From Candidatus Pacearchaeota archaeon (GTDB taxonomy: Archaea; Nanobdellota; Nanobdellia; UBA10117; JAFCGI01), in assembly GCA_017608235.1 (NCBI GenBank), contig JAFCGI010000005.1:1-46929 (forward strand): a stretch of 46,929 nt of DNA, read 5' to 3'. Every line of letters starts with the position of its first letter. Positions within the stretch are counted from its first letter, which is position 1. The position numbers were made by a program, and so were the translations under genes. Positions 1 through 46,929 of the stretch are shown in pieces. A model generated the notes under the pieces. The model did no database searches and was not told the DNA's origin. It saw nothing but the letters and a program-made list of their open reading frames with translations.

Positions 1-162
1 GTCCTTGTTTTTCTTCAAAGACAAGGTACTTCCAAATGTCACTTTATGATCCTGACTGCCTTATTATCAATAGACTGCGCTAATATTTAATAATTTCTAA
101 GAGGGTTTCTACAAAGCCCCCATCTCCATTAGCTTTTTAAATCTACTAACATTTTGATAGGT

Positions 163-1443
163 ATGGCTAAAGCTAAGATTTGCTTAAAGACATATGGGTG
201 CTCTGCTAATCTAGCTGATTCAGAAGCTATGTTAGCTTTGCTTCAAGAAAAAGGATTTAAAATCTCATCTGAGAAAGAGGCAGATTTGATAGTTATAAAT
301 TCTTGCACTGTCAAGGGACCTTCAGAATCAAGTGTTTTTAGAGATATTAAAAAATTTAGGGCTGCTGGGAAGAAGATTATAGTTAGTGGATGTGTTCCTC
401 AAGCAGATTCTGATCTTGTAGAGAGTAAATTAAAGAAAGTTAGCATAGTTGGAGTGTTTAATATTAGCAAGATTGGAGAAGCGGTTTCTAAGACTTTGGA
501 TGGAGAAAGAGTTGTTTTTCTAGATAGAAGAAATGAAATAAAAGTAGGTTTGAAAAGGCAGAGAAAAAATAAAGTTATAGCAGTGATTCCAATATCTGAA
601 GGATGTATAGGAGCATGTACTTATTGTAAGACCAAACATGCTAGAGGAGATTTGTTTTCTTTTCCTATAGAAGAGATTAGGAAAGAATTTCAAGCAGCAA
701 TAGATGGGGGTTGTAAAGAGATATGGATTACTTCTCAAGATACTGCTGCTTATGGCTTAGATTCTGGAACTACCTTAGTTGAGCTTTTGAAAGAGCTTCT
801 TAAGATAAAAGGAAACTATAAAATTAGAATTGGGATGGGAAATCCTGAACATTTTGCTAAGATCATAGACGACTTATTTAAATTAATGAAAAAAGATGCT
901 AGGCTTTTTTGGTTCTTACATATTCCAGTTCAGTCTGGATCAGATGCTATTCTTAAGAAGATGAATCGGAAATATAATGTGGGAGATTTTAAATGTTTAT
1001 TACATGTAATAAGACATGGATTTGCAATATCTACAGATATTATTTGTGGGTTTCCTGGAGAGACTGAAGACCAATTTCAAGAATCTATAGATTTAGTTGA
1101 GTGGATTAAGCCAGATTTCTTGAATATTAGTATGTTCTGGCCAAGGCCAGGAACTGCTGCTGCTAAAATGAAGCAAGGATTTCATCCTAGGGAAGCAAGA
1201 AGAAGAACTAGAATTCTTACTAAAGTTTATGATGAGATTGCATTAGAGAAGAATAAAGAATTCATTGGGAAAGTTGTTGATATATTGATTGATGAAAAAG
1301 GAAAAAAACCTGTATCTTGGATTGGAAGAACTCAAGAATATAAGCCTGTTGTAATAAAATCTAAAGAAAATTTGTTAGGGAAGACTGTTAAGGTTAATAT
1401 AGAATCTGCAGAGAGAAATTACTTGGTTGGAAAAATTATTTAA
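163..1443 (+). CDS. Archaeal MiaB/CDKAL1-type radical SAM tRNA methylthiotransferase
   Basis: N-terminal KTYGCSANLADSE, radical SAM motif CIGACTYCKTKHARG, C-terminal TRAM-like region; ATG at 163 preferred over TTG at 154. Confidence 0.93.
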   Translation: MAKAKICLKTYGCSANLADSEAMLALLQEKGFKISSEKEADLIVINSCTVKGPSESSVFRDIKKFRAAGKKIIVSGCVPQADSDLVESKLKKVSIVGVFNISKIGEAVSKTLDGERVVFLDRRNEIKVGLKRQRKNKVIAVIPISEGCIGACTYCKTKHARGDLFSFPIEEIRKEFQAAIDGGCKEIWITSQDTAAYGLDSGTTLVELLKELLKIKGNYKIRIGMGNPEHFAKIIDDLFKLMKKDARLFWFLHIPVQSGSDAILKKMNRKYNVGDFKCLLHVIRHGFAISTDIICGFPGETEDQFQESIDLVEWIKPDFLNISMFWPRPGTAAAKMKQGFHPREARRRTRILTKVYDEIALEKNKEFIGKVVDILIDEKGKKPVSWIGRTQEYKPVVIKSKENLLGKTVKVNIESAERNYLVGKII

Positions 1444-1466
1444 AGTTCTGCTTTGTATTTGTTAGT

Positions 1467-1925
1467 ATGAGTTCAGAATATATGTGTATGATCTGTAAGG
1501 AAGATGCTACTCTTGGTGAAGTTAAGACTAAAGAATTAATAAATGATAGGTTATGGGCTGTAGACAAGGAATCTGATTTCCATGAATGTAAGCATTTAAG
1601 TGTATTTGAGAACTCTGGAACAGTGTATAGGGCATTTATTTGCAGGAAATCTGATAATGCTATGACTCTGATTTCTAAGTATGGAATGAGTAAATGGAAA
1701 GATAAAGTTTGGTTTCATGGCGTAGAGGAAGGAGCAACAGAAGAGCAATTTATTAAGATAATAAAAGAACTAGCTGATGAAATATATCAAATTCTAAACA
1801 CTCCAGATCTTATAGATAGAGATCATAAAATACAACTTCTTGTTATTGATAAATTAGAAGGTTATAAAGAAGTTGTTCGTGAGGAAGAGTATGAAACTCA
1901 CTTCATGAAATATATGACTCCCTAA
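1467..1925 (+). CDS. Hypothetical protein with N-terminal CxxC
   Basis: 152-aa ORF in an ordered co-directional gene string; family not recognised. Confidence 0.7.
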   Translation: MSSEYMCMICKEDATLGEVKTKELINDRLWAVDKESDFHECKHLSVFENSGTVYRAFICRKSDNAMTLISKYGMSKWKDKVWFHGVEEGATEEQFIKIIKELADEIYQILNTPDLIDRDHKIQLLVIDKLEGYKEVVREEEYETHFMKYMTP

Positions 1926-1926
1926 T

Positions 1927-2577
1927 ATGGTTAATAAAAAGATAATTTGCTTTGATCTTGATGGAACAATCATAAATTCTATAGAAGCTCAAGTGTTATC
2001 ATATAAGCTTGTATTTGAGAAATATAAACTAGCTAAGAAGACTAGAAAAAAAATAATATCTTTATTCGGGAAGACTGCTGATGAAGTTGTAAAGGGTTGC
2101 TTTCCAGAGCTGTCTGATAAAAAAGTAAAGAAGATTGTGAAAGATTTCTATAAAATTCTTAGCACTAAAACCCCTATAATGACTAAAAAAATTAAAAATG
2201 TAGTTCCAGCTCTAAGGAAACTTAAGAAAGATTATAACTTAGCACTGATTTCTAATAATCCTACTACAAAAATAAAAACCATGCTTACACAAACTAAAGT
2301 TCCAGCAGAGTTATTTGATATAATATTAGGAGATGATGAGATTAAAAATCCAAAGCCTGCACCAGATGCTATTCTTAGAATAGAAGAACTTGCTAAAGGC
2401 AAAGTAGAATTTATGGTAGGAGATACAATTTTTGATGTTAAAGCTGGAAATGCTGCTAAAGTGAAAACAATAGCTGTTCTTTCTGGAGTAGATAAGTTTG
2501 ATGAACTGTACAAAGAACATCCGACAGTTATATTAAGCAGCGTTGCGTTAATTCCAGAATATCTAGCTCTAACTTAA
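1927..2577 (+). CDS. HAD-superfamily phosphatase (phosphoglycolate phosphatase-like)
   Basis: HAD motifs FDLDGTIINS, LISNN, NPKPAPDA, GDTIFDVKAG. Confidence 0.88.
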   Translation: MVNKKIICFDLDGTIINSIEAQVLSYKLVFEKYKLAKKTRKKIISLFGKTADEVVKGCFPELSDKKVKKIVKDFYKILSTKTPIMTKKIKNVVPALRKLKKDYNLALISNNPTTKIKTMLTQTKVPAELFDIILGDDEIKNPKPAPDAILRIEELAKGKVEFMVGDTIFDVKAGNAAKVKTIAVLSGVDKFDELYKEHPTVILSSVALIPEYLALT

Positions 2578-2594
2578 AGAATGAAAAGTAAATT

Positions 2595-2601
2595 AAGGAG
2601 G
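2595..2601 (+). promoter_or_regulatory. Shine-Dalgarno sequence of RuBisCO gene
   Basis: AAGGAGG 5 nt upstream of the ATG at 2607. Confidence 0.8.
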
Positions 2602-2606
2602 AAAAA

Positions 2607-3905
2607 ATGAAACTTAAATATATTGATTTAAAATATAAACCAACAGATAATGATTTAGTTTGTGAATATTATATTGAACCTACTGATGGTTATACTTTAG
2701 AAGAGGTTTCTGAGCATGTTGCAGGAGAAAGTTCTATTGGAACTTGGACTAGTATTTCTACTATGAAGCCAAGAATTGCTGAAAAACTTAAGCCACATGT
2801 TTATAGTATAGATAAACAAACCAATGAAATAAAAGTAGCATATAATTCTGAGCTATTTGAAGCTGGAAACATGCCTGAGATAATGTCTAGTATTGGGGGA
2901 AATATCTATGGAATGAAGGCTGTTAGAAACTTAAGATTGCAAGATATAAGTTTTCCTAAAAGTATTCTAAGATCCTTTAAAGGACCTTTATTCGGAATTT
3001 ATGGGATCAGAAGGATGCTAAAAGTTAAAGATAGGCCTTTAACAGGCACTATAGTTAAGCCTAAAGTAGGATTAAACGAGAAAGAACATGCTAAGGTAGC
3101 CTATGATTCTTGGGTTGGCGGATTAGATGCTGTTAAAGATGATGAGAATCTCAGTTCTATGAAATTTAATAAATTTGATAAAAGAGCTAAAGAAACCCTA
3201 AAAATGAGAGATCTTGCTGAGCAAGAAACTGGAGAAAAGAAAGTTTATTTTGCAAATGTTACTGCTGAGACTAAAGAAGCTCTAAGAAGAGCTAGATTAG
3301 TTAAGAGCTTAGGTGGAGAATATATAATGTTTGATATTGTAACTGGTGGTTGGGGTACTCTTCAAGCACTAAGAGAAGCAGATTTAGGGTTAGCAATACA
3401 TGCTCATAGGGCAGGACATGGAATGTTTACAGAAAATCCATATCATGGCATGTCAATGCTTACATTAGCTAAGATATCCAGACTTATAGGCGTAGATCAG
3501 ATTCATATTGGAGCTATCGTAGGCAAGATGAAAGGTTCTGAAGAAGATGTAAAAAACATTGCTAAAGAAATCTCAGATATGTATATCTCTGAAGACAAAG
3601 AAGCTAAAATGCTAAAGCAAGACTGGGGAAAGATTAAGCCAATATTTCCTGTATGTTCTGGAGGAATGCATCCTGGCTTGATTCCTGCTCTGATGAATAT
3701 TCTAGAAACTGATATAATAATTCAATGTGGTGGCGGTGTACATGGACATAAGAAAGGTACTCAGCAAGGAGCAACTGCTGTAAGGCAAGCTGTAGACGCT
3801 GCTCTTAAAGAGATTCCTTTGGATAAATATGCTAAAGATCATAAAGAATTAAAAATTGCAATAGATCAGTGGGGCTTTGAGCCTGTCAAAAAAGGAGAGC
3901 GTTAA
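2607..3905 (+). CDS. rbcL: Ribulose-1,5-bisphosphate carboxylase/oxygenase, archaeal form III
   Basis: TGTIVKPKVGL, GGLDAVKDDEN (carbamylated Lys), HAHRAGHGMF, GKMKGS loop 6, SGGMHPG, QCGGGVHGH. Confidence 0.97.
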   Translation: MKLKYIDLKYKPTDNDLVCEYYIEPTDGYTLEEVSEHVAGESSIGTWTSISTMKPRIAEKLKPHVYSIDKQTNEIKVAYNSELFEAGNMPEIMSSIGGNIYGMKAVRNLRLQDISFPKSILRSFKGPLFGIYGIRRMLKVKDRPLTGTIVKPKVGLNEKEHAKVAYDSWVGGLDAVKDDENLSSMKFNKFDKRAKETLKMRDLAEQETGEKKVYFANVTAETKEALRRARLVKSLGGEYIMFDIVTGGWGTLQALREADLGLAIHAHRAGHGMFTENPYHGMSMLTLAKISRLIGVDQIHIGAIVGKMKGSEEDVKNIAKEISDMYISEDKEAKMLKQDWGKIKPIFPVCSGGMHPGLIPALMNILETDIIIQCGGGVHGHKKGTQQGATAVRQAVDAALKEIPLDKYAKDHKELKIAIDQWGFEPVKKGER

Positions 3906-3945
3906 AAGAAAAATTATTTAAAACGCTAGCTTTTGAATTTATAGT

Positions 3946-4980
3946 ATGAAGACTGATTATAAATATATTGTATATTTAATTACTATTCTAGGATTCTTAA
4001 TCCTGTCTTTCATGCTTTTACAACCATATTTTACAGTTATAATATTTTCAGCGATTGTAGCATATTTACTGTCTCCAGTGTATAAAAAATTAGCACATAG
4101 GCTGTCAATGAATGTGTCTGCGGTACTGATTACTTTATTATTATTTGGTATTTCTATTATTGCTTTAAGATATGGTTTAGAGTTCTTGCTAAATGAAACA
4201 GTTAGGATTTATATGTTGGTTAGCAAACTTCCTCCAACATTAATAAATACAGAATCTGCTGTTGCGTTTAATGCAAAGGATATTATAAGTTTTATAATTA
4301 ATGAAATGATCATAAGACTATCAAATCAATTACATAAACTTCCTGGAATAATGCTATCTTTTGTGGTATTCTTTATTTCTTTCTTTTACTTCTTAAGAGA
4401 TGGACATAAATTATCTATACAGCTAAAGAAAATGTTGCCTCTTCCATCTGATAAGAAAAGTATGATGTTTAAAGAGATAAAAATTACTGTTAATGCTTAT
4501 GTTTATGTACAATTAGTTGTTGGATTGATACAAGGACTAGTAGGTGGAATTGGTTTCTATATATTTGGATTACCATATCCATTGATAGCAGGTATAGCTA
4601 TGGGTATATTATCTTTCCTCCCGATAATCGGTCCATATCTTATTTATTTACCTGTAGGAGTTATAAGTATACTACAAGATAATTGGCTTACTGGTATTGG
4701 AATTATAATTTATGGTGTAACTATTATGGGTTTCTTAGATTATGTAGTAAGGCCGCAATACATGAGTAGAAGAGCAAACATACACCCATTAATAGTTCTT
4801 TTAGGTTTCCTAGGTGGAATGCATGTTATGGGTGCTATGGGAATCATAATTGGTCCTATATTGCTATCTATAGCAGCAATCACAATTAAAGATATAGGAA
4901 AACATACTTGGGCAGAGGTCCTTAAATTAGGTCCTTCTGAAAAGGAGAAAGGCAATGAAACTAAAGAGCCGAATATATAA
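3946..4980 (+). CDS. AI-2E transporter family (PerM/YdiK-like) membrane protein
   Basis: Multiple TM segments; family-typical C-terminal region ending VRPQYMSRRANIHPLIVLLGFLGG. Confidence 0.88.
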   Translation: MKTDYKYIVYLITILGFLILSFMLLQPYFTVIIFSAIVAYLLSPVYKKLAHRLSMNVSAVLITLLLFGISIIALRYGLEFLLNETVRIYMLVSKLPPTLINTESAVAFNAKDIISFIINEMIIRLSNQLHKLPGIMLSFVVFFISFFYFLRDGHKLSIQLKKMLPLPSDKKSMMFKEIKITVNAYVYVQLVVGLIQGLVGGIGFYIFGLPYPLIAGIAMGILSFLPIIGPYLIYLPVGVISILQDNWLTGIGIIIYGVTIMGFLDYVVRPQYMSRRANIHPLIVLLGFLGGMHVMGAMGIIIGPILLSIAAITIKDIGKHTWAEVLKLGPSEKEKGNETKEPNI

Positions 4981-6448
4981 CATAGATGCTCGAGGAAGCT
5001 ATATTGTTGTTCTTAATCCAAAGCTAATAGAGTTATTTGATCTTAAACCTATGGATAAAGTAAGGATTATGAGTTCTAATAAATATTTAGTAGCAGTAGC
5101 AAATTCTTCTGAAGAACTTAAAGATGATGAAATTGGCATATTTGTAGATGTTAAAGAGAAATTAAAGATAGTAGATGGTGAATTAGTTACTGTGCTTCCA
5201 GAGGAAAGATTATCTTCAATAACAGCAATACGGAAGAAAATGGATAATAAAGCATTGAATCAGAAAGAATTCTATGATATTGTTACTGATATTGTTGATA
5301 GAAGACTTACAAAGGCAGAGATCGCATACTTTATTGCTTCTGCATATATGAGAAAATTTTCTATGGAAGAGGTTGAATATATGGTTAGATCAATGTCAGA
5401 AACAGGAGATGTTATAACTTGGGATGAAAAACCAATCATAGACAAACATTGTATTGGTGGAATTGGTGGTAATAGAACTACTATGTTAGTTGTGCCTATT
5501 GTTGTTGCATCTGGATTAAAGATGCCAAAAACATCTTCTAGATCTATTACAAGTCCAGCAGGTACTGCAGACACAATGGAAGTGCTAACAAGAGTTAGTT
5601 TTGATGATGTTGCTGAGATCAAAACAATAGTTAACAAAACTGGTGGATGTATGGTATGGGGCGGATCTTTAGATTTAGCTCCTGCAGATGATGATATTAT
5701 AAAAATAGAACATCCATTAAGTTTAGATCCTACTCCTATGTTGCTTTCTAGCATTATGGCTAAAAAATATGTTGCTGGAGCAACTCATGTTTTGATTGAT
5801 ATTCCTGTTGGTGAATTTTCAAAGGTTAAAACACTTAAAGAATATAATGATCTAAGGAAAAAGTTTATTGATCTTGGTAAGAGGTTGAATATAAAAGTAG
5901 AGGTTATAAAGACTCCAGGAAACCAGCCAATAGGTAATGGATTAGGTCCAGCATTAGAAGCAAGAGATGTTTTATGGACATTAGAAAGAGACAAACGCGC
6001 ACCTCAGGATTTAAGAGAAAAATCTATTTATATGGCTGGAATTTTGTTGGAGATGGGTGGAAAGGCTAAAAAAGGGCAAGGTAAAAAATTAGCTAAGAAA
6101 ATTTTAGATTCTGGAAAAGCCTTGAAGAAATTTAAAGAAATAATTTCTGCACAAGATGGTGCTTCTAAATCAATTTCTGGAGATAAAATTAAGCTTGGAA
6201 AAATAGTTTATGAAGTAAGATCTACAAGACATGGGAAAATTTCTGTGGTTAATGATGATATATTATCAAAAGCTGCCAGACTCGCTGGAGCACCTTATGA
6301 TAAGAAAGCAGGACTTTATTTGAATGTGCATATTGGAGACAAAGTAAAGGTTGGAGATATTTTGTTTACTATATATTCTGAAACTGAAAATCATTTAGAT
6401 GATGCTGCAACTTATGTGCAGAGAAACAAACCTATAACAATTAGTTAA
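4955..6448 (+). CDS. deoA: AMP phosphorylase (archaeal DeoA family)
   Basis: GGIGGNRTTMLVVPIVVASGL, TSSRSITSPAGTADTMEVL, GGxLDLAPADD; N-terminal extension typical of archaeal AMP phosphorylase. Confidence 0.95.
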   Translation: MKLKSRIYNIDARGSYIVVLNPKLIELFDLKPMDKVRIMSSNKYLVAVANSSEELKDDEIGIFVDVKEKLKIVDGELVTVLPEERLSSITAIRKKMDNKALNQKEFYDIVTDIVDRRLTKAEIAYFIASAYMRKFSMEEVEYMVRSMSETGDVITWDEKPIIDKHCIGGIGGNRTTMLVVPIVVASGLKMPKTSSRSITSPAGTADTMEVLTRVSFDDVAEIKTIVNKTGGCMVWGGSLDLAPADDDIIKIEHPLSLDPTPMLLSSIMAKKYVAGATHVLIDIPVGEFSKVKTLKEYNDLRKKFIDLGKRLNIKVEVIKTPGNQPIGNGLGPALEARDVLWTLERDKRAPQDLREKSIYMAGILLEMGGKAKKGQGKKLAKKILDSGKALKKFKEIISAQDGASKSISGDKIKLGKIVYEVRSTRHGKISVVNDDILSKAARLAGAPYDKKAGLYLNVHIGDKVKVGDILFTIYSETENHLDDAATYVQRNKPITIS

Positions 6449-7690
6449 ATGAAAAAAAAATTACTTTATATTATATTAGATGGAGCAGGAGATGTAGAAT
6501 ATAGAGAGTTTGATTGGGCTACTCCTTTAGAGATAGCAGAAATTCCAAATATGGATAAGTTGATTTCTTTAGGACAGGGAGGGATAATGTATCCTATTGC
6601 AGAAAATATTGCTCCTGAGTCTGATGAATCTATGATTAGCTTGCTTGGAAATGATCCTTTTAAAGTACATAGAGGTAGAGGCCCTTTAGAAGCTTATGGT
6701 GCTGATGTTAAATTTAATCCTGGAGAAATAGTACTAAGATGTAATTTTGCGTATGTTAAAGATAATGAGGCTGTAGATGTGCAAGCAGGAGCAGATCTTA
6801 AACCTATTGAAGTAAAACATATCGTTAAAAAACTCTCTGAGATTAAAGAAGTGCTAGGATATAGAGTTAGATTTGTGCCTACTATAGGTTATAGGGCTGT
6901 ATTTATAATTTCTGGAAAGAATTTATCTCCAAAGATTTCCAATACACATCCTGGATATGAAGTTGTAAAAAATTATATTAGCTCTGCAAATCCAAGAAAT
7001 AAACCTCTCAAGGTTAATAAAGCAGTTCCATTAGATGGCTCCAGGGAAGCATTCATTACTGCTGCAGTTGTTAATGAATTTACTGAACTTAGTAAAAGAA
7101 TTTTAGGTGACCTTGAGATAAATCTTAAGAGGAAACAAGAAGGATTATCTCCAGTTAATTATATTCTTATGAGGGGAGCAGGAAATGCTTTGCCTCCTTT
7201 GAAAAAATTGAGAGGAAAATGGGCAATAATAGGCCACATGCCTGTTGAAAAGGCTATAGCTACTCTATCTGGAATGACTGTGTTAAAAAGGCCAAAAACA
7301 AATAAGGCTTTGCTTAATACTCTCTTAAAAAATTGGAATAAATTTAATGAGTTTTATTTTGAGATAAAAAGTCCAGATAAGTATGCTCACAGAGGAGACT
7401 TACATGGAAAAAAGAAAGCTCTTGAGGACATAGATAGAGAATTTATTGGGCCATTGCTAGACAAGATTGATTTGAAGGACGTGGTTATTTGTATTACTGC
7501 TGACCATTCAACACCATGCAGGATTCATGCACATTCTAAGGATCCTGTTCCTGTACTGATTTATTCTTCAAGACTTAAAGCAGATGCAGTGGTTAAATTT
7601 GGAGAAAAATTTTGTATAAATGGAAAACATCACTTTATTAAAGGAGGAGTGGAACTATTTAATATATTAATGAAGGAGCTTGGAAGATGA
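6449..7690 (+). CDS. apgM: 2,3-bisphosphoglycerate-independent phosphoglycerate mutase, archaeal type
   Basis: LYIILDGAGD, APESDESMISLLGNDP, GRGPLEAYG, TADHSTPCRIHAHS. Confidence 0.95.
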   Translation: MKKKLLYIILDGAGDVEYREFDWATPLEIAEIPNMDKLISLGQGGIMYPIAENIAPESDESMISLLGNDPFKVHRGRGPLEAYGADVKFNPGEIVLRCNFAYVKDNEAVDVQAGADLKPIEVKHIVKKLSEIKEVLGYRVRFVPTIGYRAVFIISGKNLSPKISNTHPGYEVVKNYISSANPRNKPLKVNKAVPLDGSREAFITAAVVNEFTELSKRILGDLEINLKRKQEGLSPVNYILMRGAGNALPPLKKLRGKWAIIGHMPVEKAIATLSGMTVLKRPKTNKALLNTLLKNWNKFNEFYFEIKSPDKYAHRGDLHGKKKALEDIDREFIGPLLDKIDLKDVVICITADHSTPCRIHAHSKDPVPVLIYSSRLKADAVVKFGEKFCINGKHHFIKGGVELFNILMKELGR

Positions 7691-7974
7691 AAATAAATAA
7701 ATTAAAAATAAAAAAATCAAAATTAGCAACATTTGAATCTTCAAAGATTCATAGAGTAGCAGATAAACTATATTATGCATTGCTTGTATTTTCAGTTATT
7801 ATTTCTGTATTTTTTATGTATTTGACATATATTACTTATAATGCTGCAAAAGGTACTAAGTATATGGTATATACATATATAATCGGATCACCAATAGCTA
7901 TCTCTATATTTTTGATAGGCTTCTTATTGTATCTTGGTAAGAAAAAATTTTTTAGAGAGTTAACTAGAAAATAA
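7687..7974 (+). CDS. Small membrane protein, unknown
   Basis: Two predicted TM stretches; overlaps preceding stop. Confidence 0.6.
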   Translation: MKINKLKIKKSKLATFESSKIHRVADKLYYALLVFSVIISVFFMYLTYITYNAAKGTKYMVYTYIIGSPIAISIFLIGFLLYLGKKKFFRELTRK

Positions 7975-8163
7975 TTTTTAAAGGTGTTTTAGAGATTTTT
8001 AATTAAATTTTTTTAATTAAATTGCTTGTTTTAATTAAACTGCTTGTATATGCCAATTAAAGTATAAGATTTTAGAGTAGCTAAAACTGTTTTTAAATTT
8101 GTGCCTCAAAAATATTAAGTTCTTTATCTTTCAAAAATAACCATCTAGAACTATATTTTATTT

Positions 8164-8538
8164 TTATCTTATACCTTCAAAGATAACTGGTCTATAATTT
8201 ATTTCTATTTTAGAACATAAACTTTGAATATCATAGTCATCAGTTACAATAGTTACTTCTTCTTTCTTAGCAAACTCTAAAGCTAGTGCTAAAACTGAAA
8301 TATCTGCTTCTGAGAAAAGGCTAAGTTTAAGTTTATGTTCTTTAATCAGTTCTTTAATTGTTTCTAGAGAATCTTTGCTTGGTTCAAAGATCTTAATCTG
8401 GCCAGATTCTAGAAGAAGTTTTGATTCATGATCTTTGATTTCATTTCTTACTAATTCTGTTGTAAGCAGTTTGCCTTCTGGCAAGAACGATGCATTAATT
8501 ATTGCAGAAGCATCTAATATATATATTTCAGATTTCAT
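8164..8538 (-). CDS. Nob1-like PIN-domain endoribonuclease lacking zinc ribbon
   Basis: YILDASAII, SEADISVLALALE, TIVTDDYDIQSL, YRPVIFEGI match the archaeal Nob1 PIN core; stop follows GIR. Confidence 0.82.
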   Translation of the reverse strand: MKSEIYILDASAIINASFLPEGKLLTTELVRNEIKDHESKLLLESGQIKIFEPSKDSLETIKELIKEHKLKLSLFSEADISVLALALEFAKKEEVTIVTDDYDIQSLCSKIEINYRPVIFEGIR

Positions 8539-8917
8539 TTTTCAAATCCAATAGAAATTTTCCTTTTGAAGCATCTTTTCTTTTGATAACTAAATTATGT
8601 GAGGGAGTTTTTTCTAAGTCTTCTGGACTAAAAAAGAACCAACCCTTATTTGTGAATTTAACTGCGAGAATGGGGGTTGCTTTAAATTGCTCTGCAAATC
8701 CAATAAGCTGAGAAATCTGTTCAGGATGAAAATATTGATGATCTTTAAGTGTAGTTTTACATTCTATTGCAAGAATTCTAGAACCATTGCTAGCAACTAT
8801 ATCAGGACTTGGATATTTACTTACTCCTGAACCTGCCACCCTTACAGCTGCGAATCCAGAACCCCAGAGCATTTGTACTAACTCACGTTCTGCATTCGAG
8901 CCCTTCTGTTTCCCCAT
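8528..8917 (-). CDS. hjc: Holliday junction resolvase Hjc
   Basis: KGSNAERELVQMLWGSGFAAVRVAGSG, PDIVASNGSRILAIECKTT, LIGFAEQFKATPILAVKF. Confidence 0.94.
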   Translation of the reverse strand: MGKQKGSNAERELVQMLWGSGFAAVRVAGSGVSKYPSPDIVASNGSRILAIECKTTLKDHQYFHPEQISQLIGFAEQFKATPILAVKFTNKGWFFFSPEDLEKTPSHNLVIKRKDASKGKFLLDLKNEI

Positions 8918-9266
8918 CTGCAAAAATCTCCCCTAATTTAACATTAAAACTTCCAAGTCTGGTTTGCGCCTTATCTAAAGTTATTTCTTTATCTTTTATT
9001 ATAAGTGGTTTTTCTTTTATTGGTTCTCTAAACCTACAAGAATTATGTTTGTCTATAGGACAGCGATATTCTGGTTCTTTATAATCAAATACCATTCCAC
9101 ATGGTTTTTGATGCTTTGATATTTTTGTAATATCCAAATTATATTTATCTATTATACATATGGTTTCGTACATTATGCTTTGTCCAGCTGCTGGACAAAG
9201 TAGATAGCCTTTATTTATATATGTACTAGCTGGGAGATACTGCAAAAGATTACTTTGTGTTTTCAT
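8883..9266 (-). CDS. Hypothetical Cys-containing protein
   Basis: 127-aa ORF overlapping the hjc start; family not recognised. Confidence 0.6.
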   Translation of the reverse strand: MKTQSNLLQYLPASTYINKGYLLCPAAGQSIMYETICIIDKYNLDITKISKHQKPCGMVFDYKEPEYRCPIDKHNSCRFREPIKEKPLIIKDKEITLDKAQTRLGSFNVKLGEIFADGETEGLECRT

Positions 9267-9357
9267 ATGGCAGGCTTAAAAATAGAATTACTAAGCCAAT
9301 ACACCTCCTTAAATATTATAATTAAAGAACTCTTAATATAAAAAACTTATGTAAATT

Positions 9358-10632
9358 TTAAAAAGAAATCTCAATATCTTGGTTTGTTGACTTTAAGATT
9401 TGTTGTTTTAGCTCTGATATATTGTCTTGGAGCTCAGTTTGATTCTTTTCAAGAGTTCTGTGTTTGTTTTTAAGTTCTCTAGAAATTATGTCCAGCTTAG
9501 ATTCTAATTCATTTAGTTCTTTCTTTAATAGAGATTCTTTATCTTTTATTGGAGCAATCTTTTCATCTAGAAGTTTTTCTTTGGCTTCTAATGCTTTAAT
9601 AATTGCTTGATATTCTTCCCTTAGAGTTTTTAGTCTTTCTTCTGTTAGATTTGTTTTAGATTCTAAAAATTTTGATTTTTGTTTATTATCTAAGTTAATG
9701 TTTCCTAAGTTTATACTTTCTTCTAGGCTTTTTAGAAGAGTTAATATTGTTAAAGAAGAATCTTCAAATATGAATGCTTTATTTGGGGATTTTAAATAGG
9801 AATTTAGAATATCATTATTTTTTGTATCTGATGCATATTTAAATTTTTTAAATAATCTTTTGAATGGGCTAAATAAATTATCTATTTTCTGATCATATAA
9901 TATTTTTTGATCCCTTAGAAAATTAGCCTGTTGTTCTATTTCTTTAATATCTTCAGGAACTAAGGTTTTTAGTTGTTCAAAGATATTATTCTTTTTAAGT
10001 TCATGTTCTTTTATTTTCTGATTTGAAAGCTGGATGAATTCTTGCGCTTCAGAAATATTTTTTCTAATTTCTTGTATAAGATTAAATCTATCTATGATTT
10101 CAGAATATTCCTTAAGAATTGATCCTTTCTTTTTAAAAAGATTACTAAGTTCTTTAAGATTTCTTTTTAGAACTTGGATTTGTTTGTCTAGTTGTTCCAT
10201 AGATTCTCCAAAACACATTATTAGTATACTAGCTTTTTGTGGCGGTAGGTCTAGTTTTAGTAAGATTTTTGCAGTATTATCAATAAATTTCTCTATTTCA
10301 TTATAAGTTAACTCTGGAGAAGATATATCGGATTTGTTTTCTATATCTTTATAGTATTGTTCTCTCAGAGATATTGAAATGTTTAGAAGCTTAGCAGGAT
10401 AGTCTCCATCTGGTTTAAGTTTAGATTGTTTTAGTAATTTGGCTTTGTCCTTTAATATGCTAAATTGAGAAATTAATTCTTGGATCTTTTCTGAGCATTC
10501 TGCCTTGAATTCTTTTATGTTCTGGCTGGCTTTATTGTCTAGAAATTTTGGTAATTCGGAAAAGCTAATACTATATATCTCTGGTTCTGGTTCTTGCGGT
10601 TTCTTTCTTTTGAAGATATCAAAAAAACCCAT
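9358..10632 (-). CDS. Long coiled-coil protein, unknown
   Basis: Heptad-like K/E/L-rich sequence over ~400 aa; N-term MGFFDIFKRKK; ATG at 10632. Confidence 0.75.
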   Translation of the reverse strand: MGFFDIFKRKKPQEPEPEIYSISFSELPKFLDNKASQNIKEFKAECSEKIQELISQFSILKDKAKLLKQSKLKPDGDYPAKLLNISISLREQYYKDIENKSDISSPELTYNEIEKFIDNTAKILLKLDLPPQKASILIMCFGESMEQLDKQIQVLKRNLKELSNLFKKKGSILKEYSEIIDRFNLIQEIRKNISEAQEFIQLSNQKIKEHELKKNNIFEQLKTLVPEDIKEIEQQANFLRDQKILYDQKIDNLFSPFKRLFKKFKYASDTKNNDILNSYLKSPNKAFIFEDSSLTILTLLKSLEESINLGNINLDNKQKSKFLESKTNLTEERLKTLREEYQAIIKALEAKEKLLDEKIAPIKDKESLLKKELNELESKLDIISRELKNKHRTLEKNQTELQDNISELKQQILKSTNQDIEISF

Positions 10633-10680
10633 ATAGATCACTTTTTCTTAGAAGCAATATAAATTTAAAGTTAACTGGTG

Positions 10681-11571
10681 CTAGTTTGTGAAGATTTCTA
10701 TGATATCATTATCTTTTAACTTATGATCTAGACCTACTTGCTGACCCTTAAACTTTGCAGAAGGTCCCCAGATTTTTGCGTATCTAAACTTCTTTACAAA
10801 GTCTTTATGTATTATTTTGGCTGCATATCTTACAGTAGAGTTTATGTCTAAGATTATTGGTTTCTTTGCAATTCCCTTACCTTTTGTTTTTGTGGAAATA
10901 CGAATCTTTCCTAATTTTTTCCAGACTTTATTTAGCAACTCAGGATCTTCAAACATATCTTTTTGAATTATTATGTATGGCATGTAAAATATAAAATTCT
11001 CATAATGTTTTTCTTTAGAGGTCAATTCTATTCCTCCTTTTTTAAGTTCTTGTTTTATAATATTAAGATCTTCTTTATCTTTTATTATGATTAAAATCAT
11101 GTCTGTGTTTTTTATTAAACTTAGAAGTTGCCCAGAATTTTTGCTTTCACTAAATCCTTGATAGATAGCAGGGATTTCTATGCCTTGAAGTTTAATATTT
11201 TCAAATGGAATCATTCTCTGCTCAGGGTTTTTAGTAGTGAATTCATATTCTCCTATTGGAACTGACTTTCCTGAGAGTTTTGAGAGCAGCGTGGACTTTC
11301 CAGAATTTGGAAATCCTATTATTGCAAGAGTGCCTGCTCCTTCTTTTTTAATTGTTAAAGATTTAGTTTTCTTTTGTTGTTTTGCTTTATTAATATTTTG
11401 TTTTAACTGAGATATTTTCTTTTTGATATCATTTCTAAGTTTTTCAGCACCTTTATGCGTTGGTGCTGTTGATAGCATTTTCTTAAGAGCTTCAAACTTC
11501 TCTTTAGGAGTTTTAGCTTCATGAAACTTCTTTTCAGCCTCTATATACTCATAATCAACATTGGTTGGCAT
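10681..11571 (-). CDS. DRG/Obg-like TGS-domain GTPase homolog
   Basis: Walker A GFPNSGKSTLL; C-terminal TGS-like region; G3/G4 divergent. Confidence 0.82.
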   Translation of the reverse strand: MPTNVDYEYIEAEKKFHEAKTPKEKFEALKKMLSTAPTHKGAEKLRNDIKKKISQLKQNINKAKQQKKTKSLTIKKEGAGTLAIIGFPNSGKSTLLSKLSGKSVPIGEYEFTTKNPEQRMIPFENIKLQGIEIPAIYQGFSESKNSGQLLSLIKNTDMILIIIKDKEDLNIIKQELKKGGIELTSKEKHYENFIFYMPYIIIQKDMFEDPELLNKVWKKLGKIRISTKTKGKGIAKKPIILDINSTVRYAAKIIHKDFVKKFRYAKIWGPSAKFKGQQVGLDHKLKDNDIIEIFTN

Positions 11572-11633
11572 TCTAATCCTTAGCTGCTGGACATTTAAAA
11601 AGATTTATAAATATTATATCCTTCAGAAAACAT

Positions 11634-11864
11634 ATGGTAAAAGCATATTTATTAATTATGTCAAAATCTGGAACTGAGAAAGAAATAATTAACGCATTAC
11701 TAAATAAGGTAAACATAAAAGATGCACATATTGTTTATGGTGAATATGATTTAATTGCTAAAATTGAAGTTGATGATGTTTCACAATTAAATGATTTTCT
11801 TTTAGAAGAAATTAGAGTACTAAAGGATGTAGAAAGAACTTCAACATTGATCGTAGCAGAATAA
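11634..11864 (+). CDS. Stand-alone Lrp/AsnC ligand-binding (RAM) domain protein
   Basis: AYLLIMSKSGTEKEII...AHIVYGEYDLIAKIEVDD; no HTH. Confidence 0.85.
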   Translation: MVKAYLLIMSKSGTEKEIINALLNKVNIKDAHIVYGEYDLIAKIEVDDVSQLNDFLLEEIRVLKDVERTSTLIVAE

Positions 11865-11875
11865 AATCATATAAA

Positions 11876-12262
11876 ATGGCCTATAATTATTTAGAATTAG
11901 TATTGCAATCTATGAATATTTTGCTAGCACTAGTAGTTAGTTTAGGATATTTAATGGGATATGTACTCTATAAATTAACTAAAGAAGAATTAGATCCTTT
12001 TCTTAAAAAATATAAACATTTGCAAATGTTTGCACATAAGTTAGATATTCGAGCAGGAATAGTTGGAGCAATTCTTGGATTTTTTATTAATTATATATTC
12101 TTATGGGATTTAGAAATTATTTTTGGAATATTTTTTGGCTTGTATATAATACAAGGAAGTATATTTTCAAGCATTAATAAGAAGCCTGCAAAAAAGCCAG
12201 CTTTGATTTTCTTTGCTAGTTTTGTTATCTTTTATTTATTAGGATTTCTTATAAGGTTTTAG
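11876..12262 (+). CDS. Small integral membrane protein
   Basis: Four hydrophobic stretches; unknown family. Confidence 0.6.
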   Translation: MAYNYLELVLQSMNILLALVVSLGYLMGYVLYKLTKEELDPFLKKYKHLQMFAHKLDIRAGIVGAILGFFINYIFLWDLEIIFGIFFGLYIIQGSIFSSINKKPAKKPALIFFASFVIFYLLGFLIRF

Positions 12263-12300
12263 ATTTTCAGATTTAAAAAAGAAAGGAGGAAGAAATGGAC

Positions 12301-12816
12301 TTAAGCTGCGGCTTTCAGCTCAGTTTCTAATTCTTCTATCTCTGAATTAAGATTATTAATAAAAGAGTTATTACTGATTTCTTTTAATAGATGACCACAT
12401 TCATCACATTTGAAATCAAAATCAAGTGCTTCATTGTATTCTAGCTTCTTGGCACAATTCTTGCACTGAAATGCAAATTTTTGCTCAGATTCAAGTGCTT
12501 TTTTCTTTAAGGCTAGTTCTTTTTTTCTGTATGCTAGATATTTTTCTAGAATTTTATCCTTATCTAATTTCCAGAAGTAAAGATACCACCATTTTCTATC
12601 TTCATCTTTTATCTTAGAATATGTAGCAAACCCTAAATTTCCTAATTTATACAATGATTTTCTAACTGCATTTATCTTAGTACCAATAGCTTCAGCTAGT
12701 TTATTTTCAGAAACATTACCTTCTTCTTCTAGAATATTAACTACTTTGGTTGTTTGTTCATCTACTTCTATTCCAAGGTGCCTTAATATAGATAGCACTG
12801 ACTTTGCGGTCTCCAT
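12301..12816 (-). CDS. tfe: Transcription initiation factor TFE (TFIIE-alpha homolog)
   Basis: wHTH N-terminus, RKWWYLYFWKLD, zinc ribbon CKNC...CDEC; start METAKS preferred. Confidence 0.93.
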   Translation of the reverse strand: METAKSVLSILRHLGIEVDEQTTKVVNILEEEGNVSENKLAEAIGTKINAVRKSLYKLGNLGFATYSKIKDEDRKWWYLYFWKLDKDKILEKYLAYRKKELALKKKALESEQKFAFQCKNCAKKLEYNEALDFDFKCDECGHLLKEISNNSFINNLNSEIEELETELKAAA

Positions 12817-12898
12817 AGCTGCACTGATATAGAGTGCATACATCATTTATAAGCGTTTTGGTTTAAATTTTGAAAAATTCTAAAAAAAGAAAATTATC

Positions 12899-14080
12899 TT
12901 ATATAAATAATTTAGCTATATATGGGCCTATTATGTTTAAAATCAAAAGCACTAAAGTAAAAATTGAGATTGCTTTAAAGATTTTAGCAGCTTTCTTTTT
13001 ATTTTTCATATATTTATTTAGAGTTATGCTAAGCATTCTTCCACCATCTATTGGCCCTAATGGAAGAAGATTAACTGCACCTATACCTATGTTTAGTATG
13101 AATATCCAATTTAAAAGCTTTAACAAATAAATTAAGCTATAGGGTATTGTTTCGCCGAATTTTTCACTAATATGGGATTTTATGCCTATGTTTTGACTAA
13201 ATTTAACTCCCATATATGCAAGAGAATTATTGTTAGGATTTTCTATGGTTTTTATTAATATATCTTGAGACTGCGTTTTAATAAAAATTTCATCTCCAGG
13301 AGTGATATTATCCATGATCGCAGCAAATTCTTCATAAGTTGTGGTAGGTTTTCCATTTATACTATGGATTATATCTCCAGATGCTAAGCCTGCTTTTTCA
13401 GCAGGAAATCCTGGAATTGTATCATCAATATATATTCCTTGATAATCCAGAATATTAGCTGCTGCGGGTGCTACAACTAATGTAGTTAAAAGTAAAACTA
13501 TAGCTGCTGTGCATAAATTTGAAAATGCTCCTGCGCTGAAAATTGATAATTGCGCTTTATGAGAACTATTATTTAGTTGTTTTTCATCTGGTTCTACAAA
13601 CGCTAATGGAAATATAGCAAATAATCCTAATCCTGTAGATCTTATTTTAAGATTATAAGCTCTTGATAGTATTCCATGGGCTCCTTCATGTACTATTATT
13701 ACTACAAACAAGCTAATAAAAAAATATCCTATAGGCACATATATTACTGGGCCTGCTAACTTAAATGGCAGGACAAATGCTACACCAGAAGATACAGCAG
13801 GCTTTAAAAAGATTTGAACAAGATTGTGTATTAGTAATCCTAGAACCGCAACCATTACTATAAAACCTATAGGAACTCCTATTAAGCCCCAAGCTTTCCA
13901 GGCTTTTTTATATTTTTTAGCGAGTCTATCCATAAACTTTATACCTCGCTTTGTTCTATAGATCAAGAATGGAAGTATAAATAAAAATTGAAGACTTATC
14001 TTTTTACGTCTCCGATAGAAAAAGACTGCAAGTAGAGAGTATAGAATGATTGCAAATATCAGATTTATATTAATATTCAT
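12899..14080 (-). CDS. Site-2 protease (M50) with PDZ domain
   Basis: VHEGAHGILSRAY (HExxH), PDZ GFPAEKAGLASGDIIHSING, NLLPLGPIDGGRM. Confidence 0.94.
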   Translation of the reverse strand: MNININLIFAIILYSLLAVFFYRRRKKISLQFLFILPFLIYRTKRGIKFMDRLAKKYKKAWKAWGLIGVPIGFIVMVAVLGLLIHNLVQIFLKPAVSSGVAFVLPFKLAGPVIYVPIGYFFISLFVVIIVHEGAHGILSRAYNLKIRSTGLGLFAIFPLAFVEPDEKQLNNSSHKAQLSIFSAGAFSNLCTAAIVLLLTTLVVAPAAANILDYQGIYIDDTIPGFPAEKAGLASGDIIHSINGKPTTTYEEFAAIMDNITPGDEIFIKTQSQDILIKTIENPNNNSLAYMGVKFSQNIGIKSHISEKFGETIPYSLIYLLKLLNWIFILNIGIGAVNLLPLGPIDGGRMLSITLNKYMKNKKKAAKIFKAISIFTLVLLILNIIGPYIAKLFI

Positions 14081-14081
14081 T

Positions 14082-14279
14082 CTATGCGTGCTTAAATCTT
14101 GCGGTTAAATCAATTAGTTCTATGTGGCTCAGAAACATTGCTCTGCAGCAATATCTGCTTAATTTTAGATCGTCTAAAACTGTCTTTTTATCTTCGCCAG
14201 AATCTACTCTTTCTTTATACTGTTCCCATAATTGGGCTATTGGTTTTCCGCATGAAAAGCATCTTATTGGAATTATCAT
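14082..14279 (-). CDS. rpoN: RNA polymerase subunit N (Rpb10)
   Basis: [14 protein letters not shown]...[16 protein letters not shown]; real start 14279, inside the longer ORF. Confidence 0.96.
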
Positions 14280-14298
14280 TTCTTGTTTTTTTCCTCCT

Positions 14299-14748
14299 TT
14301 ATCTCTTACTCTTTTGTCTCTTTGCTCTGGCTCTAGAATGTGTACCAGGCTTTTTTTGTTCTTTTCTTCTTGTATCTGCAATAAGTAAAAGACGATCATA
14401 CTCTAAATACTTTTTCTTTAGTTCTTCATCTTCTGTATAAGCTATGATTGCTTTTGCAATAGCTAATCTTGCTGCTTCAGACTGAGAACTCCAGCCACCA
14501 CCCGTTACTGTTATATTAATATTTAATTTATCTGTTATAGCTTGACCAGCGATCATTAGCGGCTCTCTAATTCTTAATCTTGCCAGTTCTGGCTTAACTA
14601 GGTCTAGATTAACTTTATTTACTCTAACAATGCCTTTGCCTTCTTTAATTGTAGCTTTAGCTATGGATGTTTTTCTTTTTCCACTTGCATGTGCTATTTT
14701 TACTTTTGATTTTGCTTTTTCCTTTGTGGTTTTCTTTTTGGCAGGCAT
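14299..14748 (-). CDS. rps9: Ribosomal protein S9 (uS9)
   Basis: [36 protein letters not shown]-terminal [11 protein letters not shown]. Confidence 0.96.
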
Positions 14749-14749
14749 C

Positions 14750-15166
14750 TTATAACTTAGCTCCTAATAATTTTGAAATTTCTCCCACGTAAATAAATTT
14801 TGCTGTAGTTTTAGAGATTGATGCTCTTTTTATGGTTTCTGATTTAGCATCTTTTAAATTTAGTGGTATTCCTATATAACATTTAATGTTTTTATATGCT
14901 TTCTTACCTCTTTCTTTTTTATATGGAAGCATTCCTCTGATAGCTCTTTTTACTATTCTGTCTGGCATTCTAGGATAGAAAGGTCCATGGAAAGGATCTC
15001 CTTTTTCTCTAATATCTTTAAATCTGGCTAAAACCATTTTTTTCTTACCAGAAATTACTGCTTTTTCAGAGTTTATTATAGATATTTTTTCTCCTTCTAA
15101 TGCTAGTTTTGCAACTTTTGTTGCAAGCCTTCCTAGTATGAGATTTGTAGCATCTATAACTTTCAT
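14750..15166 (-). CDS. rpl13: Ribosomal protein L13 (uL13)
   Basis: VIDATNLILGRLATKVAK, RIVKRAIRGMLPYKKERG. Confidence 0.96.
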   Translation of the reverse strand: MKVIDATNLILGRLATKVAKLALEGEKISIINSEKAVISGKKKMVLARFKDIREKGDPFHGPFYPRMPDRIVKRAIRGMLPYKKERGKKAYKNIKCYIGIPLNLKDAKSETIKRASISKTTAKFIYVGEISKLLGAKL

Positions 15167-15167
15167 T

Positions 15168-15518
15168 TTAACCTATTATCCTAATCTTTGAACCTTTTGG
15201 ATTTTTTTCCATTAAGTCCCTGATTTGCATAACCTCTGAACCTGTAGTTTTAAGTTTTTTATAAGCAGTATCTGAGAACTGATATGCTGCAATTATAAGC
15301 TTATGATTTAGATTACCAGTAGCTAAAACTTTTCCAGGAACTATGACTTGTTCGTTGTCTTTAGTATATCTGTTTAGTTTTGTGAGGTTAATTGCTCGTC
15401 TGATTCTTGTAGGTTTTTCGAGATCCCTAGCTATTCTTACCCATATTGGAGTTTTTTTCTTTTTCAAATCCTGAATAAGTTTCTTCAGGTGTATGTTTGT
15501 TTTTTTTGTTTTCTTCAT
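15168..15518 (-). CDS. rpl18e: Ribosomal protein L18e
   Basis: IWVRIARDLEKPTRIRRAINLTKLNRYTKDNEQVIVPGKVLATG. Confidence 0.95.
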   Translation of the reverse strand: MKKTKKTNIHLKKLIQDLKKKKTPIWVRIARDLEKPTRIRRAINLTKLNRYTKDNEQVIVPGKVLATGNLNHKLIIAAYQFSDTAYKKLKTTGSEVMQIRDLMEKNPKGSKIRIIG

Positions 15519-15525
15519 TTTTGAA

Positions 15526-15609
15526 TGCAGGGAACGAGATTCGAACTCGCGGACCCACTAAGGGACAAGGCCCTCAACCTTGCGCATTTGACCACTCTGC
15601 CATCCCTGC
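15526..15609 (-). tRNA. tRNA-Leu(GAG)
   Basis: Read by eye: 7-bp acceptor GCAGGGA/TCCCTGC, anticodon stem CAAGG/CCTTG with loop TTGAGGG, long class II variable arm, GTTCGAATC T-loop. Confidence 0.95.
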
Positions 15610-15633
15610 ATAAGCATAAGCGATGACAAGAGC

Positions 15634-16410
15634 TTACTTGAGTTTTACTTCTTTGAGTTTTTTTGTTACTAACTCTGTAGCTTTACTTAATATTTCTTTA
15701 GGACTTAATTGTCCCCAGCTCTCTAATATGAAAATATATTTTGATTTATCTCCAGTGATTGCTACTGCATTGTTTGTTCTATCCTGACAGGATTTACATA
15801 GATTACATGCTAAGTTATTTTTGACAACTAATTTCTTATCTTTTAATTCAAAAACATTTCTTGGACAGTGTTTAATACAAATCTGAGAATCTTTCGGCGA
15901 GATTCCTGAAGATATATTTATTTCTGGAACTTCTTGATAGTATGCTAATCCTGCACACCATTTAGCATGGTTTGCTCCTCGTCCTAGAACTGCAACTGCA
16001 TCTAAAGAAATTTCTTGATCTTTTAGTAACTTGATTATAATCATGTCTGGATATATTGGAATTACAGATGGATCACTACTAACTATATCTTTAGCATATA
16101 CATTGCAAGGTCCTACTACATTTAGACTTAGCTTTACTTGACATTTTGCACAGCCTTTTCCCTTACAAGAGCATTCTTCTTGTAGATTATAGGACTTTAG
16201 ATCTGTTTTTAGTGGGATTAATCCTAATCTTAGAGCAAGCATCTCATCATATAGTGCACTTTTATTTTTAAGAAAATATACATCTTCTATTGCCAAAACA
16301 GGTACTTCTGAAACTATTGCCCTTCTTAAACTATTAACAAACTCTGGATTTGTATCTTCAATTAATATTTTTAATATATTATCCTCAGAACTTAATTTTG
16401 ATATTTTCAT
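15634..16410 (-). CDS. rpoD: RNA polymerase subunit D with ferredoxin-like Cys cluster
   Basis: NSLRRAIVSEVPVLAIEDV, CSCKGKGCAKC, ICIKHCPRNVF...CNLCKSC. Confidence 0.96.
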   Translation of the reverse strand: MKISKLSSEDNILKILIEDTNPEFVNSLRRAIVSEVPVLAIEDVYFLKNKSALYDEMLALRLGLIPLKTDLKSYNLQEECSCKGKGCAKCQVKLSLNVVGPCNVYAKDIVSSDPSVIPIYPDMIIIKLLKDQEISLDAVAVLGRGANHAKWCAGLAYYQEVPEINISSGISPKDSQICIKHCPRNVFELKDKKLVVKNNLACNLCKSCQDRTNNAVAITGDKSKYIFILESWGQLSPKEILSKATELVTKKLKEVKLK

Positions 16411-16416
16411 TTTAAT

Positions 16417-16812
16417 TTATGGCCTTCGGCCTCTTCTTCCCCCTTTCTTTTTACAACCACCATGTGGAATTGGTGTTACATCTTCAATTGATAATATTCT
16501 GATTCCAGATCTTGTTAACGCTCTGATTGCTGGTTGTGCACCAGGTCCTGGATATTTAGCTCCATTATGTCCTCCCTGTGCTCTAATTTTAACAAATAAC
16601 CTTCCTATATTTTTTTCTTTTGCTGCTAGAGCTGCTTTCTTTGCAGCTTTCATTGCTGCAGTAGGACTTGATTCTAATCTGTCAGATCTTTCTACTTGTC
16701 CGCCTGAAGCTAGCGTAATTGTTTCTGCTCCAGTCAGATCTGTAATGTGAATAATGGTATTATTATATGATGCATAAATGTGTGCTATTCCGGTTCTAAT
16801 TTCTTTAGCCAT
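16417..16812 (-). CDS. rps11: Ribosomal protein S11 (uS11)
   Basis: [42 protein letters not shown]. Confidence 0.97.
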
Positions 16813-17440
16813 TTGTTTTTACCTTCTTAACTTCTTTAGTTTTTTTAGCAGGAGTTTTTGATTTTTTATTTGATGCTTGTATTTTAGAAGCTTCAGCTTG
16901 CTGTTCTGCTTCTTCTATTGCATTCTTAGGAGCTTCTACTTCTTGTGGTTTTTTGGTAAGAATAACTGGTTTGAATCCTGGAACAAATTCTACTTTATCA
17001 CCTTTATTAACTAAAAAAGAGGGGGAATTTATTCTCTTACCATTAACCATTGCTTTATTATGTACAATAAATTGTCTTGATTGCTTTATTGTTGCTGCTA
17101 ATCCCATCTTATAAATTATTGTTTGCAATCTTTTGTCTAGAACATCTCTAAGCTGTAGAGCAAGAATATCATCTAAATGTGCATCTTCTTTTAGTATTCC
17201 GAGTTTAGAAATAGTGCTCATTAAGATTTTAGTTTCTTCTTCTTGTTTTTCTGGAGGCAATCCTATAATCTTCCTAGCACGGGTTTGCCAGCTTCTTAGA
17301 TAATTTTCTATCTTCCAGATTTCTTTTTTATTTGAGAGCCCATATTCTCTAAGTAATGCTATCTCTTCTTTAATTCTAGATGCCTGCCATGGGTGTAGCG
17401 GCGTCTTGTATTTTTTTCTTAATCTTCTTGGGTCTCCCAT
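16805..17440 (-). CDS. rps4: Ribosomal protein S4 (uS4) with basic/acidic C-terminal tail
   Basis: [19 protein letters not shown]4 domain [23 protein letters not shown]. Confidence 0.96.
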
Positions 17441-17450
17441 TGTATAAAAA

Positions 17451-17500
17451 CCACAGAAACTTGTGCCAACCTCTTGACTAGAGGAAAACTGTTTTTGTGG
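17451..17500 (-). promoter_or_regulatory. Putative structured 5' leader RNA of rps4 operon
   Basis: Nested inverted repeats: CCACAGAAAC/GTTTTTGTGG (10 bp, one G-T) enclosing CCTCT-TGACT-AGAGG, 10 nt upstream of the rps4 ATG. Confidence 0.55.
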
Positions 17501-17524
17501 CTAACATATGCTATATTTAAGCAA

Positions 17525-17532
17525 TTTATAAA
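17525..17532 (-). promoter_or_regulatory. Putative TATA box of rps4 operon
   Basis: TTTATAAA about 25 nt upstream of the start of the structured leader. Confidence 0.5.
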
Positions 17533-17537
17533 TGTTT

Positions 17538-17942
17538 CTAATCACCTAAATAAGGATTAATAATTCTTATTTCTTTATCTAAATTTGTTAAGTTTACAAG
17601 CGCAGGAAACTCAGTTCTACTTCCCCAAGAGCCCATTATTACTGCGATATTATATTCCTTTAAAGAATATTCATTAATAGCTACATATAACTTTCTTAAT
17701 TTCTCTGTATGTTCTCTATCTATTAATCCTAGATCTTGATAATCTTCTAGTAGATTTACTAAAAAATCTTCTACAGATCTTATATAAGAAGTAGTATCAT
17801 GTTTTCTTGATACACTTGCTGGATCACTTATTATATGATTTATTGTGGCTTCTAATCTTTTTACTGGAGAATAATAATATATATTTTCACGAATTCCGCT
17901 TGGAATATAATAATCTATATGTAATCTTGTATTATATGTCAT
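17538..17942 (-). CDS. Hypothetical protein
   Basis: 134-aa ORF between S13 and S4 genes; family not recognised. Confidence 0.65.
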   Translation of the reverse strand: MTYNTRLHIDYYIPSGIRENIYYYSPVKRLEATINHIISDPASVSRKHDTTSYIRSVEDFLVNLLEDYQDLGLIDREHTEKLRKLYVAINEYSLKEYNIAVIMGSWGSRTEFPALVNLTNLDKEIRIINPYLGD

Positions 17943-18001
17943 TTTATCACCTTAAGAAATGTTCTTGTTAATTTTGATTTTATAAAAGTTTCTACTAAAA
18001 C

Positions 18002-18364
18002 TTATTTAGGATTAAGTTCAATAACTGTATGTATTTGTTCAGTTTTGCATTTGTCATCTAAAGTACAATGTCCTGCTAATTTTCCATTTTCAAATATAAT
18101 ATTTATTTCTTTAATTCTAGATTTATAAAGAGATACTCTTTTTCCATCATTAGTTAGGGCTCTACCTGCCAGCCTGATAATTTTATGTGACTCTAGATAT
18201 TTAACTTTTCTATAGACTGACGCCATACTTTCTCCTATTATCTGGGACATTTCTTTTACAGTAGAAGGCTTACAATATGTTAGAAAAATTATTTCTCTTA
18301 GTGATTTCTTACTTGCTATTTTTGCAAGTTCTAAAGGATTCATTACAAGATATTCTTTATCCAT
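18002..18364 (-). CDS. ArsR-like winged-HTH protein
   Basis: PSTVKEMSQIIGESMASVYRKVKYLESHKIIRLAGR. Confidence 0.75.
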   Translation of the reverse strand: MDKEYLVMNPLELAKIASKKSLREIIFLTYCKPSTVKEMSQIIGESMASVYRKVKYLESHKIIRLAGRALTNDGKRVSLYKSRIKEINIIFENGKLAGHCTLDDKCKTEQIHTVIELNPK

Positions 18365-18424
18365 AAAAAATTTCTAATTAATAAGTAATTTAAATTTATT
18401 GGTAACCTAGAAAATAAAAGAAAT

Positions 18425-18979
18425 TTACTTCTTGCCTGATTTTTTCTTTCTTGCAACACCTAATGTAGCGCCTCTTCTGCCTGTGCTGCGAGTTCTTTGG
18501 CCTCTAACTCTTAGACCACGAGCATGTCTCATTCCCCTATAGCTTTTGATTTTCTTCATATTTCTTATATCAAATTCTTTTCTTAGAGTTAGATCTGAGG
18601 AGCTTAGATGTAGATCCTCTCCAGTGTCTGAGTCTCCTCGTCTATTAAAAAGCCATGAAGGAATACCTGCTTTCTTAGGATCTTTTATTACTTCTTCAAT
18701 TTGTTCTATTTCAGGAACAGAAAAATCTCCTGCTTTTCTGGATTTGTTTATTCCTAGAACATTACAGACAGCATTAGAAAACATGAAGCTAACTCCTTTA
18801 GCTTTAGCTATTGCTAAATAAATAGAATTATTTCCGCTAACATCTTTATCTCTGATTCTGACTATATCTCTGAAATCTTTTGATTTCTTAACTGAAGCTT
18901 CTTTTAATTCTTCCTTTACAAGTTTAGTTGCTTCAGTTTCGAATTTTGTTTCAGTGATTCCTTTTTGTTCTTCTGCCAT
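18425..18979 (-). CDS. rps13: Ribosomal protein S13 (uS13)
   Basis: VRIRDKDVSGNNSIYLAIAKAKGVSFMFSNAVC, YRGMRHARGLRVRGQRTRSTGRRG. Confidence 0.95.
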   Translation of the reverse strand: MAEEQKGITETKFETEATKLVKEELKEASVKKSKDFRDIVRIRDKDVSGNNSIYLAIAKAKGVSFMFSNAVCNVLGINKSRKAGDFSVPEIEQIEEVIKDPKKAGIPSWLFNRRGDSDTGEDLHLSSSDLTLRKEFDIRNMKKIKSYRGMRHARGLRVRGQRTRSTGRRGATLGVARKKKSGKK

Positions 18980-19024
18980 CTTAATTTAATTTTAATCTGT
19001 TTAGCTCCTTTTTAAATGTTTGGT

Positions 19025-20833
19025 TTAGCTAAACTCTAATTTAGCATTAGAAGTTAGTGCTGCTAGTATCTTTTTTCCTATTTTGGTTTTCTTAAAAATT
19101 TTGATTTCGTTTTTTCTAGATACTGGCAGACTAGAAATTCTTTCTCCATTAATATAAAGATCTGCAAGCTTTCTTGGCTTAGATAGCTGGAACACAAGAT
19201 ACTTTTTGCTTTCTCTAAGATTATATTTTAAATTGCTAGGAATATATCTTTCCTCTTCAACTAGAGGACGAACATCAATTCCTATTCCTAGATCTTCTTC
19301 TATAGATTTAATTCTAGAGCCTTTAGTTCCAAGAACTTGCGGAATATGTTCTTCTGATACAAATAATGCATATTTGTTTGGAGCCAACTCTTCTACTTCC
19401 AGAGGAATGTTTAACATTTTTCCTAAATGTTCTTTGATTGCTCTTTCAAGTATTAATGTGGTCTTGCTTTTCTTTTGTTTTCTTACAGGAATTATTACTG
19501 TTTGTTCTCCATATGTATAAGCTTCATATTTTAGTTCATTTGTTATGAAGTCTGTTATATCTATAACTGGACGAGCTAGATCTGCTTCTGTCATTCCACT
19601 AGGAACTTTAACTGTTATTTTCAAAGAAAGTACTTGTGATATTAATCCCTTTTCTATGAATATTATAGTATCAATTATAGATGGAATCATCCCTAGTTCT
19701 ATTCTTCCTATAAATCTTTGCATTGCTTCTATTGGTGCAGTTGCATGTATTACTCCTACCATTCCTACTCCTGCTAGTCTTAGATCTGAATATAGTCTAA
19801 AGTCATTAGTGTTTCTCATTTCATCAAAAATTGCATAGTCTGGACGAGTGAGAAGCATTATATCATGTAGCTCTTGTGGAGTCCCTTTTGAAATTGCATA
19901 TTGTGTAATGTTACTAGGAAGATATAAGTCACGAGGAGCTTCTAGAGTTTTTACGATTTTGTTTTTAGAAGCATAATTTATTGCAACTGCCTGAGCAAAA
20001 GTAGTTTTTCCATTTCCTGGTGCACCTGCAATTAAGATTCCTTCTGCTTTTTCTTCTATTCTGTGCAGTAATTTTGGATCTAAACCATATTCTTTTATGG
20101 ATAATTTTTTTACAGGACGAACTATAGTTATTTCCCAACCGTCTGAAAATGGGGGCTTAGTTATTACAATTCTATAATTTTTCAGCTGAGCTATTATGCT
20201 GCCTTTACGTTCTATTTCTAGAAACGATTCAGAATCTGATTTAGCTATTTCAACTATTTCTTCTGCAAGTTTTTCTATACTTTCTGCAGTAGCTGCCCTT
20301 TTATTGATTTTTACAAATTTCCAATTTCCTGGAGAACCTGCTTTTGCAAACATCTGCTCTTTTTCTCTTATGTGAACAGACATAAAATTTGGTTTAAATA
20401 ATTTAACAAAACTCCATTCTCTTTCTGGAAGTATGTATTCATGGAAGAGCACATTCATACCCATTGCTTCTGCTACTTCTGCTTGAACTTTATCAGAAGT
20501 TAATAATGCAGAATCATGGTCCCAAGCAGATTGTCTTATAATTGCATCAATTTCTCCTTTCTTTGCATGCTTTATTTCTATTGGTTTAGGACGAGAACCC
20601 TCAAATTTTAATTGAAATAGATTTTGTTTTTCAAGTTCTGATAATTTTTTTAGTTCATCTAATCCAAGAAATCCTACTTCTCGATTTTGATTAGCTTGAT
20701 TTTCTAATTCTGCTATGATTGCATTATGTATTATAATTGTAGAAACTGAGATTTTTTTATTTTCTATATCTCTTGAAAGAACTCCATTAATTATTGCAGA
20801 TGTGTCTGGAACTATTGACTTGTATTTTGCCAT
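19025..20833 (-). CDS. PIN domain / PilT-like ATPase / KH domain protein
   Basis: N-term PIN VPDTSAIINGVL, Walker A GAPGNGKTTFAQAVA, DYAIFDEMRN, KH-like QVLGTKGSRIKSIEEDLG. Confidence 0.93.
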   Translation of the reverse strand: MAKYKSIVPDTSAIINGVLSRDIENKKISVSTIIIHNAIIAELENQANQNREVGFLGLDELKKLSELEKQNLFQLKFEGSRPKPIEIKHAKKGEIDAIIRQSAWDHDSALLTSDKVQAEVAEAMGMNVLFHEYILPEREWSFVKLFKPNFMSVHIREKEQMFAKAGSPGNWKFVKINKRAATAESIEKLAEEIVEIAKSDSESFLEIERKGSIIAQLKNYRIVITKPPFSDGWEITIVRPVKKLSIKEYGLDPKLLHRIEEKAEGILIAGAPGNGKTTFAQAVAINYASKNKIVKTLEAPRDLYLPSNITQYAISKGTPQELHDIMLLTRPDYAIFDEMRNTNDFRLYSDLRLAGVGMVGVIHATAPIEAMQRFIGRIELGMIPSIIDTIIFIEKGLISQVLSLKITVKVPSGMTEADLARPVIDITDFITNELKYEAYTYGEQTVIIPVRKQKKSKTTLILERAIKEHLGKMLNIPLEVEELAPNKYALFVSEEHIPQVLGTKGSRIKSIEEDLGIGIDVRPLVEEERYIPSNLKYNLRESKKYLVFQLSKPRKLADLYINGERISSLPVSRKNEIKIFKKTKIGKKILAALTSNAKLEFS

Positions 20834-21171
20834 TCTTTTTCCTCTTTTACATAATTTAGAAATGCTTTAACTTTTTCTAAAGCATCTCTGACTTGATTTT
20901 TACTTATTTGGTTACTTGCATTCATCTTTAATAAATCTAAGTAAAATACTGAAAATGTATTTATTTCTGGAGAATCAAATTTTGCTAATGCTTCTGATAT
21001 TATTTGTGGGCTTCCTGCTGAATTGTTATCTAGGTTAGTTAAAGATAGGATGCCTATGTTAGCTGCTTTTAATATATGAGATAAAGTAGCTCTTGTATAT
21101 TCCTGACTTTCTTCTCTACTTAACAAATAGTCTGCAAATGCTAATTTTTTATGGGCTTCTTCTATGTTCAT
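20812..21171 (-). CDS. Small all-alpha protein, HEPN-like
   Basis: AHKKLAFADYLL...HILKAANIG pattern; resembles next gene. Confidence 0.6.
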   Translation of the reverse strand: MNIEEAHKKLAFADYLLSREESQEYTRATLSHILKAANIGILSLTNLDNNSAGSPQIISEALAKFDSPEINTFSVFYLDLLKMNASNQISKNQVRDALEKVKAFLNYVKEEKEWQNTSQ

Positions 21172-21172
21172 C

Positions 21173-21700
21173 TTATCTAAAACCTAGTGAAAATCTTGGT
21201 TTTTCTGGACGTTCTTGATTAAATACTCTAGGTTCTTTCTTCATAGTATCTTCAATAAGATCTATAAATTCTTTGGTTAGCTTCAAATAAAGCTTAACTA
21301 TATCAATTTTTAGAGTTTTCATTTTATAATTATGTTTAGCTAATATATAAGCATCTCCGCGCTTAAAGCGCATTACTGATTCTTTATTGTATGTGTCAAG
21401 TTCTTTTAATTTTTTTAAGAGCCTATAATACTTTTCATTGAAATTATATTGGGGGATTAGAGTTTCTTTGAATATTTGAAGTTCCATTTCAAATTTTTGC
21501 AAATAAGGATCTATTCTTTTATAATATCTTTCAAATTCTAGAAAAGATCTTAATGCTAACCTTGATGCATTTATTATATGTTCTGTGATTGAAAGCAAAA
21601 ATTTTGAATCTTTAACTACTGGATATGTTACATATAAAAGGTGATCTGCAAGATCTATTTCTTTTCTAGCTAGCTGAAAATGCTTTTGATGATTTTCCAT
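21173..21700 (-). CDS. All-alpha protein, HEPN-like
   Basis: KEIDLADHLLY...HIINASRLALRSF pattern similar to 20812..21171. Confidence 0.6.
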   Translation of the reverse strand: MENHQKHFQLARKEIDLADHLLYVTYPVVKDSKFLLSITEHIINASRLALRSFLEFERYYKRIDPYLQKFEMELQIFKETLIPQYNFNEKYYRLLKKLKELDTYNKESVMRFKRGDAYILAKHNYKMKTLKIDIVKLYLKLTKEFIDLIEDTMKKEPRVFNQERPEKPRFSLGFR

Positions 21701-21722
21701 TGTTAAAATTTTGGGCTAGGCA

Positions 21723-22019
21723 CTACTTAAATTTAAAACCATACATATTTAAGTTAATTTTGTTATTTTGAATTTTGATACCTTCTTCTCTTAATAAAGA
21801 AATTTTCTTAGATTTTCCCAATTTATAATTACCAAGACTTCCATTTGATCTAATAACCCTATGGCAAGGAATTTTTATTGGATTTGGATTTCTTCTTAGA
21901 GCAGAACCGACTGCTCTATAAGCTTTTGAATCTAAAGTATTAGAAATTTCTAAATATGTAGTCACTTTTCCCTTAGGAATCTTTCTGACTAGTGCTAGGA
22001 CTCTCTGAGAAAAATTCAT
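21723..22019 (-). CDS. ogt: O6-alkylguanine-DNA alkyltransferase (DNA-binding/active domain)
   Basis: IPKGKVTTYLEIS, YRAVGSALRRNP, IPCHRVI active-site PCHRV. Confidence 0.93.
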   Translation of the reverse strand: MNFSQRVLALVRKIPKGKVTTYLEISNTLDSKAYRAVGSALRRNPNPIKIPCHRVIRSNGSLGNYKLGKSKKISLLREEGIKIQNNKINLNMYGFKFK

Positions 22020-22061
22020 AATATTTTTAAGTTAGTTTAGAGATTTAAATTTTGCTTTTCT

Positions 22062-22133
22062 GCCTCGGTAGCTCAGTGGTAGAGTACTGGTCTCGTAAAC
22101 CAGATGTCGAGAGTTCGATCCTCTCCCGGGGCT
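22062..22133 (+). tRNA. tRNA-Thr(CGU)
   Basis: GCCTCGG/CCGGGGC acceptor, anticodon stem CTGGT/ACCAG with loop CTCGTAA, GTTCGATCC. Confidence 0.95.
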
Positions 22134-22236
22134 TATATTTCTCATATACTCGTAAGTATAAATTAAAGAATATTTTATGATTCTAAATAATAAAGTAATC
22201 TAAAGATTTTTATTTCTAATCTATTTCTCTTGCACT

Positions 22237-23427
22237 ATGATTTATGATGTAATTATTGTAGGTGGGAATATAGCTGGGTTATGGTTAGGGCACTTGCTTA
22301 ATAGATCAGATCTTAAAGTACTTGTACTTGAGAGAAATAAATCTGTGCTAGATACTTTCCTTGGAGCTTTATTCTATACTGAGAAAGAATCTAAAGAGTA
22401 TAATATTGAAAAATTTATATTAAATAAAACTAGAAAAGTAGAAATAAGATTTATTGATAGTAATTGTAAAGAATATTCTAGAGTTTTTGTTCGTGATGAT
22501 AAAGAAAATCCAATTATTATGTTGGATGAGCATAAATTAAAATTAGACCTTTTAGATGAGCTTAAGAAAAGTTCTAATGTAGACATAAAATTAAATTCAT
22601 TAGTTACTATTATAACTGAAAAAAGGAATAGAGTTGAAGTCGAACTTAAAAATAAAACCAAATATTCTGGAAAAGTTATAGTTGGGGCTGATGGTTGTAA
22701 TTCTATAGTTGCTAAGATTTTTAATTTTCCAGAAATAAAAATATGTAATGCTTATAGATATATTTTGGAAAATTGTGATATTGATTCTAATAATAATTTA
22801 TTTTATATAAATCTTAAACAATTAGGGATAGGTTATGCTTGGTTATATCCAAGATCAAAGACTACTTGTAATTTTGGAATTGGTAGTATTGATCGAGTAA
22901 AAGGAATGACAAAATATTTAATGAAATTAAAAGCTAATCTTCCAGGACTCAAAAACTCCAAGATTAAAAACTTAAATGGTGGTCAATTGCCTGTGAGTTA
23001 TAGAAGAAATATAGTTAAGGGCAGAGTTATGCTTTTAGGTAATGCTGCCGGACAGATTAATCCTCTTATTGGTGGAGGAGTAAAAACCACAATGGATGCT
23101 GCTGCAATAATTGCAGATGTTCTTAAGAAATCTAAAAAGCAAGAATTTGATTTAAATTTACTAAAAGAATATGAAAAAAAATATTTTAATTCAGATTTTG
23201 GAAAAGATATTATAAAAACATGTGAGCGCGTTTCGATCGTTCTCAAATTAAATACTCATCCCTGGTTTGCTGATGTAGGAGAGAAGTTTATTAAATTTGG
23301 TAATTATGAAATTCGTACTTGGTCATTAGGAAAAAAAGGTAATGTGTTAAAATTTGTAATAAGACATCTTATTTTAAGTTTGAAACTTCTCTGGATTTAT
23401 TTAAGAACTAGAAACAAAAAAATTTGA
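22237..23427 (+). CDS. Geranylgeranyl reductase family FAD-dependent oxidoreductase
   Basis: VIIVGGNIAGLWLGHLL, VIVGADGCNS, GNAAGQINPLIGGGVKTTMDAA. Confidence 0.92.
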   Translation: MIYDVIIVGGNIAGLWLGHLLNRSDLKVLVLERNKSVLDTFLGALFYTEKESKEYNIEKFILNKTRKVEIRFIDSNCKEYSRVFVRDDKENPIIMLDEHKLKLDLLDELKKSSNVDIKLNSLVTIITEKRNRVEVELKNKTKYSGKVIVGADGCNSIVAKIFNFPEIKICNAYRYILENCDIDSNNNLFYINLKQLGIGYAWLYPRSKTTCNFGIGSIDRVKGMTKYLMKLKANLPGLKNSKIKNLNGGQLPVSYRRNIVKGRVMLLGNAAGQINPLIGGGVKTTMDAAAIIADVLKKSKKQEFDLNLLKEYEKKYFNSDFGKDIIKTCERVSIVLKLNTHPWFADVGEKFIKFGNYEIRTWSLGKKGNVLKFVIRHLILSLKLLWIYLRTRNKKI

Positions 23428-23429
23428 TT

Positions 23430-23843
23430 TTAATTAAATAAAATTGAACCATCTGTTCCTGGAATAGGAATTATATTTGTTATTGCTGAAATTATAGATA
23501 TTACAATCATTACTAAAAAAATCCTTTTCATTTCTTTTTCTGGAATCATAAAATAGAATAGTCCTATGAACAATGCAAGCTGAATATTCATGAATGGTCC
23601 CATAAATGCAATAAATTTATCTTGATCTAAATTAGAAGATCCATTATAGATAACCTGTGCTATCTCTGGATTAAAGAAACTTGTTTGAGAATTTGGAGCA
23701 ATTGGATTTGCCAGCATTATTCTTGGGTTTAAGTTTAGCTTTTCTGCTGCGATATAATGTCCCAATTCATGCATATAGATATTTGTAAATACAGCCACTA
23801 TTACTAATGCTATGAATATTACTTTATATTCTGTGTTATTCAT
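23430..23843 (-). CDS. M50-like membrane metalloprotease homolog
   Basis: YMHELGHYIAAEKL (HExxH), hydrophobic segments, PIPGTDGS. Confidence 0.82.
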   Translation of the reverse strand: MNNTEYKVIFIALVIVAVFTNIYMHELGHYIAAEKLNLNPRIMLANPIAPNSQTSFFNPEIAQVIYNGSSNLDQDKFIAFMGPFMNIQLALFIGLFYFMIPEKEMKRIFLVMIVISIISAITNIIPIPGTDGSILFN

Positions 23844-24059
23844 GGTTAATTTAGGGTGATTAGAAAAGAATTAAAAACTTGTTATTTGCTGCACTAAATT
23901 CTTTGACTTGTATAGTCCAAAAAATAAAGGCTAATTTTACATAACAGTATTGGTGATTATTTGTGGATAATAAAAATAAATACAAAGAAGATTTTAAAAA
24001 TGTTTTTTAGTTTTCTTTTCTTTTTTATTTGTTTTAATATAATAAGCTATAAAAACACT

Positions 24060-24069
24060 TATAAATATA
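24060..24069 (+). promoter_or_regulatory. Putative TATA box for M16 peptidase gene
   Basis: TTATAAATAT centred ~26 nt upstream of ATG 24091, consistent with a leaderless transcript. Confidence 0.5.
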
Positions 24070-24090
24070 TTTTGATTTCTTTGGCTCTCA

Positions 24091-25404
24091 ATGCGATTAC
24101 TAAATGGAAAATACATAGATATGAGATTAGTAAATGGAAGCTATAAAGAATATGTTCTTGATAATGGACTAGTTGTTGCACTTAAAGAAAGGGATAGTTT
24201 GCTAATTTCTGTATCTTTGTGTGTAAACCAAGGTACATTAGCAGATAGAAAACCAGAAACTGCACATTTGTTAGATCATGCGTTAACATGTGTTAAATCT
24301 AGAAATTATGTTCTTGAAGAACTAAACTCTCAGGCCTACTTAGGCAATTTAGAAGCTGAAACTCATTTAACTAAAACTGACTTTCAATCAACTATGTTGG
24401 CTGAAAATTTAGAAACCTATCTTAAATATATTTCCAAATTGATATTTGAACCAAGTTTTACTGAAGAAGTAATTAATTTAGAGAGGAGAAGAATGTCTAG
24501 AGAAGTAGCAGAAATGAGAGGAGAGGCTGATTTCAGAGATATGCTTGCATATTCTAAGGCTTTGTTTGGAATTGATTCTCCATATTTGAAAATAATAACT
24601 AGAGATCCAAATGCTATTTGTGATTTATCCATTGAAGATATAATAGAATTTCATAATTCTTGGTATCATCCTAATAATGCAAATTTAATTTTAGTTGGAG
24701 CATTACCTGAGAATATTGAAAAATTAATAAAAGATTCTTTTGGTTATTTAATTCCTGAAGATATAGCTAAAATTGAATTTCCTCAAATACAACCATTAGA
24801 TAAGCAATTTATTTTTCATACATCTGCATTTGATTTACTTGATCAAGAAAATCCAGAAGAAAGCAATGCTTTCTTACAACTAGGATTTAGAGTTCCTCCT
24901 ATTAATTCAGAAGACTCTTATGCATTAGATATGTTATCTGCTATACTTGGTGCTTATGAATTAGATTCTAGATTACATAGGGCAATGAGTGAAAATTCTG
25001 GAATAACTTATAGTATTGGTTGTAAGTATGATGGGACAGATAACATTGGTCTTTTTATAATACAAGGCAATATTTTAGCTAAAAAATATCAGATTGCTAT
25101 AGATGAAATTTTTACACAATTATCATTTTTGCAAACAGAACCATTAATTCCTTTTGAAATGGGTTTATTAAGAGAAAGTGCAAAGTGCAAAATTGCAAGA
25201 GTATTAGATGATAATGAATCATGTGTTATGCTTATTCAAGAAAAAATAGATTCTGGAATACTACCAGAAGAATACCTTGAGATTATAAATAACATTACTC
25301 CAGAAGATATTTTAGAAGTAGCAAATAAATATTTTCCAGATCAGGAAAACGGAAAATATGTTCTATTAGTAAGAGATCCTTTAAAGAATAAGGATAGTAA
25401 ATAG
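24091..25404 (+). CDS. M16-family metallopeptidase homolog with HLLDH in place of HxxEH
   Basis: AHLLDH followed 75 residues later by the conserved E in LERRRMSREV; M16 C-terminal domain. Confidence 0.88.
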   Translation: MRLLNGKYIDMRLVNGSYKEYVLDNGLVVALKERDSLLISVSLCVNQGTLADRKPETAHLLDHALTCVKSRNYVLEELNSQAYLGNLEAETHLTKTDFQSTMLAENLETYLKYISKLIFEPSFTEEVINLERRRMSREVAEMRGEADFRDMLAYSKALFGIDSPYLKIITRDPNAICDLSIEDIIEFHNSWYHPNNANLILVGALPENIEKLIKDSFGYLIPEDIAKIEFPQIQPLDKQFIFHTSAFDLLDQENPEESNAFLQLGFRVPPINSEDSYALDMLSAILGAYELDSRLHRAMSENSGITYSIGCKYDGTDNIGLFIIQGNILAKKYQIAIDEIFTQLSFLQTEPLIPFEMGLLRESAKCKIARVLDDNESCVMLIQEKIDSGILPEEYLEIINNITPEDILEVANKYFPDQENGKYVLLVRDPLKNKDSK

Positions 25405-25409
25405 ATAAT

Positions 25410-27479
25410 TTATTTTTCTAAAGAATAAGTCAGTGCATCTATTATTTTTTTAGAATTATCTTTAAAATTAATTGCATAGAATGGAATATATGCTTGTTTT
25501 TTGTTTGTTACTTTAATACTTAGATCATTTAACATATTAATTATTGTTTGCTCTTCAATGTTTTGAGAAACTTTTTGAGCTTCTATACTTATATATTCTG
25601 GTTTATCTAAGAAGTTAAGTTTAGAAATATTCCCAAATATATTTAGAGTCTGTAATGGATAAACTTCTTTATCTTTTAATTCTATAACTCCTCTAGCTAC
25701 TAATGAATCTACTACCCCTGTAACCTCTCCAAAGCTTAGATTGGTTTCAACAAATAATTCTGAAAGTGTGCTTTTGGGCTTTTTACTAATTGCTACTAGT
25801 ACTTTTTTTTGCATTGGAGATAAATTATTTAGTCCTGAAAATAGATTTATTTTTTTTAGATTATCATCTAAATCATATAAAGAATTTGAAGTTAGATCAA
25901 ATACAAGTTGAGCAGTTTCAGACCCGCTTTCACAATGAACAACTAAGCATGGAGATAATACAAGTCCAACAGAATCAATTTCTTTTTCTTCCATATTTTT
26001 TACTTCTTTGATTGCAATTCTTGGTTTAAAAATTAGATCTAAGGTTGCATCCTGACTTACTTCTGATTTAATTGGCTCTTCATTAAAATTAAATGTCTCT
26101 GCTCGTCCACCATGTTTTGATTTTCTTACTCTTACATCTACAAAAATAGGATAGTCTGAAACACCTATTACTAGGGCTTTACCAGTTGGAAGGCTTCTTA
26201 TTTCATTTTCTGTTTCTGATGTTACTCCTTCAAATGATGTTGATATTGCTTTTAGATCATTAGGATTAGTTACTTGCAAAGAGATTTGGCTTGTACACTG
26301 AGAGAGAACATTTTTATCTGCTCTTGCAGGGCGCTGAGAGACTATCGCCATCCCTAATCCAAATTTTCTTCCTTCAGAAGCAATTGTTCTAAGAATTCTT
26401 GAAGACTTTGCTTCTCCAAATCCTCTCTCTGGAAGAAAATTATGTGCTTCTTCTATAATTAAGAAAAAAGGAGGTATGTTATTAAGCTTTCTTTGCTCAA
26501 AAAGATTGCTTGCAAGAGAATGTACTGCAATTTGTTGAAGTTCTATTGGTGCACCTTTTAGATTTATTATTGATAGTTGATTTGGTCTTATTAAATCTAA
26601 TGGAGTGGTTGGTTGAATTGAAAACAAATTTGTTTTTTCTAGATTCTCTATAGCATTTATTAGACTCCATTTAGCATTTGTATCTATCATTTCCAGTATG
26701 CTAATTATATCTTGAAAGTCAAACTTAGACTTTCTTTCTTTTAATTCAGTTACTGCACTGTAAAGTAAGCCTTTTTGTGCATTTGTTATCTTAAATGGTA
26801 GGCTTTCTACTATATCAAAAGGATTTCCAGGAATCTCAAGTTTTAGTTGCTCACATTCTGGATTTAATGATGTGTTTAGAGCATATTCCTTTACTTTTTC
26901 TCTAAATCCTTGAGGATTTATGTCATAGAGTTTAAAGTATTTTTTATCTTCTGGATCTTCATTTGAATATTTAATTGATGAATACTCTCCATGAGGATCA
27001 ATAATTATTACAGGAACTCCAAGATTAGCTAATTCTTCAAGAATTACACCTATTGTATATGATTTTCCTGCGCCGCTTTTTGCTAATATTGCAAGATGTT
27101 TTGTGATTAGCTTTTCTGGATCTATGAATGCTTTAAGAGTTTCTTTACCTTCAAGAAGGCCAAGATAGATTCCCTTTTTCATTAAACCAAGAGTAGATTC
27201 AATAAAAGAATCATCTGCTGCGAGAACATCTGCTCCTGGTTCTAATGGTGTTCTAGGTTTTCTTAAGAAGCCTCGCTCTGTTCTATAACCTATTATATTA
27301 GAATCTGCTATAGTGTCATGAGATTTCTCTATTTCTGTAACTTGTGCAAGAACCCAACTTTCAGAAGGATGTTTTACTTTGATATAATCCCATTTCTTTA
27401 CTTTACGATCTACTATAAATCTGAATTTTGAAGTGGAGGTTTTATCTGCAACTCTTCCTAGGGCTTGCATGCTTTCCAT
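25410..27479 (-). CDS. herA: HerA-like ATPase with HAS-barrel and C-terminal winged-helix-like tail
   Basis: Walker A LAKSGAGKSYT, IDPHGEYSS, Walker B FFLIIEEAHNFLPE, SEGRKFGLGMAIVSQRPA; C-term LSPMQKKVLVAISKKPKSTLSELFVE. Confidence 0.92.
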   Translation of the reverse strand: MESMQALGRVADKTSTSKFRFIVDRKVKKWDYIKVKHPSESWVLAQVTEIEKSHDTIADSNIIGYRTERGFLRKPRTPLEPGADVLAADDSFIESTLGLMKKGIYLGLLEGKETLKAFIDPEKLITKHLAILAKSGAGKSYTIGVILEELANLGVPVIIIDPHGEYSSIKYSNEDPEDKKYFKLYDINPQGFREKVKEYALNTSLNPECEQLKLEIPGNPFDIVESLPFKITNAQKGLLYSAVTELKERKSKFDFQDIISILEMIDTNAKWSLINAIENLEKTNLFSIQPTTPLDLIRPNQLSIINLKGAPIELQQIAVHSLASNLFEQRKLNNIPPFFLIIEEAHNFLPERGFGEAKSSRILRTIASEGRKFGLGMAIVSQRPARADKNVLSQCTSQISLQVTNPNDLKAISTSFEGVTSETENEIRSLPTGKALVIGVSDYPIFVDVRVRKSKHGGRAETFNFNEEPIKSEVSQDATLDLIFKPRIAIKEVKNMEEKEIDSVGLVLSPCLVVHCESGSETAQLVFDLTSNSLYDLDDNLKKINLFSGLNNLSPMQKKVLVAISKKPKSTLSELFVETNLSFGEVTGVVDSLVARGVIELKDKEVYPLQTLNIFGNISKLNFLDKPEYISIEAQKVSQNIEEQTIINMLNDLSIKVTNKKQAYIPFYAINFKDNSKKIIDALTYSLEK

Positions 27480-27540
27480 GCATTATTTTTTAGGAGCCAA
27501 TATATATAAAGTTATGTGGAATTAAGAATAGATTAATTAG

Positions 27541-30534
27541 TTATTCAAAATTGATTGGAATATGTGTCCTATTCATTATTATATCTAAATAATTATTTGG
27601 TGCTTGTCCTAAGAAAAGTCTTCGTAAATATCTATCTTGTATTCTATCATTAACTAATATTTTTGGTAGCTCACTAATTGAACCTTCTTTTAGGTTTCCC
27701 TTCATGTTTCTTTTTATACCAAAAAATCTTTCTAAATAATAGTCTTTATCAATTTCGCCATTCATGAAATCTTCTCTATTTACAATTATACTTTCTCCAT
27801 CTTCAATAATACGTCCTGCTTCTATAAAAGCTCCTTTATCCATTTCATATCTGTACCTTTTTCTTAGCTCTAGTGCTATTTTATATCTACTAGAATGTCT
27901 ATCTTTATATTCGTGCAATGGTCTTCTGAGAGTATATCTAAATAATAATTCTTCTTTATTTTCAAATATATTTTTAGTTTCTTGTTCAAGATATTCAAAT
28001 GCAGGTTCTTTACCTTGTGTAATTAATATATTATAAAAATTATATTTGACTCTTTTTTCATAAGGTATCAAGCTTAGCTTGCCGAAAATATCAACTCCTT
28101 CTGTGAATCTGCGAGCTCCTTTAGCTGATATCGCTTTACCAATAACTCTTCCTCTTTCTAAGCTTATTGCATATTCTAATCTTTCTTGTAATTTTAAATG
28201 AGGTGCATTATCCAATAAGTTTTGTGTTTCTTCTACTGAATTTGGAGACTGAATAAATAAATACCTTGGTGTTGCATTTATTATTTCAAGATTGTTTGCT
28301 TCTAAGAAATTTAATGTTTCTGCTGCTGTGTCTTTAATTCGTGATATTATATCTTCTATTTTCTTGATGGTTGTATTTTCCAAAAATTCAGAAATTGCAT
28401 CTTTGCAACTATATAGTTGTTTAGTATATTTTCTTTCATAATAACGTCTTCCTAATCTAGGACGAGTCATGGTTTCTTTTGTATATGCATAGCTTTTAGT
28501 CCAAAAAACAATTTCCTCACATAAAAAATCAAGATACTTTTGACAAATTAAATCATACAATGAATTTTTAGCTTGTCTTGTTTTATCTATTAGCCATGAA
28601 ACTCTTTGGTCTTTTCTTAATATTTCTTCTAATGCATCACTTAAAAAGGTAGTACTAAGCAGATATATATTTTCAAATTCTCCTGTTTTGACTTTAGAAG
28701 GGATATTATTTGGAGTATCTAATGATCTCTGAGCTTGATCATAATACTCTATTTCTTTTGTTATAGCACTATACCCTTTACTTGCTAACAATTTTAATTT
28801 CTCTTTCCATAAATCAAACTTTTCTAAAATAAGTTCTGGTTTTTTTGGTCTAGAATAATCAATCACTCTATATCTAGATCTATTTTTTCTAAAATATTTA
28901 TTTTTCTCAAAAAATGCACGATCTAAAGTTTTTCTTGCTATTACAGATACTGAATTCATTGATGCTTCAGAAATACTAGCTCCCGAAACTAATGCAATAT
29001 CTATTATTGCTTCTCCTACTTGCTCCCAAAGATCTATTGTTGCTCTAACATCTTCTAATCCATATTTAATAACTGCTTCTATAGCTTGTTGACGTTCTTC
29101 TTGAGAATTTTGGAATTCTAATAAATTCTCTAGATCATCATAGCTTTCTAATCTAATTCCCTGAAGTTCCTTAGTGAAATTAATTAAAGCTCTTTCGGTG
29201 CAACCTTCTAATTTATTGTTTAAACTATCAATATAATTTACAAAAATTCCTACAGTATCAAAACCATGCAATGCAGAAGTCCAAACTCTCTTATAGAATC
29301 CACCGCTTAACCTTCTAATATGTGAGAAGTCATATCCAGGTGTAAAAACTCCATATTTATTAAATAATTGGGTCATTCTAACTTTATATCTATCTAATAA
29401 TTCTTGTCTAAAAAATTGTCTTAGTTTTGATCTTGTTTCTTCAGATAGAGTATTTTCATTGATTGCATATTTTAATTGTTTAAATTTGCTTTGAATATCT
29501 GGATAAAGCTTGTTTAATTCTGTAATTAAAAAATCTGGAAATTCAGAGCTTTTTAATTTTTTAAATTGTATATTTTCTTGGCTTTCTATCTCTTGTCTGA
29601 AATGTTCCAGATATGGTGGTATTCCTTCTAATATTTCTTCTGCTAATTCTTTAAGATATTCTGATTTTCTCCATCTAAATATATTAACTTCTTCTTCTAA
29701 CCTGTTTCTTCTGGTTTCACTTGATTCAGATATTAGTTGAAGTTCTCTATCATCAAAGTTGTGTTTATTATGTCCTACATCAAAAGGAGATCTTATTTGA
29801 TTATATAGCCAAGAAGTAACTAATACTTCTATTAATTCGTTTTTACAAGAAATAACTCCTCCAGTCTCTAAACTCTTATCACAATTCTTTGCATCAAAAA
29901 CTTTGAATACTGAACCATCTTCTTGTGTTATATCTTGAATATTTTGAATATCTGTTATAGCCCATTTCCTATTATCAGAAGATGTACGATATTCTATAGA
30001 ATTAAGATAAATATTTGGATCTCTAGGATCTTCTGGTTTCCAATATTGAAGTTCAATATCTTCTCCGAGGATTCCTTTTTCCAATAAAGCTGAAACATCT
30101 AAGTTTTGAGAGAATTTAATAGGTCCTTCTACTGAAGCTTTAGAAAAAGGAAATTGAGCTGTCCATTTTGCAACAGTCTTTATTGGTATAAGATTTTTTA
30201 GTTTTTTATCATTATTAGTTTCAAAAAAACCTATCAATTTTTTTTCAGGGTCTTCTATTATTTTCTTAAAGAAATATGGTGCACTTATTTGATAAATAAC
30301 ACCTGCTTTAGTAGTTCTTATTCTTTTTGGAGATCTGTGATGCGTTTTCATTCGCTCTAGAAAAATTATTTCTTCTGTTGAGCTAAGAGGTTCTGTGAAA
30401 AAAGGATATTGCAATTGTCTTTTTCTTTCAACTATTTTGTTATCTAGCCATATATAATAAGTTATATTTAAAGGATCTTTATGATTTACACCAACATCAA
30501 TTAATATTCCTTCAAGACCTTCTTGATTTTTCAT
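27541..30534 (-). CDS. Inactivated family B DNA polymerase homolog
   Basis: PolB-like blocks NELIEVL..GHNKHNFDDREL (ExoII), YGLEDVRATIDLW (ExoIII), C-terminal RRPLHEYK; motif A Asp replaced by Ser, motif C DTD replaced by ATP. Confidence 0.85.
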   Translation of the reverse strand: MKNQEGLEGILIDVGVNHKDPLNITYYIWLDNKIVERKRQLQYPFFTEPLSSTEEIIFLERMKTHHRSPKRIRTTKAGVIYQISAPYFFKKIIEDPEKKLIGFFETNNDKKLKNLIPIKTVAKWTAQFPFSKASVEGPIKFSQNLDVSALLEKGILGEDIELQYWKPEDPRDPNIYLNSIEYRTSSDNRKWAITDIQNIQDITQEDGSVFKVFDAKNCDKSLETGGVISCKNELIEVLVTSWLYNQIRSPFDVGHNKHNFDDRELQLISESSETRRNRLEEEVNIFRWRKSEYLKELAEEILEGIPPYLEHFRQEIESQENIQFKKLKSSEFPDFLITELNKLYPDIQSKFKQLKYAINENTLSEETRSKLRQFFRQELLDRYKVRMTQLFNKYGVFTPGYDFSHIRRLSGGFYKRVWTSALHGFDTVGIFVNYIDSLNNKLEGCTERALINFTKELQGIRLESYDDLENLLEFQNSQEERQQAIEAVIKYGLEDVRATIDLWEQVGEAIIDIALVSGASISEASMNSVSVIARKTLDRAFFEKNKYFRKNRSRYRVIDYSRPKKPELILEKFDLWKEKLKLLASKGYSAITKEIEYYDQAQRSLDTPNNIPSKVKTGEFENIYLLSTTFLSDALEEILRKDQRVSWLIDKTRQAKNSLYDLICQKYLDFLCEEIVFWTKSYAYTKETMTRPRLGRRYYERKYTKQLYSCKDAISEFLENTTIKKIEDIISRIKDTAAETLNFLEANNLEIINATPRYLFIQSPNSVEETQNLLDNAPHLKLQERLEYAISLERGRVIGKAISAKGARRFTEGVDIFGKLSLIPYEKRVKYNFYNILITQGKEPAFEYLEQETKNIFENKEELLFRYTLRRPLHEYKDRHSSRYKIALELRKRYRYEMDKGAFIEAGRIIEDGESIIVNREDFMNGEIDKDYYLERFFGIKRNMKGNLKEGSISELPKILVNDRIQDRYLRRLFLGQAPNNYLDIIMNRTHIPINFE

Positions 30535-30588
30535 AAAGATAAGTCTAGTGCAAATGCTTTTAAGCTTTTTTTTTCAGGTAAATGTAAA

Positions 30589-31734
30589 ATGATAGCAGAT
30601 ATTCTTTCATATCTAAAAATATCTGATCCTTTGATTAGTCCTGCTAGAATAGAAAAACTTCATAGAAATTGGGAAGAAAGGGAATGGCAAGCATCTGGTC
30701 ACTTGGAAGAAATTTTGCAATTTGAAGAAGCTAGATTAGATGTTCCTTATGCTAACACAATGTTTGGTTCTTATAGAACATATCATGAAGAAATTAAATC
30801 TAGACTTAGAGAACTTAGAGGTAAAACAATTCTATTTATTGATGGAATCTCGGAAACAAAAGGAGGAAGAATTACAACAGGATATTCTATGTTTTCTCAT
30901 TTGTTTGAATTAACTAATAAAATTTTAGAACGGCAAAAGAAAATATATGATAAATATAAAAATAATTTTCCATATCCTAGAGAGATGTTTAAAGATTTTT
31001 ATATTGTTTCAATAGCTCCAGTTCTATTTGTTTCTCATACTATTATAGATAATAATAGAATTCCTTGGTTAATACATCCATTTCAAGATACTATAGATGC
31101 TGTAAATGATCATATGGATATTATTGTAGGTAGACTTTCTATTTGGGGAAAATTAAAAAAGAAATATGTTAATCCAAATCAGGCATATTTTAGTATTGAT
31201 GATTTAAAAGAATTTAGTGAAATAAAACAAGCATTCTTTAGGAGATCTTTATTTATTCCCAGCGAAGCAAAGAAAATCTTCGCTAGGAAGGTTGCATATC
31301 TATATAAAAAAGCTGCAGAAGAAATTGGACAAGAATTAAATTATGATAGTGCATTAGAACAAGCAAATGATGAAATTGATTTATATTGTAAGCTTTGCCG
31401 TAGAGTGTTAGCTGAAGAATATAAGCCAATATTTTCTGAACTTGGCCTTGAACAAGACAATTATATTTGGTTTTATGGAAATAGAAATTCATTTGTTACA
31501 AAAATGTTTGAAGAAGACAAAGAGATTAGAGTAGTAAGTAATGAATTACTTCCCCCTTACAGACTAACTAGTAGAGAAAAATATGTAATTAGACATATTG
31601 ATATTGCAAGAGGACAGGGATATAGGTCTATTCAAGAAACATCTCTTAATATAATTGAAACTCTACTCGAGACTTATTTATTAGATAGAGAAGACTATAA
31701 AGACTATAATCCACAAACAAGGTTAGAAATATGA
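30589..31734 (+). CDS. Unassigned protein in PolB/HerA/Cas4-like module
   Basis: Starts MIADILSYLK; divergent from PolB-like gene, overlaps next ORF; contains TILFIDGISETKGGR. Confidence 0.75.
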   Translation: MIADILSYLKISDPLISPARIEKLHRNWEEREWQASGHLEEILQFEEARLDVPYANTMFGSYRTYHEEIKSRLRELRGKTILFIDGISETKGGRITTGYSMFSHLFELTNKILERQKKIYDKYKNNFPYPREMFKDFYIVSIAPVLFVSHTIIDNNRIPWLIHPFQDTIDAVNDHMDIIVGRLSIWGKLKKKYVNPNQAYFSIDDLKEFSEIKQAFFRRSLFIPSEAKKIFARKVAYLYKKAAEEIGQELNYDSALEQANDEIDLYCKLCRRVLAEEYKPIFSELGLEQDNYIWFYGNRNSFVTKMFEEDKEIRVVSNELLPPYRLTSREKYVIRHIDIARGQGYRSIQETSLNIIETLLETYLLDREDYKDYNPQTRLEI

Positions 31735-32957
31735 GAAAGCAATGCATATATGAAAAATTTATTCCTTGCAGAGGACCTGGATGTGCACATAGTTCTAGAA
31801 CTAGACTTAGAAATGAAAATATTGGATGTATGCTAGATTTATTCTTAGAAAAGGAACCCTATGCAGAAGAGTTTGAAAGATCTATCCAAGAACTGGTTAG
31901 AGAAGATACTTTTGATAATCAATTTAGTTTAATGCCTATAGAATTTGTTGAGAATGCTATTAAGTTCTGGAAAAATCTTGATACTGATATTTTTTTTACT
32001 GGGTTTACAGACGCAAATAACAATCCGGAAATGCGTAATCTTCTTTGGACATATCTTAGAAAAGGTTTTGAATTAGAAAGATTGGTTGATATTCCTCTTC
32101 CTAAAAATACAGACCATCAGATAAGATCTAGTTCTTTATATTCTAGTTGTGCTATTCAACAATTACTTTCTAATCTTGATGATAGAAAAGTTGCAGAACA
32201 TTTTAATGAAAAATACATAGAAAATGAATTATCTAGAATAGGTACTTGGGAGCATCATATTTGTTTAGATCAGGGAGATTTTCCAAGTTTATTTCATAAT
32301 AATAATTGGAGTCCTCCTGGATCTAGAAATAATACAGAAAAAACAATTCTTTATCGCCAGAAAATATATGCAAATAATTATATTGGAGTTAAGGGACATG
32401 CAGATGCCTCTTGGATCTTAAAAAGAGGAGATCATGTTAGAGCTATTTTAATATATGATCAAAAACATAGGATGGCTTCACAAACAGAAGTTCCTGGAAT
32501 TTTATGGCAACTACTTTCTTATGCAATTGGTATCTCCCAATGCCTTTCGATTGATCCAGATTTCTATGTGCTTATATCTGGCAAGAGGCCTTTTAAAGAT
32601 CCAAATGAGTTAAATTATGATCTAGAAAATTATAGAAGTCCTGTACTTAAATTTACTATTATACAAGCAGACAGACATAATGAAAAATTAAGAGAGTTTT
32701 ATGAACAAGTATATAGAAGTTATATATCACAATCAAAAATACTGTATGATTATGATGCTGTAATGGAATATAAAGCTAGAATGGAAAAAACTAAAGAGAA
32801 TGGTTGTACTAGTTGTGGGTATAATCGAGATAGAGATTGCTTTTCAAAGCAAATTTGTGATTTGATATTTGCTAATATGCAGCCAGAACAATTACTAAGC
32901 ACAAAACTCTTAGAATTAATTGGTGCTAGAAGTCCAGATTATCATTTACCTGTTTAA
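31731..32957 (+). CDS. Cas4/RecB-like PD-(D/E)XK nuclease with Fe-S cysteine cluster
   Basis: GHADASWIL...AILIYDQKH...WQLLSYAIGIS and C-terminal CTSCGYNRDRDCFSKQIC (CX2CX7CX5C), N-terminal cysteines. Confidence 0.78.
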   Translation: MRKQCIYEKFIPCRGPGCAHSSRTRLRNENIGCMLDLFLEKEPYAEEFERSIQELVREDTFDNQFSLMPIEFVENAIKFWKNLDTDIFFTGFTDANNNPEMRNLLWTYLRKGFELERLVDIPLPKNTDHQIRSSSLYSSCAIQQLLSNLDDRKVAEHFNEKYIENELSRIGTWEHHICLDQGDFPSLFHNNNWSPPGSRNNTEKTILYRQKIYANNYIGVKGHADASWILKRGDHVRAILIYDQKHRMASQTEVPGILWQLLSYAIGISQCLSIDPDFYVLISGKRPFKDPNELNYDLENYRSPVLKFTIIQADRHNEKLREFYEQVYRSYISQSKILYDYDAVMEYKARMEKTKENGCTSCGYNRDRDCFSKQICDLIFANMQPEQLLSTKLLELIGARSPDYHLPV

Positions 32958-32981
32958 GTTATTTAAGTTTAAGTTATTTAA
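32952..32981. repeat. Perfect 15-bp tandem duplication spanning a stop codon
   Basis: GTTTAAGTTATTTAA repeated twice end to end. Confidence 0.9.
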
Positions 32982-33010
32982 TTAATAAAATAGAATAAGA
33001 CTATTTATGA

Positions 33011-33475
33011 TTATTTATTTATTGCTGCGGTTTGTTTCTTTGTAGGTTTTGCTTGTTTCTTTAATTCTTTTTTCCTTTCTTTCTCTTCTTTTTCTTTTTC
33101 CTTTGGTTCTTCTTTCCTTTCTTTCTCTTCTTTTTCTTTTGGTTCTTCTAGGTTCTTTGCTTCAGTTTTTTTCTTTAGTTTCTCTGCTTCTTTCTTTGCT
33201 CTTTCTTCTTTTCTTTTAACTCTTTCAGGAAGTTCTGGAAGTTCTGCTCTTATAACCTCTCCTTCTCTTTCTATCTTTACTCTGATTTTTTGTGGAGGTC
33301 TTTTAGCTCCATCCTTCCAGATTTCTTCATTAATCCATTTACTTAGAATTATTTTTTTAGCTTTAGTATGTTTCGCAAGAAATGCTTTTACTTCATCCAT
33401 AGCTCGCTTACTTCTTCTCCAAATTGGAACTTTGCTGTATTCTTTCTTTAATGGAATTGTGTATGTTTCTACCAT
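33011..33475 (-). CDS. rpl31e: Ribosomal protein L31e with long K/E-rich C-terminal extension
   Basis: YTIPLKKEYSKVPIWRRSKRAMDEVKAFLAKH core; repetitive EKEEKERK tail. Confidence 0.94.
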   Translation of the reverse strand: MVETYTIPLKKEYSKVPIWRRSKRAMDEVKAFLAKHTKAKKIILSKWINEEIWKDGAKRPPQKIRVKIEREGEVIRAELPELPERVKRKEERAKKEAEKLKKKTEAKNLEEPKEKEEKERKEEPKEKEKEEKERKKELKKQAKPTKKQTAAINK

Positions 33476-33476
33476 T

Positions 33477-33650
33477 TTATGCTCTTATTTTGTCTCTCTT
33501 CCAGTTCCTTTTTTTGGCGGTGATTCTTGCTGGATGAAGTCTTCTTCCTTTTCCAAATATTTTGGGAATTAACCAGAATGGTGCCCATCTAGTGTGCTTT
33601 TTAGCACTGATGAGTCTTTTTTTCTTAACCGCTGATTTTATACTTCCCAT
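33477..33650 (-). CDS. rpl39e: Ribosomal protein L39e (not in the ORF track)
   Basis: Manual translation MGSIKSAVKKKRLISAKKHTRWAPFWLIPKIFGKGRRLHPARITAKKRNWKRDKIRA. Confidence 0.93.
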   Translation of the reverse strand: MGSIKSAVKKKRLISAKKHTRWAPFWLIPKIFGKGRRLHPARITAKKRNWKRDKIRA

Positions 33651-33651
33651 T

Positions 33652-33978
33652 TTATTTTTTTATATTAAATTGTTTTTTTCCTTGGTTGATCTCAAGGAGC
33701 AATTCCTTGAGTTTTTGATCATCTATAACTTCTTTGAGTTGCCCATATTGTGCTGCTTGAAGCAGCAACATTTCAATTTGTTCTGCAAGTTCGGGATGTC
33801 CTATTCTTAAATTATTTAGCCGTTCTCTTGCTTCTTTAGTTAGATATTTTTGTAACACCTTTGATTTCAGATGTTCTATTTGTTGTATAGTTGCTTGTTC
33901 TTGAACATTATTTTGTTGTTCAAGCACTTTTTTTTGTAGTTCTTCAAGCCTCCTTTGTTTTGCTTCTTCAAGAGTCAT
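33652..33978 (-). CDS. PDCD5-related DNA-binding protein
   Basis: YLTKEARERLNNLRIGHPELAEQIEMLLLQAAQYGQL. Confidence 0.93.
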   Translation of the reverse strand: MTLEEAKQRRLEELQKKVLEQQNNVQEQATIQQIEHLKSKVLQKYLTKEARERLNNLRIGHPELAEQIEMLLLQAAQYGQLKEVIDDQKLKELLLEINQGKKQFNIKK

Positions 33979-34427
33979 TTCTTTTTAATCATACCTGAAT
34001 CAACAGCAACTTTATTTGCTGCATTGTTTAATAGTGATTGTCCTTTTGAAGTTATTATTCTGCCTTTGTTAATTTGAGTTTCTTCAACTTTTTTAATTAA
34101 TCCTGATGTTTCTAATTGTTGCATTATTTTTCTGATTATAGATCCAGATCCTTTCTTGAATTTTTCTGGTCGTCTACCACGGTTTTTTCTTCCGCCATAT
34201 TTTGATCTTAATTTTGAAACACCTATTGGTCCATTCTTATAGATTGTTCTAAGTATTGATGCAGATCTTATATACCACCAATCTTTCTCCATAGGAGGTC
34301 TTTCATTATGATTTCCTGTTTTAACAAAATTAGCCCATTCTGGAGGCTGAACTAAATCTGCAGATTTGAGTTCTTCTGCTATCTGTTTTGCTAATTTTTC
34401 TGCTGGTACATCATATATTGAAACCAT
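33975..34427 (-). CDS. rps19e: Ribosomal protein S19e
   Basis: WWYIRSASILRTIYKNGPIGVSKLRSKYGGRKNRG. Confidence 0.96.
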   Translation of the reverse strand: MVSIYDVPAEKLAKQIAEELKSADLVQPPEWANFVKTGNHNERPPMEKDWWYIRSASILRTIYKNGPIGVSKLRSKYGGRKNRGRRPEKFKKGSGSIIRKIMQQLETSGLIKKVEETQINKGRIITSKGQSLLNNAANKVAVDSGMIKKK

Positions 34428-34505
34428 GTTAGCTTGCTATAAATCTGCTTTTAAAAAGGTTTCTTTTTCGATAAACTTATAAGAGAGATATTTGCTTTTT
34501 AGGTT

Positions 34506-34781
34506 ATGATAACATTATTAGTTGGTTTAGCAGGCATGTTTATTATTTTATTTGCTTTTATTATGAATCAAATCCATAAATGGAAAGATGATTTTCTTAT
34601 ATATGATGGATTTAATGTATTTGGTAGTTTGTTATTGATTGTTTATGCGGTTTTGATTAATAGCTATCCTTTTCTTATTTTAAACGGAGTTTGGTTTGCA
34701 GTTTCTATTAGAGATGTCATTTTAGATATGGAGAAAGGGAAAGGAACTAAAAAAACTCATGCTAGATATAAGAAAAAATAG
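34506..34781 (+). CDS. Small membrane protein, unknown
   Basis: Hydrophobic ORF with TM segments. Confidence 0.65.
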   Translation: MITLLVGLAGMFIILFAFIMNQIHKWKDDFLIYDGFNVFGSLLLIVYAVLINSYPFLILNGVWFAVSIRDVILDMEKGKGTKKTHARYKKK

Positions 34782-34783
34782 AA

Positions 34784-35182
34784 TTATTTTCTTTTTATTA
34801 ATTTTTTAATATTTTCTAGTTCTTCCATTACGTCTTGTATTTCTTTTTCAGCTTTTTTATTGACTTTGTGATCATATTCTGCAAAGGATCTATCTCTTTT
34901 TGCAGATCTATTTTGACTCATAAGGATTATTGGTGCTTGCACGGCTGCCAAGGTTGAAAGTACAAAATTTAGTAAAATAAATGGATATGGGTCCCAGGTA
35001 GTTCTTACTAAATAAAGATTAGTTGCTATCCAAGCAGTCATGAATATTGCAAGAGCAAATATGAAATACCAACTTCCTACTATCTTAGTAAGTCTATCTG
35101 CAGCTAATTCTCCTAATTCTTTTTCTTTTTTAAGGAGCGGATGATGTGGATATTTTTTTCTTTTGCGTTTAGCTTCGGCCAT
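34784..35182 (-). CDS. DUF1003-like membrane protein
   Basis: GSWYFIFALAIFMTAWI...WDPYPFILLNFVLSTLAAVQAPIILMSQNR; start MAEAKRK preferred. Confidence 0.88.
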   Translation of the reverse strand: MAEAKRKRKKYPHHPLLKKEKELGELAADRLTKIVGSWYFIFALAIFMTAWIATNLYLVRTTWDPYPFILLNFVLSTLAAVQAPIILMSQNRSAKRDRSFAEYDHKVNKKAEKEIQDVMEELENIKKLIKRK

Positions 35183-35185
35183 TGT

Positions 35186-35240
35186 TTTACAATAATATTT
35201 AACAATATGTAATTTTATAATAATATTTAACAATATATAA
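35186..35240. repeat. 27-bp imperfect direct repeat in divergent promoter
   Basis: tttayaataatatttaacaatatrtaa at 35186..35212 and 35214..35240. Confidence 0.85.
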
Positions 35241-35266
35241 ATATTAAGTTTTTTATTAATTTGATT

Positions 35267-36781
35267 ATGAAAAAACTAATTAAGAGCTTGTTGAATGAGA
35301 AAAAGCTAACTAGAAAAAAAATTGAAAGTCTGAAAAAAGAGTATGCTAAAAAAAATAAATTAAGAAAAATTCCTTTAAATTCTGAGATATTAGCAGCCTG
35401 CAATTCTGAAGAAAAAGATAAACTTAAACATTTGCTTAGGACTAAACCTACAAGAACTATTTCTGGAGTTTCTGTGATTGCTGTAATGGCTAAACCTGCA
35501 GAATGTCCAGGATCTTGTATTTATTGCCCTAGGGGAAGTAAAGCTCCTCAGAGTTATACTGGATATGAGCCTGCTGCTATGAGGGCTATTGCAAACAAGT
35601 ATGATTCTTATTCCCAAGTTAAAAACAGGCTTTCTCAGCTAAAATCTGTGGGACATGCTACTGATAAGAATGAATTAATTATTATGGGTGGTACTTTTCC
35701 TGCTTTGCCAGATGAATATCAAAAGGAATTTGTGCAAAGAGCATTTGATGCATTCAATAACAAGAAGTCTAAAACTCTTAAAGAAGCACATAAAATAAAT
35801 GAGACTGCTAAAAATAGGGTTGTTGGTTTAACTATTGAGACTCGTCCAGATTTTGTATATCCAGAAAAATTTCTAGAATTGGGAGCAACTCGTGTAGAGT
35901 TAGGGGTTCAGACAACATATGATAGCATCTTAAAGAAAATAAATAGAGGCCATACTGTTAAAGACATAGTTGATGCAACTAAAAAACTAAAGAATTCTGG
36001 ATTTAAAGTGCTGTATCATATTATGCCTGGCTTGCCTGGAAGTTCTTATAAAAAAGATCTAGAAGTATTTAGAAAACTTTTTTCAGACCCTAACTTTAAG
36101 CCAGATATGTTAAAGATATATCCTACACTTGTCATTAAAAATACAGATTTATATGATCTTTGGATGCAGGAGAAGTTTATGGCAATAGATGAAAATTATA
36201 TGCTAAAGCTTCTTTTTGATATTTACAAAATAATTCCAAAATGGATTAGAATAATGAGAGTTCAGAGAGATATTCCTTCTAAGTATATTAAAGCAGGTCC
36301 TATCAAGAGCAATCTTAGAGAATTAGTTGTTAGAGAGCTTATAAGAGAAGGGATTTCCTCAAAGGAAATAAGATTTAGAGAGGCTGGACATGTATTTCAA
36401 AGAACAGGCAAAATTTCAAAGGACCTAGAAATTTTAGTTGAGAAGTATAAAGCATCTAGTGGAGATGAGTATTTTATTTCTATGGAAGATGTAAAGCAAG
36501 ATATTCTTCTTGGATTTTTAAGACTTAGAATTTCTAGAAGAAAAGAAGCTCTAGTTAGAGAGCTACATGTTTATGGTGAGGCTGCTAAGATTGGTGAAGA
36601 AGCTGACATCCAACATAGAGGATTTGGTAGAAAACTTTTAGCTAGAGCTGAGGAGGTTGCTCTAGAAAGAGGTAAGAAAGAAGTGCTAGTTATCTCTGGA
36701 ATTGGTGTTAGGGAATACTATAAAAAGCTAGGTTATAAGCTAAAAGGATATTATATGTGGAAAAAATTAAAAAATGCTTGA
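35267..36781 (+). CDS. elp3: Elp3 tRNA uridine modification enzyme (radical SAM + GNAT)
   Basis: CPGSCIYCPRG, ELGVQTTYDSIL, C-terminal GNAT HRGFGRKLLARAEEVA. Confidence 0.96.
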   Translation: MKKLIKSLLNEKKLTRKKIESLKKEYAKKNKLRKIPLNSEILAACNSEEKDKLKHLLRTKPTRTISGVSVIAVMAKPAECPGSCIYCPRGSKAPQSYTGYEPAAMRAIANKYDSYSQVKNRLSQLKSVGHATDKNELIIMGGTFPALPDEYQKEFVQRAFDAFNNKKSKTLKEAHKINETAKNRVVGLTIETRPDFVYPEKFLELGATRVELGVQTTYDSILKKINRGHTVKDIVDATKKLKNSGFKVLYHIMPGLPGSSYKKDLEVFRKLFSDPNFKPDMLKIYPTLVIKNTDLYDLWMQEKFMAIDENYMLKLLFDIYKIIPKWIRIMRVQRDIPSKYIKAGPIKSNLRELVVRELIREGISSKEIRFREAGHVFQRTGKISKDLEILVEKYKASSGDEYFISMEDVKQDILLGFLRLRISRRKEALVRELHVYGEAAKIGEEADIQHRGFGRKLLARAEEVALERGKKEVLVISGIGVREYYKKLGYKLKGYYMWKKLKNA

Positions 36782-37343
36782 GAGAATAGATCAAAAGTTT
36801 CCTGGATTAAGAAAGAAAATACTGTCTAGATTAATATTTAAAATAAATCCTAATATAATTAGTTTTTTAGCATTATTAACAGCAGTAATTGCAGGAATCT
36901 GTTTCTATAACAGCTATTTTTTAATAGGTAGTTTATTTGTACTATTAAATGGGATATTAGATATATTAGATGGTGGAATTGCTAAGAAATATGGTACAAG
37001 CAAGCTAGGAGATTTCTTAGATCATACGTTTGACAGGCTGGCAGATGCATTTATTCTTTTAGGATTTGCACTTAATCCAAGAATCTCTGGAGAGATTGCT
37101 TTTATTGCTATAATCATGATATTGTTAGTATCTTACTTAGGAACTCAGGCTCAAGCAATAACTGGATATAGGCTTTATCAGGGATTTTTAGGAAGAGCAG
37201 ATAGACTTGTTATATTAATTATAATAGGAATTATTGGAGAATTTTATTCTATGTGGATAGTTTATGGATTGTTTATAATTTTAATATTATCTGGATTAAC
37301 GTTTATTGAAAGATTTTACATGATTTACAGAAGACTTAAGTAG
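36774..37343 (+). CDS. CDP-alcohol phosphatidyltransferase family protein
   Basis: DILDGGIAKKYGTSKLGDFLDHTFDRLAD signature. Confidence 0.92.
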   Translation: MLERIDQKFPGLRKKILSRLIFKINPNIISFLALLTAVIAGICFYNSYFLIGSLFVLLNGILDILDGGIAKKYGTSKLGDFLDHTFDRLADAFILLGFALNPRISGEIAFIAIIMILLVSYLGTQAQAITGYRLYQGFLGRADRLVILIIIGIIGEFYSMWIVYGLFIILILSGLTFIERFYMIYRRLK

Positions 37344-37964
37344 TCTGGAAATAAAATATGTGCTTAGTGTTTCAAAACTTATTTTTTGCCCTTCAATCTT
37401 AGTTCTTCTGTGTTTTATATCTTTTAAAATTTGATCTATATCTTTGGAATCTTGATTAAAAACTGTGGTAGCATTACCTACTTCTTTTAGCAAGTGTGCA
37501 TCACTGCCTGCAGTCATTCCAAGCCTTCTTTTATTTGCAATGTTTAATGCAGGTTTATCACCAATCAAATTTCTTGAATTATATACTTCAATGCCATCTA
37601 CATCTATTTCTTTTATTAAATTTCTAAGACAATGTGGATGGATTAGCATAGCAAAAGGATGAGCTACTACTGCAATTCCTCCTTGAGCTCTAATTAAATC
37701 AATAGTTTCTTCTACTGATAATCCTTGTTTAATGTTTTCTTGAACTCCCAACCCTAGAATATCTCCTTTTTCAGATCTTACTTCTATTCCAGGAATTATT
37801 ATTATATCTTGAATTTTAGGAATTCTTTTTAGAGCAGAGGTTGTGTTATGATCTGTTATTGCTATACCATCTAAATCAGATCTTCTTATATAATTTATTA
37901 GATCTTGGATTCTAATAAAAGAATCTTGTGAATGATTTGTGTGTATATGTAAGTCAAGTTTCAT
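37296..37964 (-). CDS. PHP-domain phosphoesterase
   Basis: DLHIHTNHSQDS, ITDHNTT, IPGIEV, VAHPFA, TAGSDAH. Confidence 0.93.
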   Translation of the reverse strand: MKLDLHIHTNHSQDSFIRIQDLINYIRRSDLDGIAITDHNTTSALKRIPKIQDIIIIPGIEVRSEKGDILGLGVQENIKQGLSVEETIDLIRAQGGIAVVAHPFAMLIHPHCLRNLIKEIDVDGIEVYNSRNLIGDKPALNIANKRRLGMTAGSDAHLLKEVGNATTVFNQDSKDIDQILKDIKHRRTKIEGQKISFETLSTYFISRLLKSSVNHVKSFNKR

Positions 37965-37974
37965 TTTTTTATTT

Positions 37975-38700
37975 CTATAGCAACATAGCTAAATATATAA
38001 AGAATCCAACTGCAATAGGCACAGTAATATTATCATTTACTAATGGAAGTGATTCTATTAGTGATCCTATAATTGCTGTGATTGCAGCTATCATCCAAAA
38101 ATCTATGAATGCAAGTTCTGAAAAATATATTAAAAATATAGATGCAAAAGCAAATGTTGCCAGTATGAATGCTATGCTTCCTTCTAATGATTTATTATCA
38201 TTATATAATAATTTATGATTTCCAAATTTAAGCCCTACTAAAGTTGAGAGTGAGTCTCCAATAGCTATAGCAATTATTCCCATTAGTGCAGGAGTTGTTC
38301 CAAAAAGCACTAGTGCAATTAGTGATGCAAAAGCAACATTAAATCCTGCTACAAAAGGTCTTCTTTCTCTAGCTCTTCTCATCTGGTTGATATATTTGTC
38401 TAAGAACTTTCTTTCAAATTTGAGGAATTCTTCATAGCCAGAAGTTATTTCTTTTTTCTTTTCTTCACTTAGATGAGCTAGATTTTTAACAGTTTTTTCT
38501 ATTTGTTCTTTACGTTGTTTCCAGCTTAAATAATACCAATCTCCAAACATAAAAAGTAAAGCTAATACTGCAATCACTTTAGCTGCATCTATTAGCTCAA
38601 GAAAATAAATTGGAATTATAAATACTAAAGACACTATATGAAATAATTGCCTTTTGAGTTCTAAATTTATGCTCTCTTTGTTTTTGTTATCATTACTCAT
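37975..38700 (-). CDS. SEC59/DGK/phytol kinase-like membrane protein
   Basis: IAIAIGDSLSTLVGLKFGNHKL...KSLEGSIAFI signature. Confidence 0.85.
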   Translation of the reverse strand: MSNDNKNKESINLELKRQLFHIVSLVFIIPIYFLELIDAAKVIAVLALLFMFGDWYYLSWKQRKEQIEKTVKNLAHLSEEKKKEITSGYEEFLKFERKFLDKYINQMRRARERRPFVAGFNVAFASLIALVLFGTTPALMGIIAIAIGDSLSTLVGLKFGNHKLLYNDNKSLEGSIAFILATFAFASIFLIYFSELAFIDFWMIAAITAIIGSLIESLPLVNDNITVPIAVGFFIYLAMLL

Positions 38701-38793
38701 CCTAAAACAAAAAGTTAAAATTAAGGTTTTTATGTGTTTTGATGTTTAAATTTTTAGAAAATTTTAAAAAAGCGTTTAACCTCGAATAAATAT

Positions 38794-39357
38794 ATGTGGG
38801 AAAAAACTGAAGGAGGATATAATTATTTGTTTGATCTTGGAATTTGTAGCTATTGTAATGCCAATAATGATATTTATTCTAAGAATCTTAGATGCATATA
38901 TCATAGATGTGTAAAAGAAAAATATAAATTAATTACAATTGAAGACAATGGTTCTTTAGATATATCATTATTTTCTGCTATACTTGGAAAGGATAGTAAA
39001 CATGGATTAGAAAAAATTGTTATTAATTTTAAAGAAAATAATTTTCTAACAAGAGTCGCTGATTTGGGTTTATATAATGATAAGGGTTTGATTGCAAATC
39101 AAACAATAAGATGGAATAAGGCTAAATATTTAATGATGTGTATACCATTTATTTCTGAGAATGGAATACAACCTATAATAAGGAAAGAATTTAATTTAGA
39201 ATTAGGTGTATTTGCTTTAGATAAACGACTATGGATTAAAAAATATCAAAAAAGTTTTGAAATTATTAGAGAAGGATTAAAAAGTGGCAAAAGGAATTTT
39301 ATGAGTGATTTATATGATATACGTTTTCAGATACTCAAGTTAATTGAAAATGGATAA
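38794..39357 (+). CDS. Hypothetical protein with N-terminal CxxC...C...C
   Basis: GICSYCNANND...LRCIYHRCVKE; family not recognised. Confidence 0.65.
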   Translation: MWEKTEGGYNYLFDLGICSYCNANNDIYSKNLRCIYHRCVKEKYKLITIEDNGSLDISLFSAILGKDSKHGLEKIVINFKENNFLTRVADLGLYNDKGLIANQTIRWNKAKYLMMCIPFISENGIQPIIRKEFNLELGVFALDKRLWIKKYQKSFEIIREGLKSGKRNFMSDLYDIRFQILKLIENG

Positions 39358-39829
39358 GATCTTATTCTTAGGTAGAGAATATGAGGTTGTACATACTAAA
39401 GGATTTACAAATGGTGCAAGATTTAATAATGGTAAATTAGAAGTAATAACTAGAATAAAAAGTAAGGCTGAGCTTAAGCGAGTTCTTAAGAATTGGTATA
39501 GGAAACAAGCTAAAGATATACTTGAATGCCAGGTAGCTAGATTAAACAAAGAACATGGATATAATATTAACAGAGTTTGTATAAAAAATCAAAAAAGTCT
39601 TTGGGGATCTTGTTCCTCAGAAAGAAATTTGAATTTTAATATGAAGCTTGTGATGGTACCTTTAGAAGTTATTGATTATATAATTATTCATGAGCTTACT
39701 CATATAGATCATTTGAATCATTCAAAGAGATTTTGGGCTAAGGTTGCAGAGAGATGTCCTGATTATAAAATGCATGAGAAATACTTAAAAGATAAAAATT
39801 TGATGAGTAAATTTAGAGAATTTCTTTAA
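39350..39829 (+). CDS. YgjP/DUF45-like metallopeptidase
   Basis: SLWGSCSSERNLNFN, IIHELTHIDHLNHSKRFW. Confidence 0.92.
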   Translation: MDKILFLGREYEVVHTKGFTNGARFNNGKLEVITRIKSKAELKRVLKNWYRKQAKDILECQVARLNKEHGYNINRVCIKNQKSLWGSCSSERNLNFNMKLVMVPLEVIDYIIIHELTHIDHLNHSKRFWAKVAERCPDYKMHEKYLKDKNLMSKFREFL

Positions 39830-39861
39830 GTTTATTCTTGCAAGTGTTTCTAGCTAAATCC

Positions 39862-39933
39862 TGATTATGTATCATTACTTAGTCTTACTTAGTTAGCTGA
39901 TTATATACTATTATTTAGCCTTACTTTCTCAGC
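39862..39933. repeat. Two-copy 36-bp imperfect tandem repeat
   Basis: TGATTATGTATCATTACTTAGTCTTACTTAGTTAGC / TGATTATATACTATTATTTAGCCTTACTTTCTCAGC, 28/36 matches by eye. Confidence 0.85.
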
Positions 39934-39998
39934 TATTTAAGAGATTTTATATAAAAATTTAAAATTTTAGCATATAAACTTTTAATAAGAAAAAGATA

Positions 39999-40116
39999 TA
40001 GCCCCGCCCGGATTCGAACCGAGGTCTCAGGCTTTCTTCAGCTTTGACTGATAAGCCAGGGAACTATAGTTTCCGCTGCCAAAGGCCTGAATGCTTGGCC
40101 ACTACACTACGGGGCT
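39999..40116 (-). tRNA. tRNA-Gln(UUG) with a 45-nt intron at 37/38 (intron 40034..40078)
   Basis: Acceptor AGCCCCG/CGGGGCT, stem CAGGC/GCCTG; bulge-helix-bulge: helix CTTT/GAAG, bulges GG^C and AA^A; spliced loop CTTTGGA. Confidence 0.92.
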
Positions 40117-40214
40117 ATATGATTTAAGATCAAATTTTTGTTTAAAAGCTTTTTCTATGATGAGATTATAGCAAAATAATAAGCTTTATATTAATCCTGG
40201 TATAGATAATTCAT

Positions 40215-41135
40215 ATGAAAGGGAGGCATAAATTTAATTTCTATGCAATTCTCGCAGTATCATTTGTAATTTTAGCTATAGTACTCTTGTTAGCAGCATA
40301 TATATCCATAGCAGATCATAAAGACTTAATTAGACATCAAATTGCATTGATTCCTATTCGTGGAGAGATAAGCTCATATGGTGGAGATGGATTTTATTAT
40401 GAGATGAGTGCTTCTGATGTAATTATGGATCAAATAAAAACAGCAACTAAAGATAATAATGTGAAAGCAATAATTCTAGAAATTAATAGCCCTGGCGGAA
40501 GTGTTGTGGCTTCTAAAGAAATTGCTGATATTGTTAAGAAATCTAATAAGCCAGTTGTAGCATGGATAAGAGAAGTTGGAGCATCTGGAGCATACTGGAT
40601 TGCTTCTGCATCAGATTTAATTGTGGCTGATGCTGCTACAATAACTGGAAGTATTGGAGTTACTGGATCCTACCTAGAGTTTTCTGAGTTAATGGAAAAA
40701 TATGGAATTGGTTATGAAGAACTAACTAGTGGAAAGTATAAGGATTCTGGATCACAATTCAAAGATTTATCTGAAGAAGAAAGAACTCTGATGTTATCTA
40801 AGATAAATAAACTAAAAGTTTTATTTGTTAGAGAAATTGCTGAAAACAGAAATCTTGATATTTCATATGTAAATAATTTAGCAACTGGAGAAATCTTCTT
40901 GGGAGAGGAAGCTAAGGATCTTGGATTAGTGGATGTTTTAGGGAATAGAGATACTGCTCAAAAGGAAGCAGAAAAATTAGCTGGAATTAAACACTCTGAG
41001 ATTGTAGTATTCAAGAAAGAAGCAACTTTTTCTGATTTACTTAGCAAATTGTTTACTAAGCAATCATATGATATTGGAAGAGGTATTGGAGACTCTCTTG
41101 TATTAAAATCAAAAAGTAAAATATTAGCAGTTTAA
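40215..41135 (+). CDS. sppA: Signal peptide peptidase SppA (S49)
   Basis: ILEINSPGGSVVASKEIA, GASGAYWIASASDLIVADAATITGSIGV. Confidence 0.95.
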   Translation: MKGRHKFNFYAILAVSFVILAIVLLLAAYISIADHKDLIRHQIALIPIRGEISSYGGDGFYYEMSASDVIMDQIKTATKDNNVKAIILEINSPGGSVVASKEIADIVKKSNKPVVAWIREVGASGAYWIASASDLIVADAATITGSIGVTGSYLEFSELMEKYGIGYEELTSGKYKDSGSQFKDLSEEERTLMLSKINKLKVLFVREIAENRNLDISYVNNLATGEIFLGEEAKDLGLVDVLGNRDTAQKEAEKLAGIKHSEIVVFKKEATFSDLLSKLFTKQSYDIGRGIGDSLVLKSKSKILAV

Positions 41136-41169
41136 TTTAGCATGATAATATGAAAACAAAAATAATAAT

Positions 41170-41508
41170 ATGAAAATAAAAGATTTTTTTGTTAAAACAA
41201 AAATTGCATTAGATCGTGGAAGAAATTGGTTAGCATATTTAAGCTTCTTAATGATAGTATTTGTTACTGTATCTAGTATGACCAAGTATCCTATATTTAG
41301 TATGTTTAATGGTCCAGAATGGATTGTTGTTATATTGATTAGTACTTTAATTGGTGTTACAATTATTGGATATTTTGACATTGTTTCTGGAGTTTATGGC
41401 AAGGAAGCAGAGATTGTAGCTAGAATAAATCCTGTTCAGAGTAAGCTTTTGAAAAATCAAGAAGATATTATAAAAAGAATAGAAAATCTTGAGAGGAAAT
41501 TGAAATAG
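41170..41508 (+). CDS. Membrane protein with C-terminal coiled coil
   Basis: Two hydrophobic segments, unknown family. Confidence 0.6.
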   Translation: MKIKDFFVKTKIALDRGRNWLAYLSFLMIVFVTVSSMTKYPIFSMFNGPEWIVVILISTLIGVTIIGYFDIVSGVYGKEAEIVARINPVQSKLLKNQEDIIKRIENLERKLK

Positions 41509-41518
41509 GTGAAAAATA

Positions 41519-42217
41519 GTGGTATTTGAACGAGAGCTAAGTATCAAAGAAAAAAAGATAATTGCAAAAATAATTGCATTTGTTCAAGATAAACATAATA
41601 GATGTGAAGGCCATGATTATTCGCATATCTTGGAAGTTACAAGATTGTCTGCTATGATTGGTAAGAGAATTAAAGAACGCGCTGATCCTTTTGTAACTAT
41701 ATGTGGGGCTTTGCTACATGATATAGGTAGAATAAATGCACCAAATGGTATGTTTCATGGTATAGATGGTGGTTCTAGAACTGAAGAATTTCTTGAATCT
41801 TTTATAGAAGATGATTATGTAATAAAGCAAATAACTAAAGTAGTGGTTAGGCATACACCAACATCTATGATTCCACCCCAGACAGCGAATGAAAAAATTG
41901 TGTTTGATGCAGATACAATAGAAAGATTAGCCTTAATGGGAATGATAAGAGGAATTATGGGTAAGACAGGAACTATGGAATTTATTATTGTTAATAAGAT
42001 TGGAAAACGTCTTGCAGATTATAATAAATTATATTTTGCAGAAAGCAAGAAGATTGCAAAACCTTTATTTGAAGAGACAAAAAAGTTTGCTCAAAGGCTA
42101 AAGATTGCATTAGATAAAAGAAAGCGCGAAATAAGTGAAGTTACAATGGGTGATATAAATCAGCCGCAAATTAAAATAAAGAGTTTCATGAAAAAGCTAG
42201 ATAATTTAACTGGGTAA
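41519..42217 (+). CDS. HD-domain phosphohydrolase
   Basis: HDYSHILEVTRL, GALLHDIGR. Confidence 0.9.
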   Translation: MVFERELSIKEKKIIAKIIAFVQDKHNRCEGHDYSHILEVTRLSAMIGKRIKERADPFVTICGALLHDIGRINAPNGMFHGIDGGSRTEEFLESFIEDDYVIKQITKVVVRHTPTSMIPPQTANEKIVFDADTIERLALMGMIRGIMGKTGTMEFIIVNKIGKRLADYNKLYFAESKKIAKPLFEETKKFAQRLKIALDKRKREISEVTMGDINQPQIKIKSFMKKLDNLTG

Positions 42218-42234
42218 AAAATAAATAAAACAAG

Positions 42235-42822
42235 ATGGCTTATGAGAAAGAAGATTTCTATACAAAAAAAGCAAGAGAACTTGGATATAGAAGTAGATCT
42301 GCATTTAAGCTGAAAGAACTTAATGATAAATTCAAGATCATAAAAAAAGGAGATAGAGTTCTTGATCTTGGATCTGCTCCTGGTGGCTGGATGCAAGTTA
42401 TCAGAGAAATTATTGGATCTAAAGGATATCTTCTTGGAATAGATATTCAATTTTTTGAACAATTTTCAGAGAGAAATGTTGATATTCTTATTAGAGATAT
42501 CACTGACACAAGAACTCTTGAGAAGATAAAAAAGAAAAAGAAGTTTGATGTTGTGACATCTGATCTTGCTCCAAAAACTTCTGGAATTAAAACTATAGAC
42601 AAAGAGAAATCTTTAGAACTTAGCAATATAGCATTTGATATTGCTATTAATGTGCTTAAAGAAAAAGGAAATCTATTGATAAAAGTATTCGATAGTGAGA
42701 AAGTTAAAAATTTGAAAGCAGATCTTAAAAAGAATTTCAAAGAAGTAAAACAATATAGACCTAGAGCTACTAGAAAATCAAGTTATGAAGTTTATTTAAT
42801 GGGTTTTAGAAAATTGAATTAA
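42235..42822 (+). CDS. rlmE: RlmE/FtsJ 2'-O-methyltransferase
   Basis: YRSRSAFKLKEL, VLDLGSAPGGWMQV, SDLAP, LLIKVF, SSYEVYLMG. Confidence 0.95.
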   Translation: MAYEKEDFYTKKARELGYRSRSAFKLKELNDKFKIIKKGDRVLDLGSAPGGWMQVIREIIGSKGYLLGIDIQFFEQFSERNVDILIRDITDTRTLEKIKKKKKFDVVTSDLAPKTSGIKTIDKEKSLELSNIAFDIAINVLKEKGNLLIKVFDSEKVKNLKADLKKNFKEVKQYRPRATRKSSYEVYLMGFRKLN

Positions 42823-42845
42823 AAGAAATTAAAAAGAAATATAAA

Positions 42846-43667
42846 TTAAAAGGACTTTAGTCCTTTCCAAGTATTATCAAACATCTTGTTTATTGCTGTT
42901 GCAAAAAATGGTGTATTAACCCACATTCCAATATCATATGCTGGGTGTACGTCTTCGTCATCCATTAACATAAATACTATTTGTTTTCCATCAACAATAC
43001 AGAATCTTCCTTTATTATTAGAACTATCTTTTATTTCTGCAATGTTTTTAAACTTAGCTAGTATATCTTTTGTTTTATCTGTAACTGGTGCTGCAATCTT
43101 TATTGAAACTTTTCTTGCTTTTGCTTTTTCTAGTAATGGTTTCAAGGATCTTGCTTTTCTGATTATACCTTCTTCAGTTGTCATTAAAGAAATTGTTTTT
43201 TCTGCTTCTTTTATTATTAAAGATAAGTGATCATATAAGTTGTGTCTGCCTTTTAGCGCTCCTGAGAAATCTGTTGGCTGCATTGGTTCTATACCTTGCT
43301 TATAGAGTAATGCTAATTCATTCAGAATTTCAGAACTGTGTAGATCTTCTAATCTTTTAGATTGTGTTTCTGCTTTCTCATGTAATCTTTTCTTTACTCT
43401 ATCTAGAACTTCATGTGGAGATATAGCCATATATTTAATTGGTTTTTCTGGTTTAACAATTACAAATCCTTTTCTTTCTAAACTTTCAAGAACATCATAT
43501 GTTCTTGATCTTGGAACATCAGCAATATCACTGAGCTCGCCTGCAGTTGAAACTCCTCTGGAGAGTAGCGCGGTCCATAATTTTACTTCGTAAAGGTTCA
43601 AAGAAAAAGACCTTCTCAATTTACTTAAAAACTCTTCATCAACAATCATTTTGCCTTTCGCCCCCAT
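42846..43667 (-). CDS. TrmB-family transcriptional regulator
   Basis: N-term wHTH ELSDIADVPRSRTYDVLESLERKGFV, C-terminal sensor-like domain. Confidence 0.88.
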   Translation of the reverse strand: MGAKGKMIVDEEFLSKLRRSFSLNLYEVKLWTALLSRGVSTAGELSDIADVPRSRTYDVLESLERKGFVIVKPEKPIKYMAISPHEVLDRVKKRLHEKAETQSKRLEDLHSSEILNELALLYKQGIEPMQPTDFSGALKGRHNLYDHLSLIIKEAEKTISLMTTEEGIIRKARSLKPLLEKAKARKVSIKIAAPVTDKTKDILAKFKNIAEIKDSSNNKGRFCIVDGKQIVFMLMDDEDVHPAYDIGMWVNTPFFATAINKMFDNTWKGLKSF

Positions 43668-43822
43668 CAGGTAAGTGTTATGTAACTGTTATCTTTACTA
43701 CTTAATATATGTTACGGTTTTAAAACTACTTATGAGGGGTTTTTCGCGTCTACCTCCATCGTTTTTCATTGAAAAAAATAGATTTTTATTTTCCATGTGT
43801 TTATAAAGGCTAGACTTATCCC

Positions 43823-43830
43823 TATATAAA
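43823..43830 (-). promoter_or_regulatory. Putative TATA box in the intergenic region upstream of the TrmB-like gene
   Basis: TTTATATA on the minus strand. Confidence 0.35.
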
Positions 43831-43924
43831 TGTTACGCTTTGTTACTATTATTTAGTAAATACTATATTCTACAGGATATATAATATAAAATATAGAATC
43901 TAAAATACAAAAAAGAAAAATAGC

Positions 43925-44176
43925 TTACAATGTCCTTATTAGTTTCAGCCATTCTTCAATTCCTGTTTCTGCTACCATTAAATGGCTTACTAATAATCTA
44001 TTTTTTTCATAGTTAGGAACTGCTTCTACAATTTTTTTAATATTCTTATATGAAGCTAATACTTTTTTTGCTATGACTGCATGACCTGCTGGTGGGGTTC
44101 TAGCAGTTTGCATTTCATATCCAGAAATCTTTGTGAATTCTTCACTAATTTTTTTTAAAGCGGTTTTAATATCCAT
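43925..44176 (-). CDS. Hypothetical protein
   Basis: 83-aa ORF, unknown. Confidence 0.6.
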   Translation of the reverse strand: MDIKTALKKISEEFTKISGYEMQTARTPPAGHAVIAKKVLASYKNIKKIVEAVPNYEKNRLLVSHLMVAETGIEEWLKLIRTL

Positions 44177-44222
44177 TTTATTATAATTAATAGAATTTAT
44201 CTTTTTTAAATATTACTATGTC

Positions 44223-44789
44223 TTATTGTATATATGAATGTATATTTTGTTCTTCTTTAGCTAATTCTAATTTTGATTTTTCTTTATCAGCTTCTTTGCT
44301 ATCATTTGCAGTTCTTAATTCTAAGTCTAGATTTTCTTCTATCATATAAGATCTAGAATATAATTTTTTATCCTCAGAAAGCTTACTTTTAGATCCATAT
44401 AAGATTTTATATTCTTGCCTGTTTAAATCAACCATAGAGGCCATATTTTCTGTAGTGTGCATGTAAAATATTTCATCTACAGTAACTTCAAGATCATCTT
44501 CTTCTTTAAAAATATCTAAAAATTTATCCCATAAGTGTTGTTTATCAAGAATATCATAGCCATGCGCTTCTAAGGTTCTGTAATATCTTTCTTCATCTCC
44601 TCTTGTAATTGCTATTTCTTTAGCTAATTCATAAGCTACCTCTAAATTTTCTGATTTAACTGCTATTTTCCAAGCATCCAAAAGAATACTATGTCTTTTA
44701 AGAGCTTTGTTCCAATGATTTAATGCATTCTTATACTCATCTAAAGTATAATTTTCTAAGATATCCATATCATAACTATCAATATTCAT
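44223..44789 (-). CDS. Hypothetical charged protein
   Basis: 188-aa ORF, unknown. Confidence 0.6.
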   Translation of the reverse strand: MNIDSYDMDILENYTLDEYKNALNHWNKALKRHSILLDAWKIAVKSENLEVAYELAKEIAITRGDEERYYRTLEAHGYDILDKQHLWDKFLDIFKEEDDLEVTVDEIFYMHTTENMASMVDLNRQEYKILYGSKSKLSEDKKLYSRSYMIEENLDLELRTANDSKEADKEKSKLELAKEEQNIHSYIQ

Positions 44790-44831
44790 TTTATTACTGT
44801 TTAGTATTAAATATTTAAAGCTTTCTACCTC

Positions 44832-45344
44832 CTAATTCTTTGGCACTAAACCCATTTGTTGCATCTGATCAAACTGAGCTTTAGTAACAACCATATAATC
44901 TAAAACTTCTGAGGTTTGTTCTTTAATGTTTTTTATGACTTCAGAAGCAAATTTTGAGTCAATAAAATCTGAAATAATGAAGATTTTCTTCTTTTTTCCT
45001 TTCAGTACATAGATTTCATACATTCCTAAGTATTTTTCATTAAGTCCTTGTCTTAGAAGAGCTAGAGGATCCTGTGCAGATGCTCCTAAGACTAAAGTTG
45101 AGATTTGATTATGGATTTCAGAATTTTTATTTAAAATATAATATACTAACTTTCCTTTGGTTTCTTTCTTAACTAAATCTAATTTCAAGAGTTTTTGGAC
45201 TATTCTATAAGTTGTTGCTAAGCTAACCTTAGTTTCTCTTGATAGATCTCTAAGATAGAAAATGTCTTCTTTGATCAGGAGAACTTTTAATAATTCTACA
45301 GTTTTCTTATCAAATAAATTTGATAGTATCTCAGGAGTATCCAT
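44832..45344 (-). CDS. Winged-HTH transcriptional regulator
   Basis: LRDLSRETKVSLATTYRIVQKLLKLDLVKKE. Confidence 0.82.
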   Translation of the reverse strand: MDTPEILSNLFDKKTVELLKVLLIKEDIFYLRDLSRETKVSLATTYRIVQKLLKLDLVKKETKGKLVYYILNKNSEIHNQISTLVLGASAQDPLALLRQGLNEKYLGMYEIYVLKGKKKKIFIISDFIDSKFASEVIKNIKEQTSEVLDYMVVTKAQFDQMQQMGLVPKN

Positions 45345-45387
45345 AGCTAATTTTTAGAGAAAGAGCCTTGCTTTTAAAGTTTTCGAA

Positions 45388-45450
45388 AATGAAACATTGT
45401 TTGTGTAATGGAACAATGGTAAATGAAACATTATTTCAAATATGAAACGT
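45388..45450. promoter_or_regulatory. Putative operator array (four AATGAAACATT-like boxes)
   Basis: AATGAAACATT 45388, AATGGAACAAT 45407, AATGAAACATT 45422, ATGAAACGT 45442. Confidence 0.5.
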
Positions 45451-45507
45451 CTTTGCGCATTGTTATTTTATCTTAAATTTTTGATTTTTGGAAAAATAAA
45501 AGAAAAA

Positions 45508-45792
45508 TCAGCCAATATATGTGATTGGCTCTGTTGTAGTATTGGTTTTAGATTTTGCTGGCTTTTGAGGTTGTTTTTGTTTTTTCTCGATATTTTTTAC
45601 TAGCTTATCTAAGGCTTTCTTAAGATCTGGGTGGTCATCAATATATTTTTGATCAACAACTGTAAAACCACCTTTGTGTGCATAGAACAAAGGAATTCTA
45701 TGGGTTGCTAGCCAGCTTCCAATTTCCTCATATTTTATTTGCACTATTGATTTTTTAATTAAATCATGTAAATTAACCTTTATTTCTGGCAT
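45508..45792 (-). CDS. Hypothetical protein
   Basis: 94-aa ORF, unknown. Confidence 0.6.
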   Translation of the reverse strand: MPEIKVNLHDLIKKSIVQIKYEEIGSWLATHRIPLFYAHKGGFTVVDQKYIDDHPDLKKALDKLVKNIEKKQKQPQKPAKSKTNTTTEPITYIG

Positions 45793-45816
45793 TTTTTCAC
45801 CTCGTTTTATAATTTC

Positions 45817-46746
45817 TTATTTTCTCATTCTTTGATTTTTATAGAGCTCTTTTATTCTTTCTAGAGTGTCTGCTTCTTCAGGTAATCTATCATCTCTTAA
45901 TCTGATAAGTCTAGGGAATCTTAGAGCATATCCAGATGAGTATGTGGGAGATTTTTGGATTTCTTCATAGGCTACTTCTAATACTATTTTAGGTTTAAGC
46001 TTTACAGACTTACCTTTTTCTGAGATTATATGTTTTTTGAGTAATTTTGTAAGTTGTTTAAATGTGAGACCTTGTTCTTCTTTTTCTTTTATGCCTGTAC
46101 CCATTTTTCCTATTGATAAAAATTTGTCTGTATTTGGATCAATGCAGGCTAATTTGAAAGAACTCATCCAATTAGCTCTCTTGCCTGTACCCCAATCTGC
46201 TCCTACTATAACAAGATCTAGAGATTCCATTATTGGTTTGATCTTAACACCATAACCTACTCTTGATCCTGGTTTATATCTGGCTTCCAGATTTTTAGCC
46301 ATAACTCCTTCATTTCCTTTGGCTAGAGATTTTTTATAGAATTTTTCTGCTTCTTTAAGATCTGAAGTTATTATCTCCTCTGCTAAAACTATTTTGTCTT
46401 TTTTTTCTTTGACAATCTTCTGGAGTTTTTCTCTTCTAGCTTGAAATGGCTCAGAAATTAAGCTTTTTCCATTCAGATATAATATATCAAAAATATTTAT
46501 TTGTAGTGGGATTTCTTTGATTATTTTCTGTATATCATATTTTCTTTTGATTCTTTGTGAGATTCGCTGGAATGGAAGCCATTTTTTAGTTTTTGGATCT
46601 ATGCCAATAATCTCGCAGTCAACAACATATTCTTTAGATTTGATATTATGTCTAGCTACTTTAACTATATCTGGAAATTGATTAGTTACATTTTCTAAAC
46701 GTCTTGTAAATAACACAACCTTATCTTTATCTCTATGAATTTGACA
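45817..46746 (-). CDS. lig: ATP-dependent DNA ligase, C-extein (partial)
   Basis: CQIHRDKDKVVLFTRRLENVTNQFPDIV, VDCEIIGID, EGVMAKNLEARYKPGSR, KIKP, LRFPRLIRLRDDR. Confidence 0.93.
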   Translation of the reverse strand, partial: CQIHRDKDKVVLFTRRLENVTNQFPDIVKVARHNIKSKEYVVDCEIIGIDPKTKKWLPFQRISQRIKRKYDIQKIIKEIPLQINIFDILYLNGKSLISEPFQARREKLQKIVKEKKDKIVLAEEIITSDLKEAEKFYKKSLAKGNEGVMAKNLEARYKPGSRVGYGVKIKPIMESLDLVIVGADWGTGKRANWMSSFKLACIDPNTDKFLSIGKMGTGIKEKEEQGLTFKQLTKLLKKHIISEKGKSVKLKPKIVLEVAYEEIQKSPTYSSGYALRFPRLIRLRDDRLPEEADTLERIKELYKNQRMRK

Positions 46747-46929
46747 ATTATGCAATGTTGCCATTGTAGTACAGTAGCTTTCATCATCTTCTACTTGAAG
46801 ATTATAAATCTTTGTTCTTGGATCTGGTTTGATCTCGCGAATATTTTTTATTTTCAATAAAACTCCATCCTCTTCTATAGAATATGCTCGCTTAGACTTT
46901 GGAATAATTAATCGGTAATATGTATATTT
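46747..46929 (-). CDS. Intein C-terminal region within DNA ligase (partial, runs off window)
   Basis: Frame open to edge: KYTYYRLIIPKSKRAYSIEEDGVLLKIKNIREIKPDPRTKIYNLQVEDDESYCTTMATLHN|C; ends HN followed by +1 Cys. Confidence 0.88.

Follow-up and report, generated by a model that had tools for sequence, protein, structure and literature searches.

A PolB-like protein without polymerase motifs is encoded head to head with a Cas4-like nuclease in DPANN archaea

Background

The repair biology of DPANN archaea is poorly known. HerA ATPases pair with varied nucleases, and the nuclease of Dna2 is Cas4-like. Among B-family polymerases (PolBs), PolB2, or Dpo2, has disrupted polymerase motifs, is encoded alongside an active PolB, has partner genes, and has been proposed to act in repair (PMC2527604, PMC4104785). 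It has a disrupted Exo I motif and retains the distal motif C Asp (PMC2527604). The C-terminal module of Pol epsilon, which has been called an inactivated polymerase-exonuclease module, is a PolB whose dead polymerase site has been retained for another function (PMC2669801, PMC7544198), and there are precedents for proposing inactivated PolBs as structural proteins (PMC2527604, PMC7544198). The B7 PolBs of Woesearchaeota and Pacearchaeota have been described as falling within the G1 group, which is bacterial and Pol II-like (PMC7544198).

Here, we analyze a stretch of 46,929 nucleotides from a Candidatus Pacearchaeota archaeon (hereafter, the window), which encodes a PolB-like protein next to a Cas4-like nuclease and an N-domain protein. 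Like PolB2, the PolB-like protein belongs to the B family, has disrupted polymerase motifs, has partner genes, and comes from a genome that also encodes a separate active-type PolB. It differs from PolB2 in keeping the exonuclease residues while losing motifs A and C, and in having a Cas4-like nuclease as partner; the partners described for PolB2 are a RadA-like protein and arCOG07300. The original prediction pointed to the inactivated PolB homologs of archaea described by Rogozin et al.; the PolB-like protein is not a member of that family, its motif pattern being the opposite (PMC2527604). The Pol epsilon module is likewise a retained dead-site PolB, but the PolB-like protein keeps its exonuclease residues, is a separate protein, and has a nuclease partner. 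The B7 enzymes share its family and the same kind of hosts; the absence of palm catalytic motifs would set it apart from them as they are described.

The Cas4-like protein shares with Cas4, RecB, AddB, and Dna2 the PD-(D/E)XK core, the RecB-type H...D...DxK...QxxxY pattern, and the arrangement of one cysteine before the core and three after it. Unlike them, it falls below the Cas4 family cut-offs, is joined to the N-domain, and is paired with a PolB derivative, with no helicase in the protein. Finally, the window resembles the HerA-NurA (Mre11-Rad50) end resection system in that ATPase and nuclease genes occur together, and DNA-end processing would be expected of both. The differences are that the N-domain is not detectably NurA, that the adjacency of HerA is not conserved, and that NurA coexists with the module elsewhere. 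We found no description of the PolB-like/N-domain-Cas4 arrangement in the literature searched.

Results

All four open reading frames of the original prediction, and its exact 54-bp divergent spacer, were recovered at the positions given here. The minus strand carries the gene of the PolB-like protein (997 aa, 27541..30534) and, in the same direction and 61 bp apart, that of a HerA-like ATPase (689 aa, 25410..27479). The plus strand carries the gene of the N-domain protein (381 aa, 30589..31734), which has an additional open TTG start at 30523, and that of the Cas4/RecB-like PD-(D/E)XK nuclease (408 aa, 31731..32957), whose start overlaps the end of the N-domain gene by 4 bp. The spacer between the PolB-like and N-domain genes (30535..30588) has one TATA-like stretch at its center (CTTTTAAG), at 22 bp and 24 bp from the two start codons, and is probably a bidirectional promoter.

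Taken alone, the PolB-like protein of the window matches nothing in Pfam and nothing credible in NCBIfam. Its family profile matches archaeal PolB structures at 2e-21 in a PDB profile search, and hhalign relates the family to active PolBs at 98.5% probability over 484 columns. At the profile level, the homology covers the exonuclease and the palm/thumb in two collinear segments, from which a B-family polymerase fold can be proposed for this core component of the module. The alignment places the Exo I residues D159-x-E161 (GEDIE) at 30052..30060 and the Exo III residues Y491-xxx-D495 (YGLED) at 29050..29064, both on the minus strand. In the window sequence, the aligner put the Exo II block in the wrong place, and its residues N256...F260-D261 (GHNKHNFDD; 29752..29769, minus strand) were therefore assigned by eye, reading the sequence directly. 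With this assignment, the D, E, D, and D of the DEDDy site are conserved in all PolBs of the module. The polymerase site has the opposite fate. Only relics could be aligned with motif A (TGEFENIYLLSTTFL; 28642..28686, minus strand), which lacks the catalytic Asp, and with the region of motif C (EIINATPRYLF...; 28243..28287, minus strand), which lacks the DTD; both the motif A Asp and the DTD are absent in 15/15 module PolBs. By its sequence, the PolB-like protein is thus a descendant of B-family polymerases that is dead as a polymerase and has a complete DEDDy 3'-5' exonuclease site. An AlphaFold2 model of the PolB-like protein of another locus (L145), built from three sequences, had a pLDDT of 33. 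Polymerase-dead PolBs were also found without the N-domain/Cas4-like partner, and may thus have another role, a point against the complex proposed below.

The Cas4-like protein of the window has the complete PD-(D/E)XK pattern, H...D...(D/E)xK...QxxxY, at H175, D225, D243, K245, Q260, and Y264. Four cysteines identified by alignment (C140, then C359, C362, and C376) are predicted to ligate a 4Fe-4S cluster. The nuclease residues and the four cysteines are conserved among the relatives, and the protein can be regarded, from its residues, as the Cas4/RecB-like nuclease of Fe-S type that had been predicted. Family models recover it poorly: Pfam PDDEXK_1 matches 3/14 members (best 3e-4), and the CRISPR Cas4 model TIGR00372 does not reach its cut-off, with a best value of 0.0094 among the fused members; the member listed scores 13.7 bits, where the cut-off is 65. 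In the Cas4-like reading frame of one locus (L010), most C-terminal cysteines are missing, perhaps from a frameshift.

The N-domain, left unassigned by the original prediction, matches no known family and is part of a conserved divergent module: it is encoded separately from the nuclease in the window and fused to it in one gene in ten relatives. Pfam detects NurA in none of 14 N-domain members, and hhalign against 30 NurA sequences of the same phylum gives a probability of 0.8%; hence, we reject NurA as a detectable homolog. A PDB match to 5c8j (E 0.03) and a Pfam match to PARP_regulatory (0.0009, below the cut-off and in one member only) were taken as chance. The AlphaFold2 model of the window N-domain, from three sequences, had a pLDDT of 47, and Foldseek gave no match to it at E <= 0.001.

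The PolB-like gene stands head to head with the N-domain and Cas4-like coding region in 15 loci, with gaps of -42 to 173 bp. These loci represent 12 families within a single archaeal class, and ten of them have the fused N-domain-nuclease gene. Since the same pair is found in 14 other genomes, the association is more than chance. Four of them (G266, G015, G034, and G087) were reached from an N-domain or Cas4-like query alone, and the PolB-like gene adjoins in 4/4; this recovery is not circular, as the PolB-like gene played no part in those searches. The divergences of the partners are correlated (Mantel r 0.865; 0.69 without the closest pairs). In a genome of the same genus (G016), exactly the PolB-like/N-domain-Cas4 pair is missing from the same site and the flanking genes are kept. 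The module is, as far as gene content tells, conserved yet dispensable in Woesearchaeota-type DPANN archaea. Neighbors of the paired loci include PCNA, RNase J, DnaG, TopoVI, a Rad50-like gene, and ribosomal proteins. PIP-like C termini occur in 9/32 proteins against 1.0 expected; this statistic is post hoc and the sequences are related, and no clear PIP is seen in the window copy. Scanning the genome and viral collections with single sequences returned no relatives, and one alignment scan returned only two loci (L145 and L146). A divergent gene of ~700 aa at L070, considered as a hidden partner, encodes by its sequence an unrelated membrane protein.

Discussion

We propose that the PolB-like protein and the Cas4-like nuclease are the two nucleases of an accessory complex that processes DNA ends or flaps and is possibly linked to PCNA, a reading to which we give an even chance. 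It is more tentative that a PolB lineage turned dedicated 3'-5' exonuclease and the N-domain/Cas4-like Fe-S nuclease make up an undescribed clamp-associated end- or flap-processing machine of DPANN archaea. Gene order, and the fact that two of the three parts occur fused, suggest that the three proteins would assemble as one complex. The PolB body could hold, but not copy, DNA that is gapped or resembles a primer-template, the PolB-like exonuclease would trim 3' ends, and the Cas4-like nuclease would cut the other strand (5' or single-stranded), with the N-domain bridging the two. In many members, the PIP-like C-terminal tail, not visible in the window copy, could anchor the complex at the PCNA clamp. 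The complex would probably serve replication-linked repair by processing stalled forks, flaps, or DNA ends. The role in DNA repair or end processing put forward by the original prediction stays the best reading of these sequences.

That prediction also described a module of four genes. Their colocalization in the 14 other genomes was confirmed for the PolB-like, N-domain, and Cas4-like genes, and not for HerA. The HerA-like protein has the DUF87/HerA ATPase core (Pfam DUF87 4e-35, HerA_C 3e-7; 2e-27 against the PDB HerA 4d2i), and it adjoins the pair in the window lineage only. It is absent beside the module in the 14 other paired loci; a single one (L049) has a HerA in the flank covered, of a different subtype and ~5 kb off. 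Orthologs of the window HerA sit on other contigs in eight genomes, although in G309 and G355 the contig with the module is too short to exclude HerA at some distance, and a four-gene module including HerA is unsupported. Their identity of 36-47%, versus ~20% among module proteins, places HerA, on sequence grounds, in a different evolutionary regime. It is therefore unlikely that the locus encodes a four-component resection machine in which HerA pumps DNA into a nuclease complex replacing NurA in the window lineage, even if HerA and the PolB-like gene are close and codirectional, NurA was undetected in the host genome, and HerA ATPases are known to vary their nuclease partners; five genomes (G034, G036, G079, G087, and G120) carry both NurA and the module. 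In the preferred two-nuclease complex, HerA might add translocation in the window lineage, and would not be required elsewhere.

Three further explanations concern the activities themselves. The PolB-like protein could be a non-enzymatic scaffold that only binds DNA or partners, leaving the Cas4-like nuclease as the sole activity. The lost polymerase site, which the original prediction had rightly called dead, and the structural roles proposed for inactivated PolBs elsewhere (PMC2527604, PMC7544198) agree with this. However, the D, E, D, and D are retained at ~20% identity while the palm motifs are lost in all members, a pattern to be expected mainly from selection for exonuclease chemistry; in PolB2, Exo I shows the reverse. 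A mere scaffold is, in our view, improbable. We regard as still less probable a role in antiviral defense, in which two nucleases would degrade foreign DNA: the module is patchy, dispensable, and lost or gained as a unit, and the window HerA scores against defense HerA models, but PADLOC matches none of the other three proteins, the loci lie among housekeeping genes (PCNA, RNase J, and ribosomal proteins) with no defense-island context, the correlated divergence fits long coinheritance, and no relative of the module was found in the viral collections scanned. Equally doubtful is replication-fork or Okazaki-fragment maturation, rather than break repair, by a flap nuclease of the Dna2 kind that carries its own 3' exonuclease. 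The neighboring PCNA, RNase J, and DnaG genes, the PIP-like tails of many members, and the Cas4-like nature of the Dna2 nuclease would suit it, but the module is dispensable in G016 and has no helicase domain.

The inactivated archaeal PolBs of the literature consulted have lost both activities or have been proposed to be structural. A family that no longer synthesizes DNA but retains residues of the proofreading type would be a case of a polymerase becoming a nuclease. Its fixed partnership with a Cas4-like protein, usually fused to a domain without known relatives, would make it a testable and undescribed DNA-processing complex of DPANN archaea, and the pair helps to annotate protein families now lacking a name.

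Conservation of the divergent gene pair

The window contains the four open reading frames exactly where the original prediction placed them. Genes for a HerA-like ATPase (25410-27479, minus strand) and a PolB-like protein (27541-30534, minus strand) diverge, across a spacer that is indeed 54 bp, from those for a 381-aa protein (hereafter the N-domain; 30589-31734, plus strand) and a Cas4-like nuclease (31731-32957, plus strand). Several spacers of 50 to 54 bp (window, L010, L011, L044, and L055) have one central TATA-like stretch about 20 to 25 bp from both start codons, a layout that would fit a single bidirectional promoter giving leaderless transcripts. The HerA identity is unambiguous (DUF87, 4e-35; match to PDB HerA 4d2i). 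Taken singly, the other three window proteins had no convincing library annotation, and for this reason the identities of the PolB-like and Cas4-like proteins were tested through their relatives.

As queries against 279 genomes of the same phylum, single window proteins gave few and mostly weak matches. In each of the four genomes that N-domain or Cas4-like queries brought up (G266, G015, G034, and G087), a large PolB-like gene lies head-to-head with the match. A profile built from six PolB-like proteins recovered many more relatives, and genuine PolBs weakly, after which we fetched forty further neighborhoods. Profile searches of the fetched neighborhoods revealed the divergent pair in 15 loci from 12 families, with head-to-head gaps of -42 to 173 bp (6 to 62 bp in 12 of the 15). 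The N-domain and the Cas4-like domain form a single protein in ten loci and are two genes in the window, L010, L044, and L055; in L046 the contig ends after the N-domain. Family members L145 and L146 come from records named Candidatus Woesearchaeota, and genome G309 belongs to the window's order.

Across 371 genomes searched in full, the fused profile gave no additional N-domain locus lacking a nearby PolB-like gene. In a sixteenth genome (G232), the Cas4-domain match and the PolB-like gene lie on two separate contigs, the latter gene reaching the end of a 5-kb contig; all other matches were short and covered the nuclease core only. This recount is partly circular, because ten of the 15 loci built the profile; the first four loci are free of this circularity. 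The converse of the pairing fails: polymerase-dead PolBs without a partner exist, e.g., in most family f17 genomes sampled, which carry the gene near apparent RIO1, KH, DnaG, and TopoVI genes. Further polymerase-dead, exonuclease-intact PolB families with no detected N-domain or Cas4 partner occur in L057, L059, L066, L068, L072, L075, L076, and L078; the gene is divergent from an SMC-like gene in L076 and adjoins a helicase-like gene in L068.

The pair also behaves as a unit. Pairwise divergences of the PolB-like and N-domain/Cas4 proteins are correlated (Mantel r 0.865, p 2e-4, to which shared species history contributes; r 0.69 once the two closest relatives are left out). Two genomes of genus g22, G034 and G120, have the pair near RNase J, flanked by PCNA and a gene of about 600 aa. 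In another g22 genome, G016, listed as 100% complete, the two flanking genes are 227 bp apart without the pair, which had no match elsewhere in that genome. L185 (7978-10775) shows the empty and L012 (1889-10011) the occupied state of this RNase J/PCNA neighborhood. The two genes are gained or lost together, and the pair is dispensable.

HerA is not a conserved part of the module

Of the predicted colocalization, the PolB-like, N-domain, and Cas4-like part holds in the 15 loci, and the HerA part does not. Within the fetched flanks, only one of the 14 other paired loci (L049) has a HerA gene, of a different subtype and about 5 kb from the pair. HerA orthologues (36 to 47% identity) and the module occupy separate contigs in eight of the 14 other genomes, although the module contigs of G309 and G355 span only 6 to 7 kb, too little to establish how far apart the two are. 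Another HerA-like gene of the host lies on contig C1. Since HerA is nearly absent from the other flanks and its orthologues lie on other contigs, on this evidence only the window's lineage places it beside the PolB-like gene. The Walker A of the HerA-like genes in L049 (10696-13359) and L050 (10965-13115) reads GSGKC then L-GD, which would fit an intein interrupting the P-loop.

A PolB-derived protein retaining exonuclease residues

The PolB-like family profile matches archaeal PolB structures (2e-21), and hhalign aligns the family with active PolBs of the same class at a probability of 98.5% over 484 columns. An active-PolB HMM matches two collinear segments of the window protein (in a small database, making E-values relative). 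All 15 module proteins keep the Exo I Asp and Glu, the Exo II Asp, and the Exo III Asp; L053 lacks the Exo II Asn and L058 the Exo III Tyr. The window's Exo II (GHNKHNFDD, aa 254-262) was assigned by eye, a long insertion ahead of Exo III having led the aligner to misplace it. The Asp of motif A and the DTD of motif C are lost in all 15, and motif B is unrecognizable, whereas the active PolBs included in that alignment retain the three motifs. That the exonuclease residues are conserved when overall identity is about 20% and the polymerase motifs are lost is best explained by selection for a predicted 3'-5' exonuclease chemistry. A separate, canonical PolB is encoded on contig C19 of the host (PF00136, 2e-63). 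Separately, an active-type PolB of 1258 aa (L082, 5112-8888) is interrupted at the YGD of motif C, and its HMM match splits in two (577/574), a pattern that would fit an intein.

In their passages on archaeal PolBs, PMC2527604, PMC4104785, and PMC7544198 report both sites as disrupted in the inactivated PolB2, and these passages describe no exonuclease-intact, polymerase-dead family with a Cas4-like partner. Searches of the main texts of open-access papers found no such arrangement, and an earlier mention is possible.

The Cas4-like nuclease and the N-domain

In the Cas4-like alignment, S134, C140, G171, H175, and E203 are invariant, and R132, D225, D243, K245, Q260, Y264, and C362 nearly so. 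The fused profile has a C-x2-C-x9-C pattern (L012 numbering), corresponding to window C359, C362, and C376. Judged by motif, these residues make up the RecB/Cas4 PD-(D/E)XK set; one putative cluster cysteine precedes the core and three follow it. PDDEXK_1 matched three of 14 members (best 3e-4). The CRISPR Cas4 model TIGR00372 scored far below its cut-off. The N-domain has no convincing match in domain libraries or the PDB, and hhalign detected no homology to NurA; NurA is present independently in five module-carrying genomes and was undetected in the host genome.

Genomic context and possible function

In the window, a RuBisCO large chain (2607-3905) close to a pyrimidine/AMP-phosphorylase-like gene (4955-6448), both on the plus strand, suggests the archaeal form III RuBisCO nucleotide pathway. 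A single 602-aa chain (19025-20833, minus strand) matches PIN, a T2SSE-type ATPase, and KH. Ribosomal L31e (Pfam) and S19e-like genes adjoin the module (33011-34427); L013 has similar genes up to about 10 kb from its copy of the module (11471-12864), perhaps as remnant synteny.

Replication and repair genes, called mainly by reading protein sequences, recur beside the loci: PCNA and/or RNase J in paired (L012, L048, and L053) and PolB-only loci (L061, L062, L065, and L067), and DnaG with TopoVI in f17. The closest link to break repair that we saw is a Rad50-like ATPase, also read from sequence, downstream of the PolB-like gene in L056 (9419-11485). A PIP-like C terminus occurs in nine of 32 polymerase-dead PolBs, whereas internal 9-mers from these proteins give an expectation of 1.0; the excess is only suggestive because the pattern was picked after viewing the tails and the sequences are related; the window protein's C terminus has no clear match. 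The best-supported mechanism would be a replication-linked complex processing ends or flaps, in which the PolB-derived subunit may trim 3' ends and the Cas4-like subunit may cut the other strand.
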